A stretch of DNA of 64,000 nucleotides, taken from positions 2,934,501-2,998,500 of the forward strand of contig NZ_CP134696.1 of the NCBI RefSeq assembly GCF_031851795.1, read 5' to 3'. Under the pieces are notes generated by a model. The model searched no databases, was not told the DNA's origin, and saw only the letters and a list, made by a program, of their open reading frames with translations. The position numbers and the translations under genes were made by a program. Origin of the DNA: Pontibacter sp. G13. Its GTDB lineage: Bacteria; Bacteroidota; Bacteroidia; J057. This document shows positions 1-64,000 of the stretch, in pieces; the stretch's first letter is position 1, and each line of letters starts with the position of its first letter.

Positions 1-1175
1 GAACGATCCTTTTCGATGGAACGTCTCGCTTCCCCCTTGGAGTTTACCACGCCGATTTCCAGCAGGAAGTCCAGTACGCCGATTCCAGCCTCCAATTTGT
101 CCTTGGAGATGGTGCGGATATCATCGGGCGCAGAATTGGCAATCGCTGTCCAGTCTGAAGCGGACAATCCCTCCAACACTTCTGGCGTGTGTTTGCGCGC
201 AAAATTGAAGGCTGTCAGCTTGATCGCAGACTGAAGTCCTTCTTCCCCATGAACTCGGCGGGTAATATCCTCGGCAAGTGCTTGCTGCAAAGATCGGGCG
301 CTTGGATTCTCTTGGTGCGTGGCAATCAGCGATTCAATTTCCTCCTTTTCCTTGAGGGTGAAAATCTTGATAAAACGCTCAGCATCCTGGTCACCGACAT
401 TCATCCAATACTGGTAGAAATTGTATGGAGAGGTCTTTTCAGGATCAAGCCAAACACTCTGACCATCAGCTGTCTTGCCGAACTTCGAGCCATCCTCGCG
501 TGTCAGCAACGGACAGACGACAGCAAATGCCTTAGCTTCTGGACCACCCATACGACGGATCAATTCCGTACCCGTGGTGATATTGCCCCACTGATCGGAG
601 CCACCCACCTGCACGCGAACCCCCTTGTTCTGGTAGAGGTGGAAGAAATCGTATCCCTGCAGGAGCTGGTAGGCAAATTCGGTGTAGGAAATCCCAGTAT
701 CACCGCTCATTCGCTTCTTGACGGACTCTTTGTTCATCATGTAGCTGACGGTGATGTGCTTACCCACATCGCGGAGGAAATCCAGAAATCCCATCGGGCC
801 AAACCAGTCGTAATTATTCACGACTTCGGCGGGGTTCTCCGTTGTCTCGAAATCGAGGAAATGCTCCAACTGCTTGCGAATTCCAGCGACATTGTGCTGC
901 ACTTGCTCGAGAGTCAGGAGGTTACGCTCCTTGTCCTTGCCGGAGGGGTCTCCAACAAGGCCAGTTGCTCCCCCTACCAATGCGATCGGCGAATGCCCAG
1001 CACGCTGGAAGTGGACCATCATCATGACCGCTACCAAGTTTCCGATGTGCATGGAGTCTCCGGTCGGGTCTACCCCCAGATAACCTGCAACTTGGTTTTC
1101 AAGCAAATATGTTTCTGTACCGGGGATCATATCATGGATCAGTCCCCGCCACTTGAGTTCTTCGATGAAGTTCAT
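1..1175 (-). CDS. tyrS: Tyrosyl-tRNA synthetase, 3' end outside window
   Basis: Class I aminoacyl-tRNA synthetase that charges tRNA-Tyr in the cytoplasm. Reading the minus strand from an ATG at 1173-1175 gives MNFIEELKWRGLIHD, then the HIGN version of the HIGH signature after GYLGVDPTGDSM, the substrate-pocket stretch GGSDQWGNI, and KFGKT as the KMSKS-type loop. The C-terminal part enters an S4-like RNA-binding region (DFLLEIGVVNSKGEARRSIE) when the window ends. About 391 codons are present; the family is usually 400-430 residues, so only the last few tens are missing. The next gene upstream is divergent. A long plus-strand open frame at 189-1283 is its antisense shadow. Identification is very secure; the start matches the usual N-terminus of the family. 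Confidence 0.95.
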   Translation of the reverse strand, partial: MNFIEELKWRGLIHDMIPGTETYLLENQVAGYLGVDPTGDSMHIGNLVAVMMMVHFQRAGHSPIALVGGATGLVGDPSGKDKERNLLTLEQVQHNVAGIRKQLEHFLDFETTENPAEVVNNYDWFGPMGFLDFLRDVGKHITVSYMMNKESVKKRMSGDTGISYTEFAYQLLQGYDFFHLYQNKGVRVQVGGSDQWGNITTGTELIRRMGGPEAKAFAVVCPLLTREDGSKFGKTADGQSVWLDPEKTSPYNFYQYWMNVGDQDAERFIKIFTLKEKEEIESLIATHQENPSARSLQQALAEDITRRVHGEEGLQSAIKLTAFNFARKHTPEVLEGLSASDWTAIANSAPDDIRTISKDKLEAGIGVLDFLLEIGVVNSKGEARRSIEKDR

Positions 1176-1638
1176 ACCCTCGTGTTGATTTGGGATCGGG
1201 AAGCAACTCGGCCCAATGCCGGTTGTCAATTTGCAGGCGAATTTACCACCGAATCGGATGTCCGTCAACCATGCGGGGGGTGATAAAAACAAGTTTGTGG
1301 GCGGAATGCATCCCAGAAGGCGAAGAAGGAACGGGCATTGGGGCAGGTAGCCTCGGCAGTAATGCTTCTGTCAAAAATACCGACTGGGAGAAGGGATCGG
1401 ATGTAAGGAAGATGACAAATGCAAAAGGTCTTCAACTCAACGATTTTTCGAACTTATGGACTTTGCGAATCGAATCATAAACTATTCGATTTCAGGGTTT
1501 AAAAGTCTTCCACACCGTTAGAAATACCCAAGCAGAGATTTATTTATTGGGGTTTTTTCGTTTATTTAGAAATAAAATCGCTACTTTAAACGTCTCAGAA
1601 TTGTACAGCTTAAGAACCATTATACAGACATCGGTTTC
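1176..1638. other. Divergent intergenic region tyrS / TPR gene
   Basis: A 463-bp gap between two divergent genes. The half near tyrS has the base composition of coding DNA; the half near 1500-1640 is AT-rich and probably carries the promoter of the TPR gene. TACTTTA at about 1580 is a weak match to the Bacteroidota -7 box. I see no RNA gene, repeat or convincing ORF. Confidence 0.4.
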
Positions 1639-2970
1639 ATGAATTTACGTATCCTCTTCCATACGTTTATCTGGGTTGCCTTGCTCGCCATTCCTATGAT
1701 TGGCCAAGCCCAGGGTCCCGGAAAACGCGCCTATCTGGCTGCTGAAAACTTCCGGAAGCAAGGAAAATGCCAAGACGCAATTACTCAATATCACGACGCA
1801 ATCCGCTTGGAGCCTAACAACTACAAGTACTATTTCCAACGTGGTAAATGCGAGTACAAATTGCGGGACATGGACGCAGCGAAGGAGTCCTTCAAGGCAA
1901 CCATTGACTATCAGAAGAATTTCACCCCAGCATACGCTTTGTTGGCAAAAATCTATAAGGACGGAGGTGATTACACAAACGCAATCTACTACTACGAAGA
2001 AGCAGCAAAATACGAACAGCAAAAGGGTCGCAAAGTTCAGTACAAGCTGTTGTTGGTAAACCTTCTACTGAAAGAAGAAAGAAGCTACGATGCCAAGCGC
2101 CACATCCGTGAAGCCAAGACCATCGATGCAACAAACCCCAACGTCCTCTTCTATGAAGGTGAGATCGCATTGGAAGATCGCCAATGGCGCCAAGCAGAAG
2201 ATTCCTACACCAAGGCACTTTCCTCCGAAAGATTGAAATCTGCGAATCCCGCAGAAAAAGCCAAGTACTTCTATGGCCTCGGGTTGGCCAAAAGTAATTT
2301 GGGTGATGCAGCAGGAGCCAAAAAAGCTTGGGCCAACGCCAACTTCGGTCCTTACAAGAAGTTGATCGCTCAGGAGATGATGAAAAACAATCACGTGTAT
2401 TACTACCGGATTGCAGTCAGCTACTACCTGAATGGCGAATACAAACTGGCTCAGCAACACATCCAAAAGACGCTTGAGCTTCAGAACAACTTCGGTAGTG
2501 CATTTATCCTCCAAGGAAAAATCGCCCAGAAGCAAGGTAACACTTCTGGTGCCATCAACCACTACAAAAAAGCCATCTCAGCCGAGCAGGATGCTTCCAA
2601 GCGCTCCAAGATGTACTATATGGTTGCAAAGCTCCAAATAGACAACAACGATGCGTACGGCGCATTGAGTTCTCTCAACGAGGCTTTCTCAGGAGATCCT
2701 AAAGCTGCCGCCAACACGCGCCTGCTTTATCTCAAGGCCAAAGCAGAGTACAACTCTCGCAAGTACAACGATGCAGTTGCGACGCTCGACAAGCTGATGC
2801 AGGCGAAGCTCGACACCAAGTCCAAAGCCAAATACAGCTTCATGCTAGGCATGGCAGCCAAAGCAACATCCGACAATGAACGCGCTCGGGAAGCGTTCAA
2901 GAATGCGATGTATGGCCCATATAAGCCTGCTGCCCAAATGGAACTTGAAAAATTGAAAGGAAACGGTTGA
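1639..2970 (+). CDS. Exported tetratricopeptide-repeat protein
   Basis: A 443-residue protein with a signal peptide (hydrophobic core about residues 5-22, AQGQ-type cleavage region near residue 25) followed almost entirely by TPR helical pairs, for example AENFRKQGKCQDAITQYHDA, ALLAKIYKDGGDYTNAIYYY and AKYFYGLGLAKSNLGDAAGA. TPR arrays are protein-docking scaffolds, so this is probably a periplasmic or envelope scaffold; the partner cannot be told from sequence. The absence of a lipobox cysteine argues for a soluble periplasmic protein. It is a single-gene unit: divergent from tyrS on the left and closed on the right by a strong hairpin terminator. No gene symbol is justified. Confidence 0.85.
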   Translation: MNLRILFHTFIWVALLAIPMIGQAQGPGKRAYLAAENFRKQGKCQDAITQYHDAIRLEPNNYKYYFQRGKCEYKLRDMDAAKESFKATIDYQKNFTPAYALLAKIYKDGGDYTNAIYYYEEAAKYEQQKGRKVQYKLLLVNLLLKEERSYDAKRHIREAKTIDATNPNVLFYEGEIALEDRQWRQAEDSYTKALSSERLKSANPAEKAKYFYGLGLAKSNLGDAAGAKKAWANANFGPYKKLIAQEMMKNNHVYYYRIAVSYYLNGEYKLAQQHIQKTLELQNNFGSAFILQGKIAQKQGNTSGAINHYKKAISAEQDASKRSKMYYMVAKLQIDNNDAYGALSSLNEAFSGDPKAAANTRLLYLKAKAEYNSRKYNDAVATLDKLMQAKLDTKSKAKYSFMLGMAAKATSDNERAREAFKNAMYGPYKPAAQMELEKLKGNG

Positions 2971-2985
2971 TCCCTTCCTCACTCA

Positions 2986-3021
2986 TAAAAAAAGCCATCT
3001 GCTTCGGTAGGTGGCTTTTTT
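2986..3021 (+). terminator. Rho-independent terminator after TPR gene
   Basis: The arms AAAAAAGCCATCT and AGGTGGCTTTTTT pair with one G-T wobble around a short loop, beginning about 15 nt after the stop codon and ending in a T-run on the plus strand. The A-rich left side would also let it act on the minus strand. Confidence 0.85.
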
Positions 3022-3047
3022 CATTTTAAGCCTTTTGCATAATCATG

Positions 3048-3272
3048 ATTTGGGCATCCCCCGGCAGGTCGCATTCAATTACCTCTTGGCTATTGTGTGC
3101 CGGGTCGGGTGCTTCAGGAGTCCGCTGACGCTCCCGTCCGGGGAACACTCTCAAGGCTTGAATAGATCGCCCTCCGGAAAACACATGTAATATAGAGCAT
3201 TCAGAGAGCATCCCCGGACCGCTCCCAAGGTCGCGTCCTTTCGCCCCCTGATGCCGCCACAAGCCATCCGCA
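3048..3272 (+). repeat. Dispersed two-hairpin intergenic element, copy 1
   Basis: First of five related intergenic copies. It opens with ATTTGGGC and closes with CCATCCGCAC. Stem 1 is CCCGGCA (3060-3066) with TGCCGGG (3098-3104). It is followed by a block resembling the GGGCTGTCC of other copies, then GAGTCCGCTGACGCTCCC. Stem 2 is GTCCGGGGA (3136-3144) with TCCCCGGAC (3211-3219), a perfect 9-bp match enclosing about 66 nt. A C6-A4 tract follows at about 3285. No coding frame is credible. It lies between convergent genes. Confidence 0.75.
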
Positions 3273-3292
3273 CCCTTTCATCCCATTCCCCC

Positions 3293-3327
3293 CAAAAGAG
3301 AAATGACTACCGTGAACCCACGGTAGC
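3293..3327 (-). terminator. Probable terminator of purM
   Basis: CTACCGTG (3307-3314) pairs perfectly with CACGGTAG (3319-3326) around a 4-nt loop. On the minus strand it is followed by a T-rich but interrupted tract (TCATTTCTCTTTT). It sits about 30 nt downstream of the purM stop. Confidence 0.6.
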
Positions 3328-3357
3328 CATCAAAAATCTTGTCTTGTCTGGAACAAG

Positions 3358-4530
3358 TTATCCGGCGTATTCAATTACGCCTTCAGCTCCATGCAAGGTC
3401 AGTTTATTCTGTTCAGCAGCTTCGGTACGACCGATCACCTGCGCGTGAATCTCAAATTTGCCAGCTTCATCGATGATGGCCTTGGCTGTTTCCTCATCCG
3501 TGTAGACCTCCAAGCGGTGGCCCATATTGAAGACTTGGTACATCTCCTTCCAAGCAGCGCCAGAGGCTCCATGAATCATACGGAATACTGGAGGGATATC
3601 CAGCATGTTATCCTTGATGACATGAAGATTCTTCACAAACTTAAGGACCTTGGTCTGCCCCCCTCCAGTACAATGGATGAGACCATTGATCTTATCATGA
3701 TAGCGATCCAACACCCCTTTCATCAATGGCAAATAGGTACGTGTCGGACTCAAGAGCAACTTACCGACCGGCAAGGGAGCGTCTTCAAAAGAATCTGTCA
3801 CTTTGTATGGCCCGGCATACATGAGATCTTTAGGGACATTCACGGTATCGCAAGACTCTGGATATTTGTCCGCATAAGACTTGTGGAGCGTATCGTGGCG
3901 ACCATTGGTGAGGCCGTTGGAACCAATACCGGAGTTGTATTCATCCTCGTAAGATGCCTTACCGTAGCTTGCCAATCCCACAATCACATTACCTGCACCA
4001 ATCTTCTCGTTGGTAACCACTTGCTTTCTAGGCATTCGGCAAAAGGCGGTAGCGTCATAAATGATGGTACGAACCAAATCACCCACATCCGCAGTTTCAC
4101 CACCAGTACCTACTGCTTCGATTCCGTGGCTCCGGAGCATATCGAACAATTCCTCCATACCATTTAGCATGGTAGCCAATACATCTCGAGAAATGTAGAA
4201 CGCATTCCTTCCGATGGTGTTGGAGAACATGAAGTGATTGGTCGCGCCCGCACACAACATATCGTCTAGGTTCATGACGATACCGTCTTGTATGATCCCT
4301 TTCCACACCGAAAGATCTCCCGTTTCCTTCCAGTAGAGATATGCCAGAGAGGATTTCGTTCCTGCACCATCGGCATGCATGATGGTGCAATACTCCTCAT
4401 CTTGCGCTACCAAGTCCGGCAGGATTTTGCAAAATGCATTGGGATAAAGCCCTTTGTCCAGTTGCCGGATTGCGAAGTGAACATCTTCCTTTCCAGCGGA
4501 AACCCCTCTTTGGGAATACTTGCTGCTCAT
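3358..4530 (-). CDS. purM: Phosphoribosylformylglycinamidine cyclo-ligase (AIR synthetase)
   Basis: ATP-dependent ring closure of FGAM to aminoimidazole ribotide in de novo purine synthesis, cytoplasmic. From the ATG at 4528-4530 the protein starts MSSKYSQRGVSAGKEDVHFA, the usual position of the AIRS N-terminal glycine-rich segment. It continues through HADGAGTKSSLAYLYWKETG, MNLDDMLCAGAT and GTGGETADVGD (metal and ATP binding) to the C-terminal AIRS domain with LLLSPTRTYLPL, HCTGGGQTKVL and MGHRLEVY. The length of 390 residues suits the Bacteroidota form. A longer frame exists only with a TTG at 4602 and has no family support. It is convergent with the TPR gene across repeat copy 1. Confidence 0.95.
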   Translation of the reverse strand: MSSKYSQRGVSAGKEDVHFAIRQLDKGLYPNAFCKILPDLVAQDEEYCTIMHADGAGTKSSLAYLYWKETGDLSVWKGIIQDGIVMNLDDMLCAGATNHFMFSNTIGRNAFYISRDVLATMLNGMEELFDMLRSHGIEAVGTGGETADVGDLVRTIIYDATAFCRMPRKQVVTNEKIGAGNVIVGLASYGKASYEDEYNSGIGSNGLTNGRHDTLHKSYADKYPESCDTVNVPKDLMYAGPYKVTDSFEDAPLPVGKLLLSPTRTYLPLMKGVLDRYHDKINGLIHCTGGGQTKVLKFVKNLHVIKDNMLDIPPVFRMIHGASGAAWKEMYQVFNMGHRLEVYTDEETAKAIIDEAGKFEIHAQVIGRTEAAEQNKLTLHGAEGVIEYAG

Positions 4531-4693
4531 GATCTGAATATATGGAGGCGAAGGAGGAGTTCCTCCCCGCTGATTACCAGTGTCAATTGAATGAATGCGC
4601 AAATTACAGGGATTTTATCCGCATTCCCATATTTGTTTACAAAAATGCCTAGACAAACCCTGTCTATCCACAACCCTCGCCGGAGGGATACCT

Positions 4694-4729
4694 CAAAAAA
4701 AAGCGGCAGGGAACAATTCCCTGCCGCTA
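4694..4729 (-). terminator. Rho-independent terminator of the OmpA-family gene
   Basis: AGCGGCAGGGA and TCCCTGCCGCT form an 11-bp stem with a 4-5 nt loop. On the minus strand a run of eight T follows. It is placed 37 nt after the stop of the 4766-6796 gene. Confidence 0.9.
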
Positions 4730-4765
4730 TATCATCCACTGCCAAGGCAGCGCATTTCAGCATTT

Positions 4766-6796
4766 CTAGAAACTGAAGTCTATAGAGGTAACCTTGAATT
4801 CCGTGCGGCGGTTGGCCTGCTCATCTTCAGGGGAAACTTCTGGCCAAACCAATGGCTGACCTTCTCCATATCCGAGCCATGCCAATCGGGATGGATCGAT
4901 TCCGTTGTCGGCGAGGTACTTGACCACGGCACGAGCACGGTTGTTGGAGAGCTCCTTGTTGTAGTTTGGACGACCGTTGCTATCTGTGTGAGATCCAAGC
5001 TCAATCACGATATTCGGGTTGTCAACCATGATCTTCAGCAGTCTGCGCACTTCAGGCAATGCATCCTGACGCAAGTAGTACTTGTCGAAGTCATAGTAAA
5101 TGTTTTGCAGTACAATGGCGGAGTCAATGATGATCGGCTCTAGTTCGATGTCGATATTACGAACGAACTCCATGTCCTGCTCGATACCCATGGTAGAGAG
5201 CTCCTCTTCGTTGGCGAAGTAATCTGGAGAGTTACCGAGGATCTTATAGTTCTTCTCAGCCACCAATGGAAACTCGTAGCGAGCATCCTGATCGGTGTAG
5301 AAGGTATCCACTGCAATGATAGACTCTTCGCTGGTGTATTCGTAGAGAATAGCCGTTGCAAAAGGAATAGGCTGTTTGGTGTACTTGTCCCGGATCAATC
5401 CTTTGACAGACACTTTGAAACGACCTGGATCGTAAAAGATTTTCTGTGCCCAGTAGATGTCGTATCCACCTACACCACCTGTACGGTCGGACGAGAAGTA
5501 ACCCATAGAGTCACCAGGCATCCAGTAAAGTCCCAAATCATTGTAAGTTGTGTTGATTGGGGAGCCCATGTTCTGAGGTTCGCCCCACTCTCCGATTGTT
5601 CCTTCCGCTTCGTAGATATCATATCCACCAAAACCGCCTAAACCATCAGATGTATAGTACAACTTGTCACCATCGTAATTGGTGAAAGGACCTACTTCGT
5701 TGAAAGGGGAGTTGACCACAGGACCCAAGTTTTGGGGAGGAGACCAACCAGCACCTACACGACGAGAGTACCAGATATCAAATCCACCTTGTCCACCTGG
5801 ACGATCAGATACGAAGAAGAGGGTACGGCCGTCAGGCGTTACGTGAGGAGTCAAGTCGTCGGAAGGAACTTGCTTGACCTTTCCTCGGGAGTTAACAACC
5901 ACCTCTTTTTTCCCTACAAGTGACTCCAAGAACAGCGGTTTGCTCCACTGCTTGCGAAGTGGGTTGTACTTGGATTCGTAGATAGAACAACCGCGCTTGT
6001 TCTTTTTGGCATTACAGATGGTAAAATACATCGTCAAGCCATCCCCTGTAAAAGAGGCAGGACCATCATTGTTTTTGAAGTTGATGGTCTTGTAAGGGAA
6101 GCGAGTTACTTCAGTTCCGAAGATGGTGTCATTTTCGCGAACAACGTAGTACAGGTCACGGTCCTTTGGCTGGCCCGTAACGGCATTAACTTTGTTGCGG
6201 CGATTGGGAAGCGGACGTCCGGAAACGAAAGCGAGGAATTTGTCCTGCTGACGCTGATCGAGAAATACCGGATATTGGTCATCCGCGCTAGAGTTGAAGC
6301 TCACACCTTGAACTCGGTGGTTGGGGCGCTTGACCAATTCGGCTTCCGCCAATTCACAACCCGCGATTTCAAGCTCTGCTCGCTCATACAACTCGTCTCT
6401 TACCGCATGCATTTCTTTGAAGGTTTCAAAGGATTCTTTCGCTTTACGGTAATTGTTCAACAATTTGTATATCAGTCCAATCCGGTAATAGACCTCATCG
6501 TCCCGATTGGGATCGATTTCCACCGCTTTGCGGTACCAGTTGAGCGCCTCTCGATAATCGTCCAATGCGTTGTTGATGCGACCCAGCTGGAATGCAGCTT
6601 CGTAATTGGTCGGATCGTCAGAGATTACACGACTATAGAGTTCCTCGGCGCCTACGTAGTTTTGGACTTCATAGTACTGCCGTGCTTTTGCAAGCATCTT
6701 GCCGGTCTTGCCACCCTGGGCCTTCAGAGAGAAGGGGGCACACACCACCAAGAGCAAAAATACGGCTGAAAACCAGTAGGTTCGTTTCGATGCCAT
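4766..6796 (-). CDS. TPR / PD40 / OmpA outer-membrane protein (PorE-like architecture)
   Basis: An envelope protein of 676 residues counted from the ATG at 6794-6796 (a TTG eight codons earlier is unlikely). Order of parts: signal peptide ending near SLKAQ; TPR units (EAAFQLGRINNALDDYREAL and on to about residue 150); a beta-propeller of PD40/WD40-like repeats with FFVSDRPGGQGGFDIW, YYTSDGLGGFGGYDIY and YFSSDRTGGVGGYDIY; a carboxypeptidase-regulatory-like fold; and a C-terminal OmpA domain with ELGSHTDSNGRPNYNKELS and NNRARAVVKYL, which binds peptidoglycan. The same order is known for PorE, which anchors the type IX secretion system, but several Bacteroidota paralogues share it and the lipobox cysteine of PorE is absent here. 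Family is secure; assignment to T9SS is only possible. It has its own promoter and terminator. Confidence 0.88.
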   Translation of the reverse strand: MASKRTYWFSAVFLLLVVCAPFSLKAQGGKTGKMLAKARQYYEVQNYVGAEELYSRVISDDPTNYEAAFQLGRINNALDDYREALNWYRKAVEIDPNRDDEVYYRIGLIYKLLNNYRKAKESFETFKEMHAVRDELYERAELEIAGCELAEAELVKRPNHRVQGVSFNSSADDQYPVFLDQRQQDKFLAFVSGRPLPNRRNKVNAVTGQPKDRDLYYVVRENDTIFGTEVTRFPYKTINFKNNDGPASFTGDGLTMYFTICNAKKNKRGCSIYESKYNPLRKQWSKPLFLESLVGKKEVVVNSRGKVKQVPSDDLTPHVTPDGRTLFFVSDRPGGQGGFDIWYSRRVGAGWSPPQNLGPVVNSPFNEVGPFTNYDGDKLYYTSDGLGGFGGYDIYEAEGTIGEWGEPQNMGSPINTTYNDLGLYWMPGDSMGYFSSDRTGGVGGYDIYWAQKIFYDPGRFKVSVKGLIRDKYTKQPIPFATAILYEYTSEESIIAVDTFYTDQDARYEFPLVAEKNYKILGNSPDYFANEEELSTMGIEQDMEFVRNIDIELEPIIIDSAIVLQNIYYDFDKYYLRQDALPEVRRLLKIMVDNPNIVIELGSHTDSNGRPNYNKELSNNRARAVVKYLADNGIDPSRLAWLGYGEGQPLVWPEVSPEDEQANRRTEFKVTSIDFSF

Positions 6797-6857
6797 GGGA
6801 GTGGATGTGTCTTGTTTCAAAAAAATGAATATTATAGAACAAGGTTTAACCTACCAA

Positions 6858-6888
6858 CAAACATAGAAAAAATACTCATACGACTCAA
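6858..6888 (-). promoter_or_regulatory. Bacteroidota-type promoter for the OmpA-family gene
   Basis: On the minus strand TATGTTTG (plus 6858-6865) fits the TAnnTTTG -7 box exactly, with TTGA (plus 6885-6888) 19 nt upstream as the -33 element. It lies between the upstream permease stop and the ATG at 6796, giving a leader of roughly 55 nt. Confidence 0.65.
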
Positions 6889-6892
6889 CGAA

Positions 6893-7627
6893 TTAAAACA
6901 AAATAATCCAGAGTAGGAAGTCGGTGGCTAATATAGATACAGCTGAAATCACAAAAGCCCTAATCGTCGCTTGACCGATCCCGCGAGCTCCTCCATGAGT
7001 CTCCAAACCCATAAAACAGCCAATAGAAGCGATCAGCACCCCAAATATGGCTCCCTTCACCATTCCCCCAACTAAATCGGCTGGCTGGAAAAAGTCTCTC
7101 ACAGATTGAAAAAATACCTGTGGGGTAATATCCAAAAAGAGAACGGCTACACCATAAGCACCAAAAACCGAAATAACCAAGGAAAACAAAGTCAGAATCG
7201 GCATCATGGTCGATAATCCTACGAATCGTGGCAATACCAAATACCGTATCGGATCTATTCCCAAGGTCCGTAAAGCATCGACCTGCTGACTGAGCTTCAT
7301 TGCACCAATTTCGGCAGTCATGGAAGCGCCAATCCTTCCGGCGATAACCAAAGCTGTTAGTACAGGGGCCATTTCCATCATCACGACTCGAACCACCTGA
7401 CCACCCAATACGGAGAGAGAAACCATCCCTCTAAACTGATAGGCAGCCTGCCAGGCAATAATCGCTCCTGCGAAAATCCCGATTAACAGAACCAAAGGAA
7501 TGGATTGCACGCCCATCGTGTCCATCTGAAAGACCAATCGCCTGCGATCCCGGCCGACATACTTGAGACAACCCAAGATCTGCCAGATCAGGTAACCATA
7601 GCGACCAAACCGATTCAGTAATTTCAC
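6893..7627 (-). CDS. MlaE-family ABC transporter permease
   Basis: A 244-residue polytopic inner-membrane protein. The motifs GIFAGAIIAWQAAYQF, MMEMAPVLTALVIAGRIGAS and MTAEIGAMKLSQQVDALRTL are the signature core of MlaE/YrbE permeases, which work with an MlaF-type ATPase and an MCE-domain protein to move phospholipids between the membranes. About five or six membrane segments can be seen, and the C-terminus is hydrophobic. The start is GTG at 7625-7627; the next ATG would cut away conserved sequence. The ATPase partner that usually follows is not here: the next gene is the OmpA-family gene with its own promoter, so the partners must be elsewhere. No mla symbol is given because paralogues are common. 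Confidence 0.88.
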   Translation of the reverse strand: MKLLNRFGRYGYLIWQILGCLKYVGRDRRRLVFQMDTMGVQSIPLVLLIGIFAGAIIAWQAAYQFRGMVSLSVLGGQVVRVVMMEMAPVLTALVIAGRIGASMTAEIGAMKLSQQVDALRTLGIDPIRYLVLPRFVGLSTMMPILTLFSLVISVFGAYGVAVLFLDITPQVFFQSVRDFFQPADLVGGMVKGAIFGVLIASIGCFMGLETHGGARGIGQATIRAFVISAVSILATDFLLWIILF

Positions 7628-7716
7628 GAAAGGGAGGCTAAGTAGATGAGCCCGGGCTTTTGCGGGATTCCTCCCAAATTAGCCAGAAATGAGGAACTTC
7701 CCCAATGATTGACCAC

Positions 7717-9186
7717 CTAGTCCAGTGGCAAGGGAGGATCTTGACTGAGCAATTGACCGTATAGCCATGCATCTCGAATAGCGATCTTCTCGTGGAGATC
7801 CAGGGTTTGCTCTCCATGCACGACCGGTCCAGAATGAAACCGGACCATCATTTTCTTGTCCAGGTTCCGAGCAATGAACTCCATCATTTCGATATCAGCA
7901 GGATTATTGAATCGCACACGCTCCAATACTCCTTCTGTATGATATGCTCGCTGGTGTCGAGCGTCCAAGGCACTGATTCGGCTGGAAACCAGGGAATCAC
8001 GTCTCGCCCCATCCACGATCAAAGTGATCTGAGTATGAAATGCTCCTTTTGGGGAAAATAACTGGGACTCTAGAGCCATGTTGCCGACCTCATCCACCCA
8101 AGGCCTAATCTTCATCTCTCGCGGAATCATCTGATGAGGCTCATATCGATGTTGAAACGCCGCCTCCATGCCAGGTCTTCTCGCCCATCTGAAGCGTTTC
8201 CGAAGTTCGATTTCCACAGGAAGATCGGGTAGATAAAATAAGGTGGAATCGATCTGATTGACCCAAATTTGCATCTCCTGCTCATACATGGCGCCGCGAT
8301 TCATCAATTCCAATCTCATGGATTCCAACTCATCCAGCATACAATCGTGATCAAACAAGGCCACCACCGCGGTTTCATCGATCACCACTGGTCGACTATC
8401 TCCAAGTCCTGCTGAAATCGTCATTTGGGCTCTCTCCACTTCCACTCGACTATCTTGAAGCAGTCTGTCGCCGGGATGCCGAACCAAATCCCAAAATGTA
8501 AGACCTCCCCCAGAGCGGTAAGCACCCCATTCGCCATCTAACACCAATAGATTGCGTTGCTCGAAATGATTGGATAGCTGATTGCGGTTCCCCAACTCAG
8601 AAGCCAATGCTTTCGTCTGAAATATTTCGCTCAATTCGGGATACCCTCTATAGAATACGAAAGTCCGACCATAGGCCTCTAGGAGCAGATAGGAAGGATT
8701 TTTGACCAACAACTTGAAAGTAGCATCACGAAAATCCATGATTCCCGCAGGCTGAATCCCCATGGGAAGTCTCATGATCTGACCGTTCCATTGAGGTTCA
8801 AAATCCCCTTCAAAAGCGTCTGTGATACGGAAAAAATGATGGTCAGGAGGGACTGGAACGGCTTCATGGATCTGGCGATCCTTTCCTACTTTTTGGAAGC
8901 TATTTCCATCAACTTGCTTGGACTTGTATTCTTGGCGAGTGGCCAGACGGATGGGATTCCAATACAGAATCTTGGATCGCTCACGATGGAACTCCATTCG
9001 GTTGAGCGCATCCAGATATTCCGGAATGATCGTCCATTCATCCCGGACCTGAATACGAGATTCGTCCAATAAAATAGGTTTTCGAAATCCCTCATAGGAT
9101 AGGCCACATTGCTGAATGCCCTGCCCGAATCCCACCCAAGAAATCGCACACCAAAAGTAGATGAATATGCCTGTTCGCCTAATCAT
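7717..9186 (-). CDS. Exported protein of unknown function
   Basis: A 489-residue protein starting at the ATG at 9184-9186 (a TTG three codons earlier was ignored). It has a signal peptide (MIRRTGIFIYFWCAISWVGF, cleavage near GFGQG). The rest is mixed alpha/beta with many aromatic and charged residues and no motif I recognise. A segment around residues 140-260 (IMRLPMGIQPAGIMDFRDAT, LLVLDGEWGAYRSGGGLTFW) looks folded and globular, and the C-terminal part ends LLSQDPPLPLD. There are no repeats, membrane segments after the signal, or C-terminal sorting domain. It lies 89 bp upstream of the MlaE-like gene on the same strand, so they could be co-transcribed. I do not recognise the family. Confidence 0.7.
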   Translation of the reverse strand: MIRRTGIFIYFWCAISWVGFGQGIQQCGLSYEGFRKPILLDESRIQVRDEWTIIPEYLDALNRMEFHRERSKILYWNPIRLATRQEYKSKQVDGNSFQKVGKDRQIHEAVPVPPDHHFFRITDAFEGDFEPQWNGQIMRLPMGIQPAGIMDFRDATFKLLVKNPSYLLLEAYGRTFVFYRGYPELSEIFQTKALASELGNRNQLSNHFEQRNLLVLDGEWGAYRSGGGLTFWDLVRHPGDRLLQDSRVEVERAQMTISAGLGDSRPVVIDETAVVALFDHDCMLDELESMRLELMNRGAMYEQEMQIWVNQIDSTLFYLPDLPVEIELRKRFRWARRPGMEAAFQHRYEPHQMIPREMKIRPWVDEVGNMALESQLFSPKGAFHTQITLIVDGARRDSLVSSRISALDARHQRAYHTEGVLERVRFNNPADIEMMEFIARNLDKKMMVRFHSGPVVHGEQTLDLHEKIAIRDAWLYGQLLSQDPPLPLD

Positions 9187-9427
9187 AACGACCAATTCCT
9201 ATGATTAAGTGGCTGGACAATGATCTTGGAAAGATTTGAAAGGATTCCCAATGGGAGATCGAGTCAAATGCTTCCATCCTTTTGTCCGCCAACTTAGGTA
9301 GCTGGAGAGATCCAGTCATCTAGTTGCCTGAGATCAGCAACTAGATGGCACCCTATTGAGGAGCTACATTAACGAGCGGCAATCCTAGATATTAGAAAGG
9401 GAGACCGTTTTCGCGCAAACAGTCAAA

Positions 9428-11131
9428 TCAATCACTGATCTGATTCTCAAGTCCTTCCCAAGAGCTGTGGCCCAAGGATAACAAAAAATCGTGATATTCC
9501 CTGATATAAAATTTATCTCCTAGGTGTTTTTTCGCAAAACGTTCCATTCTCAGGAGTCGCTGATAACCATACCATCCAGCACTCATTCGCCCGGGAACAG
9601 ATTCCAATTTGACGAGCCATGAATGGGCTTCGCTTTCGGAGCATCCCAGCGTTGAAGTTAGATATTCAGAAGTCTTCGCTGGAGACCAATTCTGGTGCAC
9701 CCAACCTATCTCTGCACGTGTAATCGCCGCAGCTAATCTCATGCGCTTCACATACGCAGCGCGGAGATCAGATCCCTCTGGAAACAACTGCAACGAGGAT
9801 TCCAGCACATGGAGTGCATACAATCCCCATCCTTCCTCCAGAGCAGGAATGGCCATCAGTTCTACGACTGACGATTGAGGATTGACTTTTCGGTGCTGCT
9901 CGCTCCAAAACTTCTTGCCCGGCAGGAGCCATTCATAAGTAAGCATATCCAACTCTGCCTCCCGGTCGGGCAACGCGTCTGGACGAATGTGCAGGGTCGC
10001 TGGTCTAGCTCCATCTAGACTGACTGGATTCATGTAAATGGCAGGAAAAACAGGGTGAGTTTCATTTCGCTGACGAATGCGCTGCCAAGGAATTTCCGAA
10101 TAAATCCCTCCAAACAAGGAGCGAGATTCCTGCAAAGTCCCGATGATAATCTCCATCTTGTCGGCACTATCGGAAAGCACACTTTCAGAAAATTCGATAT
10201 AGGGATGGGCTTCAAGCCATTGATCGATCTCATTGGCCAAAGAATCCAATTCTGGCGTAGCTCCCCATTCCCAAGCGATCCATGAAGATGCACACGCAGC
10301 CGAAAAGTCATGAATCAAAGAGTCTGATGCCTCCTCTTTCATTCTTTTTGCAAACGCGTAGTGATTAGTCAATGCTGGCTTGAGTCGTTGCTCAAGAACT
10401 TCTGCCAATCTCTCCAAATAATCTCCTTGGTCATATTCGTTCATCTCGATCGGATTGACTGAACGAAGCTTAATGGCCATTGCTCTATAGATAGGGTGGT
10501 GCATGGCTGAGTCTACCTGCCAATATGAGAGCAAATTCAAGACTTCATTCCACTGCCATTTTCCCATTCCTTGGCCGTCCTGATCAAACTTGAGACTTTG
10601 AGCTTGCGATTCCCGAATCAGATTGGGTAGCGTCTTGATTCTTTGGATATAGGCTTCTGCATCATCTTTTCTCTCGATATGATGATCAAATACGAGGGTA
10701 TTCAATTGAGAAAACGGAACTCCAGAAACGGGATTGGTAGGAAAAACCATGCAAGATTGGCTCGAAAGCTGCTTTAGCGTTTGAGCGCGATCCCTGACAA
10801 ATTGCACATCTTCGGAAGCATCTCCTTCAGGAAGGGTTTCAAGCAGGAAATCGGCCCAATTGCCCAAAGCTGTCAAACCTTGTGGTCCTGTTTGAGAAAA
10901 ACGATTGTTGTACAACGTTAGGGAATTTCTTTCAACAGGAAGAAGATGACTCAGCCAATCGGATTGAGCTCTCCCATGTAGCTCAATGAGTTCCTCAGAG
11001 ACAACACCAAGGTCGCTCTTTCGCTCCTCATACCATCTCCAGCCGGCAAATCCCAGCCCGCTAATCACCAAAAGCGCAATCCCTACAAGGATTCCATTTC
11101 GCATTCGAGGAGCATTTCCTGAGTTCGACAT
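9428..11131 (-). CDS. Membrane-anchored DUF885-like protein with degenerate metal motif
   Basis: A 567-residue protein with one N-terminal membrane anchor (GILVGIALLVISGLGFAGW, residues about 13-31) and a large extracytoplasmic domain. The C-terminal third follows the DUF885 family: EEGWGLYALHVLESSLQL, RAEIGWVHQNWSPAKTSEYL, VPGRMSAGWYGYQRLLRM and the ending FYIREYHDFLLSLGHSSWEG. In DUF885 proteins a HExxPGHH-type motif lies before that region; here the matching place reads YEWLLPGKKFW, so the histidines are lost and peptidase activity is doubtful. The start is the ATG at 11129-11131; a GTG at 11188 would add a non-hydrophobic extension. It is probably a single-gene unit. The family call comes from motif memory and would need a profile search. 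Confidence 0.65.
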   Translation of the reverse strand: MSNSGNAPRMRNGILVGIALLVISGLGFAGWRWYEERKSDLGVVSEELIELHGRAQSDWLSHLLPVERNSLTLYNNRFSQTGPQGLTALGNWADFLLETLPEGDASEDVQFVRDRAQTLKQLSSQSCMVFPTNPVSGVPFSQLNTLVFDHHIERKDDAEAYIQRIKTLPNLIRESQAQSLKFDQDGQGMGKWQWNEVLNLLSYWQVDSAMHHPIYRAMAIKLRSVNPIEMNEYDQGDYLERLAEVLEQRLKPALTNHYAFAKRMKEEASDSLIHDFSAACASSWIAWEWGATPELDSLANEIDQWLEAHPYIEFSESVLSDSADKMEIIIGTLQESRSLFGGIYSEIPWQRIRQRNETHPVFPAIYMNPVSLDGARPATLHIRPDALPDREAELDMLTYEWLLPGKKFWSEQHRKVNPQSSVVELMAIPALEEGWGLYALHVLESSLQLFPEGSDLRAAYVKRMRLAAAITRAEIGWVHQNWSPAKTSEYLTSTLGCSESEAHSWLVKLESVPGRMSAGWYGYQRLLRMERFAKKHLGDKFYIREYHDFLLSLGHSSWEGLENQISD

Positions 11132-11325
11132 AACTTCATGCTGATTGTACACCTCCCCCAATCGTGGGATCGCATATGTAGATTCCACTGGAAAGGGGGC
11201 AAGCTATTTGCCGCAAAAATAGCCAAATATCTAACGAACTGAAGGGAGGGGGCTATTTGTTCGCGCAAAAAAACATTACGAAATTCTAATCGCTTTATGC
11301 TGGAAGAACCCTCATTTGCAGTGAA

Positions 11326-12951
11326 ATGAAACCCTCTACGCTCCCTCCCGAAAGCATGGACCGAAATGGCTTGATTGAAGAGATTAAGCGGTTGAGGGAC
11401 ATGGTCGATCCTTCCTTTCCCCAACCCGCCAGAAACAATTTCCATCCGTTCGGAGAAATCTTGAATGCCTGTCCCAACCTGATCACGGTGACCGATCAAG
11501 ACTGCAAGATCATTTACCAAAACAGGGCTACAGGACCTCATCTCCCACTCGTCAAGCTTGGAGAAACCGTTTGCAAATTAGTCGATGAACCGGATAAGCA
11601 GAAGCTCCTAGATGCCTTCCACCTCGTGCAACAAAATCATTGCACCCAGAAGATCAAGGCGCGGAGAGTGTTTCCTGACGGAAGCGAATATTGGATTTCC
11701 CACCAAATCACCCCCCTCATTCCAAAAGACACCATTGCTGGATATCTCATCACCAGTGAGGACATCACCGGATTCTCAAGAGAAAAAGACCGCCTCATCC
11801 AAATCCATGAAGCCTTGGCTGCCAATATTCCAAGCGGCTATGTAGTGATGTTTGACCATGAATTGAGGTACTTGATCGCAGATGGAAAGGGTATGGAGCC
11901 ATCCGTCAGAGCCTTGAATCCCGTCGGAAAGACCATCTATGAAATATTCCCACAGGAGATCTGTGAGCAATTTTTGGAACCCATATACCTCCCTACCCTA
12001 TCCGGCAAAGCTATATCGGTCATGCAGACCTTTCAGGATCGCCACCACATGGTCAACTCCCATCCCGTGCGCGATTCTTCTGGACAAATATTCGCAGGAT
12101 TGGTGATCACGCAAGAAGTGACCGATCTGAAGGATGCACAGAAGAAGCTGGAGCTTGCCAATGAATCTCTGGAACAGACCGTAGCCGCGAGAACCTCTGA
12201 ATTGGAGCAACTCAATCAGGACCTCAAGGAAATGACCTCTATTTTGTCCCATGATCTGGGAGGACCGCTGAGGAGTATCCTGTCTATTTCTGATTTGTTG
12301 GAATTCGATCTACAACAACTTTCCAAGGAGCTTACCCCCAGCCTAACTCCCGGACAACTAGCTACCTTTGACCAATCGGCATCTTCTTTTCGAGAGCATA
12401 TCGATCTGGTCAATCGAGCTACCCATCAAGCCCAGCGACTCCTAGAGGGCGTCATCGGATTGGCGAAAATGGGACGTAGAGAACTTCTATTTGAGGAGGT
12501 TGACCTGAACCAAATTTTAGCGGACATACAGGACGCCTTATTCGACCAAATCTCATCATCTGGTGCCGAGTTTGATCTGGGACCGCTCCCGATCATCCAA
12601 GGGGATTCGCTATCTATTTATCAGATCTTCCAGAATCTGGTATCCAATGCTCTCAAATACCGCCATCCAGATCGAGCTCCGCATTTGTCCATTCGCGCTG
12701 AGACGAAGGAAAACCAATTCTCGATCTCTGTCCAAGATAATGGAAGAGGGATCTCCCAAAAGGACATCCCTCAGATATTTCAGCTATTTCAACGGGTAGG
12801 GGTTCAGAATACGATTGGCGACGGAATGGGGCTCACATACACCCAGACGTTGGTTCATCGCCACCAGGGGAAAATTTTTTGTGAATCCGCTATCGATGAT
12901 GGCACCACATTCACCGTGCATATTCCTAAGAATCCTCAGCTTTGCGACTAG
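11326..12951 (+). CDS. PAS-domain sensor histidine kinase, cytoplasmic
   Basis: A 541-residue two-component sensor. Parts in order: a short N-terminal coiled segment; PAS 1 (about residues 42-150, NACPNLITVTDQDCKIIYQN through a PAC-like GYLITSEDITGFSREK); PAS 2 (about 160-280, ending GLVITQEVTDLKDAQKKL); a coiled coil to about 300; HisKA with SHDLGGPLRS, phospho-acceptor His309; and HATPase_c with N box NLVSNALKY, G1 DNGRGI, F box FQLFQRV and G2 GDGMGL. No membrane segment is present, so it senses a cytoplasmic or diffusible signal. No response regulator is adjacent; it is an orphan kinase. Its 3' end overlaps the convergent M48 gene by 26 bp. Confidence 0.92.
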   Translation: MKPSTLPPESMDRNGLIEEIKRLRDMVDPSFPQPARNNFHPFGEILNACPNLITVTDQDCKIIYQNRATGPHLPLVKLGETVCKLVDEPDKQKLLDAFHLVQQNHCTQKIKARRVFPDGSEYWISHQITPLIPKDTIAGYLITSEDITGFSREKDRLIQIHEALAANIPSGYVVMFDHELRYLIADGKGMEPSVRALNPVGKTIYEIFPQEICEQFLEPIYLPTLSGKAISVMQTFQDRHHMVNSHPVRDSSGQIFAGLVITQEVTDLKDAQKKLELANESLEQTVAARTSELEQLNQDLKEMTSILSHDLGGPLRSILSISDLLEFDLQQLSKELTPSLTPGQLATFDQSASSFREHIDLVNRATHQAQRLLEGVIGLAKMGRRELLFEEVDLNQILADIQDALFDQISSSGAEFDLGPLPIIQGDSLSIYQIFQNLVSNALKYRHPDRAPHLSIRAETKENQFSISVQDNGRGISQKDIPQIFQLFQRVGVQNTIGDGMGLTYTQTLVHRHQGKIFCESAIDDGTTFTVHIPKNPQLCD

Positions 12952-14191
12952 CTTCAACTTGATCCAATGCGCCTAGACGTTGAAGCAATGGCGGGTGGGA
13001 ATAATGAAGGAATACGTGTAGCGGATGAGGAGTGAGGTTGGCCAAATTGTCACCGTGCAACTTGATTAGGGCAGTAGCCAAGGGTTCTGCCTCATAGGTA
13101 GTGGCTGCATATTCATCTGCCTCATATTCATTTTTCCGGGAAAAGAGATTCATCCCTATGGCAATGGCCGTGGAAATGGGGCTGTAGAGCATGCCAAATG
13201 CCAACAAGTTCAGATGAATTCCGAATTCGCCTCCCAAAGCAGCAGACAATGTTTCGGAGAAAGCAAACTTGCTCAGAATGAAGAGCATCAATCCAGTCTG
13301 CAAAATTCCCAACACCATTCCACTCACGATATGCTTGCGCTTGTAGTGTCCTACTTCATGCGCCAAGATGGCTACCAGTTCTGAATCTGGATGCTTCTCG
13401 ATCAATGTATCGTACAAAACCACCTTCTTGCGTTTCCCCATTCCAGAGAAAAAAGCATTGGCCTTGCTCGACCTTTTGGATCCATCCATCACAAATAGAT
13501 TCTCCAAAGGAAAATCCACAGACTGGCAGTAGGATTCGATTTTCTCCCGTAACTCCCCATTCTCCAATGGAGTGAGTTTATTGAAAATGGGCAGGAGCCA
13601 TGAGGTGTAGAAGACATTTACGAGGAGCATAAACACCGACACTACGGCCCAGAAAATCCACCAAAAATCAGGTCCCATGAGGTCTACCAGCCAGATCAGC
13701 AAGCCTACAATCAAGCCTCCGAGTACAGCTCCCAATACCCAACCTTTGATCTTGTCCAGCCAGAAGGTTTTGGGCGTCATTTTGTTGAATCCATATTCGG
13801 CTTCAATCTTGAAGGTTTGGTAGTATTGAAAGGGAATTCCCAATAGATCGCCCCCGAAGGACAACACCCCAAAAAATGCCAGCGCCAACCAGATCGGAGA
13901 TTCGATCCAAGTTCTCAACCAAGCATCCAATTCACCAAAAGCACCTGTCGCCAATAGGAGCACCATCAACACCGTGGTGGTCAATTTGCGAAGAAGTCCA
14001 AATCGGAAATTCTTCTCATGGTAAGGCTTTGAACGAGCGTAGGAAGTCGCATCCATGTCCGCCTTTACACGATTGGGGAGCTCGAGGGTATGGGACCGGA
14101 GGTTGAGCCAAGAAAGGAGGATATCAAATGCAGTACTCCCGATCAGCAAGCCGATCAGGAGTATCTTTATCTGTTGTGGGTCTTGAAGCAT
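12926..14191 (-). CDS. M48 membrane metalloprotease, Ste24 / CAAX protease-like
   Basis: A 421-residue integral membrane zinc protease. The zinc motif HEVGHYKRKH sits in the expected place after SELVAILA, and the third ligand region ENEYEADEYAA follows. Ahead are the family-typical WLPIFNKLTPLENGELREKI, VMDGSKRSSKANAFFSG and KRKKVVLYDTLI. Several hydrophobic helices lie in the N-terminal half. Family knowledge: Ste24-type enzymes cleave near membranes and take part in protein quality control in bacteria. It begins 13 nt after the Crp/Fnr gene on the same strand (ATG at 14189-14191), so the two are probably co-transcribed. Its end overlaps the convergent kinase gene. Confidence 0.92.
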   Translation of the reverse strand: MLQDPQQIKILLIGLLIGSTAFDILLSWLNLRSHTLELPNRVKADMDATSYARSKPYHEKNFRFGLLRKLTTTVLMVLLLATGAFGELDAWLRTWIESPIWLALAFFGVLSFGGDLLGIPFQYYQTFKIEAEYGFNKMTPKTFWLDKIKGWVLGAVLGGLIVGLLIWLVDLMGPDFWWIFWAVVSVFMLLVNVFYTSWLLPIFNKLTPLENGELREKIESYCQSVDFPLENLFVMDGSKRSSKANAFFSGMGKRKKVVLYDTLIEKHPDSELVAILAHEVGHYKRKHIVSGMVLGILQTGLMLFILSKFAFSETLSAALGGEFGIHLNLLAFGMLYSPISTAIAIGMNLFSRKNEYEADEYAATTYEAEPLATALIKLHGDNLANLTPHPLHVFLHYSHPPLLQRLGALDQVEASRKAEDS

Positions 14192-14203
14192 GGATAGAGT
14201 CAA

Positions 14204-14896
14204 TTAGTTTGCCTCTCGCCTCAGCCCATTTACGTCTTTGACCATGATCCGCTTGCGGTCGAAATCGAGCAAGCTGGTATCACGAAATTGGTTGAGAACC
14301 GTAGTCACGGTTTGGCGAGAAGTCCCTGTAAAGTTCGCAATTTCTTGGTGAGTCAGGTAATTCCGGATCAACAAAGAACCATCGGCGAGCACACGGCCAT
14401 TCTTTTCTGCCTGTTGGAGGACGTATTCGGCGACGCGTGTTTTGGCATCTTTGAAGAGCAGTGATTCTAGGCGTTTTTGGGTATAAATCACGCGCTGGCC
14501 CATCAAGCGGTTGAGAAAGGCCTGAAAACCATCTACATCCCGCATCAGCTTCACGACATCTTCTCGGTCTAAGATACATAGCTCAGTATCCTCTACTGCC
14601 TGCGCATAATCGGTCCGTTTTGAAACGCCAAACACGGCCAATTCGCCGAAAATCTCCCCAGGTCTCAGGACGGCTTTGATCAGCTCATTTCCGTCCTCGG
14701 TATATCCAGCAATCTTCACGGCACCTTCGTGAATGAAGAATACCTTATCGGCGGTATCATCAGAAAAGTAGATGAATTCTGACTTCTTGTATACCCGCTT
14801 AGGCTGCTTGTTGTAGGAGTCTGAGGCTCCATTGGCAGGGCAAAAACACTCCTTGAGATTGACTTCCTCGAGGTACCAAATGCTACGATCTTCCAT
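14204..14896 (-). CDS. Crp/Fnr-family transcriptional regulator
   Basis: A 230-residue regulator. The cyclic-nucleotide-binding-type beta barrel spans about residues 30-150 (FFIHEGAVKIAGYTEDGNEL, RPGEIFGELAVFG). After the dimer helix comes a winged helix with the typical NYLTHQEIANFTGTSRQTVT, then TVLNQFRDTSLLDFDRKRI. The pocket residues match the Bacteroidota Crp/Fnr group, where the ligand is often unknown. Cys17 and Cys19 (ECFCPA) in the N-terminus could sense redox state or bind a cofactor, but an Fnr-like four-cysteine set is not evident. ATG at 14894-14896. It is first in a probable two-gene unit with the M48 protease. Confidence 0.9.
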   Translation of the reverse strand: MEDRSIWYLEEVNLKECFCPANGASDSYNKQPKRVYKKSEFIYFSDDTADKVFFIHEGAVKIAGYTEDGNELIKAVLRPGEIFGELAVFGVSKRTDYAQAVEDTELCILDREDVVKLMRDVDGFQAFLNRLMGQRVIYTQKRLESLLFKDAKTRVAEYVLQQAEKNGRVLADGSLLIRNYLTHQEIANFTGTSRQTVTTVLNQFRDTSLLDFDRKRIMVKDVNGLRREAN

Positions 14897-14994
14897 GTAT
14901 CCAAGATTTATCCTGTGTCCGCTGTCTCACACAGGCCGAATTTCGATAGGTTCCTAAACGAAGGCTAGAAACAAATGTTAAAACATCAATCCAC

Positions 14995-15603
14995 TCAATG
15001 TTGATAATTTTTTACGCCAGCTTCAACCCGAATATTCAAGAAATTTGCCCTAGGGGGAATTGGGCACGCCCAACCGTCTCCATACGCACAGTAAGGATTG
15101 TAACACAGATTGAAATCTACTTCCAGCTCTTCGCCGGGCTTAGGCACTTCGACATCCAGATATCGTCCTCCTCCATAGCATTCTGCGCCCGTAGTCAAAT
15201 CCGTAAAGGGCACAAATATATATTGAGGGTTTTCTCGTTGGGAAGCCCTTACGTACATCGGGAGCTGCAATTCCTGACCTTGGAGCTCAAAATGTAGGAT
15301 TCCGTATTGAACGAATTTCTTGGGGAGATCGGCTTTGGAAGTCGGCATCATGAAAGGCTCCTCACTCGGGGTCATTTCCACACGAGCCATGACGCGATAG
15401 GCTGGATCAATATCAAAATAGTCCAACCCCTCAAAATGGACGGCATCAGCTCTCATCGGCGATTGGGCAGGATCGGCAAACATCTTGGCGGTCTGCTTGC
15501 GGTGCTTTTTGATCTTGCGGATATACGATTTTTCGCCACCAGCCTCCACGAGATTCACGGAGCAAATCAAAGCCAATAGCAATAAGGCAATGTGTTTCTT
15601 CAT
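14995..15603 (-). CDS. Exported DUF1684 family protein
   Basis: A 202-residue protein with a signal peptide (MKKHIALLLLALICSVNLVEA). The family signature is clear near the C-terminus: YGGGRYLDVEVP, then DFNLCYNPYCAYGDGWACPI and PPRANFLNIRVEAG. The Asn-Pro-Tyr-Cys-Ala-Tyr and Cys-Pro-x-Pro-Pro motifs are what defines DUF1684, whose activity is not known. The N-terminal part (YFDIDPAYRVMARVEMTPSE) has the usual beta-rich arrangement. It is alone on its strand, with a strong terminator just upstream that closes the preceding aminopeptidase gene. Confidence 0.85.
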   Translation of the reverse strand: MKKHIALLLLALICSVNLVEAGGEKSYIRKIKKHRKQTAKMFADPAQSPMRADAVHFEGLDYFDIDPAYRVMARVEMTPSEEPFMMPTSKADLPKKFVQYGILHFELQGQELQLPMYVRASQRENPQYIFVPFTDLTTGAECYGGGRYLDVEVPKPGEELEVDFNLCYNPYCAYGDGWACPIPPRANFLNIRVEAGVKNYQH

Positions 15604-15626
15604 TTTGCTTAGTTTCCCCCAATATC

Positions 15627-15668
15627 GAAAAACCGGAGTCTCGCCAAAAGGCCAGACTCCGGTTTTTT
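15627..15668 (-). terminator. Rho-independent terminator of the aminopeptidase gene
   Basis: AAAACCGGAGTCT and AGACTCCGGTTTT pair over 13 bp around a 12-nt loop, T-rich on both sides. It is 67 nt beyond the minus-strand stop at 15735 and could work in both directions. A second, imperfect hairpin (AGGGGTTTA with TAAAACCCCT, about 15684-15713) lies between the stop and this one. Confidence 0.85.
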
Positions 15669-15734
15669 ATGAAAGCCGTTGCAGGGGTTTATGCTTTGAA
15701 TAAAACCCCTGAGCAGGTTCTTGCAACAGATAGG

Positions 15735-17636
15735 CTAATTCGCCTCGGACAGCTGAACAGCGGACGGCCAATCCAATGTTTCATCGAGGGTTTCCACCGC
15801 AATGGGATGGTAGGTTGGACGGGCCTTTTCATAAATCTGATAAGCCAGTTCCTTGCCCTCGGAGGTTTGCATGAGCTCTGTGTAGATGGGCGTCAAGAAT
15901 TTCCTGCGCCCTACAGACAGGAGAAACCTTTCCATAGCAGGGTAGGCCCCTTCATAGTGGGTAGTGACGCTTTTGACGAACCATTTGCAGAGCACTTCGC
16001 AATTGGTGCGATCACTGAAACCGAAGATCCGATCCAGCTCTGCCATTTGCTCTGGTTTGGCAGCATCAGGCAATAGATAAATGAATCTCAGCCATTCGTG
16101 AGAAGTCCATTCGGCTGTTGGATATTGGTACAGATCCTGACCAGCAATCCATGCGGAAATAGCTTCTTCAATGGCGTCAAAACGTTTTGATTTAGCTTTG
16201 GGGAGATTATCGGGAATGCCTGCGCCATGCACCCATTCTTCCAACTTAATATCTTCGGGATCGAGGTCTTGGGGATCGAGTAGATGAGTTTCCAGATAGG
16301 CCACAAACTGCTCCGTATTCATGGTCTGAAAGGCGAATGTGCTGAAGTATTCATTGAGGAAAGCATCGAAAGCGGGTCTCCCCACTGTCTCCTCCAGCAA
16401 TCTCAGGAAGTAGTATCCTTTTTCATAGGCAATGGCATTCATTCCATCATCAGGATCTCTGCCTGTCAGATCTACAGCCAGACGAGTATCAGGACTTCCT
16501 ACGCCCAATTCTGCCACTTCTTTCTGCAAATCACTCAAGCTTATGGAAGCCAGCATTTCGGAATAATCCCTGCCCTTGAGCGCTTCCATGATGCGATATT
16601 CGAAGTAGACAGTAAATCCTTCATTCAGCCAGAAATCATTCCAAGTGGCATTGGTCACCAAATTTCCAGACCAAGAATGTGCAAGTTCATGCGCAATCAG
16701 TGATACAAGCGATCGATCACCCGCCAAAATGGTCGGGGTCGCAAAGGTCAAGCGTGGATTTTCCATTCCCCCAAATGGGAAACTCGGCGGCAATACCACG
16801 ATATCGTATCTGCCCCAACGGTAAGCACCATACAATCCCTCTGCGATTTCCATCATCTGTTCTACCTCCGCAAACTCGTAGGCTGCATCATCAATGACGG
16901 AAGGATCGGCAAATACGCCTGTACGATTGCCCAAAGCCTGAAACTCCAATTCTCCCACAGCCAATGCCAACAGATAGGCGGGAATCGGCTGGTCCATGGT
17001 GAATTGATACACACCGTCTTCGTGAAGTACCGTATCATTCTCGGCACTCATGATCGCCATGAGTCCTTGAGGAACGGTGATTTTAGCTTCATAAGTAAAT
17101 CGGATACCGGGGCTATCTTGGATGGGAACCCAAGTACGAGCATGGATCGCCTGCGATTGGGTCAGCAAAAATGGCTTTCCGCTAGGATTGAGATTGCCCG
17201 GAATGAATTGCAGTGCCTTGGCACCGGGAGTGGTTTTGTATTGGATGTGGACAAATCGCGTATTGCTTTCAAGTGCAACCTGAAGGGATGAACCAAGGAT
17301 TGGATCTTCATCTGTCAGGGAAAATTCCGTGGGAGAAGTGGTCCGTCCATTGGGTGAGATCATCACGGATTCAATCTCCAACCCTTTGCTATCCAGCAAC
17401 AATTGGGTGGCATCTTCTGATCGATCCAATTCCAAAATAGCCGTACCTGCCAATTGTTCCTGTTCGAAATCCACCGCCAGATCAAGTTCAAGGTGCTTGA
17501 CAGTCGCTTCTTCCTTCATGGCAGCTGAGTGCGGATCAATCACCTCGACAGGCGCTCCGATTTCTCCTTCACATCCCATCCATACCATCATTGCCAACAC
17601 CCATGTGAAGGCCATACCTAATCCCGACGTTTTCAT
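15735..17636 (-). CDS. M1-family aminopeptidase lipoprotein (leukotriene-A4-hydrolase-like)
   Basis: A 633-residue zinc aminopeptidase. The exopeptidase motif is GGMENPRLTF; the zinc site is HELAHSWSGNLVTN followed 18 residues on by NEGFTVYFEYRIME (HExxH-18-E). A C-terminal helical domain like that of leukotriene A4 hydrolase follows. Starting at the ATG at 17634-17636, the first residues MKTSGLGMAF are followed by VLAMMVWMGC, a lipoprotein signal peptide with the lipid-bearing Cys22, so the enzyme is probably anchored in the envelope and digests peptides outside the cytoplasm. The 17 codons upstream come from a TTG and are not needed. It is divergent from glpK and has a strong terminator. 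Confidence 0.92.
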   Translation of the reverse strand: MKTSGLGMAFTWVLAMMVWMGCEGEIGAPVEVIDPHSAAMKEEATVKHLELDLAVDFEQEQLAGTAILELDRSEDATQLLLDSKGLEIESVMISPNGRTTSPTEFSLTDEDPILGSSLQVALESNTRFVHIQYKTTPGAKALQFIPGNLNPSGKPFLLTQSQAIHARTWVPIQDSPGIRFTYEAKITVPQGLMAIMSAENDTVLHEDGVYQFTMDQPIPAYLLALAVGELEFQALGNRTGVFADPSVIDDAAYEFAEVEQMMEIAEGLYGAYRWGRYDIVVLPPSFPFGGMENPRLTFATPTILAGDRSLVSLIAHELAHSWSGNLVTNATWNDFWLNEGFTVYFEYRIMEALKGRDYSEMLASISLSDLQKEVAELGVGSPDTRLAVDLTGRDPDDGMNAIAYEKGYYFLRLLEETVGRPAFDAFLNEYFSTFAFQTMNTEQFVAYLETHLLDPQDLDPEDIKLEEWVHGAGIPDNLPKAKSKRFDAIEEAISAWIAGQDLYQYPTAEWTSHEWLRFIYLLPDAAKPEQMAELDRIFGFSDRTNCEVLCKWFVKSVTTHYEGAYPAMERFLLSVGRRKFLTPIYTELMQTSEGKELAYQIYEKARPTYHPIAVETLDETLDWPSAVQLSEAN

Positions 17637-17850
17637 AACAGGCTTCAAATTACACTTCTCGCATAGAAAAGGGAACCGAGTTCCCACATGCTCACAAAGT
17701 TAGGCGAATTTACACATTCTGAAAATGATCTGGCAGATCTGGCTATTTAGCCTTCAAAAAGTTTGACCCAAGCAAGGGTAAAGCCGCATTTGAAGGCGCA
17801 GACATTGAAAAGTCCTCGATTGCTCCTTATCTTGATTTTGCACAGAATAG

Positions 17851-19377
<1,527 letters not shown>

Positions 19378-19445
19378 CCATTCATTCTCCAAAATCGGTA
19401 CTCCCAATCCCCAAGGATTCTTTCATTTTAGCGTCTCAAAAAACC

Positions 19446-19479
19446 AAAAACCCCGCTCAGTGATCTGAGTGGGGTTTTT
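19446..19479 (+). terminator. Rho-independent terminator of glpK
   Basis: AAAAACCCCGCTCAG pairs with CTGAGTGGGGTTTTT (one wobble) around a 4-nt loop and ends in a T-run, about 70 nt after the glpK stop. Confidence 0.9.
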
Positions 19480-19593
19480 GTCCGAGTATTAACTTTTCCC
19501 TATTGAATTGTGTAAGTATGTCGACCCAAGATCAACATGCTTCAAACTTAGCCTATCACTGTTCCAATTCATAATCAAGCACACTCAATCGAC

Positions 19594-19636
19594 TAAAAAC
19601 CAGACTGATCTGCAAGTCAGATCAGTTAAGCGGTTT
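19594..19636 (-). terminator. Probable terminator of the small membrane-protein gene
   Basis: ACTGATCTG pairs with CAGATCAGT around a 5-nt loop; flanking AAACC/GGTTT can extend it. On the minus strand it is followed by CTGGTTTTTAG. It is about 55 nt after the stop at 19691. Confidence 0.65.
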
Positions 19637-19690
19637 TACGAGAATTTGCAATGAGAATGCTTTTTCCGTTGTATTTTCCCGATTTTGTGA

Positions 19691-20203
19691 TTACTGGACC
19701 AAGTCCAAAACCACCTCTTTGAACAGTCCAAAAATGGCGGTCCAGGCGAAAATACTCACGGTGATATAGGAGAGAATTCTACGGGGTTTCTCTTGGAAGG
19801 AAAGGGCGATTCCGATGGCGATCATGGGAGAGATCAGCGGAATGAGGAATACGACGCCGGTCAGCCCATATCGATGCCAAATCTTGTAAATCTGTCTTCT
19901 ACGAGCGAAGCTCATCGGTTTCTTGCGGAGCTTGATGTACTTTTTGGACCAAGCACGGATGGAAGCGCCAAAGTAAATCATCACAACAGAACCCACCCAT
20001 GCGCCACCACCAGCGGCCAGAATTAGCTCCCAGAAATCAAATCCGGGCAACGCCAAAGCAGCTACCACCCCCAAGAAAAACTTGACGGAGGAAAACAAGA
20101 AGATCGAAATAAATTGGGACCATTCGCTGGCGGTCTGGACCATCAATTCAATCCCATTGGAGACAAGGTTCTCCCACAGGAGGGGTGCAAGTTGCTTGAT
20201 CAT
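19691..20203 (-). CDS. Small integral membrane protein, DedA/YqaA-like topology
   Basis: A 170-residue protein from the ATG at 20201-20203. Hydrophobic segments: IFLFSSVKFFLGVVAALALP, ELILAAGGGAWVGSVVMIYF, GVVFLIPLISPMIAIGIALS and YITVSIFAWTAIFGLF. A basic loop between the second and third (RAWSKKYIKLRKKP, FARRRQIYKIWHRYG) should be cytoplasmic. The Gly/Pro-rich re-entrant look of GLTGVVFLIPLISPM is like that of small export or VTT-type proteins, but I cannot name the family. Longer frames to 20311 rely on a TTG or internal codons. Downstream of upp on the same strand with a 146-bp gap. Confidence 0.7.
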   Translation of the reverse strand: MIKQLAPLLWENLVSNGIELMVQTASEWSQFISIFLFSSVKFFLGVVAALALPGFDFWELILAAGGGAWVGSVVMIYFGASIRAWSKKYIKLRKKPMSFARRRQIYKIWHRYGLTGVVFLIPLISPMIAIGIALSFQEKPRRILSYITVSIFAWTAIFGLFKEVVLDLVQ

Positions 20204-20349
20204 GTAAATGTGCGGAAACCGATTTCGTTGTGCTATCAAACGATATGCAAATAACGCAAGTTGCATCGAATTCACCGAATCAAGAAGATCGCGACCTAAC
20301 TGCCCACACACAATCGCAAATGGTCAACCAGATGGTTCACGCTCCCCAA

Positions 20350-21003
20350 TCAGTGCTTTGGCCCATAGGCGAGGTCTCCCGCGTCTCCCAAACCGGGTAC
20401 GATGTAAGATTTGGCAGTCAGCTCCTTATCCACAGCACCGATAAAAACTTGGGATTGTGGAATGTTGCGACGTACGTATGCAATCCCTTCTTCAGACGCG
20501 ATCGCTCCTGCTATGAATAGGTTGCCGGGCTCTCCTAGTGCTTGTATCTGTTTGTAGGCTTCCACGAGGCTGCGACCCGTCGCGATCATCGGATCGATCA
20601 TGATCAAATCACGCCCTGTGATGGGAGGCACGGAGGTGTACTCGATTTTGATCACGAATTCGTTGCCACGCGTGATGTGTCTATAGGCAGAAATGAAGCC
20701 ATTGTCAGCACGGTCGAACATACGCAGAAATCCTTGATGCAAAGGCACTCCCGCCCGCAGCACTGACACCAAAATAGGCTGCTGCTCAAGGACTTTCACC
20801 TCAAGCTCTCCAAGTGGTGTGGTCGTCTCTTGAGTCGTAAATGAGAGGTGCTTGCTGATTTCATAGGCCATGATCTCTCCCATCCGCTCAAGATTGAACC
20901 TAAAACGGAGGCGGTCCTTCTGAATCTCCTCATCACGGAGTTCATGCAGGATGTTGTTGAGGTAGGATAGGCGGTTGCCTAGGATCGTAACGCTTGAATC
21001 CAT
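20350..21003 (-). CDS. upp: Uracil phosphoribosyltransferase
   Basis: Salvages uracil with PRPP to make UMP in the cytoplasm. The 217 residues carry the PRPP-binding loop LIMIDPMIATGRSL, the VLRAGVPLHQGF loop and the C-terminal uracil-binding segment YIVPGLGDAGDLAYG. The start is ATG at 21001-21003. The first 25 nt overlap the end of the upstream FemAB-like gene on the same strand, so translation is probably coupled, although the two functions have no evident link. Confidence 0.95.
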   Translation of the reverse strand: MDSSVTILGNRLSYLNNILHELRDEEIQKDRLRFRFNLERMGEIMAYEISKHLSFTTQETTTPLGELEVKVLEQQPILVSVLRAGVPLHQGFLRMFDRADNGFISAYRHITRGNEFVIKIEYTSVPPITGRDLIMIDPMIATGRSLVEAYKQIQALGEPGNLFIAGAIASEEGIAYVRRNIPQSQVFIGAVDKELTAKSYIVPGLGDAGDLAYGPKH

Positions 21004-21971
21004 TGGATCGGTTTGGGTAATTGATTTTTGCGAATGCGCAAATATGGAATGGGACTAGCCCCGAATTTCCTGAAAAAATGCTCGACTCCCTGAATCATAG
21101 ACCCTTCGAAGTCAAAAATGGAATCCCCTCGATGCCGTGCTTCCTCAATCTGATTCCACATCAAGGCCACCATCGCTCCCGGATGCCCGCCTTCCGGCAG
21201 GTACTGCCCCATGAGATACCAAGTCGTTCCCCCTTCGTGTGCGTACAACCCCGCTGCAAGCAATTGATGGTCGGCATCTCGCACTTCCACCACTTGCCCC
21301 AAGCCCGAACCAATCAGTCGGTTGGCCAATCGCTCCAGTGAATCACGCCCTTCAGGAACGCCAGCAAGCACATCGTGTCCAGATTCAACCTGCATATCAT
21401 ACAACCTCAAGAATCCTTCTGGGTTCTCAGCAGGCTGAATCAACCATTTCTGACGAACAGCATATTGCAAATTCCTTCGAAAAGGAGGAGCCAATCCAGC
21501 TCGTAATTCATCCAAATGACTTTGAAGATCTAGCTGGAAAGTATATCGGGTCAAAATTTCGCAACCATCCCAGACAAGTGGAATGACATAGGTCAAGTTC
21601 GGGGAAAACTGAAGATCTATCAATGCGACCTCCTGCCAATACTCACATAGCAATTTCAAGACCTCCGCCTCCAATGACAATTGCTTCCGGCGACTTCTGT
21701 CTGCCCTGTATTCGTGCAAAATCCCCAAATGCTGAATGAACGGTAATTGAAGCCAAGCCTTGAATCCCAACTTTTCCCTAGGCACAAAAGGCAAAGCGGC
21801 CACCCATCCCTGAGCATCCGAAACCACCCAAACCTGCCAGAGATTAGATACCGCATCCAAATAATCGTATCTGGCAAACACGGATCTTTGGGTGCTTCGT
21901 GCCACGAATGTGTCCCACTGAGAAGCGGAAAGCTCCGACCATTGAATGACTTGCGTCTGAAGTTTTGACAC
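20979..21971 (-). CDS. FemAB-like GNAT acyltransferase
   Basis: A 330-residue protein with the double-GNAT outline of the FemAB/FemX group. Visible features are the N-terminal WDTFVARSTQRSVFARYDYL, APPFRRNLQYAVRQKW (the FemAB-typical basic segment), LLAAGLYAHEGGTTWYLMGQ and DFEGSMIQGVEHFFRKFGA, the hallmark ending of this family. Such proteins transfer amino acids or acyl groups to cell-surface building blocks or polysaccharide precursors. Start is GTG at 21969-21971, nine nt after the deacetylase gene. Together with the deacetylase and the two Wzz-like genes upstream it suggests a surface-polysaccharide modification role; this is inference from context. Confidence 0.8.
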   Translation of the reverse strand: MSKLQTQVIQWSELSASQWDTFVARSTQRSVFARYDYLDAVSNLWQVWVVSDAQGWVAALPFVPREKLGFKAWLQLPFIQHLGILHEYRADRSRRKQLSLEAEVLKLLCEYWQEVALIDLQFSPNLTYVIPLVWDGCEILTRYTFQLDLQSHLDELRAGLAPPFRRNLQYAVRQKWLIQPAENPEGFLRLYDMQVESGHDVLAGVPEGRDSLERLANRLIGSGLGQVVEVRDADHQLLAAGLYAHEGGTTWYLMGQYLPEGGHPGAMVALMWNQIEEARHRGDSIFDFEGSMIQGVEHFFRKFGASPIPYLRIRKNQLPKPIQWIQALRS

Positions 21972-21980
21972 GTTTTGGGA

Positions 21981-23323
21981 TTATGCGTTCTGTACAATTT
22001 TGAGCATGTCCAGCATGGCAGGACGCCAGTGAACCCACTCTTCGGATTCGCTGAGGCTGTCGTTGTGAGCCAGCAAGGTAAACATTCCCCCATATTTCCG
22101 GGTGGTAGCCAATAAGCTTTCAACATGCTCCAAAGCTTGTTCGGGAGTCAGTCCCATATATTGCTGCAAGGTTCGATCCATGATCATGGTAGGCACCAAT
22201 TGGAGCGTGGTGGCTTTATTGGCCTGAAGATCAAACCAAGGGAAAGGCTCAGCCATGCCGTGCGGAAACCCTCCTTGCTCCACGAGGCATGGCGTGAAAT
22301 CATGCTCAATCCCGATATTGATCAAGCTTCTTCGCGTAGTTGGCAATTGGTATTTGAGGAAATGTTGCCGAGAAGCTTTGACTGGTTGCTGAATGATATC
22401 CGCAAGCTGATGCGTCTCTTGAGCGATCTGGGAGAAATTATTCGAAGAATCGTACCCCGGATGAATTCCCGTATGATATCCGGCCTTGCCTAGTCTTTCA
22501 ATCAGGGAACGATAGGCCCACACTTTCGCGTCATGCTTTCCGTCGAATTTCGAGTTCCGAGACAATAGAAAGAAAAACCATGTATGCTCGGGTGGACACG
22601 TTCGCTCTATGAAGGTAAACGTATCAAAAGGATCTTTTCCTACCGTTGCCGCTTGCCATCGTTCTCTCACCCGATCCTGATTTCCCTTCAACAAGTCTTT
22701 GGCAAATCCACCCATTTGCTCCACCCATCTCCGATGGCGGTACTTCCACGGATGGTCAATATCCCAAGTCAACCGGAATCGATAGGCTAGCTTTCGACGA
22801 GGCTTTAAGTCAGGGAAACGTGCTGAGAGTGCATCCGCAAGCATCTTGGCGTACACATGAACGAGCGGTAATCGATCCAACTGCCACGCTGGTGCCGCAA
22901 CTGTGGAAACCAGATATCGGTGATGCTGATCGCGTTGGTCATCCGTATAGGCAGCATATTCAGTGAGCAGGTAAAAAGACGCTGCAAATACATCGAAATC
23001 CAGATCCGTGGGTGTCGTGTGATGCATGATCCCCAGCTTAGGAACATCCCCTTGCTCACAGGGCAAATCCATCGGGACGACATCATTTCGCTCAAGCATC
23101 CCTAGGCTAGGAACCGAAAACCCGTGCGGATCAGTAATCGGTCCATAAGTGATCAATGGCAAATCCTGAGACGCCGGCAAGGTCTCAACCCATTGATAAT
23201 CCCAAAGGTCTCAACCCATTGATAATCCCATCCGCAAAGCTGGACAAGCACAATATTCAAGACATACTCAAGCCTTGGGGAAGGCTCGGGGGAGAATACC
23301 AGCAAGTCGGGACGATTCTGCAT
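21981..23323 (-). pseudogene. Polysaccharide deacetylase-like gene, frameshifted by a tandem duplication
   Basis: The intact downstream frame covers 21981-23180 but has only a TTG start. It holds the deacetylase-like parts: LTWDIDHPWKYRHR, HTGIHPGYDSSNNFSQIA, ASRQHFLKYQLP, IGIEHDFTPCL and the late LLAHNDSL. The natural N-terminus lies in another frame, from ATG 23321-23323 (MQNRPDLLVFSPEPSPRLEY through CGWDYQWVET). The two frames are separated by a perfect 26-bp direct tandem duplication (23179-23230). Removing one copy joins CGWDYQWVET directly to LPASQDLPL and gives an unbroken 438-residue protein: 1343 bp minus 26 is 1317 bp, exactly 439 codons. So it is inactive, or reversible by slippage, or an assembly error. 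Family role: removal of acyl groups from surface polysaccharides. Confidence 0.8.
23179..23230. repeat. 26-bp perfect tandem duplication, two copies
   Basis: The unit AAGGTCTCAACCCATTGATA plus six more bases occurs at 23179-23204 and again at 23205-23230 without mismatch. The period of 26 is not a multiple of three, so it shifts the reading frame of the deacetylase-like gene near its 5' end. Confidence 0.95.
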
Positions 23324-23417
23324 AGGACAAAAGAGTTGAGTATGCAAAACTAAGAAAAACCCCCATTCGGCTCACCAAACTCAGTTTTTCTTCCAGACGG
23401 TTGTCCAATACGCAAAA

Positions 23418-23456
23418 GCCAAGAGGCGGTCCCGAAGATCGAGACCGCCTCTTGGC
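23418..23456 (-). terminator. Terminator of the first Wzz-like gene
   Basis: GCCAAGAGGCGGTC (23418-23431) pairs perfectly with GACCGCCTCTTGGC (23443-23456), a 14-bp stem with an 11-nt loop. On the minus strand TTTTGCG follows, a short T-run. It ends the Wzz unit before the deacetylase gene. Confidence 0.8.
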
Positions 23457-23474
23457 ATATTGGGATACTTGTTG

Positions 23475-25634
23475 CTAAAGCGTCAAGTTTCGGATTTCCA
23501 CCTTGTTCAGAATCGCGCCTTGGACTTTATCTCCCAAGGACTCTAGATACAAGATAGAGCGGCGGTCTGCCGAATTGACACCTTTGTTGGCTGCGAATAC
23601 CGGAATGATCTTCTCGATGTATCGTTCCAATTCGCGGCTATCCGCATACTCGTTAAGGTGAGATCCTTCGAGCAAGATGATATCGTACTCGCGTTTCAAT
23701 TGCTCCAATAGTTCATTGAACATGTCTGAGGCAAAGATCTCAGAAGGAGAGTAATTTCCCCCTTCACAGCCAATCACATCTACCCCTTCAAACACCGAAC
23801 TTGAGATCAATGCTTTCCTTGGAAGCTCCTTGCTCAGGAAGCGCTCCAAAGATGGAGAAGCAGCCGTGATCTGGGTCAGGGAGTTGTTCTTGAAATTGGT
23901 ATCGATGATCAGTACGCGTTTCCCACTCAAGCTCAAGGAGTAAGCAAGCGACACCAACAGAGAAGTTTTTCCACTGCCAGATTTAGTACTGGTGATCATG
24001 ATGGTCTTAGCTCCTTCGGAAATCACTTCGAAGCGAATTTTGCGAAGAAGTTGCTTGTAGTTTTCCAGGCTTGGGTTTTTGTGGGTTTCACTGAAAAGTG
24101 CCACGAGATCCAAGTTGGTGGTATTCAATCGATTCAAAGGCCCGATCATGCTGAGTCCAGTCATATCGGTGAATCGAGATGGATATCGGATACTGGTATC
24201 GAGGTATTCGAGGAAAACGAACACAACGAGACACATCGAAAAGCTGATCAATCCAGCCAGAATAGTCAGCATGAAGGTTTTGGGAGGGGTTGGATGCTCC
24301 GGGGCCTGCACAAACGCCACTTGGCTGAGATGATGATCAGCCACGTTGTATGCATTGAGTTTGGCTTCATTGAGCTGATCCATCGCCTGCAAATACGCAT
24401 CTCTCGCAAGCTCTACATCTTGCACAAATGGAGATTTTGAGGAAGCTGAGGCCAATGATCCTGCGCTTCCGGCGATTCGGCCAAGCTCTTGATCGAGCGC
24501 CCTAACCATTTGCGTGGAGACCAATACATCAATTTCACGGTCGATTTTGTCTCTAATCAAGCTTTCGCGTTGCCCATTCAATCGCCCCATGCCCTTGATG
24601 ACCTCTTGGTACACCTCCGCTGTCAAATCACCTCGTACCTGCTTCAATGAGTCAGACATTCCTCGGGAGAAATCTGCGCGGACATATTGCCCGACCATTC
24701 GATTCAAGCTCTGTTGCAACAACAAGATCATGTTGTAATCCCGAGTGCCATTTGGGCTCAAATAGGACGCTCGCTCGCTACCGGGAAGATTGTTGCGGAT
24801 TTCTATCAACTCTCTCTCCGAACGGTAAAGGTCTTCGTACACGCGGTTGCGTTCACGCTCCAGTCGGTCGATTTTGTCCAGAACCCCCTGTACTACCGAA
24901 GAAACAACCGTCGTCTGGCTTCCATCTCGATTGCGCTCCCACATCTGAATCTTGTCATCCAAATCGCGGCGGTTCTGAGTGACCATGTTATTGTAGAATG
25001 CAATGGAGTTTCTGGCCTGCTCCGAACGGGCAAATGTGTAATATCTGATAAACTCTTGGCAGAGGTTATTGGCGACAAATGCGGACAAGTATGGATCTTC
25101 TGAACGGAATCGCACTTCGATGAGATCCGTGCCTGGAAGTCTCATTACCTCTAGATTTTCCAAGATGGCATCATGATCGTAAGCCATGAGTCCCAAAATC
25201 TCGGAGTGCTTCAAATCCAGATCGCCATTTCGCTCCATCGGTTTAAGCGAGTCAAGCTTGACCTGATAATGAGCAGCCGCCACACGGAGCTCCTCATCTT
25301 GGTAGCGAGTTTTAAGCTCTTCGAGGGATCTGAATGGCTGAGTTTTCTCCAAATCGTGGAGAATCAACTGATAGCTGACCAAATCCAGCACTTGTGGAGA
25401 CTGGATGACAGAGACCATCGTCTGAAAACGGGCCTCCACTTGGTATTCTGGTGCCGACTCCGAAAAGGACACGCCGCTACCTTCCACCAATCCCGTGGAA
25501 AGCTGGGCAGTCACCTCATAAGAAGGCGGTACTTTATTGGCGATCAAGAAGGTGGTGACCATCGCCACACTCACAATGGCAAGGATAAGCCACTTACGTC
25601 TCAGAAGGACGCGTAATAGATTGATTAGATCCAT
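23475..25634 (-). CDS. Wzz-type polysaccharide co-polymerase fused to a degenerate BY-kinase-like domain
   Basis: A 719-residue inner-membrane protein from the ATG at 25632-25634. It has an N-terminal membrane helix (about residues 15-33, WLILAIVSVAMVTTFLIA), a large periplasmic Wzz/coiled-coil region, a proline-rich PEHPTPPKTF segment and second membrane helix (LTILAGLISFSMCLVVFVFL), then a cytoplasmic P-loop domain. Walker A is intact (STKSGSGKTSLL, Lys556). Walker A' reads VLIIDTNFKN where IDxD is expected, and Walker B reads DIILLEGSHL where an aspartate is expected. The C-terminus (GAILNKVEIRNLTL) has no tyrosine cluster. So chain-length control is likely but tyrosine autophosphorylation is doubtful. 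It lies 52 nt after the second Wzz-like gene, probably in one operon. Confidence 0.85.
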   Translation of the reverse strand: MDLINLLRVLLRRKWLILAIVSVAMVTTFLIANKVPPSYEVTAQLSTGLVEGSGVSFSESAPEYQVEARFQTMVSVIQSPQVLDLVSYQLILHDLEKTQPFRSLEELKTRYQDEELRVAAAHYQVKLDSLKPMERNGDLDLKHSEILGLMAYDHDAILENLEVMRLPGTDLIEVRFRSEDPYLSAFVANNLCQEFIRYYTFARSEQARNSIAFYNNMVTQNRRDLDDKIQMWERNRDGSQTTVVSSVVQGVLDKIDRLERERNRVYEDLYRSERELIEIRNNLPGSERASYLSPNGTRDYNMILLLQQSLNRMVGQYVRADFSRGMSDSLKQVRGDLTAEVYQEVIKGMGRLNGQRESLIRDKIDREIDVLVSTQMVRALDQELGRIAGSAGSLASASSKSPFVQDVELARDAYLQAMDQLNEAKLNAYNVADHHLSQVAFVQAPEHPTPPKTFMLTILAGLISFSMCLVVFVFLEYLDTSIRYPSRFTDMTGLSMIGPLNRLNTTNLDLVALFSETHKNPSLENYKQLLRKIRFEVISEGAKTIMITSTKSGSGKTSLLVSLAYSLSLSGKRVLIIDTNFKNNSLTQITAASPSLERFLSKELPRKALISSSVFEGVDVIGCEGGNYSPSEIFASDMFNELLEQLKREYDIILLEGSHLNEYADSRELERYIEKIIPVFAANKGVNSADRRSILYLESLGDKVQGAILNKVEIRNLTL

Positions 25635-25686
25635 ACATTCCAATAATGGTCCGACAGCCTCAAATATCTAAAGGATTCCCCGCAAT

Positions 25687-26967
25687 TCAAGTATTTGGCT
25701 GTTTGAATCGGAAAAATCCCCACTGCAACAGACACACAAGCCAAAGGAGGAAACATCCTACAAAGGCCATCAATGACAGTGCAATACTTGTGCTAGGGTG
25801 AAAATGCCGGGCAGTAGCCATCCGAATTTGCCGCAATGATCCTTGGACCTGCTGCGACTTCATCTGGATAGTTTTCCACCGGGTAATGGCTTCGATATAT
25901 TCTTGTTCTACTCGATTGGCATCCTGCTCCACCGGCTTGAGCTGGTGGTGTTGCAAGGCCATGAGTTGATTCTTCTTTTCCTGTAGGGACTGGTTCACTT
26001 CTTCGAGTTGTGCCAATGTCCGTCCCAATTCAACCAACAGTGCTTCGCGATCCGGTGCCTGAGCCAATTGCCAAGAAGCTCGGTGAATCACAATGCCCTC
26101 AGTACTCGAAAACTGGGGATCATTCCGTAAGCGCACTCGAAGAGATTCCAGATGCTCAAGTAATTCGTCGCGATTCTGCTCAAGACCCTGAATCTCCAAA
26201 AATAGCTCGACGGTCTGCTCATCTCTCGATTCGGCCAATTGCTTTCTCGCTTGCTGAACCCTCAAGTTCTTCGTGGCAAGTTCAATTCGCTTTTGTTCGA
26301 GGAGCTTGGACAGAACTTCCATATTGGCCTCCACGCGTTCCTGCTCAATCTGCTGATAATAGGCGACGCTGAGTTGACCAAGACCGTTAGCCAAAAATGC
26401 TGCCAATCCCGGATTTACTCCTTCGGCAACAATTCTGATTTGCTGAGTCCCGGAAATTCTGTAGATGCGGATTCGCTGGCGTAGGGTCTCCGGGGTATAT
26501 CCCTGTCGATGGAGAATCTCCAATACCAAACTGTCTCCGGCAGAAGCGCCTAGGTTCACCTGTAGGTGGTCTAGTCGATCGCGAAGTGAATGCTTGATTT
26601 GGGTAAGGTCTTCGAAATCATACTGGGTGAAAATATCCGCCATGTCTCTGAATGGCTCCTCCGAACTCAAATCATGCTCCACCAAGGAGTAGGCCAATAG
26701 CCACAAAATTGGTTCAGAATCCAGCATTTCCTCCACCTCTACCAACCGGTTTTCTAGCACCAACATCGGTTCGGCAGACACTTCTCCACTCGGATCGAAT
26801 TCAGCTGTAGGCATAGTCACCTCCATCCAAACCTCCGCGCTGAAGGAGTCCTGAAAAACGTCAAATACCAAATAGAATATCCAGCCACACAGAATGGGGA
26901 CCGATAGCAGAATGCCCAGTTTGGCTAGGATATGGACTTGATATGTACGCTTGACGGGTGTTTCCAT
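25687..26967 (-). CDS. Second Wzz-like polysaccharide chain-length protein
   Basis: A 426-residue protein with two membrane segments: N-terminal (LAKLGILLSVPILCGWIFYL) and C-terminal (IALSLMAFVGCFLLWLVCLL). Between them is a periplasmic domain with long coiled coils (about residues 200-370, for example EVLSKLLEQKRIELATKNL). The segment RISGTQQIRIVAEGVNPGLA followed by AFLANGLGQLSVAYYQQ is the Wzz-type domain also seen in the neighbour. No kinase domain follows. Family knowledge: such proteins set the chain length or assist export of surface polysaccharides. No glycosyltransferases or Wza/Wzx/Wzy genes are in the window, so substrate is unknown. ATG at 26965-26967, first gene of the unit. Confidence 0.8.
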   Translation of the reverse strand: METPVKRTYQVHILAKLGILLSVPILCGWIFYLVFDVFQDSFSAEVWMEVTMPTAEFDPSGEVSAEPMLVLENRLVEVEEMLDSEPILWLLAYSLVEHDLSSEEPFRDMADIFTQYDFEDLTQIKHSLRDRLDHLQVNLGASAGDSLVLEILHRQGYTPETLRQRIRIYRISGTQQIRIVAEGVNPGLAAFLANGLGQLSVAYYQQIEQERVEANMEVLSKLLEQKRIELATKNLRVQQARKQLAESRDEQTVELFLEIQGLEQNRDELLEHLESLRVRLRNDPQFSSTEGIVIHRASWQLAQAPDREALLVELGRTLAQLEEVNQSLQEKKNQLMALQHHQLKPVEQDANRVEQEYIEAITRWKTIQMKSQQVQGSLRQIRMATARHFHPSTSIALSLMAFVGCFLLWLVCLLQWGFFRFKQPNT

Positions 26968-26987
26968 CTAGTTCCCATGATAGCCTA

Positions 26988-27017
26988 ATGCCTTTCGCTT
27001 CATCGAGCGAAAGGCAT
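26988..27017. promoter_or_regulatory. Perfect 12-bp hairpin in the leader of the Wzz unit
   Basis: ATGCCTTTCGCT (26988-26999) and AGCGAAAGGCAT (27006-27017) are perfectly complementary around a 6-nt loop. It sits 20 nt upstream of the second Wzz-like start. No T-run directly follows on either strand, so a plain terminator is unlikely; a leader structure or protein-binding site fits better. The rest of the 355-bp gap (26968-27322) shows nothing I can name. Confidence 0.55.
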
Positions 27018-27322
27018 CTTCGGCACATTTTTGCTGAATAGGGTAATACCCATTGAGACGAGGAGTCACGTTTCTCGAAAAATGACCGTCAAACAAAACT
27101 CCGTTTTGGTTCCTGTCTACAATGAACATTGACCTCCTTCAGATAGATCTTACACTGCCTAAATATAGCCTCCGCCTCCCTCCCAAAACAGGAAGGAGTC
27201 GCTAGCTGCCCATAGGTCAGGATTATCAGGCGAAATACGCACTCGAATGGATTCATTGCGAAATTTTGCCACTCTAGGCGCCAATTATCTAACGAGCTGA
27301 TTCTGAAAGAAATGACATTGAA

Positions 27323-28234
27323 TCACCCATTTACCCAAGCAGGAATGTGAGTACCCATCGTGGCAGTCCTCGCTCGATAAAGCGCCTGTATTTGTTGAGT
27401 CAACGTTCCTACTTCGCCAGTTCCAATGGTACGACCATCCAACTCCAGTACTGGGGACAATTCCCCCATCGTACCTGTGGTGAACATTTCATCAGCTGCG
27501 TGAAACTCAGAGAGGGAGATTCTGCGCTCCTCCAGCATAATTCCATTTGTCCGAGCGATCTCCATGACCAATTTTCGGGTGATCCCCGGTAGACATGCTT
27601 CAGGAAGGGGAGTCATCAATACGCCTTTCCGCACCATAAAGACATTGGTCGCATTGGTCTCCGACACAAATCCATCTCCGTCCAGCATCAAGGCGTCATC
27701 CACTCCTGCGAAGTTGGCTTCCACTTTGGCGAGAATATTATTGATGAGGTTGTTGTGGTGGATCTTTGAGTCGAGGTAATTCGGACCATTTCTGCGAATG
27801 GAAGAAGTGACCAATCGAATGCCCCCTTCATCGTAAATCGGGGGTTTCCACTCTGCCACGATGATCAGGGTTGCACCAAATTGATTCAGGCGAGGATCCA
27901 TACCCGAGGTCGTTTTCAATCCTCTGGACAAGGTCATCCGGATGTGGACACCATCGCGCATATCGTTGGCTTTGAGGGTATCGAAGATCGCCTGCTTGAT
28001 GAATTCGCGATCTGGCACATCGGTAAATGCCATGGCCTTGGCGGATGCATGAAGTCGATCGAGATGATCTTCGAGACAGAAGATTCGGCCGTCATAAACT
28101 CTGAGTCCCTCCCAGACGCCATCGCCTCCTTGGACGATTGAGTCGAAAACTGAGACCTTGGCTTCACTGCGGGGTAGGATCTCCCCCCCGACATAGATCT
28201 TGATATGCTCGTTTTTTGGATTGAAAGTCTGCAT
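27323..28234 (-). CDS. Class IV PLP aminotransferase (branched-chain / D-amino-acid type)
   Basis: A 303-residue PLP enzyme of fold type IV. It begins with the typical IYVGGEILPRSEAKVSVFDS and WEGLRVYDGRIFCLEDHLDR. The PLP lysine is in YLDSKIHHNNLINNI, the family glutamate motif is FVSETNATNVFMV, and the phosphate-binding FTTGTMGELSPVLELDGR comes late. These fit the branched-chain, D-amino-acid and aminodeoxychorismate lyase group; exact substrate cannot be read. It lies 17 nt downstream of a sulfotransferase-like gene, so the two form an operon. From memory, plant proteins called branched-chain aminotransferase-like fuse a P-loop domain to just such an aminotransferase, which supports a joint function. 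Confidence 0.88.
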   Translation of the reverse strand: MQTFNPKNEHIKIYVGGEILPRSEAKVSVFDSIVQGGDGVWEGLRVYDGRIFCLEDHLDRLHASAKAMAFTDVPDREFIKQAIFDTLKANDMRDGVHIRMTLSRGLKTTSGMDPRLNQFGATLIIVAEWKPPIYDEGGIRLVTSSIRRNGPNYLDSKIHHNNLINNILAKVEANFAGVDDALMLDGDGFVSETNATNVFMVRKGVLMTPLPEACLPGITRKLVMEIARTNGIMLEERRISLSEFHAADEMFTTGTMGELSPVLELDGRTIGTGEVGTLTQQIQALYRARTATMGTHIPAWVNG

Positions 28235-28251
28235 GATATTGAGTTTGGTAG

Positions 28252-28974
28252 CTAGGCTTTGATGGAAGCTTCAAAAAGAGGTTGGTAAAATGCTAAAGCG
28301 GATTGTTCCAATTCCTTGAGGTGCTCTGGAACTTGTTGCGTCTTGGGCTGATAAGGCTGGAATCCTTCAGATCGATGCACGTTTTCGTACCACCAAGGTG
28401 CCCAGACACCGTCCTCCGGCCTTGGCCCGGGATTCCACGAGACCATCCCATCATCCGGTTCAAGCCCCAAAGCAATGCACATTCTGCGGAGCATTCCGAC
28501 AGGATCTTTGAGCAGTTCGCTGCCATCCACCACAATCGGGGTATGCCCGCGATCCAGCAGGTATTGGTACAATTCAAACTGGCGCTGAATGCCAATATCC
28601 TGAAGCGTGGGAGATGGGATCACTTTGGAAAATGAGCAAATGACATCCGTGGGGTTTCGGATGAGAAAAAGGTTTTCCGATTGTTCCAACCAAGATTCCG
28701 GCAATTCCACCATGTGGTGAGCCATCTGTTTGAGGTACAAAACGGGGTGGTCGCAAGGATCGCGGAGCGTCTGCTCCATGACTTGCGTACCATCTTGATT
28801 CATTTGGGCAAGTATCAATTCCCTGCCGGGATGGTCCAGCCCAGTTACCCGGAGGTAATGAGCATACAACGGCTCGTCCACGACGCGGGTATCAGATCTT
28901 TGCGCAAAGGCATACATCAGGGCCGTGGAGACATTCCGAGGTCCTGACCATGAGCTGATTCGCTTGGTCGTCAT
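28252..28974 (-). CDS. Sulfotransferase-like P-loop protein
   Basis: A 240-residue protein. The N-terminal ISSWSGPRNVSTALMYAFAQ is the nucleotide (PAPS-type) phosphate loop of sulfotransferase-fold proteins, and LFLIRNPTDVICSFSKV is the second, 3'-phosphate-binding motif. The C-terminal part is rich in Trp and Pro (NPGPRPEDGVWAPWWYENVH). Family knowledge: the fold transfers sulfuryl groups or serves in nucleotide-dependent reactions; the true reaction here is not known. ATG at 28972-28974. It is the first gene of a two-gene unit with the class IV aminotransferase. Confidence 0.78.
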   Translation of the reverse strand: MTTKRISSWSGPRNVSTALMYAFAQRSDTRVVDEPLYAHYLRVTGLDHPGRELILAQMNQDGTQVMEQTLRDPCDHPVLYLKQMAHHMVELPESWLEQSENLFLIRNPTDVICSFSKVIPSPTLQDIGIQRQFELYQYLLDRGHTPIVVDGSELLKDPVGMLRRMCIALGLEPDDGMVSWNPGPRPEDGVWAPWWYENVHRSEGFQPYQPKTQQVPEHLKELEQSALAFYQPLFEASIKA

Positions 28975-29245
28975 CAGTCAATTTGTGACGGTAGAGGATG
29001 AAATGGGTGGGCGGGACGTTGCAATTGGGGAAGATCAAATATAACAGGATAGACGGGATATCCCTACAAACAGAAAAAAATCTAGCCAAGTGATTTCTGG
29101 AAAAATGAAAACCTGAACCCTTGAAATTACCACGATATAGTAGAATTGACTATTCCGAATCACACAGCTCATTTGGGAGTCCATACCGTTTATTAGGTCA
29201 AACATGCCATTCATATAATTAGGCTACACCTTCGTGTAGTGTAGA
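28975..29245. other. AT-rich gap upstream of the candidate small RNA
   Basis: The first part of a 680-bp stretch without a protein gene. A small hairpin, CTACAC with GTGTAG around CTTC (about 29224-29239), lies just upstream of the promoter-like boxes. Nothing else recognised. Confidence 0.4.
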
Positions 29246-29276
29246 TTGGTCAGCAGGCTCCCAGCCCCTATGTTTG
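29246..29276 (+). promoter_or_regulatory. Promoter for a short transcript
   Basis: TTG (29246-29248), 20 nt, then TATGTTTG (29269-29276): an exact match to the Bacteroidota TAnnTTTG box with normal spacing. Nothing coding follows within the next 370 nt on the plus strand, but a hairpin terminator does. Confidence 0.6.
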
Positions 29277-29282
29277 TATTGT

Positions 29283-29370
29283 TCAAGCACAACAACAACA
29301 CATCAAGAAATCACTTTCAGCACAATCGTGATTCCGGCCCGATAATGCTTTTGCATTGGGCCCTTCTTTT
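29283..29370 (+). ncRNA. Candidate small RNA or transcription-attenuated leader
   Basis: If transcription starts about 7 nt after the -7 box, the product is about 88 nt: an unstructured 5' part rich in CAA/ACA, a hairpin AATCAC (29309-29314) with GTGATT (29328-29333), and a terminator hairpin GGCCC-GAT-AATGC with GCATT-GGGCC (29336-29362) followed by CTTCTTTT. No known RNA family was recognised. An open frame from ATG 29270 runs through it but its start codon lies inside the promoter box. With His and Asn codons early on it could alternatively be an attenuator peptide, yet no amino-acid gene follows. Confidence 0.45.
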
Positions 29371-29475
29371 AAACACAATTCTTTTTTTATATAGTCGACG
29401 TTAATACACAATACTTTTTTCAACCATGTTTGCACAATTTCAGCCAACCATTTGAAGCACACATTTTTACAGCAC

Positions 29476-29551
29476 GATTCGTAAAAACACGAAATCGTAT
29501 TTTCTAGGAGACTTACCCAATTTGCAGCCCGGACTTGTTCCGGGTTTTTTT
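29476..29551 (+). terminator. Hairpin pair with strong terminator upstream of murI
   Basis: CCCGGA (29528-29533) and TCCGGG (29539-29544) around CTTGT, followed by seven T, form a good rho-independent terminator. Just before it ACGATTCGT and ACGAAATCGT form another hairpin (about 29477-29501). Since no coding gene ends here, some short transcript must end at this point, perhaps read-through from 29283. Confidence 0.65.
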
Positions 29552-29641
29552 GGGATTCGGGTGAAAAGTCCCTCCTTCAATTGCAAGCGTTCATTTTTGG
29601 GATCAAATAGCGGCCTCATTTCTCCAAGTCCAGATCTCCCC

Positions 29642-29649
29642 TATCTTTG
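29642..29649 (+). promoter_or_regulatory. Possible -7 box of murI
   Basis: TATCTTTG matches TAnnTTTG exactly and lies 5 nt before the murI ATG, which would give an almost leaderless mRNA. No clear -33 element is present, so it may be chance. Confidence 0.35.
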
Positions 29650-29654
29650 TGCCT

Positions 29655-30464
29655 ATGGATGCACGTCCCATTGGCATGTTCGATTCTGGTTTTGGCGGCC
29701 TTTCTGTCCTAAGGGCCTTGATGGAGCAACTTCCCTATGAGTCCGTGCACTATGTCTCGGATAGTGCGCGATGCCCATACGGCCCTCAGCCTAGCTCCCA
29801 CATTCTTGCCTATTCCAGAGAGATCACCCAGTTCTTGATCCATCAGGGATGCAAAATGATTGTGGTTGCCTGCAACACAGCCACCGCCTCTGCCATTCAC
29901 ACCCTCCGCCAAGAATTTGACATCCCCTTTGTTGGAATGGAACCCGCCCTCAAGCCAGCAGCCAAGGCCTCTCAAACGGGCACGATCGGTATTCTGGCCA
30001 CTCACGGCACTTTTCATGGAGCGCATTTCCAGCGAACCAAAGAGCGATATGCACATGAAGTGCAAGTAGTCTCGCGTGTAGGAAATGGCTTGGTCGAATT
30101 GGTGGAGTCAGGAGATCTGGATTCACCAACGGCACGGCAATTGGTCGGCGGATACATTCAAGACCTATTGGCACAGCATTGCGATCAGATCGTATTGGGA
30201 TGCACCCATTATCCGTTCCTTCGGCCGATCATGGACCCCATCGTAGCTGGTAAAGCCCAAATCATAGATCCGGCTCCGGCAGTTGCTCGACAAGTAGGAC
30301 GAATCCTACAGGACCAATCCCTCCAATCCCCCCAACAAGAGCCCCTGTATCAATTCTTCTCCTCTGGAAGTCTCTTCCAAATGCAGGAACTCATCCCGAT
30401 ACTCCTTCCAGAAATGGCTCAAAAACCACATCGCTTGGCCGAATGGATCCCCACGCCCATGTAA
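29655..30464 (+). CDS. murI: Glutamate racemase
   Basis: Converts L- to D-glutamate for peptidoglycan in the cytoplasm. From ATG 29655 the protein is 269 residues: MDARPIGMFDSGFGGLSVLR (the substrate loop), VACNTATASA with the first catalytic cysteine and LGCTHYPFLRPI with the second, near-canonical spacing, and IDPAPAVARQV near the end. The frame can be read from GTG 29649, but the ATG gives the normal N-terminus. It starts soon after a terminator, so it has its own promoter. Confidence 0.95.
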   Translation: MDARPIGMFDSGFGGLSVLRALMEQLPYESVHYVSDSARCPYGPQPSSHILAYSREITQFLIHQGCKMIVVACNTATASAIHTLRQEFDIPFVGMEPALKPAAKASQTGTIGILATHGTFHGAHFQRTKERYAHEVQVVSRVGNGLVELVESGDLDSPTARQLVGGYIQDLLAQHCDQIVLGCTHYPFLRPIMDPIVAGKAQIIDPAPAVARQVGRILQDQSLQSPQQEPLYQFFSSGSLFQMQELIPILLPEMAQKPHRLAEWIPTPM

Positions 30465-30519
30465 GGAACGAGCTTACTCTAAAAAATTCGATATTCGGAA
30501 TATCCGTATATTGATGACC

Positions 30520-31086
30520 ATGAAAGCCATTACTTTGCTCTTGATTACCTTGGCATTCTTTTCTGTTTCCTGTTTTTCTCAAGACGAATCCCTGAGATTG
30601 CGATGGGATATGGAGGATCAATGGCGGATCTATCAGACCACCGAAACTCCCGATCAAGTCTCCTGGGACCTCATCAAATCCACCGAATCTCCGCACGCTT
30701 GGACCGAGCAGATATCGGTCACCCAATTCCACGTACCCATTCGTACCAATATCGAGCAGATCATCAAGCGGATCATGCTGGACTACGATGCCATCAGCGA
30801 AGGGGGAAAATGGGCCTTGATCGACAAACGCACCAAGAAAGGCGCCTACAAATGGGCCTTGTTTATGTATCGGACCAAGAACTTCCAGCAATTGGGAGAA
30901 CCCAGAACGATCATGATTCATATCGCTCAAGGACCCAAGCACACCTACATCGCATCCCGGACGATTCGGACCGAAAAACTGACCATTGCGGAACGTAGAA
31001 AATGGGAAGCGTTTTTCAAAGCAGGGGAAGTCGTCCTCCAATCCCCGCAGACGACTTGGCAGCAAGCAGGACTACTCAGTCCATAA
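30520..31086 (+). CDS. Small exported protein of unknown function
   Basis: A 188-residue protein with a signal peptide (MKAITLLLITLAFFSVSCFS, cleavage near SCFSQ; ATG 30520 preferred, ATG 30514 equally possible). The Cys in the cleavage region is not in a clear lipobox position. The mature part is a compact mixed domain: LRWDMEDQWRIYQTTETPDQ at the start and GPKHTYIASRTIRTEKLTIA late. No motif recognised. It is 55 nt after murI on the same strand, possibly co-transcribed. Confidence 0.7.
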   Translation: MKAITLLLITLAFFSVSCFSQDESLRLRWDMEDQWRIYQTTETPDQVSWDLIKSTESPHAWTEQISVTQFHVPIRTNIEQIIKRIMLDYDAISEGGKWALIDKRTKKGAYKWALFMYRTKNFQQLGEPRTIMIHIAQGPKHTYIASRTIRTEKLTIAERRKWEAFFKAGEVVLQSPQTTWQQAGLLSP

Positions 31087-31139
31087 TTCAGACGCTTATA
31101 GGAATTTTTCGCAAAAATCGGGTTTGCGGAAAGGGAGGA

Positions 31140-31174
31140 TTGTTTCCCTTTCCCACGAGATTATGCTAATTTTG
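31140..31174 (+). promoter_or_regulatory. Promoter of aspS
   Basis: TAATTTTG (31167-31174) fits the TAnnTTTG box, with TTG at 31140-31142, 24 nt upstream (slightly long). It predicts a leader of about 65 nt before the ATG at 31245. Confidence 0.5.
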
Positions 31175-31244
31175 CACTCGAATTTCGGGTATGCGGACCA
31201 CGCTTGCCGCTCAACCCGAAGCGACATTCCTAATAGAAGCATCA

Positions 31245-33014
31245 ATGAACACTTCGCTTAGAACCCACACCTGTGGCGAACTCCGCATGGAGCACGTGGG
31301 CCAAGAGGTGACCCTCTGCGGATGGGTCCAACGTTCCCGTGATTTGGGATACATCCTGTTCGTAGACTTGCGAGACAGATATGGGATCACCCAGATTTCG
31401 CTCAAATCCCAAGAGCAGGAAGAGCTGTACAATCAAGCTCGAAAGCTGGGGCGCGAATTTGTCGTTTCTATCACGGGAACTGTCGCTGAGCGCGAATCCA
31501 AAAACCCCAACATCCCTACGGGTGAAGTGGAGTTGATTCCAGCGTCCATGACCATCCTCAATGAGTCTGTGCTTCCTCCTTTCATGATCGAGGATGAGAC
31601 CGATGGATTGGAAGATATCCGGATGCAGTATCGCTACCTCGATATTCGTCGCCCCAAGATGACTCAAAACCTTCTGGTACGTGCTCAGGCTGCCAAAGCT
31701 GCCCGGACGTATCTGGATAGCCACGGATTTGCGGAGATCGAGACTCCATTCTTTATCAAATCTACCCCAGAGGGCGCTCGGGACTTCCTCGTTCCTTCTC
31801 GCCTTCACCACGGCACTTTCTACGCGTTGCCGCAATCCCCTCAGATCCTGAAGCAGTTGCTCATGGTAGCCGGTATGGACCGTTACTACCAGATCGTCAA
31901 GTGTTTCCGTGATGAGGACTTCCGTGGGGACCGCCAGCCGGAATTCACCCAGATCGACTGCGAAATGTCATTCGTCGAGCAAAAGGACATCCTGAACCTC
32001 TTCGAAGGCATGACCAAGCACGTCTTCAAGGATGTATTGGACGTAGATCTGCCTGACTTCATCCGCATGCCTTACAGCGATGCGATCAAATACTACGGAA
32101 CCGACAAGCCTGACCTTCGCTTCGATTGCAAAATCGTCGATCTGAACGAAGTCATGGGTGGAACCGAATTCAGCGTTTTCAATTCCCTCCTCGAATCTGA
32201 CGGCCTCATCGCCGGAATCGTCGCCAAAGGATGCGCTGGGTATACCCGCAAGCAGCTCGACAAATTGACCGCATTCGTCAAAGAGCCACATCGCGGAGGT
32301 ACTGGACTCGTCTATGTTAAATGCAACGAGGACGGAACCTTCAAATCTTCCGTGGACAAATTCTTCTCACAGGAGAAATTGAAGGAAGTATGCGAATTCG
32401 CCGGCGCTGAGCCCGGTGACGTGTTGTTGATCGTAGCCGACAAACTCCATCGCAAGACCCGCAACATTCTCGGGGACCTGCGTCTGCACCTCGGCAAAAC
32501 CGAAAACTGGATCGACGAGGACAAATGGTCTGTATTCTGGGTAGTGGATTTCCCGCTATTCGAAGAAGACGAGGAGACGGGCGATCTGACCTTTGCGCAC
32601 CACCCGTTCTGTATGCCGCGCGAAGAAGATCTGGAATACCTGTACTCCGATCCTCAGCGTGTACGCGCACAGAGCTACGACATGGTCATGAACGGTAACG
32701 AGATCGTTTCCGGCTCGATCAGGGTTCACAAGAAGGATGTGCAGGACAAGATCTTCGACATCTTGGGCCTCTCTCCAGAAGAAAAAGAAGCCAAGTTCGG
32801 ATTCATGCTCAAAGCCTTCGAATACGGCGCACCTCCACATGGTGGATGTGCATTCGGACTGGACCGCTTCGTGATGCTGTTGACCGGAGAGTCTTCCATC
32901 CGCGACGTGATCGCCTTCCCGAAAACTGCCGGTGGCCGCGACCTGATGATGGACGCCCCTGCTGGAGTTCCCGGAGACAACCTCGACGAATTGGGTATCA
33001 AGCTGTCCGAGTAG
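31245..33014 (+). CDS. aspS: Aspartyl-tRNA synthetase
   Basis: Class II synthetase charging tRNA-Asp, 589 residues from ATG 31245 ([20 protein letters not shown], the usual start; the frame upstream to 31191 has no family support). The N-terminal anticodon-binding OB fold is seen in [20 protein letters not shown]. Motif 2 is [18 protein letters not shown], the bacterial GAD insertion occupies about residues 285-420, and motif 3 is [14 protein letters not shown]. Bacterial-type length. Terminator follows at 33043. Confidence 0.96.
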
Positions 33015-33042
33015 TCGGCATAGATTTCCCAAAACATACACG

Positions 33043-33083
33043 ATCCCCACGTCAAAGCTCGTCCTTGGCGTGGGGATTTTGTT
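33043..33083 (+). terminator. Terminator of aspS
   Basis: ATCCCCACG (33043-33051) and CGTGGGGAT (33069-33077) pair perfectly, extended inside by CAA/TTG, and TTTTGTTT follows. Confidence 0.8.
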
Positions 33084-33109
33084 TGGTTGCTTGGCACAAG
33101 GGATGGAGC

Positions 33110-33276
33110 ATTTGGGCGATCCCCCGCGTGCTGGGCAGGAAATTCCTCGCTGGCCATTGGGGTCGCGGGGTCAGGCTGTCCACGAGTCCGCTATCGCTCC
33201 CGTCCTCCGCTTAAGGCTCCGGACCTCGCCTACGGCTCGTCGTTCCCATCCTTATCGCCGCACGAGCCAGCCGCAC
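33110..33276 (+). repeat. Dispersed two-hairpin intergenic element, copy 2
   Basis: It begins ATTTGGGCG and ends GCCAGCCGCAC. Stem 1: CCCCGCG (33122-33128) with CGCGGGG (33164-33170). It has CAGGCTGTCCACGAGTCCGC, then CTATCGCTCCCGTCCTCCGC. Stem 2: GTCC (33202-33205) with GGAC (33221-33224) around an inner mismatch. The second half is nearly identical to copy 4. It lies between convergent aspS and the methyltransferase gene. Confidence 0.8.
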
Positions 33277-33294
33277 AGATCAGTGGAACACTCT

Positions 33295-33335
33295 CCTAAA
33301 AACGCACCGCCTATCGGGAGTCCCAATAGGCGGTG
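33295..33335 (-). terminator. Terminator of the methyltransferase gene
   Basis: CACCGCCTAT (33305-33314) pairs with ATAGGCGGTG (33326-33335), and on the minus strand GCGTTTTTAGG follows. About 30 nt beyond the stop. Confidence 0.8.
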
Positions 33336-33363
33336 AATAGGTGGATTCTTGATCTTGAATGGC

Positions 33364-34014
33364 TTAGGCTTGCCGTTGAAATACCGTGAGGTGGATCTCG
33401 TCGCCCATCGATGGTGGTTGGTCATGCTGCTGAAAAATGGGCACCAACCCGTGGAATTCAAATGAGGGGATATAGTCGGGGTTCAGGAGCCAAGGGGGCC
33501 CCACCTCAAACGTCCGTTTTTGATGCTGGACCTCGGTGATGACAGCCAACCAGCCGCCGTCTGCCACCAAGTCAGAAACATGCTCGATCAGGACCTGCTC
33601 GTATTTGGGGGGAAGTGCCTGAATCGTGAAGATCTCCAGCACAAAATCATACTTCCTATGCCATGCGGGAATACCCTCTAGCAAGTCCGCTTGTACAAAT
33701 TCCACCGATGAGTCTGGAAAACGCTTCTTGCAAAGCTCGATCGCACTGTGGGACACATCAAACGCCGTCACCGCAAATCCCCGGGATTCTAGCTCAATTG
33801 CATCGTCTCCCATTCCGCAGCCTACTACTAGCGCGGTTTTGCCCGCTCCTGCAACTGGATGTTCCTCTATCCACTTCTTGAATAGTGGATGCGGGGACAT
33901 ATTGGCCCAAGGAATTCCATTTCCGGCTTCGCTCGATCCCGCATACAGGGATTCAAACCAGTCTGTGGGTTTTTGCTCGTCGATCCCTAGCTTTTTCCGC
34001 GTCTCTTTGTCCAT
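33364..34014 (-). CDS. Class I SAM-dependent methyltransferase (TPMT/TehB-like)
   Basis: A 216-residue cytoplasmic methyltransferase from the ATG at 34012-34014. SAM-binding motif I is ALVVGCGMGDDAIELESRGF, the acidic loop is TAFDVSHSAIELCKKRFP, then EFVQADLLEG and DFVLEIFTIQALPP. The N-terminal WFESLYAGSSEAGNGIPWAN resembles thiopurine methyltransferase-like and TehB-like enzymes that act on small, often toxic molecules. The substrate cannot be told. It is flanked by copies 2 and 3 of the dispersed element and has its own terminator. Confidence 0.85.
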   Translation of the reverse strand: MDKETRKKLGIDEQKPTDWFESLYAGSSEAGNGIPWANMSPHPLFKKWIEEHPVAGAGKTALVVGCGMGDDAIELESRGFAVTAFDVSHSAIELCKKRFPDSSVEFVQADLLEGIPAWHRKYDFVLEIFTIQALPPKYEQVLIEHVSDLVADGGWLAVITEVQHQKRTFEVGPPWLLNPDYIPSFEFHGLVPIFQQHDQPPSMGDEIHLTVFQRQA

Positions 34015-34089
34015 GCTTCTATCCGTTGATTGATGACTACCGAATACGGACAATATACCATTTTGGTCATGACTTCGACCTCAACTCAA

Positions 34090-34305
34090 GTGCGGATGGC
34101 CTTGCAGCGGCGTAAAGGGTCTGAAGGAGTAGTCGGTGGACAGGTCGATTTGAATGGGGTCTCATTTGCGTGGAGCATACCGGGAATCTCTCGCTCCATT
34201 AACAACCCACCGACCGGAGCGCCAGCGGAGTCCGGAAGGGCCTGGCCCCGCGACATGCATGTTCGGGAGGTACCGAAATCTAAGCACGCGGGGATACGCC
34301 CAAAT
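34090..34305 (-). repeat. Dispersed two-hairpin intergenic element, copy 3
   Basis: The only copy on the minus strand and the only one in a divergent gap. Read on the minus strand it begins ATTTGGGCGTATCCCCGCG and ends CCATCCGCAC. Stem 1 arms are plus 34287-34293 and 34246-34252 (CCCCGCG with CGCGGGG). Stem 2 arms are plus 34207-34214 and 34132-34139 (GTCGGTGG with CCACCGAC, perfect 8 bp). Stem 2 has quite different bases from copies 1, 2 and 4 but stays complementary. The rest of the 34015-34480 gap holds nothing I recognise. Confidence 0.75.
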
Positions 34306-34480
34306 CATGCGCATCTCCGACATCATAGCGAGTTCCCGCCCCAAAATCTTCTTCTTCGATGGTCCAGTTCACCGAATAATCATTTGTGGCAATATTTGAT
34401 GGCATCGGCCTACCCTTCCCGCTGAATTCCCTCTCCTCTCGATCCGATGCGGCCTAATTTCACATAAAATCCGGATCGAC

Positions 34481-36904
34481 ATGATTACTCCGCTTAGACT
34501 TACTTCCATTTGCCTCATGGTCATGAGCTGGTTGCTCGCGGCCCCATTAGGCTATTCGCAAAACGCTATCCATGTATATTCAGACGATATTCCATGGAGC
34601 GAACTTCCCCCGGTGATTGCCCCCGGTCAACTGACGTCCATCCAGACGGCCGTTTCGCAGGCGCAGAGTGGCGACTCGATCATCATCCACGAGGGGATCT
34701 ACCGTGAGCGCATCCAGATCACCAAGAGCAATTTGGTACTGGCCAACTTTGAGGATGACTACGTGCTGGTTACTGGCGCTGAGCCTGTCACCAACTGGGT
34801 CAATGCCACGGGCATGGCTCCCGGCGTGAAAGTCGCCAATGTGGGCAGCCTCGGGATCGAAAGTGAATTTTCACAATTGTTCATCGATGGACATGCTGGC
34901 ATGATGGCGCGGCACCCCAACAACACGATCGGGGATCTGATGCTCCCGCTGGAGGACAATTCTGGCTATTCCCTCTTGACAAGCGTCCACAAAGATCAGG
35001 GCGCCAATGCGCTCGGTCACGCAACCTTGGAGGCGAGCATTCCAAACGTAGATGTGACAGGCGGGATTTTCCGTGGATTGACGGGAAAAATGCGGAACTA
35101 CGTATTTGGGAATATCACCGCCCAGAGTGGAAATACGGTCTCCTTTCAGGCCATCAACAAGGGACAATGGAAAAATGAACCCGCCATCGCCAACACCAAG
35201 CACAAGGCGGGTTGGGGATTCTTACTCCACAAAAACCTGATCGATATGCCGGGAGAGTGGTTCCTCGACAATGGCATGCTGTATTTCCTGCCACCAGCAA
35301 ATACCCCTGTAGAAAATCTGAGACTGGAAATTCAGGTCCGAAATCAGGTCCTCAGAATCAACAATGCCCAGAACCTCGTCATGCATGGATTGAATTTCGT
35401 GGCGGGGCATGGTGAAATGCTCAATTCGTCCAATCTGACCTTCGAAGGATGTTCCTGGCGGCATCTTCAGCCATTCTGGACGCCCAACAACTACGGCGAC
35501 AATGACTCCGACAATACGGGGATTTTTCTGGACGGAACGACCAACACCTCCTTCACCGATTGCTACTTGGGACATACATGGGGCAATGGATTCGCGATCT
35601 TGGATGGCGGAAATCACACCTTCGACAACTGTGTCATCGAGGATATCGCTTCTATCGGGATCTTTGCTTCGGCGATCTACACGCGGACGGGACCCGTGAC
35701 GGTACAGAATTGCACCTTCGGAAAGGCTGGAAGATTCCACCTTCGCATGAGGACCAGCGACAAGATGGATGTCTACGATTCCGATTTCTACGGAGCGATG
35801 ATGATGGGCGAGGATGCCGGGCCGATCGAAGCTACGAGTACCGGCTCTCTCAATCCATTGAACATGCAGGGAAGTGAATTTGCCTACAACAAGGTACACG
35901 ACTGCTTCGGAATTCCTGTGTTTGACGGAAACTACAACAAGCAGTTTGTGGTGGCCTTCTACATGGAGGATGTGCACAATTACACAGCGCACCACAACTT
36001 GGTCTACAACATCAGATCCAACAACTACAACGGTCCGCATTCCTATCAGAAAGCGGGGGCCTTCCTCTATCTCGGACCGCGATACAACTACATGGATCTG
36101 CCTGTGAATTACTACAACAACACGGTCTGGGATTACGACAAGAGCATCAACATCTGGCATATCGAGGCGGACAACTGGCAAGATCTCGGGATGGCAGAAT
36201 CCGGCGGTAGCATGATGGACGGTCATTTCGAGAACAACATCATGCAATCTGGCACTTCCTTCAAGCTCAACTGGACCAAGCAGATCCTCACCAGCACAGG
36301 CGGATCAGCGGGTTGGGTGTCGGTCACCAATGCACCGAGCATCGAGACGACGGACTTCAACGCATTTGTCACACACGGCCAGACCGTAGACTATCATTTC
36401 AATGCGTCCCACAACCAGACCTTGGATCTGACGGATGAAAGCCTCCACTTCGCCGATGCTGCAAATGGGGACTTCTCTATTGAGCCCAATTCCAGCGCCA
36501 AGGCTGCGGGCAAGGTCATCCCGGGCATCACCTCCAGTGCAACGCCCGACCTAGGCGCATTTGAAGGGAGCAATCGAGTGATGATGGCTGGAGCGACCCT
36601 CGGCACACCGAATTTCCGGGAACTGGGCAATTCATTGACGAGCCTTCCCGCTCAGTTCGAGCAAGGTCAGATTCGTCTGTTCCCGAATCCCGTACATGAG
36701 CAGTTGAGCATTTCACAGGAGACTCCATTTCAGGCTGGCACAAATGTTCAGGTGTTTTCCCTGAATGGTCAGCAAGTCTTGACGCAGGACATTCGTCATG
36801 AAGCACATGAGGTGTCTATCGACGTTTCCGCCCTGCCAAAGGGCATCTACTTGCTGCAATTGAATGGAGACCCATTGCTCACCACGAAATTTATCAAGCG
36901 ATAG
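34481..36904 (+). CDS. Secreted right-handed beta-helix protein with T9SS sorting domain
   Basis: An 807-residue secreted protein. Signal peptide about residues 1-26 (hydrophobic LMVMSWLLAAPLG). The start of the mature part (LTSIQTAVSQAQSGDSIIIH then EGIYRERIQI) is the opening turn typical of pectate-lyase-like and polysaccharide-lyase family 6-like right-handed beta-helices. Repeated helix rungs follow (LTFEGCSWRHL, TSFTDCYLGHTWGNGFAIL, HTFDNCVIEDIASIGIFA, GPVTVQNCTFGKAGRFHLR). The last 80 residues have the type A sorting domain: VQVFSLNGQQVL, LPKGIYLLQL and a terminal FIKR. So it should be exported by the type IX system to the surface or medium and probably binds or cleaves a polysaccharide. 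Catalytic residues could not be assigned. Confidence 0.88.
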   Translation: MITPLRLTSICLMVMSWLLAAPLGYSQNAIHVYSDDIPWSELPPVIAPGQLTSIQTAVSQAQSGDSIIIHEGIYRERIQITKSNLVLANFEDDYVLVTGAEPVTNWVNATGMAPGVKVANVGSLGIESEFSQLFIDGHAGMMARHPNNTIGDLMLPLEDNSGYSLLTSVHKDQGANALGHATLEASIPNVDVTGGIFRGLTGKMRNYVFGNITAQSGNTVSFQAINKGQWKNEPAIANTKHKAGWGFLLHKNLIDMPGEWFLDNGMLYFLPPANTPVENLRLEIQVRNQVLRINNAQNLVMHGLNFVAGHGEMLNSSNLTFEGCSWRHLQPFWTPNNYGDNDSDNTGIFLDGTTNTSFTDCYLGHTWGNGFAILDGGNHTFDNCVIEDIASIGIFASAIYTRTGPVTVQNCTFGKAGRFHLRMRTSDKMDVYDSDFYGAMMMGEDAGPIEATSTGSLNPLNMQGSEFAYNKVHDCFGIPVFDGNYNKQFVVAFYMEDVHNYTAHHNLVYNIRSNNYNGPHSYQKAGAFLYLGPRYNYMDLPVNYYNNTVWDYDKSINIWHIEADNWQDLGMAESGGSMMDGHFENNIMQSGTSFKLNWTKQILTSTGGSAGWVSVTNAPSIETTDFNAFVTHGQTVDYHFNASHNQTLDLTDESLHFADAANGDFSIEPNSSAKAAGKVIPGITSSATPDLGAFEGSNRVMMAGATLGTPNFRELGNSLTSLPAQFEQGQIRLFPNPVHEQLSISQETPFQAGTNVQVFSLNGQQVLTQDIRHEAHEVSIDVSALPKGIYLLQLNGDPLLTTKFIKR

Positions 36905-36921
36905 GCAATTGATTCTAAAAG

Positions 36922-36961
36922 AAAAAGGCGAGGAAACCAGTGTGTTTCCTCGCCTTTTTTT
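36922..36961. terminator. Bidirectional terminator between convergent genes
   Basis: AAAAAGGCGAGGAAAC and GTTTCCTCGCCTTTTT form a 16-bp stem around 6 nt, with T on the right and A on the left. It serves both the beta-helix gene (+) and the M48 gene (-). Confidence 0.92.
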
Positions 36962-36979
36962 GTTGGAGTCTCATGATTT

Positions 36980-39076
36980 CTATGCCTCCAAATGGGCGGC
37001 CTGCTGCATAAGCATGTTCTGAAATTCCGATTGAAAAATCTGCTGCTCGACGCGATGAAGCTGGAGGATTCCTTCCAATAGTCGGATGATATCGTCCATA
37101 TCCAAGGATTCATTAGCACCGACCCAACGATCCTGTTTCACATATTCCTGCCAGAATTTCTGATCCTGAGCATCCAAATGCTCATTGATGGTTTCCCAAT
37201 CAAGCTCCTTCAACAGGTTTTTCAAATGGCGCTCCAATTCCAGGAGACCACTTTGGGCATGTTCAAATTCATCGGCACCCCAAAGTCGGACACTGGAAAC
37301 TTGCTGAATGTACAGCCCAAATTGTCCGCTGAGCACCTCTAACAGATAGGAATGATGTTGATGGCGACTCCACTTTTCGTAGGTCGCTTGGAATGTGTTG
37401 ATCTGCCCTGCCTCGTTCGATCGTTGATACATGAACTGCCAAGCCTCTCGATCCCATTGCCTGATCTGCTCGTTGAGCGCTTCAATTTCACGAGTCAAGC
37501 CGCCAATCAGATCTGGCGTATCCGAAGCCTTGTATCGCACATCGTCGAAGTGAAAGTGACGGATTTTCAGGTTACCCGTATTGATCTGGTTCAAGATATC
37601 CAGATCCTCCTGATCGGAGACAAGCTTACGGGTCAGGTCTTGGATATTTCGGGAGAATAGGGAAGCTACAGACTGCTCGACTGACGGATCATGCTCGATT
37701 TCCTCCCAAGGAAATGCATTGACATATCGATTGTCGAAATATTCGCCAAAGATCGTAGGAAGTTTTGCTCCTTCAGACTCGGCTTTCCAAGCATCCACCC
37801 AAGTGGAATCAGCCTCCCATTTCCATTCGAACTCAGCATCCTGAAAGGCCAAGTCATACTGCTGAGCCGTAAGCGCTTCCTGCAAGGGGGAAGGTTGGCG
37901 GAACAGCAGCCAAGGAGAGCGATTGTCTATTGTCCGTTCTGTGAAATGTTCGAGGAGGTTCTTCTCGCGATCGGTTCGGGAAGGATGGGAGGCCCATGGA
38001 TCTTCTAGGTTGAGACGTTTTTGAAAGGTCTTGGAATCCAGCAATTCATCCGAAATCGTCACGACTCCTTGCGTTTGCTCGATCTCGTTGAGCTGGAGAA
38101 AATGGTCCCAGCCAACCCGAAAAGCATTCGTCAGATTCTTGACTCGTTGCTGTTCCATCGCTCTAGAGTTGCTACGGCTCGTGGCGAATTCATGCGCAAT
38201 CGATCCGACTTCCAATACCCGCAACCCTTGAATCATGGAATCAGTTCCTGCGATATAACCCGCAAATAGATCCGCATGGAATTCCATCTGGCGAGAGAGC
38301 TTGGCATGGGCGGCATTGATCCAACTATAAGCCCAGCGCAGCAGCGATCTGATTGCCGATACAATGTTGTAAATCAACCTAGCGATAAACATGACGAGGT
38401 AGTTCCCAGTGTCTTGCCAGGATTGGAGGGTTTGATCCCAAGCGTCATATTCAAAGGTAAGATTGTAGATCGCCTGATTGACTGCAGAAACGTACCGAGC
38501 CATTTTGAGGCTCTTTTGGGAAAAATGGCCAAACTCATGGGCAAGTACGGCCTTGAATTGACTCGTTGTCAATACCTCCACCAATGGAGCTCCAATGATC
38601 AAATCCTTTTGACCAGAAAAAAGTGGGCCTAGAAAATGGGGTTTTATAGATACCGCGGCATTCATCTCAGGGACCAGAAACACTTGGTTGGGTAAGGGAG
38701 CCTCCAATTCTCTGGCAACTGATTGGATCATGTCGAATAGCGCGGGATGATCTTCGGCGGTCAATTCCTGTTTGGCGGAAGCCTCATCGGGCTTCTTGGC
38801 GAAAATAAATTTCAAAAGGAATAGCACGATCATTCCTGGTGTCGCGACCATCAGAAAGGTCAGAAATCCAGTAAAAATGGTCGCTTTAGCCATTAGCAAG
38901 TTAAAGCCTCCAATAATTGCCCAGTAGAGGCAAAATGCGAAGGCAGCTAACAGTGCCAAATAAACTAGGCCGAATCCTAAGATGGCCAGTAGAACCAGAT
39001 TGGCGCTTTTCCGGAGGGATGTAGGTGGGTTGAGCCAGACTGGTGATGCAGTCTGAGAGACAGGAGTTGTGGTCAT
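36980..39076 (-). CDS. M48-family membrane metalloprotease with long C-terminal domain
   Basis: A 698-residue protein. The N-terminal third has two hydrophobic regions (LVLLAILGFGLVYLALLAAF and IFTGFLTFLMVATPGMIVLF). The zinc motif is AVLAHEFGHFSQKSLKMA, and the third ligand is probably the glutamate of SRQMEFHADLFAG. The VFLVPEMNAAVSIKP segment ahead matches M48. The C-terminal half (about residues 330-698) is helical and charged, with coiled-coil stretches (EIEALNEQIRQWDREAWQF), and is not part of the classical family. It is a second M48 protein in this window, distinct from the Ste24-like one at 12926. Its substrate is unknown. Single-gene unit. Confidence 0.85.
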   Translation of the reverse strand: MTTTPVSQTASPVWLNPPTSLRKSANLVLLAILGFGLVYLALLAAFAFCLYWAIIGGFNLLMAKATIFTGFLTFLMVATPGMIVLFLLKFIFAKKPDEASAKQELTAEDHPALFDMIQSVARELEAPLPNQVFLVPEMNAAVSIKPHFLGPLFSGQKDLIIGAPLVEVLTTSQFKAVLAHEFGHFSQKSLKMARYVSAVNQAIYNLTFEYDAWDQTLQSWQDTGNYLVMFIARLIYNIVSAIRSLLRWAYSWINAAHAKLSRQMEFHADLFAGYIAGTDSMIQGLRVLEVGSIAHEFATSRSNSRAMEQQRVKNLTNAFRVGWDHFLQLNEIEQTQGVVTISDELLDSKTFQKRLNLEDPWASHPSRTDREKNLLEHFTERTIDNRSPWLLFRQPSPLQEALTAQQYDLAFQDAEFEWKWEADSTWVDAWKAESEGAKLPTIFGEYFDNRYVNAFPWEEIEHDPSVEQSVASLFSRNIQDLTRKLVSDQEDLDILNQINTGNLKIRHFHFDDVRYKASDTPDLIGGLTREIEALNEQIRQWDREAWQFMYQRSNEAGQINTFQATYEKWSRHQHHSYLLEVLSGQFGLYIQQVSSVRLWGADEFEHAQSGLLELERHLKNLLKELDWETINEHLDAQDQKFWQEYVKQDRWVGANESLDMDDIIRLLEGILQLHRVEQQIFQSEFQNMLMQQAAHLEA

Positions 39077-39187
39077 GGTGTACTTTCAAGAATTTCGAAA
39101 GCTCCCAATATCGGTAAAGAATAGGAATTCGCCAACCGATCTAATCACATCTTTCTCGACCTCATTCTGTGTAGATCCAGCCTGAAA

Positions 39188-39664
39188 TTAGTACTTCAAT
39201 TCGCGGACATAGTCCACGATTTCATCAGGTAGCAGGCCATCGATATTGCCCCGGTATTTGATCACTTCCCGGACGATGGTCGAGGAAATAGCCGCCGTCT
39301 CGGGGCTACTTAGCAGGTGCACGGTTTCAATATCCGGCGCCATGTGTTTGTTGATCAATTCGATCGGCTGTTCATAGCTGAGATCTTGGGGAGATCTGAG
39401 GCCACGGAGCAGAAATTGAGCTCCTTGCTTCCTGGCAAATTCCACCGTCAATTCCTGATAGGATGCCACCCGGACCTTGGATTCATGTGCAAATACCATG
39501 TTCAACATTTCGATGCGTTCCTCCAAGGTGAAGAAGTATTTCTTGGCGCTGTTGAATCCACAAGCAACGATGATCTCATCGAAAATGGTGCGACCTCTGA
39601 GGACGATTTCCACATGGCCTCGGGTGATCGGATCAAATGATCCGGGAAACATGGCGATCTTCAT
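39188..39664 (-). CDS. coaD: Phosphopantetheine adenylyltransferase
   Basis: Fourth step of coenzyme A synthesis: 4'-phosphopantetheine plus ATP gives dephospho-CoA. The 158 residues begin MKIAMFPGSFDPITRGHVEI with the nucleotidyltransferase T/HxGH-type site, then YFFTLEERIEML, FLLRGLRSPQDLSYE and the C-terminal SSTIVREVIKYRGNIDGLLP. All are typical. It is downstream of rsmD and DUF3822 on the same strand, a grouping common in Bacteroidota. Confidence 0.96.
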   Translation of the reverse strand: MKIAMFPGSFDPITRGHVEIVLRGRTIFDEIIVACGFNSAKKYFFTLEERIEMLNMVFAHESKVRVASYQELTVEFARKQGAQFLLRGLRSPQDLSYEQPIELINKHMAPDIETVHLLSSPETAAISSTIVREVIKYRGNIDGLLPDEIVDYVRELKY

Positions 39665-39779
39665 GGGATCGATACGGGTTAGAGAATTGAGGGAAAAGAT
39701 TTAGGCCAGCAATTAGGTGGGATTGTCTGGCTTTTCAAAGAAGCGTTCAAGGATTTGGCATTCGAAGTCCGCCCTCGCC

Positions 39780-40313
39780 TTATTCGGCTTCAAAGAGAGA
39801 GACACTGGAGGAGCCATATTTGCGCAGCTCCACAAATCCCGGAAGATGATCAAACGAATTTTGCGAAGCGTGTTCCACCCACAAGTCTCCTTGCGCAGCC
39901 AACAGCTTCCCTTCCATGATCTGCTGGATGATCTGATCCTGACCGGGCATCGCATAAGGTGGGTCCATAAAAATCAAATCATAGGAACCCGAATGCTGCC
40001 GGATGAATTTGCGCACATCTGCCTTGACCACTTTGCCGGGGACCCCAAGTTCCTTCAAGCCTCGCTGAATGGTCTTGACGCACCCGATATGCTGATCTAC
40101 GGACAAGACAGATTCCACGCCACGACTCCAAAACTCATAGGTCATATTTCCGGTCCCTGCAAATAGGTCTAGGACCCTCATCCCTTCCCATTCGTAGCGA
40201 TTGGACAAGATATTGAACAATGCCTCCTTGGTCCGATCAGTGGTAGGCCGAACGGGCAATCCCTTGGGGGCATGAATCACTTTCCCTTTGAATTTTCCAG
40301 AAATGATGCGCAC
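39780..40313 (-). CDS. rsmD: 16S rRNA (guanine-966-N2)-methyltransferase
   Basis: Methylates G966 of 16S rRNA. From the GTG at 40311-40313 the protein is 177 residues, the normal family size, starting VRIISGKFKGKVIHAPKG followed by PTTDRTKEALFNIL. SAM motif is VLDLFAGTGNMTYEFWSRG and the catalytic motif is DLIFMDPPYAMPGQD. The frame could extend to ATG 40466, but that would overlap the DUF3822 gene by 101 nt and add unconserved sequence, so GTG is chosen. Operon with DUF3822 (52-nt gap) and coaD. Confidence 0.93.
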   Translation of the reverse strand: MRIISGKFKGKVIHAPKGLPVRPTTDRTKEALFNILSNRYEWEGMRVLDLFAGTGNMTYEFWSRGVESVLSVDQHIGCVKTIQRGLKELGVPGKVVKADVRKFIRQHSGSYDLIFMDPPYAMPGQDQIIQQIMEGKLLAAQGDLWVEHASQNSFDHLPGFVELRKYGSSSVSLFEAE

Positions 40314-40365
40314 AGATATGGATTGATGCGTGAATTGCGGCAAAGGTAGCACAAAATTCGGGGGA

Positions 40366-41199
40366 CTAGGACAGCCATCCCAAAAACCCGAATTTCCAGT
40401 AAGGGACCGAACTTGCAGCTTTGGGTAGATTGTCCAGAAACGTCGTGGGAAGCTGGCAATGGACATTCGAAGGAATCACACGATCTGTCCCCCAGTCGGG
40501 ATTCCATTCTCCCATCATCCAGCATGGCGTGGTGATGGGGTCCAAGTCTGCCACCTCTAGCGCCATGTGCACAAAATACCACAGGTCTTTTCGGTTGCGA
40601 ATTTGGTACATATTGCTGAGGTGCAATTGTCCATCCTTGCAAACGGTGATCATGACTTGCTCATCAAAAATCTGGACCCACAGATGATCTGGATGTTCGC
40701 TTGCAAAGGCTTCCTGAAGCTTTAGGTGAATCTCGGCCAAGTGCCGTTGCTCATGGTTCCCCAGATAGACATCGATGAGGTGATCGTACTCGGGATTCCC
40801 TTGGTAGACCAGTTGAAGGTCTCTCTCTGGAAAATCCACGGTTTCCAGTTGGTCGGTATGATTGGAGCCTTGCTGCATGTGCCGATAGATCAACTTGCCC
40901 GTGTAGGCAAATTCCGTCGGCATGATCTGGTATCCCGGTGTGGAAAGGACCACCTGCGTCTGGGCGTAGGGTTGCTGGATTCGGGATTCCTTTTGGATGA
41001 CCAACCGGAGGAAAACAAAGGGGTTGATGTCAAGGCTATTCACGAATTCATCTACTGCCACAATTTCCCGGTTCGACACCATCAATACCTGATAGAGCCT
41101 TTTGGGATGAATGAGCAGAATCCGCTTGCAGGTAGGCAACCAAGACGCTGAAAGTGTTGCGGGGAGCAGGGTACGATGCGAGAAGTGCGGGCTGGCCAT
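40366..41199 (-). CDS. DUF3822 family protein
   Basis: A 277-residue protein from the ATG at 41197-41199. The DUF3822 character is seen in VAVDEFVNSLDINPFVFLRL, LIDVYLGNHEQRHLAEIHLK, VMITVCKDGQLHLSNMYQIR and NRKDLWYFVHMALEVADLDP. The fold is thought to be like an actin/hexokinase-type ATPase, but function is unknown. Genes of this family usually sit directly before rsmD in Bacteroidota, as here. A role linked to translation or cell-envelope assembly is only inference. Confidence 0.8.
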   Translation of the reverse strand: MASPHFSHRTLLPATLSASWLPTCKRILLIHPKRLYQVLMVSNREIVAVDEFVNSLDINPFVFLRLVIQKESRIQQPYAQTQVVLSTPGYQIMPTEFAYTGKLIYRHMQQGSNHTDQLETVDFPERDLQLVYQGNPEYDHLIDVYLGNHEQRHLAEIHLKLQEAFASEHPDHLWVQIFDEQVMITVCKDGQLHLSNMYQIRNRKDLWYFVHMALEVADLDPITTPCWMMGEWNPDWGTDRVIPSNVHCQLPTTFLDNLPKAASSVPYWKFGFLGWLS

Positions 41200-41461
41200 G
41201 AGGTCTACTTGTACACCCACCCTACACGAATTTTGCCGAAACCTGCACGCAGGCAGGGGGGCAGGTGGGGAGATTGGTTCAAATTAGGTATTTTCGTTAC
41301 AAATCTCCAATTACGGACCAGCTCCTTTTGGAAGCGCGAACCATTACCCTTAGCTTATTATATTGAGCATCTGGTTCAGCGATATATTCCTCTCATGACT
41401 CTATCCATGATCGGCCATACTCGTAAACAGCCATACGTCCCATTCTCAAAGAAATCTTGAC

Positions 41462-42085
41462 ATGAAGCTAAAGCCCTTTTTCATCTTGTTGATTTTTGCT
41501 GGATTTGGTGCAGCTCCTGCCAAAGCCCAAGTCCAAGACCGCCTGTTGCCGCATTTCGGCTTCATGTGGGAATTTGTCCAGCAAATTTCCAATCAAGGTA
41601 CGGTAGGAGAATCGCGAGAACTATTTGCCAACTACTACAATTTCGCTATTGGAACTTATTACGTCATCGGCCACCGCAACGATGTCATGAGCTATGGCGT
41701 CGATGGTACCGCTCAATTTGGATTCAACTTTGTAGGAGGTCAATTCAATTACGTCGCTCAGATCCCTGTCTACTTGATGGGTCGGATCGGCGCCAATTCC
41801 ACGCCCTACAACATGCAGAAGTTTGGCCTTTCGGCTGGGTTTGGCTTTCACTACACATACTTTACCCAAGTGACTGGAAGCAACATTCGACAGAAAGCCC
41901 ACATTTTCAATCCGAGCATCGTGTTTGAAGCCACGCTCAACTCTTCCGGCAATCCATTGACGGGTAGAGTACATTTCACCCCATTCTTCTCCGATACCAA
42001 AGTAACCCAGGAGACTCCGGTAACCACTCTCGAACGGCAGGTACCCATGGGAGGGTTTGGACTCGGGCTGATCTACGGATTCTAG
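41462..42085 (+). CDS. Probable outer-membrane beta-barrel protein, unknown
   Basis: A 207-residue exported protein. Signal peptide MKLKPFFILLIFAGFGAAPA ends near AKAQ. The mature part has alternating aromatic and small residues typical of outer-membrane strands (NYYNFAIGTYYVIGHRND, GTAQFGFNFVGGQFNYVAQI, FGLSAGFGFHYTYFTQVT) and ends GGFGLGLIYGF with the C-terminal Phe that signals barrel insertion. Likely an eight-stranded barrel. No family name recognised. Single-gene unit with a strong terminator. Confidence 0.75.
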   Translation: MKLKPFFILLIFAGFGAAPAKAQVQDRLLPHFGFMWEFVQQISNQGTVGESRELFANYYNFAIGTYYVIGHRNDVMSYGVDGTAQFGFNFVGGQFNYVAQIPVYLMGRIGANSTPYNMQKFGLSAGFGFHYTYFTQVTGSNIRQKAHIFNPSIVFEATLNSSGNPLTGRVHFTPFFSDTKVTQETPVTTLERQVPMGGFGLGLIYGF

Positions 42086-42106
42086 ACACACCGGTATCAT
42101 AGGCAC

Positions 42107-42139
42107 AAAAGAGGCTTCCTTTCGGGGGAGCCTCTTTTT
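42107..42139 (+). terminator. Terminator of the beta-barrel gene
   Basis: AAAAGAGGCT and AGCCTCTTTT pair with a TCC/GGG extension around a short loop; TTTTTG follows. 22 nt after the stop. Confidence 0.88.
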
Positions 42140-42343
42140 GTTTCACATAGGTGCCAAAGGATCTGAGGGCTTCTTTCCTCCTAAACATCCCCCAGCCTGT
42201 CCCCATTTCCCCACGCCTTCCCCCAGCGATTCCCTCCACAACCAAAAATCACCCAGAAAAATCGAAAACGCCCCATAGGTTCTATGGGACAGTCCGATAG
42301 ATTTTTGTGAAATTGCAGGATCAATCGCAAGCGATCCTCATTT

Positions 42344-43660
42344 ATGATCACCATCATCGGAGCCGGCTTGACCGGACTGACTGCTGGCTACACCCTGAAA
42401 CAGGCGGGTGTACCTTACCGAATTATCGAGGCTACCCAGCGAAGTGGGGGAAACATCCAATCCTCCACCGAGGGTCCATATACCTTGGAATCTGGCCCCA
42501 ATACCTTGCAACTGAACGACGAGATCTACGGTTTTCTGGAAGAGCTGGGACTCGCCGATGATATACAGGCAGCAAGCCCTGCTGCCAAATACCGCTTCAT
42601 TCTCAAGAACGGGGTTTACCGCAAACTCCCGACAGGACCGCTTTCCTTGCTGTTTGGCTCCACCCTGACAGGGCACGCCAAGCGCAAGATCTGGAAAGAG
42701 CGCACTTTGGCGGCGGGAGGTAATCCCAATGAGACGGTGGATTCCTTCTTCCGGAGAAGATTTGGAGACGAGATTGCCGACTATCTGGTCGCGCCATTTA
42801 TTAGCGGAATATTCGCAGGAGATGCGAGAGCATTGCTGCTGAATGAGGCATTTCCTCAACTGGCGGACTTCGAATCCAACTATGGCTCCGTGATCCGCGG
42901 CATGATGAAATCCCGCAAAAAGCAGGAGCACAAAGGCCCTGTCTCCTTCAAAGGAGGGCTACAGCGCATGACCGATCGTCTCGCTGAACTACAGGCTGAG
43001 CATATTCAGTATAACACCCCTGTCACGGGCATTCGCCAAAATGGCCAAGGATTCGAGGTACTGACAGAATCAGAAGTCCTTCAGGCAGATCAGGTCATTT
43101 GTACCGTGCCTGCCCACATCTTGGCCCCTTGGATGGAAGAATCCCATCCTACGCTAGCAGCAGCGTTGCAGGCCATCAAATATCCGCCCGTAAGCGTCGT
43201 GCACACGAGCCTGAATCTCGTGGACCTACGCCACAAATTGGCAGGATTTGGAGCACTGCACAATCATCTAGAACATTCCAACACCCTTGGCTCTTTGTTC
43301 ATTAGCACGCTATTTCCAGATCGCTGTCCAGAGGAGGAAGTCCTCATCACTACCTTTGTGGGCGGGCAAAAGTATCCGAAGCGCGCACAGCAGAGCGACA
43401 ATCAACTCAAGGAAGCCGTCCTAAGAGACTATAGCAAATATCTGGGTCTCCGAGGCAAGCCGAGCTTCCAGAAAGTAGTGCGCTGGGAAAAGGCGATCCC
43501 ACAATATGATGAGCGGATCAGACCTGCCCATGCAGAAGCACTCAAACTGGCGGATACGGGCTTGAGATTCGGCGGCAACTGGATTGGCGGAATTTCGCTG
43601 CCAGCATGTATTGCGAATGGAAAATCCCTCGCCCAATCGGCGCTTGAGTCCCGCGTTTGA
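42344..43660 (+). CDS. hemG: Protoporphyrinogen oxidase (HemY type)
   Basis: FAD-dependent oxidation of protoporphyrinogen IX in haem synthesis. The 438-residue protein starts MITIIGAGLTGLTAGYTLKQ, the FAD dinucleotide fold, and continues with RSGGNIQSSTEGPYTLESGP, YLVAPFISGIFAGDARALLL, FESNYGSVIRGMM and a C-terminal FAD segment LRFGGNWIGGISLPACIANG. All are typical of oxygen-dependent PPOX (called HemY in Bacillus, often annotated hemG). No other haem genes are adjacent. It has no good terminator before the sucD promoter. Confidence 0.92.
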   Translation: MITIIGAGLTGLTAGYTLKQAGVPYRIIEATQRSGGNIQSSTEGPYTLESGPNTLQLNDEIYGFLEELGLADDIQAASPAAKYRFILKNGVYRKLPTGPLSLLFGSTLTGHAKRKIWKERTLAAGGNPNETVDSFFRRRFGDEIADYLVAPFISGIFAGDARALLLNEAFPQLADFESNYGSVIRGMMKSRKKQEHKGPVSFKGGLQRMTDRLAELQAEHIQYNTPVTGIRQNGQGFEVLTESEVLQADQVICTVPAHILAPWMEESHPTLAAALQAIKYPPVSVVHTSLNLVDLRHKLAGFGALHNHLEHSNTLGSLFISTLFPDRCPEEEVLITTFVGGQKYPKRAQQSDNQLKEAVLRDYSKYLGLRGKPSFQKVVRWEKAIPQYDERIRPAHAEALKLADTGLRFGGNWIGGISLPACIANGKSLAQSALESRV

Positions 43661-43732
43661 CGGATTCGGTACACTTTCCTTCGTGATTGGCAGCCAGAGA
43701 CTTTTTAATTCGCGGAAACACCCCCGCCGTCC

Positions 43733-43764
43733 TTTGGTTTTTCCCTGTGGGACGGGTAACTTTG
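43733..43764 (+). promoter_or_regulatory. Promoter of sucD
   Basis: TTTG (43733-43736), 20 nt, TAACTTTG (43757-43764): the best match to the Bacteroidota -33/-7 consensus in the window. Leader of about 43 nt to the ATG at 43814. Confidence 0.8.
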
Positions 43765-43813
43765 CGCGAAATCAAACCTGAGACTTCTCTTTTATCCTCA
43801 TAATACTCATCCC

Positions 43814-44692
43814 ATGAGCATTCTAGTCAATAAGGATTCCAAGGTCATTGTACAGGGCTTTACCGGTAAGGAAGGTTCTTTCCACGCTTCCCAAATGATC
43901 GAGTACGGGACGCAGGTTGTGGGCGGTGTAACCCCTGGAAAGGGAGGAAACACCCACCTCGATCGCCCTGTTTTCAATACAGTCAACGATGCCGTTGCTG
44001 AAACGGGAGCAGATGTTTCCATCATTTTTGTACCCCCAGCCTTTGCGGCTGATGCCATCATGGAAGCTGCCGATGCAGGTGTTGGACTCGTAGTGTGTAT
44101 CACTGAGGGGATCCCTGTTAAGGACATGATCTACGTCAACGAGTACATCAACGACCGTGACGTAACTTTGGTAGGACCTAACTGCCCAGGCGTTATCACT
44201 CCTGGAGAATGTAAGTTGGGAATCATGCCCGGGTTCATCCACACCCCTGGTAACGTCGGGATCGTTTCCCGCTCCGGTACCTTGACTTACGAGGCAGTTG
44301 CACAGGTTTCCGCGCAAGGTTTCGGACAATCCACTTGCGTTGGTATCGGTGGTGACCCTATCATCGGTTCTACTCACTTGGACGTCATCAAGCTGTTCAA
44401 CGAGGACCCTGCTACTGAAGCTATCATCATGATCGGTGAGATCGGTGGTAACAACGAAGAAATCGCAGCTGAATGGATCAAAGAAAACGTCAACAAGCCT
44501 GTTGTCGGATTCATCGCTGGACAAACTGCACCTCCCGGACGTCGTATGGGCCACGCTGGCGCCATCACTTCCGGTGGACAGGGTACTGCCAAAGGCAAAA
44601 TGGAAGTTATGGCTTCCTGTGGAATCCACGTTGTGGAAACTCCTGCCGAAATCGGTACGACCCTCGCCAAAGCGGTTGGGCAAACTGCCTAA
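43814..44692 (+). CDS. sucD: Succinyl-CoA synthetase alpha subunit
   Basis: TCA-cycle enzyme interconverting succinyl-CoA and succinate with nucleotide triphosphate formation. The 292 residues show the CoA-binding start [40 protein letters not shown], the active-site histidine in [20 protein letters not shown] and the family end. sucC is not adjacent, as is common in Bacteroidota. Codon use is markedly biased (many GGT and GTT codons), suggesting high expression, in line with its strong promoter. Confidence 0.97.
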
Positions 44693-44718
44693 TTTCCGCA
44701 AGGCTTACTCACATAGCA

Positions 44719-44760
44719 AAGCGGCTGGCTCCAGATGGAGTTCAGCCGCTTGTTTGTTTT
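44719..44760 (+). terminator. Terminator of sucD
   Basis: AAGCGGCTG (44719-44727) pairs with CAGCCGCTT (44743-44751), with an inner GCTCC/GGAGT, followed by TGTTTGTTTTG. Confidence 0.8.
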
Positions 44761-44853
44761 GCGCTTGTATTCTGCGATCCCACAAGGAGATTCCCCTACC
44801 CCGATGGTTTTTCACTGGATGGAAAAAATCCGTAGCTAAGCTCGTTTCCAAGG

Positions 44854-45021
44854 ATTTGGGCGTGCCTCGGCGAACTTGGCTTTGGAGTCCTTCCCTGACA
44901 AAAAGGTCGCCGAGTCGGGCTGTCCACGAGTTCGCTATCGCTTCCGTCCTCCGCTGAAGGCTCCGGACCGCGCCTAGCGGCTCGTCGTTACCATCCCTCA
45001 CGCCACACCTGCCAGCCGCAC
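44854..45021 (+). repeat. Dispersed two-hairpin intergenic element, copy 4
   Basis: It begins ATTTGGGCGTGCCTCGGCGA and ends GCCAGCCGCAC. Stem 1: CTCGGCGA (44866-44873) with TCGCCGAG (44907-44914), perfect 8 bp. The middle block is GTCGGGCTGTCCACGAGTTC. Stem 2: GTCC (44946-44949) with GGAC (44965-44968). Then CGTTACCATCCCTCACGCC. A C9-A6 tract follows at about 45037-45051. It lies between convergent sucD and the gene at 45168. Confidence 0.85.
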
Positions 45022-45167
45022 ATCTACCGATCATCTTCCCCCCCCCAAAAAACGAGGGCCGACCTACTGGCCGACCCTGTTTCGTTGAAGATTGAATGTC
45101 TTGAAGATTGAAAAGGCGCTAAGCGCAAGGGGCTGAATCTTTGAGCGAGGGGCTTACAATCGAGATC

Positions 45168-45710
45168 TTAAGATCCGGAAGCAGCAAGCGCACCCAAGAT
45201 CAATGCAGTCCCAAACCCGATGGTAGCGTACAGGATGTTTTGTCCTTTTGCTTTGCGCTTGTAGCATTGCAGGTAAGTAGGATCTTCGAAGAGATCTTCA
45301 TTTTGGGAGTACATCATGGTATCCTTGTCCTTGTAGGGGCGTGGATTTCCCAAGGCAGTACCTACGATGGCCACTGGTCCGAAGAGGAATCCCAAAACGA
45401 AGTGCTTGGCTTTCTTGGCGTGGAAGTTTTCCGCGTCCTGCGTTCCGGACATACAGCGGTCTGACGCAGGCATTTCCATGTATCGCTTGAGCTTGCGGCT
45501 GTTTGGATTGGCAAATTGCAGCGTGTAGATATCATCTGCAGGAATCTCAAAGACGTTGCCGTCCTCTGCCTTGAAGTCGATCGAGCATGCCTGAACTTGC
45601 TTGACCGTTCCCGTGAAGGTCTTGCCATTGGTCAGGGTGAGGATATCGCCCTTCGCAAATCCAAAGGCAGCTGAGAATAGGGCAGCGGAGAGAAGGAGGA
45701 AACGTTTCAT
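45168..45710 (-). CDS. Exported/membrane protein of unknown function
   Basis: A 180-residue protein with signal peptide (MKRFLLLSAALFSAAFGFAK). A small beta-rich segment follows (DILTLTNGKTFTGTVKQVQA then CSIDFKAEDGNVFEIPADDI, residues about 22-62) resembling an SH3-like or Sm-like domain found in other Bacteroidota exported proteins. Then come two hydrophobic segments (HFVLGFLFGPVAIVGTALG and ILYATIGFGTALILGALAAS). So it may be an inner-membrane protein facing the periplasm. Family not recognised. C- and A-tracts of repeat copy 4 supply a possible terminator. Confidence 0.72.
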   Translation of the reverse strand: MKRFLLLSAALFSAAFGFAKGDILTLTNGKTFTGTVKQVQACSIDFKAEDGNVFEIPADDIYTLQFANPNSRKLKRYMEMPASDRCMSGTQDAENFHAKKAKHFVLGFLFGPVAIVGTALGNPRPYKDKDTMMYSQNEDLFEDPTYLQCYKRKAKGQNILYATIGFGTALILGALAASGS

Positions 45711-45871
45711 GACAGGTGTTTGTGTGTGTGTTTGTTTGATATTGCCTTCGTGTTTTCCGAAAGCATGATCAGATTACGCCCATGTCCTTGGTTCGATATA
45801 TGGGAGTGAACACCTGTGCAGAATTTCCCTACAGTTATGTCAAATCTTCGTGCAGTGATGTACCGCTGCCA

Positions 45872-45909
45872 TGAAAGCAAACAGCCGATCTCGGTGAGGA
45901 GATCGGCTG
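45872..45909 (-). terminator. Terminator of phoH
   Basis: CAGCCGATCTC and GAGATCGGCTG pair over 11 bp around a 6-nt loop (45882-45909); the minus strand continues TTTGCTTTC. 23 nt after the stop. Confidence 0.75.
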
Positions 45910-45931
45910 AAATTGTCTAGTGAAACATGGT

Positions 45932-46897
45932 TTAGTGCCTTTTTCGAGCATCTTCTCGGTCGTATGCAGCGATGATCTGCTTGACCAGTTTGTGCCGGAC
46001 AACATCCTTGGCATCCAGACGAACCGTGGCAATCCCTTTGATTCCTTCCAGAATTTTGAGCGCCTGACTCAATCCAGATCGTTGGCGAGGCGGCAAGTCA
46101 ATCTGAGAGTCATCTCCCGTGATAATCACCTTGGAGTGTTCCCCCATCCGTGTCAGGAACATCTTGATCTGCATCTCGGTCGTGTTTTGGGCTTCATCCA
46201 AAATCACGTAGGCGCGATTCAGCGTACGCCCTCTCATGTAGGCAAGCGGCACGATCTCGATGATATTGTTGTCCATGTAGTACTTGAGCTTCTCGGTATG
46301 CATCATGTCTCCGAGTGCATCATACATGGGCCTCAAATACGGATCGACCTTGTCCTTCATATCACCGGGAAGGAAACCCAGACTTTCCCCAGCATCGACC
46401 GCTGGACGGCATAGGACGATCTTTTTGACGCGCTTTTCCTTGAAGGCCTTGACCGCAAGCGCCACGGCGATGTAGGTCTTACCGGTACCAGCGGGACCGA
46501 CAGCGAAGATAATGTCGTTGTTTTCCGAAGCTCCTACAATCTTTCGTTGACCGAGGTTTTTGGGTTTGATCATGAGGCCACTTCCTCCGTGGACCAGAAC
46601 TTCGTCAGCACTGGCGAGCGGGACTTTGGCCTTGACTTGCTGCTCGGAATTTGAGATGAGTTCTTCGAAGCGATTGTCCGATACCCTTCCCTTTTTCTTG
46701 ACTTCCTCCAGCAATCCTCCCAAGATGACCTTGAGCTTATCGACTTTTTCCTTCTCTCCCTGAATGCGGAGCGCGTCCCCACGGGCCACGACTTTGACAT
46801 CGGGAAAACCTGCCTCGATTTGGTGGAGTCTCAGGTTGTTGACACCATAAATTTCCAGAGGACTGATGTCTTCGAGCAAAAATGTGAATTCAGTCAA
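45932..46897 (-). CDS. PhoH-like ATPase
   Basis: A 321-residue cytoplasmic P-loop ATPase of the PhoH family, linked to RNA metabolism. Walker A is GPAGTGKT (residues 134-141); Walker B is AYVILDEAQNTT; further motifs are LCRPAVDAGESLGFLPGDMK and MRGRTLNRAYVI, VIITGDDSQIDLP. The start must be the TTG at 46895-46897 (MTEFTFLLEDISPLEIYG): the frame has a stop 15 nt further upstream and no ATG until far inside. This rare start may lower translation. In Bacteroidota phoH is usually a single gene, as here. Confidence 0.92.
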   Translation of the reverse strand: MTEFTFLLEDISPLEIYGVNNLRLHQIEAGFPDVKVVARGDALRIQGEKEKVDKLKVILGGLLEEVKKKGRVSDNRFEELISNSEQQVKAKVPLASADEVLVHGGSGLMIKPKNLGQRKIVGASENNDIIFAVGPAGTGKTYIAVALAVKAFKEKRVKKIVLCRPAVDAGESLGFLPGDMKDKVDPYLRPMYDALGDMMHTEKLKYYMDNNIIEIVPLAYMRGRTLNRAYVILDEAQNTTEMQIKMFLTRMGEHSKVIITGDDSQIDLPPRQRSGLSQALKILEGIKGIATVRLDAKDVVRHKLVKQIIAAYDREDARKRH

Positions 46898-47228
46898 TAC
46901 ACGTTGTGTTTAGAATGATCAATTCGTTGAAGGACCTGTTAAAAATACATATTTTTGCCTCTCGGGTGCAACTGCTGCGTCAATCCGCATAAAGTTGCTC
47001 CCAATTGCGTTCTGCAAGGAAAAATACGGAACAGGAAATCACTCACAGGAATGGAGTGATGGATCAGGAGGGGTTGCGGGTTTTTACGGTGTGAATCGGA
47101 AAACGGTTATGAATTGACGATCCGCGCATGATCTATGTCCTTCCCCCCTGCTCGATTTGAAAACGGTTCCTATTCCTCGTAATATGCCCCGAATTTGAGA
47201 GCGAAGCCATATTTGGCGCTTTTTGACC
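46898..47228. other. Divergent gap phoH / SAM hydrolase
   Basis: 331 bp between divergent genes. CATATTTG at about 47209 matches 7 of 8 of the -7 box just before the plus-strand gene, but with no proper -33 element. No RNA gene or repeat seen. Confidence 0.35.
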
Positions 47229-48008
47229 ATGGCCATCATCACCCTCACCACAGATCTAGGAGACAGCAGCCACTACCCGGCCGTGCTGAAGGGGATTATA
47301 TTGTCCATGTGCAAGCAGCCTACCCTTGTGGATGTGACGCACAACATTTCGGATTTCGACATCATGCAGGCCGCTTTTGTGGTCAAACATGCCTACCCAG
47401 CCTTTCCCAAGGGCAGCATTCATCTCGTAGGAGTAGACCCCGGAGACCCATCTCAGCATCATGGGATCGTAGTGAAGCATGATGATCATTATTTCATCGG
47501 TGCTGATAACGGGATCATGCCATTGATCTGTGGGAAAGATTTACATCAGGCAAGATGGATCGAGCATGATGGGCTGTTTCGTACGGATTATCCCACATCG
47601 TTCCGAAGTGCGCGGGTATTTGCTCCCACTGCCGCATTTTTGGCGAGTGGCGGATCGCTGGAAGAGATCGGCAGCCCCGCGGATCTCAAGGAATTGAAAT
47701 GGGGCCATCCCAGCTATTCCAACAATTGCCTGCGTGGAAAAATCATCCATATCGACAAATTCGGAAATGCCATCACGAACATTCCCCGACAGGATTTCCT
47801 CTCCATCAAGGATGACCGCCGATTCGAAATCTTCATCCGTAATGTCCGCCTCAAACGGATCGTCAACACCTATTCCGATGTAGGCAAAGCAGATGCGCTC
47901 GCCATATTCGGTGGAAGCGGATGCCTCGAAATTGCCATGCGCGAAACCTCTGCTGCCGATCTGCTCGGCCTCAAAGTGAATGACATGATCACTATTGAGT
48001 TCAGCTGA
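47229..48008 (+). CDS. SAM hydroxide adenosyltransferase (DUF62)
   Basis: Splits S-adenosylmethionine with water to adenosine and methionine; related to the SAM fluorinase and chlorinase. From the ATG at 47229 the 259 residues begin MAIITLTTDLGDSSHYPAVL, the SAM-binding opening with the catalytic aspartate, then DVTHNISDFDIMQAAFVVK, HLVGVDPGDPSQHHGIVV, YFIGADNGIMPLI and, in the C-terminal beta barrel, IIHIDKFGNAITNI. Physiological role is uncertain; it may control SAM or methylation levels. Its last 95 bp and 45 bp beyond are copied exactly 1476 bp downstream, on the other side of a foreign gene pair, so the gene itself stays whole. Confidence 0.92.
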   Translation: MAIITLTTDLGDSSHYPAVLKGIILSMCKQPTLVDVTHNISDFDIMQAAFVVKHAYPAFPKGSIHLVGVDPGDPSQHHGIVVKHDDHYFIGADNGIMPLICGKDLHQARWIEHDGLFRTDYPTSFRSARVFAPTAAFLASGGSLEEIGSPADLKELKWGHPSYSNNCLRGKIIHIDKFGNAITNIPRQDFLSIKDDRRFEIFIRNVRLKRIVNTYSDVGKADALAIFGGSGCLEIAMRETSAADLLGLKVNDMITIEFS

Positions 48009-48053
48009 GACCTCCCAACTTCCTCTATTGCTGAAGGCAAAGACACTTTCTAT
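47914..48053 (+). repeat. 140-bp direct repeat, left copy
   Basis: Starts GAAGCGGATGCCTCGAAATT inside the SAM hydrolase gene, runs through its stop codon at 48008 and 45 bp beyond to CACTTTCTAT. I find it base for base identical to 49390-49529. The distance between copies is 1476 bp. Confidence 0.97.
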
Positions 48054-48086
48054 TGCGTACTGAGAAAATGAGTTTCCGGTGCTAAA

Positions 48087-48103
48087 TATTCCAAATTGGA
48101 ATA
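48087..48103. promoter_or_regulatory. 17-bp palindrome upstream of the cassette genes
   Basis: TATTCCAAATTGGAATA has perfect 8-bp arms around one central base. Operator-like; it may be bound by the HTH protein encoded just downstream. Confidence 0.6.
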
Positions 48104-48136
48104 CACAATAATAATATGTAACCACTTGTATTCTAT

Positions 48137-48183
48137 ATGAATACTATTTATTATCGCATATCGCGATAATAAATAGTATTCAT
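48137..48183. promoter_or_regulatory. 47-bp palindrome overlapping the HTH gene start
   Basis: Two perfect 21-base arms (48137-48157 and 48163-48183) around the centre ATATC. The right arm ends on the A and T of the ATG at 48182. In DNA it is a strong operator candidate for autoregulation; in mRNA the hairpin would bury the ribosome-binding region and start codon. It contains TATCGCGATA, which occurs again at 49553-49562 just outside the right repeat. Confidence 0.85.
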
Positions 48184-48700
48184 GATTATCAAGTCAGTGC
48201 CGACGATGCGGCCCCAAGATATTTTGGTCTTGCTCAAGATTAATTTAATGGAAGACCAGAAATGGACTCAGATCGATTTGGCTCAGGCACTCTTCATGAG
48301 TCAATCTGAAATCAGTGCATCCCTCAAGCGGTCTACTTATTCAAAACTGCTGTATGAAAAAGGACGAAAGGTACAACGGCCATTATTGATGAAATTTATC
48401 CAATACGGTCTTCCCTTCTCATTTCCTCAGCAGCCGGGCCCCGTTCTTAGGGGAATTCCTACTGCTCATAGTGCCCCTCCTTTGAAGGAAGAAATTCTTA
48501 GTGATACCGTTTATGTTTGGCCTTCATCAAAAGGAAAAGTAAGAGGCCAAAGCATTCAACCCTTATATCCTTCAGTAGGTGAGGCAATTCTGGTTGATCA
48601 GCAGTTATATGAATTGCTCGCCTTGATAGATGCCGTACGAATCGGTCGGGCTCGTGAACGGAACTTGGCATTAGACATCCTCAACCAGCGACTTTCATGA
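48182..48700 (+). CDS. HTH protein, putative antitoxin/repressor of the cassette
   Basis: A 172-residue protein. N-terminal helix-turn-helix about residues 10-60: PQDILVLLKI, then WTQIDLAQALFMSQSEISAS followed by LKRSTYSKLL, where MSQSEISASLKR is a good recognition-helix candidate. The middle (GIPTAHSAPPL, VWPSSKGKVRGQSIQPLYPS) and the helical end (LLALIDAVRIGRARERNLAL) form a second domain I remember from pairs with nucleotidyltransferases in other bacteria but cannot name. The TGA stop overlaps the next ATG (ATGA at 48697-48700), so translation is coupled. The palindrome over its own start suggests self-repression. Antitoxin role is inference from gene order and pairing. Confidence 0.75.
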   Translation: MIIKSVPTMRPQDILVLLKINLMEDQKWTQIDLAQALFMSQSEISASLKRSTYSKLLYEKGRKVQRPLLMKFIQYGLPFSFPQQPGPVLRGIPTAHSAPPLKEEILSDTVYVWPSSKGKVRGQSIQPLYPSVGEAILVDQQLYELLALIDAVRIGRARERNLALDILNQRLS

Positions 48701-49386
48701 ACAATGCATCTATAAACCGAATTGCAACGATCAAAGTGGCCAAAGCTCTGGGCCATCTGTGCGAGGAGGTGATCTTCGTTGGAGGAGCGACAGTGAGCTT
48801 ATATATAGATGACCCTGCTGCCGAAGACATTCGTCCTACCAAAGATATAGATCTTGCTTTTCACATTATCACAGTTGGAGAATTGGAACAGTTACGCTCC
48901 GATCTGAATCAAAGAGGATTTCGTGAAGCAGTAGAAGGCAAGGTCATTTGCCGTTTCCATTTGGAAGAATTGCTGGTGGATGTAATGTCTACTCAAGAGG
49001 TTGGCTGGGCTCCTGGCAATCGGTGGTTTTTGGCTGGATTTGACTCAGCGCTGGCAGTGAAACTAGATGAAGTGAGAATCAGCATTCTACCCCTTCCATT
49101 TTTCCTAGCTGCAAAATTGGATGCATTCTTCGATCGAGGGATGGAAGATGTGTATGCAAGCACTGACTTGGAAGATATTGTCTACTTATTGATCCATACT
49201 TCTAATGCCATTCACCAAATCCAACAAACAACGGAAGAAGTAAGGGCTTATCTGAAAGAAAGTGCCCATAATATCTTGAAAAACCGATCAATCATGAATG
49301 CCATTCCGGGGCACCTATCCTATGACAATCCAGATGAACAATTAGCTTCTATCAAACATATCCTCTCTAGAATCGCTCATATATAG
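48697..49386 (+). CDS. Nucleotidyltransferase-fold protein, putative toxin (AbiEii/MenT-like)
   Basis: A 229-residue protein of the DNA polymerase beta-like nucleotidyltransferase superfamily. The hallmark GG(x)n-DxD motif is at Gly29-Gly30 (VIFVGGATVSLYI) and Asp50/Asp52 (RPTKDIDLAF), with a third acidic residue at Asp95 (ELLVDVMST). A helical C-terminal part holds a FLAAKLDAFFDRGMEDVYAS segment, then DLEDIVYLLI, in line with AbiEii/DUF1814-type proteins where the conserved Lys and Asp pair near that spot. Family knowledge: members transfer nucleotides to tRNA or protein and act as toxins of type IV-like systems. It stops 3 nt before the right direct repeat. Function here is predicted. Confidence 0.78.
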   Translation: MNNASINRIATIKVAKALGHLCEEVIFVGGATVSLYIDDPAAEDIRPTKDIDLAFHIITVGELEQLRSDLNQRGFREAVEGKVICRFHLEELLVDVMSTQEVGWAPGNRWFLAGFDSALAVKLDEVRISILPLPFFLAAKLDAFFDRGMEDVYASTDLEDIVYLLIHTSNAIHQIQQTTEEVRAYLKESAHNILKNRSIMNAIPGHLSYDNPDEQLASIKHILSRIAHI

Positions 49387-49389
49387 CAT

Positions 49390-49484
49390 GAAGCGGATGC
49401 CTCGAAATTGCCATGCGCGAAACCTCTGCTGCCGATCTGCTCGGCCTCAAAGTGAATGACATGATCACTATTGAGTTCAGCTGA
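49390..49484 (+). pseudogene. Orphan 3' fragment of the SAM hydrolase gene
   Basis: The first 95 bp of the right repeat encode the last residues and stop of the SAM hydrolase (ending NDMITIEFS). It has no start codon or upstream gene body and is a leftover or a rebuilt target end from the insertion. Confidence 0.9.
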
Positions 49485-49529
49485 GACCTCCCAACTTCCT
49501 CTATTGCTGAAGGCAAAGACACTTTCTAT
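49390..49529 (+). repeat. 140-bp direct repeat, right copy
   Basis: Identical to 47914-48053. It starts 4 nt after the nucleotidyltransferase stop. Beyond it the sequence differs from that beyond the left copy (AAGGGTTTTG against TGCGTACTGA), which fixes the border of the inserted unit. Confidence 0.97.
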
Positions 49530-49544
49530 AAGGGTTTTGAGGAA

Positions 49545-49570
49545 ATATTCTTTATCGCGATATGGAATAT
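49545..49570. promoter_or_regulatory. Palindromic site right of the cassette
   Basis: ATATTC (49545-49550) and GAATAT (49565-49570) flank the 10-bp palindrome TATCGCGATA (49553-49562). The same 10-mer is in the centre of the 47-bp palindrome inside the cassette. It could be a binding site for the cassette's HTH protein or a recombination site. Confidence 0.45.
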
Positions 49571-49607
49571 CCCCCCAAACAATTCCCCCCATTTTCGATC
49601 TACCAAA

Positions 49608-49642
49608 CCAAAAAGCCCAACTCAAATCAATGAGCTGGGCTT
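49608..49642 (-). terminator. Terminator of the gene at 49664
   Basis: AAAGCCCAACTC and GAGCTGGGCTTT pair with one mismatch around 8 nt; on the minus strand TTTTTGG follows. 22 nt after the stop. Confidence 0.8.
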
Positions 49643-49663
49643 TATATATGATTACAAACAAGA

Positions 49664-50311
49664 TCAATTCATAGGATCTTCATTCTCGGGATCTTCCTCT
49701 TCTGGCAAGATCCGCGTAGGGCTCACCTCCAATGCACTTTCATCTTCGTCTTCTGACTCAATATCTTCCTCGATGAGCCAGTTGAGCGTCTCTCCATTGT
49801 CCTTCAATTCCTTGACGGGGACAGCAGTCACAGCTCTTGCAATCAAATCATCACTCGCTTTTAGACCTTCGAAATAGTGCATCTTCATCCGACGGAGATA
49901 GTCGAGGCTACCATCAGTCATGATGAAATCACTGGAAACCCGTTTTTCGGAAGGCGTGTATGGAGATGCATTCACGTATTTCATGACTCGGGAGCAATAC
50001 AGGCTGACCACATAGGTATGGTCTCTGTAGATCACCTTCAAGTCAGGAATGAAGCATTCAGGTGCAGGCAACGCTTCCTCGAAGAGAATATAATCAGGGA
50101 GGTTATTGATGGTATCCTCTACGGAGAAGGTCAGCTTGACGCGGTCTACATCAAACTGAGTGGTGTAGCACTTCGGAATATCGGCCGGTTTGGTCACGTT
50201 GAGGAGCACGAGAAAGGCTTGCTCCATCTCTGGTTCGGTCGCTTGAGGTTGGGCCATCAGCGTGCACAGCGACAAGGTGCAAAGGGTGAGGAAAATCGAG
50301 AAAGTGCGCAT
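49664..50311 (-). CDS. Exported protein of unknown function with acidic tail
   Basis: A 215-residue protein with signal peptide (MRTFSIFLTLCTLSLCTLMA, cleavage near AQPQA). The mature part has a compact domain with three cysteines (PKCYTTQF, PECFIPDL, SLYCSRVMKYVN) and a strongly acidic, Pro-rich tail (EEDIESEDEDES and EEEDPENEDPMN). No known motif. Not part of the inserted cassette: it reads in the other direction and has its own terminator. Confidence 0.7.
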   Translation of the reverse strand: MRTFSIFLTLCTLSLCTLMAQPQATEPEMEQAFLVLLNVTKPADIPKCYTTQFDVDRVKLTFSVEDTINNLPDYILFEEALPAPECFIPDLKVIYRDHTYVVSLYCSRVMKYVNASPYTPSEKRVSSDFIMTDGSLDYLRRMKMHYFEGLKASDDLIARAVTAVPVKELKDNGETLNWLIEEDIESEDEDESALEVSPTRILPEEEDPENEDPMN

Positions 50312-50819
50312 AGCTGCTATTCAAGAAAAAGTGAATCGTCAAATTACAAAATATGTCGTTCCGGCCAACACATTTTATTACTGGACAAATTATGTGCCGT
50401 CCCTCGCTACCCATTCCAAAAAACGTTGGGTTTACGCATAAAAAAGAACCATTCACCACCAGTCTTCACAAAAAATCAACTATTCGATATTCATAACTTC
50501 CCCCCTTCGCAATATGAGGGCAGATTCTGACGAATTCCTGCCTATTTGCGACTATGTTGGAAATTTCGCCAGAAACGTTTTCCGGAAATTTGATCTAGCT
50601 CTTGAGAAAATGGCCAATCAACACGATCGGACAAGCGAAAGGACAGAGCCCATCCTTGTAAAGCTGCATCATTCATCATACCATATCACGAGCGTTTCCC
50701 CTACTCTTCATTGAGTGGGAATCCTTTCACTTCGCGATTCAATAGGTCTTACCTTTCCCCCTGAAATTGCTAAAAATCCGATCGTTTAAAACGGCAATCC
50801 ACCGCGGATCGCTTCGGGA
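50312..50819. other. Non-coding gap before mtaB
   Basis: About 510 bp of AT-rich sequence between divergent genes. Six-frame reading gives only short, unconvincing frames (for example 50514-50714). No repeat copy, tRNA or hairpin of note was found. Confidence 0.4.
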
Positions 50820-50851
50820 GGTTGTTCTTTGAATGACTAAGCACTAACTTT
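50820..50851 (+). promoter_or_regulatory. Promoter of mtaB
   Basis: TTG (50821-50823), 20 nt, TAACTTTG (50844-50851): exact -7 box with proper spacing, 28 nt before the ATG at 50880. Confidence 0.7.
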
Positions 50852-50879
50852 GCGCCTTCATAGCTGACAATCAGTTGAT

Positions 50880-52187
50880 ATGCAGAAAGTTGCGTTTTAC
50901 ACATTGGGCTGTAAGCTGAATTTTTCCGAAACTTCCACCATTGCTCGGCAATTTTTGGAGGCTGGGTTCACCAAAACCGAGTTTTCTGATGCTGCAGATG
51001 TCTACATTATCAATACCTGTTCGGTGACTGATAATGCAGACAAGAAGTGTCGCAAAATCATCAAGCAGGCGCTAAAACAAAATGCAGATGCATACATCGC
51101 GGTTGTAGGCTGCTACGCACAGCTCAAACCCACGGAGATTTCCCAAATCCCAGGGGTGGATATTGTGTTGGGCGCTGGCGACAAATTCCGCATTCTGGAA
51201 CTGGTTCACGATTTTACCAAGACAGACAATCCGTGCGTCTACAATGGCGACATCAAGGATGTGGACAGTTTTGTGGACGCTTTCTCGGCAGGAGATCGGA
51301 CACGTTCATTCCTCAAAGTTCAGGACGGCTGCGATTACAAATGTACCTTCTGCACGATTCCGCTCGCTCGTGGCAAAAGCCGGAGCGATAGCTTGGAGAA
51401 TATCCTCTCCAATGCCCAAAAACTCGCCGATCAAGGAGTGAAAGAGGTCGTATTGACGGGAGTGAACATCGGTGACTACGGCAAAGGTCTTGAGAAACCA
51501 GCCAATTTTCTGGAGGTCATTCAGGGATTGGACCGAGTGTCCCAGATCCCTCGGTTCAGGATTTCATCCATCGAGCCGAATCTCTGTACCAATGAGATCA
51601 TCCAGTTCGTCTCCACTTCCGATCGCTTCATGCCGCATTTTCACATGCCACTTCAAAGCGGCAACAACGAGATATTGGGCAAGATGCGTCGCCGTTACCG
51701 AAGAGAGCTATATGCTGATCGGGTAGCCAAAATCAAGGAGTTGATGCCTCATGCGTGTATTGGAGTGGATGTGATCGTAGGATTCCCCGGAGAAACTGAC
51801 GCTCACTTTGAGGACACCTATCAGTTTCTTCATGGCTTGGACATCTCCTATCTGCATGTGTTCACCTATTCAGAGCGTGCCAATACCTTGGCAGCTGACA
51901 TGGAAGGAACAGTTCCGGTGAAGGAGCGCCACCATCGCAGCAAACGCCTCCGAATGCTTTCCGAAAAAAAGAAGCGATACTTCTATCAGCAATTCGAAGG
52001 AGAGACAAGACCCATCCTGTTTGAGGAGAAAGAAGAGGACGGGAACATGCATGGATTCACCGACAATTATGTCAAGGTGACCCTTCCTTTTGACGCGGAT
52101 CTAGTCAATCGCATTGCGCCATTTGGTCTTGAGCAAGTAGATGCCAATGGGTTCATGACCATCACTCAGCCGCAAATTCCAGTCTAG
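50880..52187 (+). CDS. mtaB: tRNA t6A37 methylthiotransferase
   Basis: Radical SAM enzyme that adds a methylthio group to t6A at position 37 of tRNAs reading ANN codons. The 435 residues have the N-terminal UPF0004 domain with three cluster cysteines (Cys11 in YTLGCKLNFSE, Cys47 in INTCSVTDNAD, Cys78 in VVGCYAQ), the radical SAM triad Cys151-Cys155-Cys158 (GCDYKCTFCTIPLARGKSRS), VIVGFPGETDAHFEDTYQFL and a C-terminal TRAM-like part. The CKLN and LARGKSRS forms fit MtaB rather than MiaB or RimO. Own promoter. Confidence 0.94.
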   Translation: MQKVAFYTLGCKLNFSETSTIARQFLEAGFTKTEFSDAADVYIINTCSVTDNADKKCRKIIKQALKQNADAYIAVVGCYAQLKPTEISQIPGVDIVLGAGDKFRILELVHDFTKTDNPCVYNGDIKDVDSFVDAFSAGDRTRSFLKVQDGCDYKCTFCTIPLARGKSRSDSLENILSNAQKLADQGVKEVVLTGVNIGDYGKGLEKPANFLEVIQGLDRVSQIPRFRISSIEPNLCTNEIIQFVSTSDRFMPHFHMPLQSGNNEILGKMRRRYRRELYADRVAKIKELMPHACIGVDVIVGFPGETDAHFEDTYQFLHGLDISYLHVFTYSERANTLAADMEGTVPVKERHHRSKRLRMLSEKKKRYFYQQFEGETRPILFEEKEEDGNMHGFTDNYVKVTLPFDADLVNRIAPFGLEQVDANGFMTITQPQIPV

Positions 52188-52290
52188 CGTCTAGATCTTC
52201 CACCTGTCAGAATGTTTTCCAATTGAGGTAGAATGTTTCGAAAAAAGCGGTACTTTGCCGTTTGAACAATTTTCATTCTACTCGCCCACG

Positions 52291-52605
52291 ATGAAAAAGT
52301 CTATCATTTGGGTCATTTCCCTCATCGGAATGACCACGCTCTTCATGCTCGCTACTTCCGCTCAAGCTCAGACCGCCCGTGTCAGATACAACGCAAAACG
52401 GACGCCCACACATCTCAGGCATCAGGCAAGTCAGACTTCCAGCAAATCCCCCCATGTATTGAAAGTTAGAAGAAAAAAGGGAGGCCCACGCCACGAAGAC
52501 CACACCGCCCAGCCTCACGGCCAATTCAATGAGCACTACAAACGTCCATGCCAGCCCAGAAGTAGCCGTACCCACCGCACTAAAATGAACAACCCAGCCA
52601 CATGA
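52291..52605 (+). CDS. Small basic exported protein (tentative)
   Basis: A 104-residue frame from ATG 52291: signal peptide MKKSIIWVISLIGMTTLFML then ATSAQAQ, followed by a short, very basic, low-complexity tail rich in Lys, Arg, His, Pro and Ser (VRYNAKRTPTHLRHQASQ, KVRRKKGGPRHEDHTAQP). Its last codons lie inside a hairpin that can serve as terminator for the convergent porin gene. The signal peptide is convincing; the tail might be unstructured. Could be spurious. Confidence 0.45.
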   Translation: MKKSIIWVISLIGMTTLFMLATSAQAQTARVRYNAKRTPTHLRHQASQTSSKSPHVLKVRRKKGGPRHEDHTAQPHGQFNEHYKRPCQPRSSRTHRTKMNNPAT

Positions 52606-52616
52606 TGGGCTGGGTT
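52591..52616 (-). terminator. Terminator of the porin gene
   Basis: AACCCAGCC and GGCTGGGTT form a 9-bp stem around 8 nt. On the minus strand GTTCATTTTAG follows. 40 nt beyond the porin stop, overlapping the end of the small plus-strand frame. Confidence 0.65.
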
Positions 52617-52655
52617 CAGGGAAAGTTCAGGTATTTGTAGGTTCCAATTCAGATG

Positions 52656-53726
52656 CTAGAATGCATAAACCGCAGCTAGCAAGAATTGAGAGGCAGTACC
52701 AGTTGCCATGCCATCGGCATCCATGAACATATCGACACTGCTCAAGTCTACACGGAATTCAGGAATGAAGGTCAAGTCGCCTCCACCGAAGTTTCCGGAC
52801 AGTGTGATAGCAGATACCGTAGCATCTTTCTCCTCAGAAAGGATTCCGATTACGCTATTGGCAGCGAAATACTCGTAACGCAAGCCCAAAGCCGCAGATT
52901 CGGTGATCGCATAGTTGACATAGGCAGCCGCACCTGCAAAGGTAGCAGCAGTGTCCGCCATGTCTGAGTAGGAAGCGGCGTTCAAGCCGAGCATCAATTC
53001 GTCAGTAACCTGGAAAGTGGTGGTCAGGTCCAATTCCATTCCATCGTCGCCAGTGGTGAAGTTCACGTAAGCATCCCATCCTTCAACAGGAGCAACGTAG
53101 ATTTGAGCACCAATGCTGGTAGGACCGACCTCAGGATCGGCAGTGTACACATTCCAAGGGTTGAATACCCCCACCATGACTCCGAATTTGTCAGAGAAGG
53201 CATACTCCAACTTCACGCCGGCATTTTGGAAAGGACCGTTGGTGAAGAGGTAGGAAGTAGAATAGTTGAAGTTTCCGGTAGGAGAGATGATCTCATATCC
53301 AACGAATGTCCCCATGTAACCACCAGTGATGGTCAACTTGTCAGTGAAAGCATAGGATACATAGAGGTTTTGGATACGAGGCTGGAAAGCAGCAATTCCA
53401 ACAGGTTCGGAACCTTCAACTGGGATCAGTCCAGACAAGAAAGCTGGTCCAGCAGACTCTGCGTTGCGAGGACCCATCGCGATTTCGCCAACGAAAGACG
53501 CCTTACCAGAAGACTTTTCGAAAACCAAATCCAACATCCCGATAGAGATGGAATTGTGGTCGCCGGCAAAGCTGGTTCCGATATTGGCCTGGCCTGAGAA
53601 GTCATACTTGTAGTATGTGTCTACAGAACCGGAAATCGACAAGGAGCTAGACTCCTCTTCTTGAGCCCATGCGGGGGTAATCATGGCCATCAACATGGCC
53701 ACAATCATAAATCTTGAGAGGTACAT
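52656..53726 (-). CDS. Outer-membrane beta-barrel porin
   Basis: A 356-residue outer-membrane protein. Signal peptide MYLSRFMIVAMLMAMITPAW with AQ cleavage. The mature barrel has amphipathic strands separated by acidic loops (SLSISGSVDTYYKYDFSGQA, GMLDLVFEKSSGKASFVGEI, AGVKLEYAFSDKFGVMVGVF) and ends FLLAAVYAF with a terminal Phe. Such barrels are annotated as porin or outer-membrane beta-barrel protein in Bacteroidota. It lies 200 bp downstream of amt on the same strand, with a hairpin between, so it may take part in ammonium or other solute entry; that is inference. Confidence 0.85.
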   Translation of the reverse strand: MYLSRFMIVAMLMAMITPAWAQEEESSSLSISGSVDTYYKYDFSGQANIGTSFAGDHNSISIGMLDLVFEKSSGKASFVGEIAMGPRNAESAGPAFLSGLIPVEGSEPVGIAAFQPRIQNLYVSYAFTDKLTITGGYMGTFVGYEIISPTGNFNYSTSYLFTNGPFQNAGVKLEYAFSDKFGVMVGVFNPWNVYTADPEVGPTSIGAQIYVAPVEGWDAYVNFTTGDDGMELDLTTTFQVTDELMLGLNAASYSDMADTAATFAGAAAYVNYAITESAALGLRYEYFAANSVIGILSEEKDATVSAITLSGNFGGGDLTFIPEFRVDLSSVDMFMDADGMATGTASQFLLAAVYAF

Positions 53727-53866
53727 AAAATGATGTAGTTTGAGTTAGACTGGTGGGATTGAAGTAGTTGCCACGAGTAGGCAGCCCACAAGCTAGGGGT
53801 AGAGCTGACAGGCTGGTTAGACCTGGCTCCAAAAATCAATAGTTTGTACACTCTGGGGGAAGGGAA

Positions 53867-53904
53867 GAAACGAACGGGCGGGTTGTGTGGTACCCGTTCG
53901 TTTC
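53867..53904 (-). terminator. Hairpin after amt
   Basis: GAAACGAACGGG (53867-53878) and CCCGTTCGTTTC (53893-53904) pair perfectly over 12 bp around 14 nt. No long T-run follows, so some read-through into the porin gene is possible. Confidence 0.7.
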
Positions 53905-53926
53905 AGGAAGTGAAGTAGGGTAAGGC

Positions 53927-55159
53927 TTACTCGTCGTATACAATGGTGTATCCGCGAATTCCGTGCTCGTGGCTATCCAGGCCAGTAGTTTCGTGCTCGG
54001 CAGTAACTCGGATGCCCCAAACTTGCTTCAATACGAAGAAGATCAAGAAGGCAGACCCAAATGCAGCAGCACCACATGCGGCAACACCGATCAGCTGGGA
54101 AACAAACTGTCCCCATCCAGCGGAAGAACCGAAGATACCAACAGCCAAGGTACCGAAGATACCGCAAGTCAAGTGGACAGATACTGCACCTACACAGTCA
54201 TCCAACTTCAATTTGTCCAAACCTACAGCGGAGAGAACGACCAAGCAACCGGAGATCAATCCGATGATCATCGCTTCCCATGGAGACATCAGGTCAGCAC
54301 CTGCAGTAATCCCTACCAAACCGGCGAGGATACCGTTCAAGGCCATGCCCAAATCCCAACGCTTGAACAACAAAGCGGCCATGGATACGCCACCGATCGC
54401 TCCAGCAGCAGCTGCCAAGCAGGTAGTGGTCAATACCAAGGAAGTCAACGCTGGATCTCCAGACAGTACAGAACCGCCGTTGAACCCGAACCATCCCAAC
54501 CAAAGGAGGAATACACCGATGGTTGCCAATGGTACACTGGAACCAGGGAAGTCGTTTACTTTGCCATCTTTGTATTTGCCAATACGTGGGCCGAGCAACA
54601 TGATACCGGCCAGTGCGCCCCATCCACCTACGGAGTGAACCAAGGTAGAACCTGCGAAGTCGTAGAATCCAAGATCGTGAAGGAATCCACCACCCCACTT
54701 CCAAGATCCGATGATTGGGTATACCAATCCTACGAATACCAAAGTGAAGATGAAGTAAGAGGAAATCTTGATCCGCTCAGCTACCGCTCCGGACACAATG
54801 GTTGCTGCAGTAGCGGCAAACATCGCCTGGAACAAGAAGTCAGTCCAGTAGGTGTAACCGGCATCCGCATAAGCTGCAGTCAAACCTTCTTCTCCGGGAG
54901 CCAGCATACCGGCAAACCCGAGGAATCCATTGAACTCGCCTGGATACATCAGGGCAAATCCGATGAATGCATAGGTCAAGAGACCAATCGCAGGAGTAAT
55001 GGTGTTTTTGAAGAGGATGTTGACGGTGTTTTTCGCTTGGGTAAACCCAGCTTCCACACACGCAAACCCGAGGTGCATAATGAATACCAACGCGGTGGCG
55101 ACCATCATCCACACGTTGTTACCCAATAAGGCTAGGTCTAAAGCAATGCTTTCGTCCAT
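53927..55159 (-). CDS. amt: Ammonium transporter
   Basis: Inner-membrane ammonium channel of the Amt/MEP/Rh family, 410 residues and about eleven membrane helices. The twin pore histidines are at His175 (STLVHSVGGWGALAG) and His329 (DCVGAVSVHLTCGIFGTL). Other motifs are FACVEAGFTQAKNTVNI at the start and WLGWFGFNGGS in the middle. The N-terminal MDESIALDLALLGNNVWMMV has no separate signal peptide. No glnK/P-II gene is beside it. It is divergent from glnA over an 880-bp AT-rich region with repeated motifs, which suggests joint nitrogen control. Confidence 0.96.
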   Translation of the reverse strand: MDESIALDLALLGNNVWMMVATALVFIMHLGFACVEAGFTQAKNTVNILFKNTITPAIGLLTYAFIGFALMYPGEFNGFLGFAGMLAPGEEGLTAAYADAGYTYWTDFLFQAMFAATAATIVSGAVAERIKISSYFIFTLVFVGLVYPIIGSWKWGGGFLHDLGFYDFAGSTLVHSVGGWGALAGIMLLGPRIGKYKDGKVNDFPGSSVPLATIGVFLLWLGWFGFNGGSVLSGDPALTSLVLTTTCLAAAAGAIGGVSMAALLFKRWDLGMALNGILAGLVGITAGADLMSPWEAMIIGLISGCLVVLSAVGLDKLKLDDCVGAVSVHLTCGIFGTLAVGIFGSSAGWGQFVSQLIGVAACGAAAFGSAFLIFFVLKQVWGIRVTAEHETTGLDSHEHGIRGYTIVYDE

Positions 55160-56039
55160 GATGCTAAGAGATTAAGGGATAAACGTACAAGTAGAACTAG
55201 ACTCGGGGGGGATCGCTGTTGATTGAAATTCTTTCAACCAACAGTACAATTATATTCAAAATTGTTAAAAAAAGTAGGCGTTTGATTGAAATTCGCTCAA
55301 CACACAGCACTGAGCTTAGCAATTTATTAAGTCATTGTTTTTCAGGTATAAATGTTATGATTTCGGATTATCTTAATTCAGTACTACCTAGCAGGATTTG
55401 TCCTACGATTTAGAATCAAAAAACAACTCTTTGACATACAAGCCATTACACAAAACCACCTTCATAATCATCGCTAATTTGCGATGATCGTAGATTAACT
55501 TATTATTAAGTTGATTCAATTCGTATAATATTTCTATCTGGCAATTGTCAACAACCATAAAAACCGAAAAAAAATCTCGAATGCATATCAATTTTCCTGA
55601 ACCATCCCAATAAAACGCGCATAAATCCGCAGGTATTTGCAAACTTCAGGATCAAAATCACCCAAATTCAAACAACCCCTTCCAAGCAGTCACCTAAGCA
55701 TCATTTTTAGCCACAATTCTTGGACATTCCTCATATATAAGGCAGCAATTCACGAGATTCCTCATCAAAAACAGAGATATCCCGCGGGATTAACCCCAAA
55801 ATTTGCTCGTAAGAAAAAATAATCTTTGCTTTGCATTCATACTTGAGGATCAACAGGGTTTGTATCTGACATATCCTTCAAATTTCCCCGAATGTGCTGA
55901 TGAGATGTAAGGAGAAGCGGGGATAAATCATGGATTTGTCAGACATTCCAAAGAAAAGATCACAGTATTTTAACAGAATTTTCATTTTGTTAAAAAATTT
56001 TCTACAATTGCACCAGTAGAGTAGTAATCTATCAATAAG
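55160..56039. promoter_or_regulatory. Long AT-rich amt/glnA divergent regulatory region
   Basis: 880 bp with no credible gene. It holds two related motif copies (55218-55247 and 55281-55310), a possible third half-site near 55510, many short A/T tracts, and TACAATTG at about 56002, a 7-of-8 match to the -7 box 30 nt before glnA. The length is unusual for a simple divergent promoter. Confidence 0.55.
55218..55310. repeat. Two copies of a 30-bp palindromic motif, 63 bp apart
   Basis: Copy one contains TTGATTGAAATTCTTTCAAC, copy two TTGATTGAAATTCGCTCAAC, both followed by a CAG-type tail (ACAGTAC, ACAGCAC). The core TTGAAATTCTTTCAA is an inverted repeat. Spacing of 63 bp is about six helix turns, so a regulator would bind both on one DNA face. 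Confidence 0.6.
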
Positions 56040-57056
56040 ATGGCAAAGACAAAGTTTGAGTACATCTGGCTCGACGGATACAAACCCGAGCCAAACCTCC
56101 GCAGCAAAACCAAAGTGTTGGATCTTCCAGCAGACTACGATGGAGATCTGTCTGTGATTCCTGCATGGTCCTTCGATGGTTCCTCCACTGAGCAAGCTGA
56201 AGGTTCCTCTTCTGACTGCCTATTGAAGCCTGTCAACGTCTACCCAGACTCTGGCCGCAAAAACGCTTGGTTGGTCATGTGTGAAGTCCTCAATCCAGAT
56301 GGCACCCCACACGCTACCAACTTCCGTGCTTCCATCCCTAACGATGAAGAATTCTGGTTCGGTTACGAGCAAGAGTACACATTCGTAGTAGATGGTCGTC
56401 CGTTGGGCTTCCCTAAGAATGGATATCCTGCACCTCAGGGAATGTACTATTGCTCTGTTGGTTCCGGCAATGTTGCTGGCCGCGACATCGTCGAAGAGCA
56501 CTTTGACCTGTGTCTAGACGCTGGTCTCCACATCACCGGTATCAACGCCGAGGTAATGTTGGGTCAGTGGGAATACCAATGCTTCGGCAAAGGTGGACAA
56601 GACGCTGCTGACGCACTGTGGATCTCTCGCTACCTCCTCTTCCGTGTAGCTGAGAAATACGGAGTAACTGTTGAATTCGCTCCTAAGCCGATCAAAGGTG
56701 ACTGGAATGGTTCTGGTATGCACACCAACTTCTCCACTGAAGCGATGCGTACCACTGGTGGCGAAGCACTCTTCACTGAGATCTGCGAAGCCTTCGGAAA
56801 ATACCACCAAGAGCACATCGAGCTTTACGGTTCCGACAACCACGAGCGTTTGACTGGTCTTCACGAGACTCAGCACATCGATACGTTCTCCTACGGTATC
56901 TCTGACCGTGGTTCCTCTATCCGTATTCCGATTGGAGCGATCGAGGCCAACTGGGTAGGATACCTCGAAGACCGCCGCCCTGCTTCCAACGCAGACCCAT
57001 ACAAAGTGGCTGGTCGTATCATCGAAACTCTGCAAACTGTACCTGTTAAGGCATAA
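56040..57056 (+). CDS. glnA: Glutamine synthetase, type II (eukaryote-like)
   Basis: Makes glutamine from glutamate, ammonium and ATP. The 338 residues are of GSII length, far shorter than bacterial GSI (about 470) or GSIII (about 700). Motifs are IPAWSFDGSSTEQAEGSSSD, EQEYTFV, GPKPI-equivalent FAPKPIKGDWNGSGMHTNFS, and SIRIPIGAIEANWVGYLEDR then RPASNADPY. Codons are biased to C-ending and GT-type optimum codons, as for highly expressed genes. No adenylylation tyrosine region is expected in GSII, so control is probably at transcription, matching the long divergent region. Own terminator. Confidence 0.96.
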   Translation: MAKTKFEYIWLDGYKPEPNLRSKTKVLDLPADYDGDLSVIPAWSFDGSSTEQAEGSSSDCLLKPVNVYPDSGRKNAWLVMCEVLNPDGTPHATNFRASIPNDEEFWFGYEQEYTFVVDGRPLGFPKNGYPAPQGMYYCSVGSGNVAGRDIVEEHFDLCLDAGLHITGINAEVMLGQWEYQCFGKGGQDAADALWISRYLLFRVAEKYGVTVEFAPKPIKGDWNGSGMHTNFSTEAMRTTGGEALFTEICEAFGKYHQEHIELYGSDNHERLTGLHETQHIDTFSYGISDRGSSIRIPIGAIEANWVGYLEDRRPASNADPYKVAGRIIETLQTVPVKA

Positions 57057-57078
57057 GTTCTGCTAGTATCATAAAATT

Positions 57079-57119
57079 AGGGGCTGTCTCATTCATTGAG
57101 TTCAGCCCCTTTCTTTTTG
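57079..57119 (+). terminator. Terminator of glnA
   Basis: AGGGGCTG and CAGCCCCT pair around an inner CTCA/TGAG stem, followed by TTCTTTTTG. Confidence 0.88.
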
Positions 57120-57126
57120 TCTCAGC

Positions 57127-57379
57127 ATTTGGGCGTGTCTCGGCGATCTTTACATGGATTCCTGCCTTGACAGATATGCCGCCGAGCCGGGCTGTCCACG
57201 GGTCCACTATCGTTTCCGTCCTCGTGAATACATCATGAAGCTCCTTTGACCAGCCAGATAAATGGAAAAATAGGCCCGCTCAATCCGAATGAATCCACTC
57301 GGACCTCGCCCCGCCTACCCTAGAATCCCAATCTGGGGCTCGCCGTTACCATCCCTCACGCCTCACCCGCCAGCCGCAC
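57127..57379 (+). repeat. Dispersed two-hairpin intergenic element, copy 5
   Basis: It begins ATTTGGGCGTGTCTCGGCGA and ends CCAGCCGCAC. Stem 1: CTCGGCG (57139-57145) with CGCCGAG (57180-57186). Middle block CGGGCTGTCCACGGGTCC. Stem 2: GTCCTCGTG (57218-57226) with CACTCGGAC (57296-57304), complementary except for one position, enclosing a 69-nt insert absent from copies 2 and 4. Then CCGTTACCATCCCTCACGCC and a C8-A6 tract at about 57394-57408. Between convergent glnA and the hydrolase-like gene. Confidence 0.82.
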
Positions 57380-57402
57380 ATTCGATTGATTTCTCCCCCC
57401 CC

Positions 57403-57441
57403 AAAAAAGAATCCGAGCTATTCCATGAGAAAAGCTCGGAT
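57403..57441 (-). terminator. Terminator of the alpha/beta-hydrolase-like gene
   Basis: ATCCGAGCT and AGCTCGGAT form a 9-bp stem (57411-57441); on the minus strand TCTTTTTTGG follows, its T-run supplied by the A-tract behind repeat copy 5. Confidence 0.8.
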
Positions 57442-57465
57442 CATAAGTTCTGAGGTTCTTCAGGA

Positions 57466-58476
57466 TCAAGACGCCAAAGATTCATCCGATCCACGAGAAA
57501 AGGCTCGAAATCCTTCGACCAACTGATTAGGACATTCCCAGATCATCATATTGCCCACATAGTCTGGCATGATCTGCAAAGCGCCCATCGGCAAGGCCTT
57601 GACGAGATCGTGAGCAGATTTGAGTGAAAACTTTCGATCATTCAAGCTCGCAAGGATCAATACAGGAACTCCGATCCGACCAAACCTACTCTGAGCTTTT
57701 GCCAATTCGCCCAGCACCGTCCGATAGGCAGTCATCGGCCCCTTTTGCAGCAATCCCAAAAAAGATTGGATCATCTTGGGAGACACATCTGAACCAAACG
57801 CAGAAGATGCAAAGCCCCATCCATAAGATGGCAACCGGAGCAATCGCTGAAATCGTGTAGTACCGATAGAATTTCTCACCCAAGCGTATTTCAAATTCCC
57901 CATGCTTTCTCCTTGTGAATGCCCTCCGACGCATACCACTCCTGCAATAAAACGACGTGCGGACATCGGTTGATTTTGCAGAAAGTCCAAAGCGATACTA
58001 GCACCAAGTCCATGTCCAAGTACCCAGGCGTTTTGAACATTCATGTGATCCATCGCCAGATGAAAGTCCGTTTGCAGCTGGGCAAGATTCACCTGACCAT
58101 TCCCTAGTGAAGACGATCCGTGGCCGCGAAGATCCAATGCGATCACTCGATATCCATAATTGGCTAGACGAGACCAAACTGGATGCCACGCAGCTGCATT
58201 CATTCCGAGATCATGCAAAAGGATCACGGCAGGTCCACTTCCCCGATGCCATAGGTTGAGGATTGCCCCGTCAGGCGTATGAATTTGCACATCCACCCCA
58301 GCCAAAGATTCGGGAAGCCCTCCAAACGCACCTTGGGCTTCGTTGGTCTTGATCATGTAGAGATTGACATACATCGCGAGCTGATAAATCGCGAGCAGGA
58401 CGAGGATCGCGCAGGAGAGTGCGGCGATTGTGGAGAGGAATAATGTCATGAGTAGCGAATCGGGGGTGAAGGTCAT
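57466..58476 (-). CDS. Membrane-anchored alpha/beta-hydrolase-fold protein lacking catalytic Ser and His
   Basis: A 336-residue protein with one N-terminal membrane helix (about residues 10-33, MTLFLSTIAALSCAILVLLA) and a complete alpha/beta hydrolase fold: strand-turn GPAVILLHDLGMNAAAWHPV, VIALDLRGHGSSSLGNG, the nucleophile elbow WVLGHGLGASIALDFL, VPVLILASLNDRKFS and the last-histidine loop MPDYVGNMMIWECP. In active enzymes the elbow is GHSxG; here the nucleophile is Gly156 (codon GGA). The catalytic His is replaced by Asn309. So two of three catalytic residues are absent while the fold is kept. A binding or scaffolding role is likely. Next to the glutamate synthase genes, but no functional link seen. 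Confidence 0.82.
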   Translation of the reverse strand: MTFTPDSLLMTLFLSTIAALSCAILVLLAIYQLAMYVNLYMIKTNEAQGAFGGLPESLAGVDVQIHTPDGAILNLWHRGSGPAVILLHDLGMNAAAWHPVWSRLANYGYRVIALDLRGHGSSSLGNGQVNLAQLQTDFHLAMDHMNVQNAWVLGHGLGASIALDFLQNQPMSARRFIAGVVCVGGHSQGESMGNLKYAWVRNSIGTTRFQRLLRLPSYGWGFASSAFGSDVSPKMIQSFLGLLQKGPMTAYRTVLGELAKAQSRFGRIGVPVLILASLNDRKFSLKSAHDLVKALPMGALQIMPDYVGNMMIWECPNQLVEGFRAFSRGSDESLAS

Positions 58477-59029
58477 CGATCAAAAAACGAGAAAACTCCT
58501 GATCGAACGGGCGAGACCAATAAGATAAACTACGGAGAATTACGGCTTTATGCCAATATTCAGAAAATCAATTCTGGCCGAATCCACACCTACCCCAGTG
58601 TCGATATTTGGCGCGCAATCCCTTTCCTTCCATCATTCACCATGAACTTGAAAGAGCGATACCTCAAGGATCATTCAAGCCCCCTATTGACTGAGGAGCG
58701 ATCTTTTGTTGGGAACGTTTGTCATGCATTCAGATTCATTAACAATTCATCATTTCATTTCCCGTATCAATGCGACATTTTTTCCAAAATGGCTGTCATA
58801 TTTAAAATTTTGCAACAAATCTTGCAAAAGCTTATATTAGCGTACATTTTGCAGAATCAGGGAGTCAGGTATCCCTCCTTCAAAGGGCATCGATCATAGC
58901 CCCTCAATCGATTTTCTTTCATTCCTTTTTTTCAGGAAATCCATCCGGGATTTCTCCTGTGGGAGCCATTAGCTCTATTCTGCGGTACGTCTAATCCCCC
59001 CGAGACGTCGCTCAATAAACATTTCGTAT
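58477..59029. other. Divergent gap before gltB
   Basis: 553 bp. A frame at 58642-58899 (85 codons) lacks family features and is probably chance. TTTTGCA-type words recur at about 58812, 58826 and 58850, and GATATTTG at about 58602 matches 7 of 8 of the -7 box. Likely regulatory region of gltBD; nothing firm. Confidence 0.4.
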
Positions 59030-62000
59030 ATGAACGCGTGTGGTCCCAATTCAACCAACTCCGTTCCCTCAGGCCTATATGTTCCAGAATTGGAGCATGA
59101 TGCATGCGGAATCGGCTTTATTGCCGACCTCAAGGGAACGCCAACCCATTCAACCATCACAGATGCGTTGAACATGCTTACTCGGATGGAGCACCGAGGA
59201 GCATGTGGAGCAGATCCTCAGACGGGGGATGGTGCAGGTATCCTCATTAAGATTCCCCACGATTTCTTTCAGGAAGAGGCCCAATCGTTAGGATTCGAGC
59301 TTCCAGCCCCTGGCAAGTATGGGGTCGGCATGGTATTTTTTCCTTCCGATGAAGCCCGAAAGGAACCTGCCAGGGAGATTCTTGAAGCTCACATCACCAA
59401 GCTGGGATTTAAACTGCTCGGATTCCGTCCTGTAGAGACTGACTCCCAAAAAGCCCACATCGGTACTGGGGCTTTGGCTACCGAGCCAAGTGTAGAGCAG
59501 GTGTTTGTTGCTCCGATCGATCCATGGACAGAGGAAACCCTCGAGCGTAAGCTGTTCCTTTTGCGCAGGGCCACTTCGCATGCCATCAATCAAGCGGTGA
59601 CGGACATGGGGGATGATTTCTATTTTACATCTGTTTCTTCCCGCACGATCGTCTACAAAGGTCAATTCAGGACGGATCAAGTGGGTCCATACTTCCCTGA
59701 TTTGACAGACCCACGAGTCAAAAGCCCACTGGCGCTCGTCCATTCTCGTTTTTCCACCAACACTTTCCCCAAATGGCGTCTGGCTCAGCCATTTCGATTT
59801 ATCGCTCACAATGGTGAGATCAATACCATCAAGGGAAACGTCGCCTGGATGCGAGCCAAAGAGGTCATGATGGACTCCCCGCATTTTACACGGGAAGAAT
59901 TGGACATGATGCTCCCGACCTGTGATCCCAAGCACTCGGACTCACGCAATCTCGATAGTATCGTGGAGCTGTTGGTCATGAGCGGACGCAGCTTGCCACA
60001 CGCCATGATGATGCTTATTCCCGAAGCATGGCAGAAACAACCGGACATGGACCCTGCCGTCCGTGCCTTTTATGAATATCACTCCGTATTGATGGAGCCT
60101 TGGGATGGTCCAGCCTCAGTCTGCTTCACAGATGGCAAAATGGTTGGAGCTACCCTCGACCGTAATGGCCTTCGTCCTTCTAGATACTTGATTACAAAGG
60201 ATCATCGTTTGATCCTCGCTTCTGAGGCTGGGGCTCTACCTGTTGACCCCAAGATCGTCGTCAAGCGAGGACGCCTCCAACCGGGAAGAATGCTGATTGC
60301 AGACCTCGAAGCTGGGGAGTTGATAAACGATCATGACATGAAAGCGAGATTGAGTGCCAGACGGCCATACCAGAAATGGCTAGATGAAAACAAGCTCGAT
60401 CTACAAGAACTTCCAGACCAACAGGAAAAGCCCAAATACGAGCCCAATCCTACCCCGATAAAGCAACGCCAGGCCCTATTCGGAATGACTCAGGAAGAAC
60501 TCCAGGTCATCCTCATGCCTATGGCACAGAAGGGGAAGGAGCCCATCGGCTCTATGGGTGCTGATACCCCATTGGCTGTGCTCTCAAACCACAGCCAACA
60601 CATCAGCCACTACTTCAAGCAATTGTTCGCGCAAGTTTCCAATCCCCCGATCGACCCGATCCGAGAATCCTCGGTGATGTCGTTGTCTGCATGGATTGGC
60701 GGTGCCAAAAATGTTTTGGCAGAGACCCCTGCGCAATGCAAGCATATTGCTATCCACGGCCCGATCCTCACCAATGCCGAGCTGCACAAAATTCGCCACA
60801 TCGAGCATGCAGAATACAAGCCAGCCACCTTGGATGCTGTGTTTTCCACAGATGAATCTTTGGAAGATGCACTCAGCCGGCTAGAACAAGCTGCCACCAA
60901 AGCCCTCGATGATGGGGCGACGATCCTGATCGTGAGTGACCGTGCCGCGGGAGAGGGACTCGCACCAATTCCAGGTCTGATGGCCTCTGCAACTGTACAT
61001 CATCACCTGATTCGCAGCAAACGGAGACATGAAACTGCATTGATCGTAGAGACTGGCGATGCGCGCGAAGTTCATCACTTTGCTACGCTCATCGGCTATG
61101 GAGCTATTGCTGTCAATCCCTATTTGGCATTCGATTCCCTTCAATCTGTAGCCGGAGTTCATCCGATGGTGGCTGACTATACGGTATCTCAGCTTCATCG
61201 CCAGTACATCCAAAGTGTCGAATTGGGCTTGCTCAAGGTATTCTCAAAAATGGGAATCTCTACGCTTCAATCGTACCATGGATCTCAAATCTTCGAAGTT
61301 TTGGGGATCAATCAGGCAGTGGTCAAGCGCTGCTTCACAGGCTCTATTAGTCGAATTGGAGGATTGGATTTCCAGGGAATTGCTCAGGAAGTCCTCGTTC
61401 GATATCAGCAGGCGTTCCCCGAAGACGTTGAGAATCTGAGATTGCCATTTGGTGGATTGTATAGTTGGAGACAAGATGGCGAGAAGCATTTGTTTGATCC
61501 CAAAACGATTCACCTGCTTCAGAAGTCTACCAAAACCAACGATTACGGCCTTTACAAGCAATATTCCGAAGCCATCCAAGACCCTTCCCGTCCAGTAACC
61601 CTTCGTAGTTTGTTCGAATTCACTGGACAATCTCCGATCGCGTTGGAAGAGGTTGAGCCTGCCGAATCGCTGTTCAAACGATTTGCTACTGGCGCCATGT
61701 CTTTTGGGTCGCTTTCTCATGAAGCGCATAGCACCTTGGCGATTGCCATGAACCGGATTGGCGGAAAAAGCAATAGTGGTGAGGGAGGAGAAGACCCCAG
61801 TCGATTCGATCGCAAGTCCAATGGAGATTGGGAGCGTTCAGCCACTAAACAAATCGCTTCCGGAAGATTCGGGGTTACCTCTTGGTATTTGAGCGAAGCC
61901 GAAGAGCTCCAGATCAAAATGGCTCAAGGTGCCAAGCCTGGCGAGGGAGGTCAATTGCCCGGACACAAGGTAGATCCATGGATTGGCCGTGTACGCCATT

Positions 62001-63574
62001 CTACGCCTGGAGTAGGATTGATTTCTCCGCCGCCACACCACGACATCTATTCGATTGAAGATTTGGCGCAGTTGATCTATGATCTGAAAAACGCCAATCG
62101 CAGCGCGCGGATTTCCGTGAAGCTTGTGTCTGAGGCGGGTGTTGGAACTATCGCAGCGGGAGTGGCCAAGGCGCATGCCGACCATATCCTGATTTCTGGA
62201 AGCGATGGAGGAACCGGCGCATCTCCGCTCAGTTCCATCCGACATGCAGGTCTGCCTTGGGAATTGGGATTGGCTGAAGCCCATCAGACATTGGTGAAGA
62301 ATAAGTTGAGAAATCGCGTAACCCTTCAGGCCGACGGTCAAATCAAGACTGGACGAGACTTGGCTATCGCGACCTTGTTGGGAGCAGAGGAATGGGGCGT
62401 GGCTACTGCAGCCTTGGTCGTCGAGGGATGCATCATGATGCGCAAATGCCACCTAAATACCTGCCCTGTAGGAGTCGCTACCCAAAATCCAGAACTGAGA
62501 AAGCTATTCACTGGAAAACCGGAAGATCTGGTCAACTTCTTCACATTCCTAGCAGAGGAAATGCGTGAGATCATGGCTGAATTGGGATTCCGGACGGTCA
62601 ATGAAATGGTGGGACAAGTCCAGAAGCTAAAAGTGCGAGAGGACCTTGCCCACTGGAAGTTCTCTCAATTGGATTGGAGCCCGATTCTCCACGCCGAACC
62701 CAATCATGGCATGGAAGAATTCAAAGCCGTTCCTCAAGACCATGGCATCGATTCAGTCATGGACTGGGAGCTGTTGGAACACGCAAAACCTGCGCTCGAT
62801 CATGGACTTCCGGTCTTCAAGACATTCCCCATCGAAAACATCGATCGGTCGGTCGGCACACTTCTTTCCAATGAATTGACCAAGCGCCACAAGGATAAGG
62901 GTATTTCTGATGGAAGCATCCACTTTAAATTCTTGGGTTCTGCAGGCCAAAGTTTTGCTGCTTTTGCCGCCAAGGGAATCCGCTTTGAATTGGAAGGGGA
63001 AGCCAACGACTACGTGGGCAAAGGCCTTTCCGGAAGCCAGCTGGTCATTTATCCCTCTAAAGAAGCTCCCTTTGAACCTCGTAAAAACATCATCATCGGC
63101 AATGTCGCCTTATATGGAGCGACTTCTGGTGAAGCATTTATCCGAGGAATTGCTGGAGAAAGATTTGCGGTGCGTAACTCCGGAGCTACTGCCGTGGTGG
63201 AAGGAGTCGGTGATCATGGCTGCGAATACATGACTGGCGGGACCGTGGTGATCATGGGACCTACGGGGAAGAACTTCGCTGCAGGCATGAGCGGAGGCGT
63301 AGCCTTTGTCTACAATCAAGATCAAAGCTTCCAAGACAAGTGCAATCAGGAACAAGTAGACCTAGATCCACTTACTTTTTCGGACACAGAACTCCTCAAA
63401 GAGCTGATTTCCAGACACTACAATTTCACTGGTAGCCGAACTGCATTACGCTTGGTTACGGATTGGGAGCAAGAAGTTCAGCATTTCGTCAAGGTCATGC
63501 CGAAGGAGTACAAAGCCATTCTGGAGAAACAAGCTGAACAAGCTTGGCTTTCGGAAGAGCGCAAGATCGGGTAA
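59030..63574 (+). CDS. gltB: Glutamate synthase large (alpha) subunit
   Basis: Combines 2-oxoglutarate with amide nitrogen of glutamine to make two glutamates. 1514 residues, the usual size. The N-terminal class II glutamine amidotransferase begins at Cys26 in HDACGIGF after a short propeptide. The central domain is followed by the FMN/synthase domain (GAMSFGSLSHEAHSTLAIAM, GGKSNSGEGGEDPSRF, LISGSDGGTGASPLSSIRHA), the 3Fe-4S cysteines Cys1134, Cys1140 and Cys1145 (GCIMMRKCHLNTCPVGVAT), and the C-terminal GXGXG beta-helix domain (GNVALYGATSGEAFIRGIAG, MTGGTVVIMGPTGKNFAAGM). gltD follows after 51 nt. Confidence 0.97.
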   Translation: MNACGPNSTNSVPSGLYVPELEHDACGIGFIADLKGTPTHSTITDALNMLTRMEHRGACGADPQTGDGAGILIKIPHDFFQEEAQSLGFELPAPGKYGVGMVFFPSDEARKEPAREILEAHITKLGFKLLGFRPVETDSQKAHIGTGALATEPSVEQVFVAPIDPWTEETLERKLFLLRRATSHAINQAVTDMGDDFYFTSVSSRTIVYKGQFRTDQVGPYFPDLTDPRVKSPLALVHSRFSTNTFPKWRLAQPFRFIAHNGEINTIKGNVAWMRAKEVMMDSPHFTREELDMMLPTCDPKHSDSRNLDSIVELLVMSGRSLPHAMMMLIPEAWQKQPDMDPAVRAFYEYHSVLMEPWDGPASVCFTDGKMVGATLDRNGLRPSRYLITKDHRLILASEAGALPVDPKIVVKRGRLQPGRMLIADLEAGELINDHDMKARLSARRPYQKWLDENKLDLQELPDQQEKPKYEPNPTPIKQRQALFGMTQEELQVILMPMAQKGKEPIGSMGADTPLAVLSNHSQHISHYFKQLFAQVSNPPIDPIRESSVMSLSAWIGGAKNVLAETPAQCKHIAIHGPILTNAELHKIRHIEHAEYKPATLDAVFSTDESLEDALSRLEQAATKALDDGATILIVSDRAAGEGLAPIPGLMASATVHHHLIRSKRRHETALIVETGDAREVHHFATLIGYGAIAVNPYLAFDSLQSVAGVHPMVADYTVSQLHRQYIQSVELGLLKVFSKMGISTLQSYHGSQIFEVLGINQAVVKRCFTGSISRIGGLDFQGIAQEVLVRYQQAFPEDVENLRLPFGGLYSWRQDGEKHLFDPKTIHLLQKSTKTNDYGLYKQYSEAIQDPSRPVTLRSLFEFTGQSPIALEEVEPAESLFKRFATGAMSFGSLSHEAHSTLAIAMNRIGGKSNSGEGGEDPSRFDRKSNGDWERSATKQIASGRFGVTSWYLSEAEELQIKMAQGAKPGEGGQLPGHKVDPWIGRVRHSTPGVGLISPPPHHDIYSIEDLAQLIYDLKNANRSARISVKLVSEAGVGTIAAGVAKAHADHILISGSDGGTGASPLSSIRHAGLPWELGLAEAHQTLVKNKLRNRVTLQADGQIKTGRDLAIATLLGAEEWGVATAALVVEGCIMMRKCHLNTCPVGVATQNPELRKLFTGKPEDLVNFFTFLAEEMREIMAELGFRTVNEMVGQVQKLKVREDLAHWKFSQLDWSPILHAEPNHGMEEFKAVPQDHGIDSVMDWELLEHAKPALDHGLPVFKTFPIENIDRSVGTLLSNELTKRHKDKGISDGSIHFKFLGSAGQSFAAFAAKGIRFELEGEANDYVGKGLSGSQLVIYPSKEAPFEPRKNIIIGNVALYGATSGEAFIRGIAGERFAVRNSGATAVVEGVGDHGCEYMTGGTVVIMGPTGKNFAAGMSGGVAFVYNQDQSFQDKCNQEQVDLDPLTFSDTELLKELISRHYNFTGSRTALRLVTDWEQEVQHFVKVMPKEYKAILEKQAEQAWLSEERKIG

Positions 63575-63625
63575 TCCCCATTACGATATTCCCTTTTTAC
63601 CAGCTACGCAATAGCCTTTTACATC

Positions 63626-64000
63626 ATGGGAAAACCAACAGGATTCTTAGAATTTGATCGCCAACTCCCGACCAAACGACCGATTGAAGCTCGTGTCCAA
63701 AATTTCGAGGAGTTTCTCGGAGACCTTTCCGAAACTGAAAACCGCAACCAAGCCGCCCGGTGTATGGATTGTGGGGTACCATTCTGTCACAGCGGCTGTC
63801 CCCTCGGAAACCGCATTCCAGAATTCAACGATGCTGTTTACCAAGGCGATTGGAAGTTCGCTTATGAGTTATTAGCCAGTACCAACAACTTCCCTGAATT
63901 CACAGGGAGAATCTGTCCAGCACCTTGCGAGAAGTCTTGTGTGCTCGGTATTCATCAGCCGCCCGTCTCCATTGAGCATATCGAGAAATCCATTGTCGAG
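63626..64000 (+). CDS. gltD: Glutamate synthase small (beta) subunit, 3' end outside window
   Basis: NADPH-oxidising partner of GltB. The 125 codons present start [20 protein letters not shown] and contain the first iron-sulfur motif [20 protein letters not shown] and the second [13 protein letters not shown], as in the ferredoxin-like N-terminus of the GltD family. The FAD and NADPH domains lie beyond the window. ATG at 63626, 51 nt after gltB; same operon. Confidence 0.95.

Follow-up and report, generated by a model that had tools for sequence, protein, structure and literature searches.

Pontibacter sp. G13 carries a perfect 26-bp tandem duplication within its sole vimE-like deacetylase gene. 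We consider it likely that this duplication is recent and spontaneous, and that it inactivated the gene. The window analyzed here is a stretch of 64,000 nucleotides of contig NZ_CP134696.1 (positions 2,934,501 to 2,998,500 of the forward strand), and all positions below refer to it.

The 26-bp repeat and the two reading frames

The repeat unit is AAGGTCTCAACCCATTGATAATCCCA. It is present in two head-to-tail copies in a gene of the reverse strand, copy A at 23179-23204 and copy B at 23205-23230. The two copies are identical, as the original prediction stated, with 0 mismatches over the 52 bp (23179-23230). The identity stops exactly at the borders of the unit, so there is no microhomology at the repeat ends. 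This is the only perfect tandem repeat of the window with a unit of at least 10 bp. Allowing three mismatches, we found no further occurrence of the unit in the 7,674,920-bp genome (3 contigs). By chance, about 1e-5 perfect tandem repeats with a unit of 20-300 bp are expected per genome.

The duplication divides the vimE-like gene into two frames, both on the reverse strand. The N-terminal frame (23153..23323) starts at ATG 23323, and its translation is MQNRPDLLVFSPEPSPRLEYVLNIVLVQLCGWDYQWVET. As 26 bp is not divisible by three, the frame is lost after 39 native residues. Translation enters the second repeat copy out of frame, adds 17 out-of-frame residues and reaches the TGA at 23155-23153 once 56 codons have been read. 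This agrees with the predicted stop position of about 23153. The C-terminal frame (21981..23180) encodes 399 aa, most of a VimE-like CE4/NodB deacetylase, including the catalytic domain. Its first start is TTG 23180, and TTG codons are the only starts ahead of the ATG at its residue 28. The junction can be followed in both frames: the N frame reads MQNRPDLLVF...CGWDYQWVET, and the other frame reads ...DYQWVET-LPASQDLPLITYG. With one copy, the gene would have 1343-26 = 1317 nt, that is, 438 aa plus the stop. These are the 439 codons predicted, the stop being counted. The homologs have 416-444 aa.

Programmed -1 frameshifting was also considered. It was rejected after an inspection by eye, in which no -1 slippery heptamer was seen in the overlap of both frames.

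Homologs and the ancestral state

Homologs of the 399-aa part are present in 55 of the 60 related genomes, with full-length matches that have no internal stops. In the alignment, residues 1-39 of the N-terminal piece fit the conserved start of the homologs (...PRLxYxLxxxF..LGxxYQL..), and the C-terminal piece continues directly. In one relative (L034), the two pieces match adjoining stretches, with the border at 3000/3001. Both halves stand in one frame in the homologs, and one copy is therefore the ancestral state. A second copy of the vimE-like gene was not found in the G13 genome. Likewise, about 30 distinct homologous loci have no perfect tandem repeat at the matching site. Judged by these comparisons, the 26-bp duplication is specific to Pontibacter sp. 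G13 among the genomes compared, where the genus is represented by one genome. Another repeat, a perfect 14-bp tandem repeat with 2.3 copies, lies just upstream of the vimE-like gene in a relative (L037:2777-2808, the same as L009:2797-2828).

The copies are identical and the rest of the gene is open, so the duplication would be recent. A recent knockout was one of the two options of the original prediction. It accords well with the perfect copies, the open remainder of 399 codons and the intact genes of the relatives. The duplication is perfect, its unit is not a multiple of three, and the gene is otherwise conserved in one frame. Those are the features by which loss of function through tandem duplication is recognized.

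An error of sequencing or assembly would produce the same picture. The true genome would then have one copy and an intact gene. Nearly all relatives do have an intact gene, the G13 gene is fully open apart from the duplication, and the two-copy allele is known from the assembly consensus of one genome of the genus. However, the assembly is near-complete, with 3 contigs, and ordinary reads can cover a repeat of 52 bp. Moreover, in 60 sampled stretches, no clear gene carries a duplication of this kind, which argues against a systematic artefact. We regard this explanation as unlikely.

We also looked at other perfect repeats in 1.26 Mb sampled from the genome. For the most part, these are 12-mers that keep the frame, one unit of 216 bp that also keeps it, an array of low complexity, and repeats outside clear conserved genes; four short ones are of uncertain coding status. 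On this sample, we rejected the duplication as a widespread feature of the genome. The 216-bp repeat (L061, G000:C1:2023834) is perfect, has 2.3 tandem copies and lies in frame within an open frame of 748 codons. The low-complexity minisatellite (L054, about 2160-2760; G000:C1:1137164-1137700) has GGGGTGT-type units, and several frames are open at once.

Protein family and predicted structure

The C-terminal frame matches DUF7033 in Pfam. It scores 123.6 bits on the NCBIfam profile VimE (NF053580), far short of the 440 bits required of an equivalog. With 124.8 bits, an intact relative does hardly better on this profile, so the shortfall comes from distance and not from truncation. The predicted structure of the C-frame protein (pLDDT 88) shows a CE4 deacetylase fold. 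The best solved structures against this model are 3rxz, 3qbu and ArnD 8t0j (Z about 17), and a search of solved structures by sequence gave no match. Together, the CE4 fold, the likeness to VimE and the single frame of the homologs bear out the prediction of a deacetylase gene thrown out of frame. In the predicted structure of a full-length relative, the region missing here forms a strand-helix-strand (pLDDT 95-98).

The catalytic domain, which begins near residue 134 of the 399-aa part, is intact and keeps its conserved catalytic residues. If a TTG served as start, the N-truncated product could therefore retain some activity. The gene would then still be functional, with translation restarting at TTG 23180, which precedes the N-frame stop by about 25 nt, or at a later start. 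The C frame, open for 399 codons with those residues, and its confident CE4 model are consistent with such a product. Nevertheless, the relatives conserve the strand-helix-strand that is missing here, and its structure is predicted with confidence in them. Also, no ATG precedes residue 28 of the C frame, only TTG starts, and no slippery heptamer was visible where the frames overlap. A functional restart seems highly improbable to us.

Genomic neighborhood and transcription

The gene belongs to a conserved block on the reverse strand. The next gene of the operon (20979..21971) encodes a VimA-like acyltransferase (GNAT/FemAB), according to profile matches and synteny. It is followed by a uracil phosphoribosyltransferase (UPRTase; 20350..21003; profile match and synteny). 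The fourth gene, assigned by synteny, encodes a 206-aa protein without a Pfam match (19691..20311). The order vimE-vimA-UPRT-p206 recurs in relatives.

On the other side of the vimE-like gene, a strong hairpin followed by a T-run (23405..23463, reverse strand; z -9.2) probably terminates the transcript of the Wzc-like gene upstream. It lies 5' of the vimE-like gene, which therefore likely begins its own transcript. A weak match to the Bacteroidota-type promoter, TTTG-N23-TAGTTTTG, stands ahead of the gene (23345..23379, reverse strand). The window has 5 such matches against 1.15 expected, which is suggestive only. The hairpin and the weak promoter match suggest a transcript start just upstream of the vimE-like gene. 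Two proteins are encoded directly upstream (23475-26967): the Wzc-like one, of the chain-length/tyrosine-kinase kind, and a companion of 426 aa that has no Pfam match.

T9SS and the predicted linking sugar

In Porphyromonas gingivalis, VimE is a putative deacetylase and VimA a presumed amino-acid transferase. They finish the linking sugar by which T9SS cargo is attached to A-LPS (PMC7468200; PMC13086638), and the cargo modification needs both proteins (PMC7468200). The genome of Pontibacter sp. G13 encodes a T9SS with the PorU sortase (1192 bits) and CTD cargo, with at least 150 matches to T9SS C-terminal tails. The vimA-like gene adjoins the vimE-like gene, as expected of a Wbp/Vim locus. Regarding the Wbp genes, a DegT aminotransferase gene lies beside a nucleotide-sugar dehydrogenase gene, near KdtA; WbpB and WbpD were not identified in the genome. 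Homology and neighborhood indicate that the vimE-like gene probably contributes to the sugar that links T9SS cargo. In place of a surface polysaccharide in general, as in the original prediction, one can name a VimE/VimA-like locus, probably for this linker.

The co-occurrence of the VimE-like gene and PorU is near universal in the 60 relatives, too uniform to inform. One relative has its PorU matched in two pieces within a single open frame of 1214 aa (G034:C3:402620-406114), probably because of an insertion within the protein. Within the window, positions 34481-36904 encode an 807-aa beta-helix protein with a T9SS C-terminal sorting domain.

Discussion

Knockout by a spontaneous, unstable duplication is the most economical reading of these results. 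The remaining 399 codons would either not be translated or yield just an N-truncated product. As a consequence, the T9SS linking sugar would be left incomplete. By analogy with Porphyromonas, the cargo would be secreted and not attached to the surface glycolipid. Polar effects on vimA may perhaps occur too. If replication slippage or recombination removed exactly one copy, the frame would be restored. The allele is thus potentially reversible, but in the manner of any unstable mutation and not as a dedicated switch. Perhaps this unstable loss-of-function allele was selected in culture.

The original prediction also offered reversible on/off switching. As an evolved phase-variation switch, the locus would gain and lose the 26-bp copy repeatedly, a bet-hedging between surface-anchored and released T9SS cargo. 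The two perfect copies could in principle slip back. The target gene controls a probable surface trait, and sequence duplications in pneumococcal capsule genes are a precedent. However, there are just two copies of a long unit and not a multi-copy hypermutable array. The repeat ends have no microhomology that would favor re-duplication. The homologous loci of the relatives, about 30, lack a perfect repeat at the site, and a second allele was not seen in the one genome of the genus. Furthermore, within the 1.26 Mb sampled, no clear conserved gene is put out of frame by another two-copy duplication. Therefore, we find an evolved switch quite unlikely. A stronger claim is that more than 100 secreted proteins switch reversibly between surface-anchored and released states as the sole vimE-like gene gains and loses the 26-bp copy; this we hold to be very unlikely.

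If the knockout is real, an enzyme that probably helps to complete the glycan linker of T9SS cargo has been lost naturally, in a way that may revert by itself. Such a case would allow two questions to be asked: do environmental Bacteroidota make any use of the VimE/VimA linker, and can cells benefit from releasing secreted enzymes instead of anchoring them? As mutation by tandem duplication, it is an ordinary case; its importance lies more in the gene that was hit than in the duplication itself.

Contingency genes with simple-sequence repeats, as in Campylobacter, Neisseria and Helicobacter, have many short units, and the copy number sets the frame. Here the frame also depends on copy number, but with two copies of a 26-bp unit. 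The locus resembles that of P. gingivalis VimE, in the Wbp/Vim pathway (PMC7468200): a CE4-type deacetylase beside a VimA-like FemAB/GNAT protein in T9SS-bearing Bacteroidota. Unlike P. gingivalis VimE, the gene here is frameshifted, scores 124 bits against a cut-off of 440, and has a linking sugar predicted by homology.

The duplication itself is closest to those in pneumococcal capsule genes. Spontaneous and reversible sequence duplications are described for cap3A, cap8E and tts (Waite 2001, 2003, as cited in PMC4022640 and PMC4243769). For insertions of 9 bp or less, PMC4022640 gives a reversion of about 1e-5 at most. A longer unit, such as 26 bp, should revert at least as readily. In both systems, a tandem duplication breaks a surface-glycan gene and its precise loss is possible. 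In the pneumococcal genes, reversible loss was observed in culture, whereas the vimE-like locus is known from one allele of one genome. The pneumococcal targets make capsule, and the vimE-like gene acts on what is probably a protein-linker sugar.
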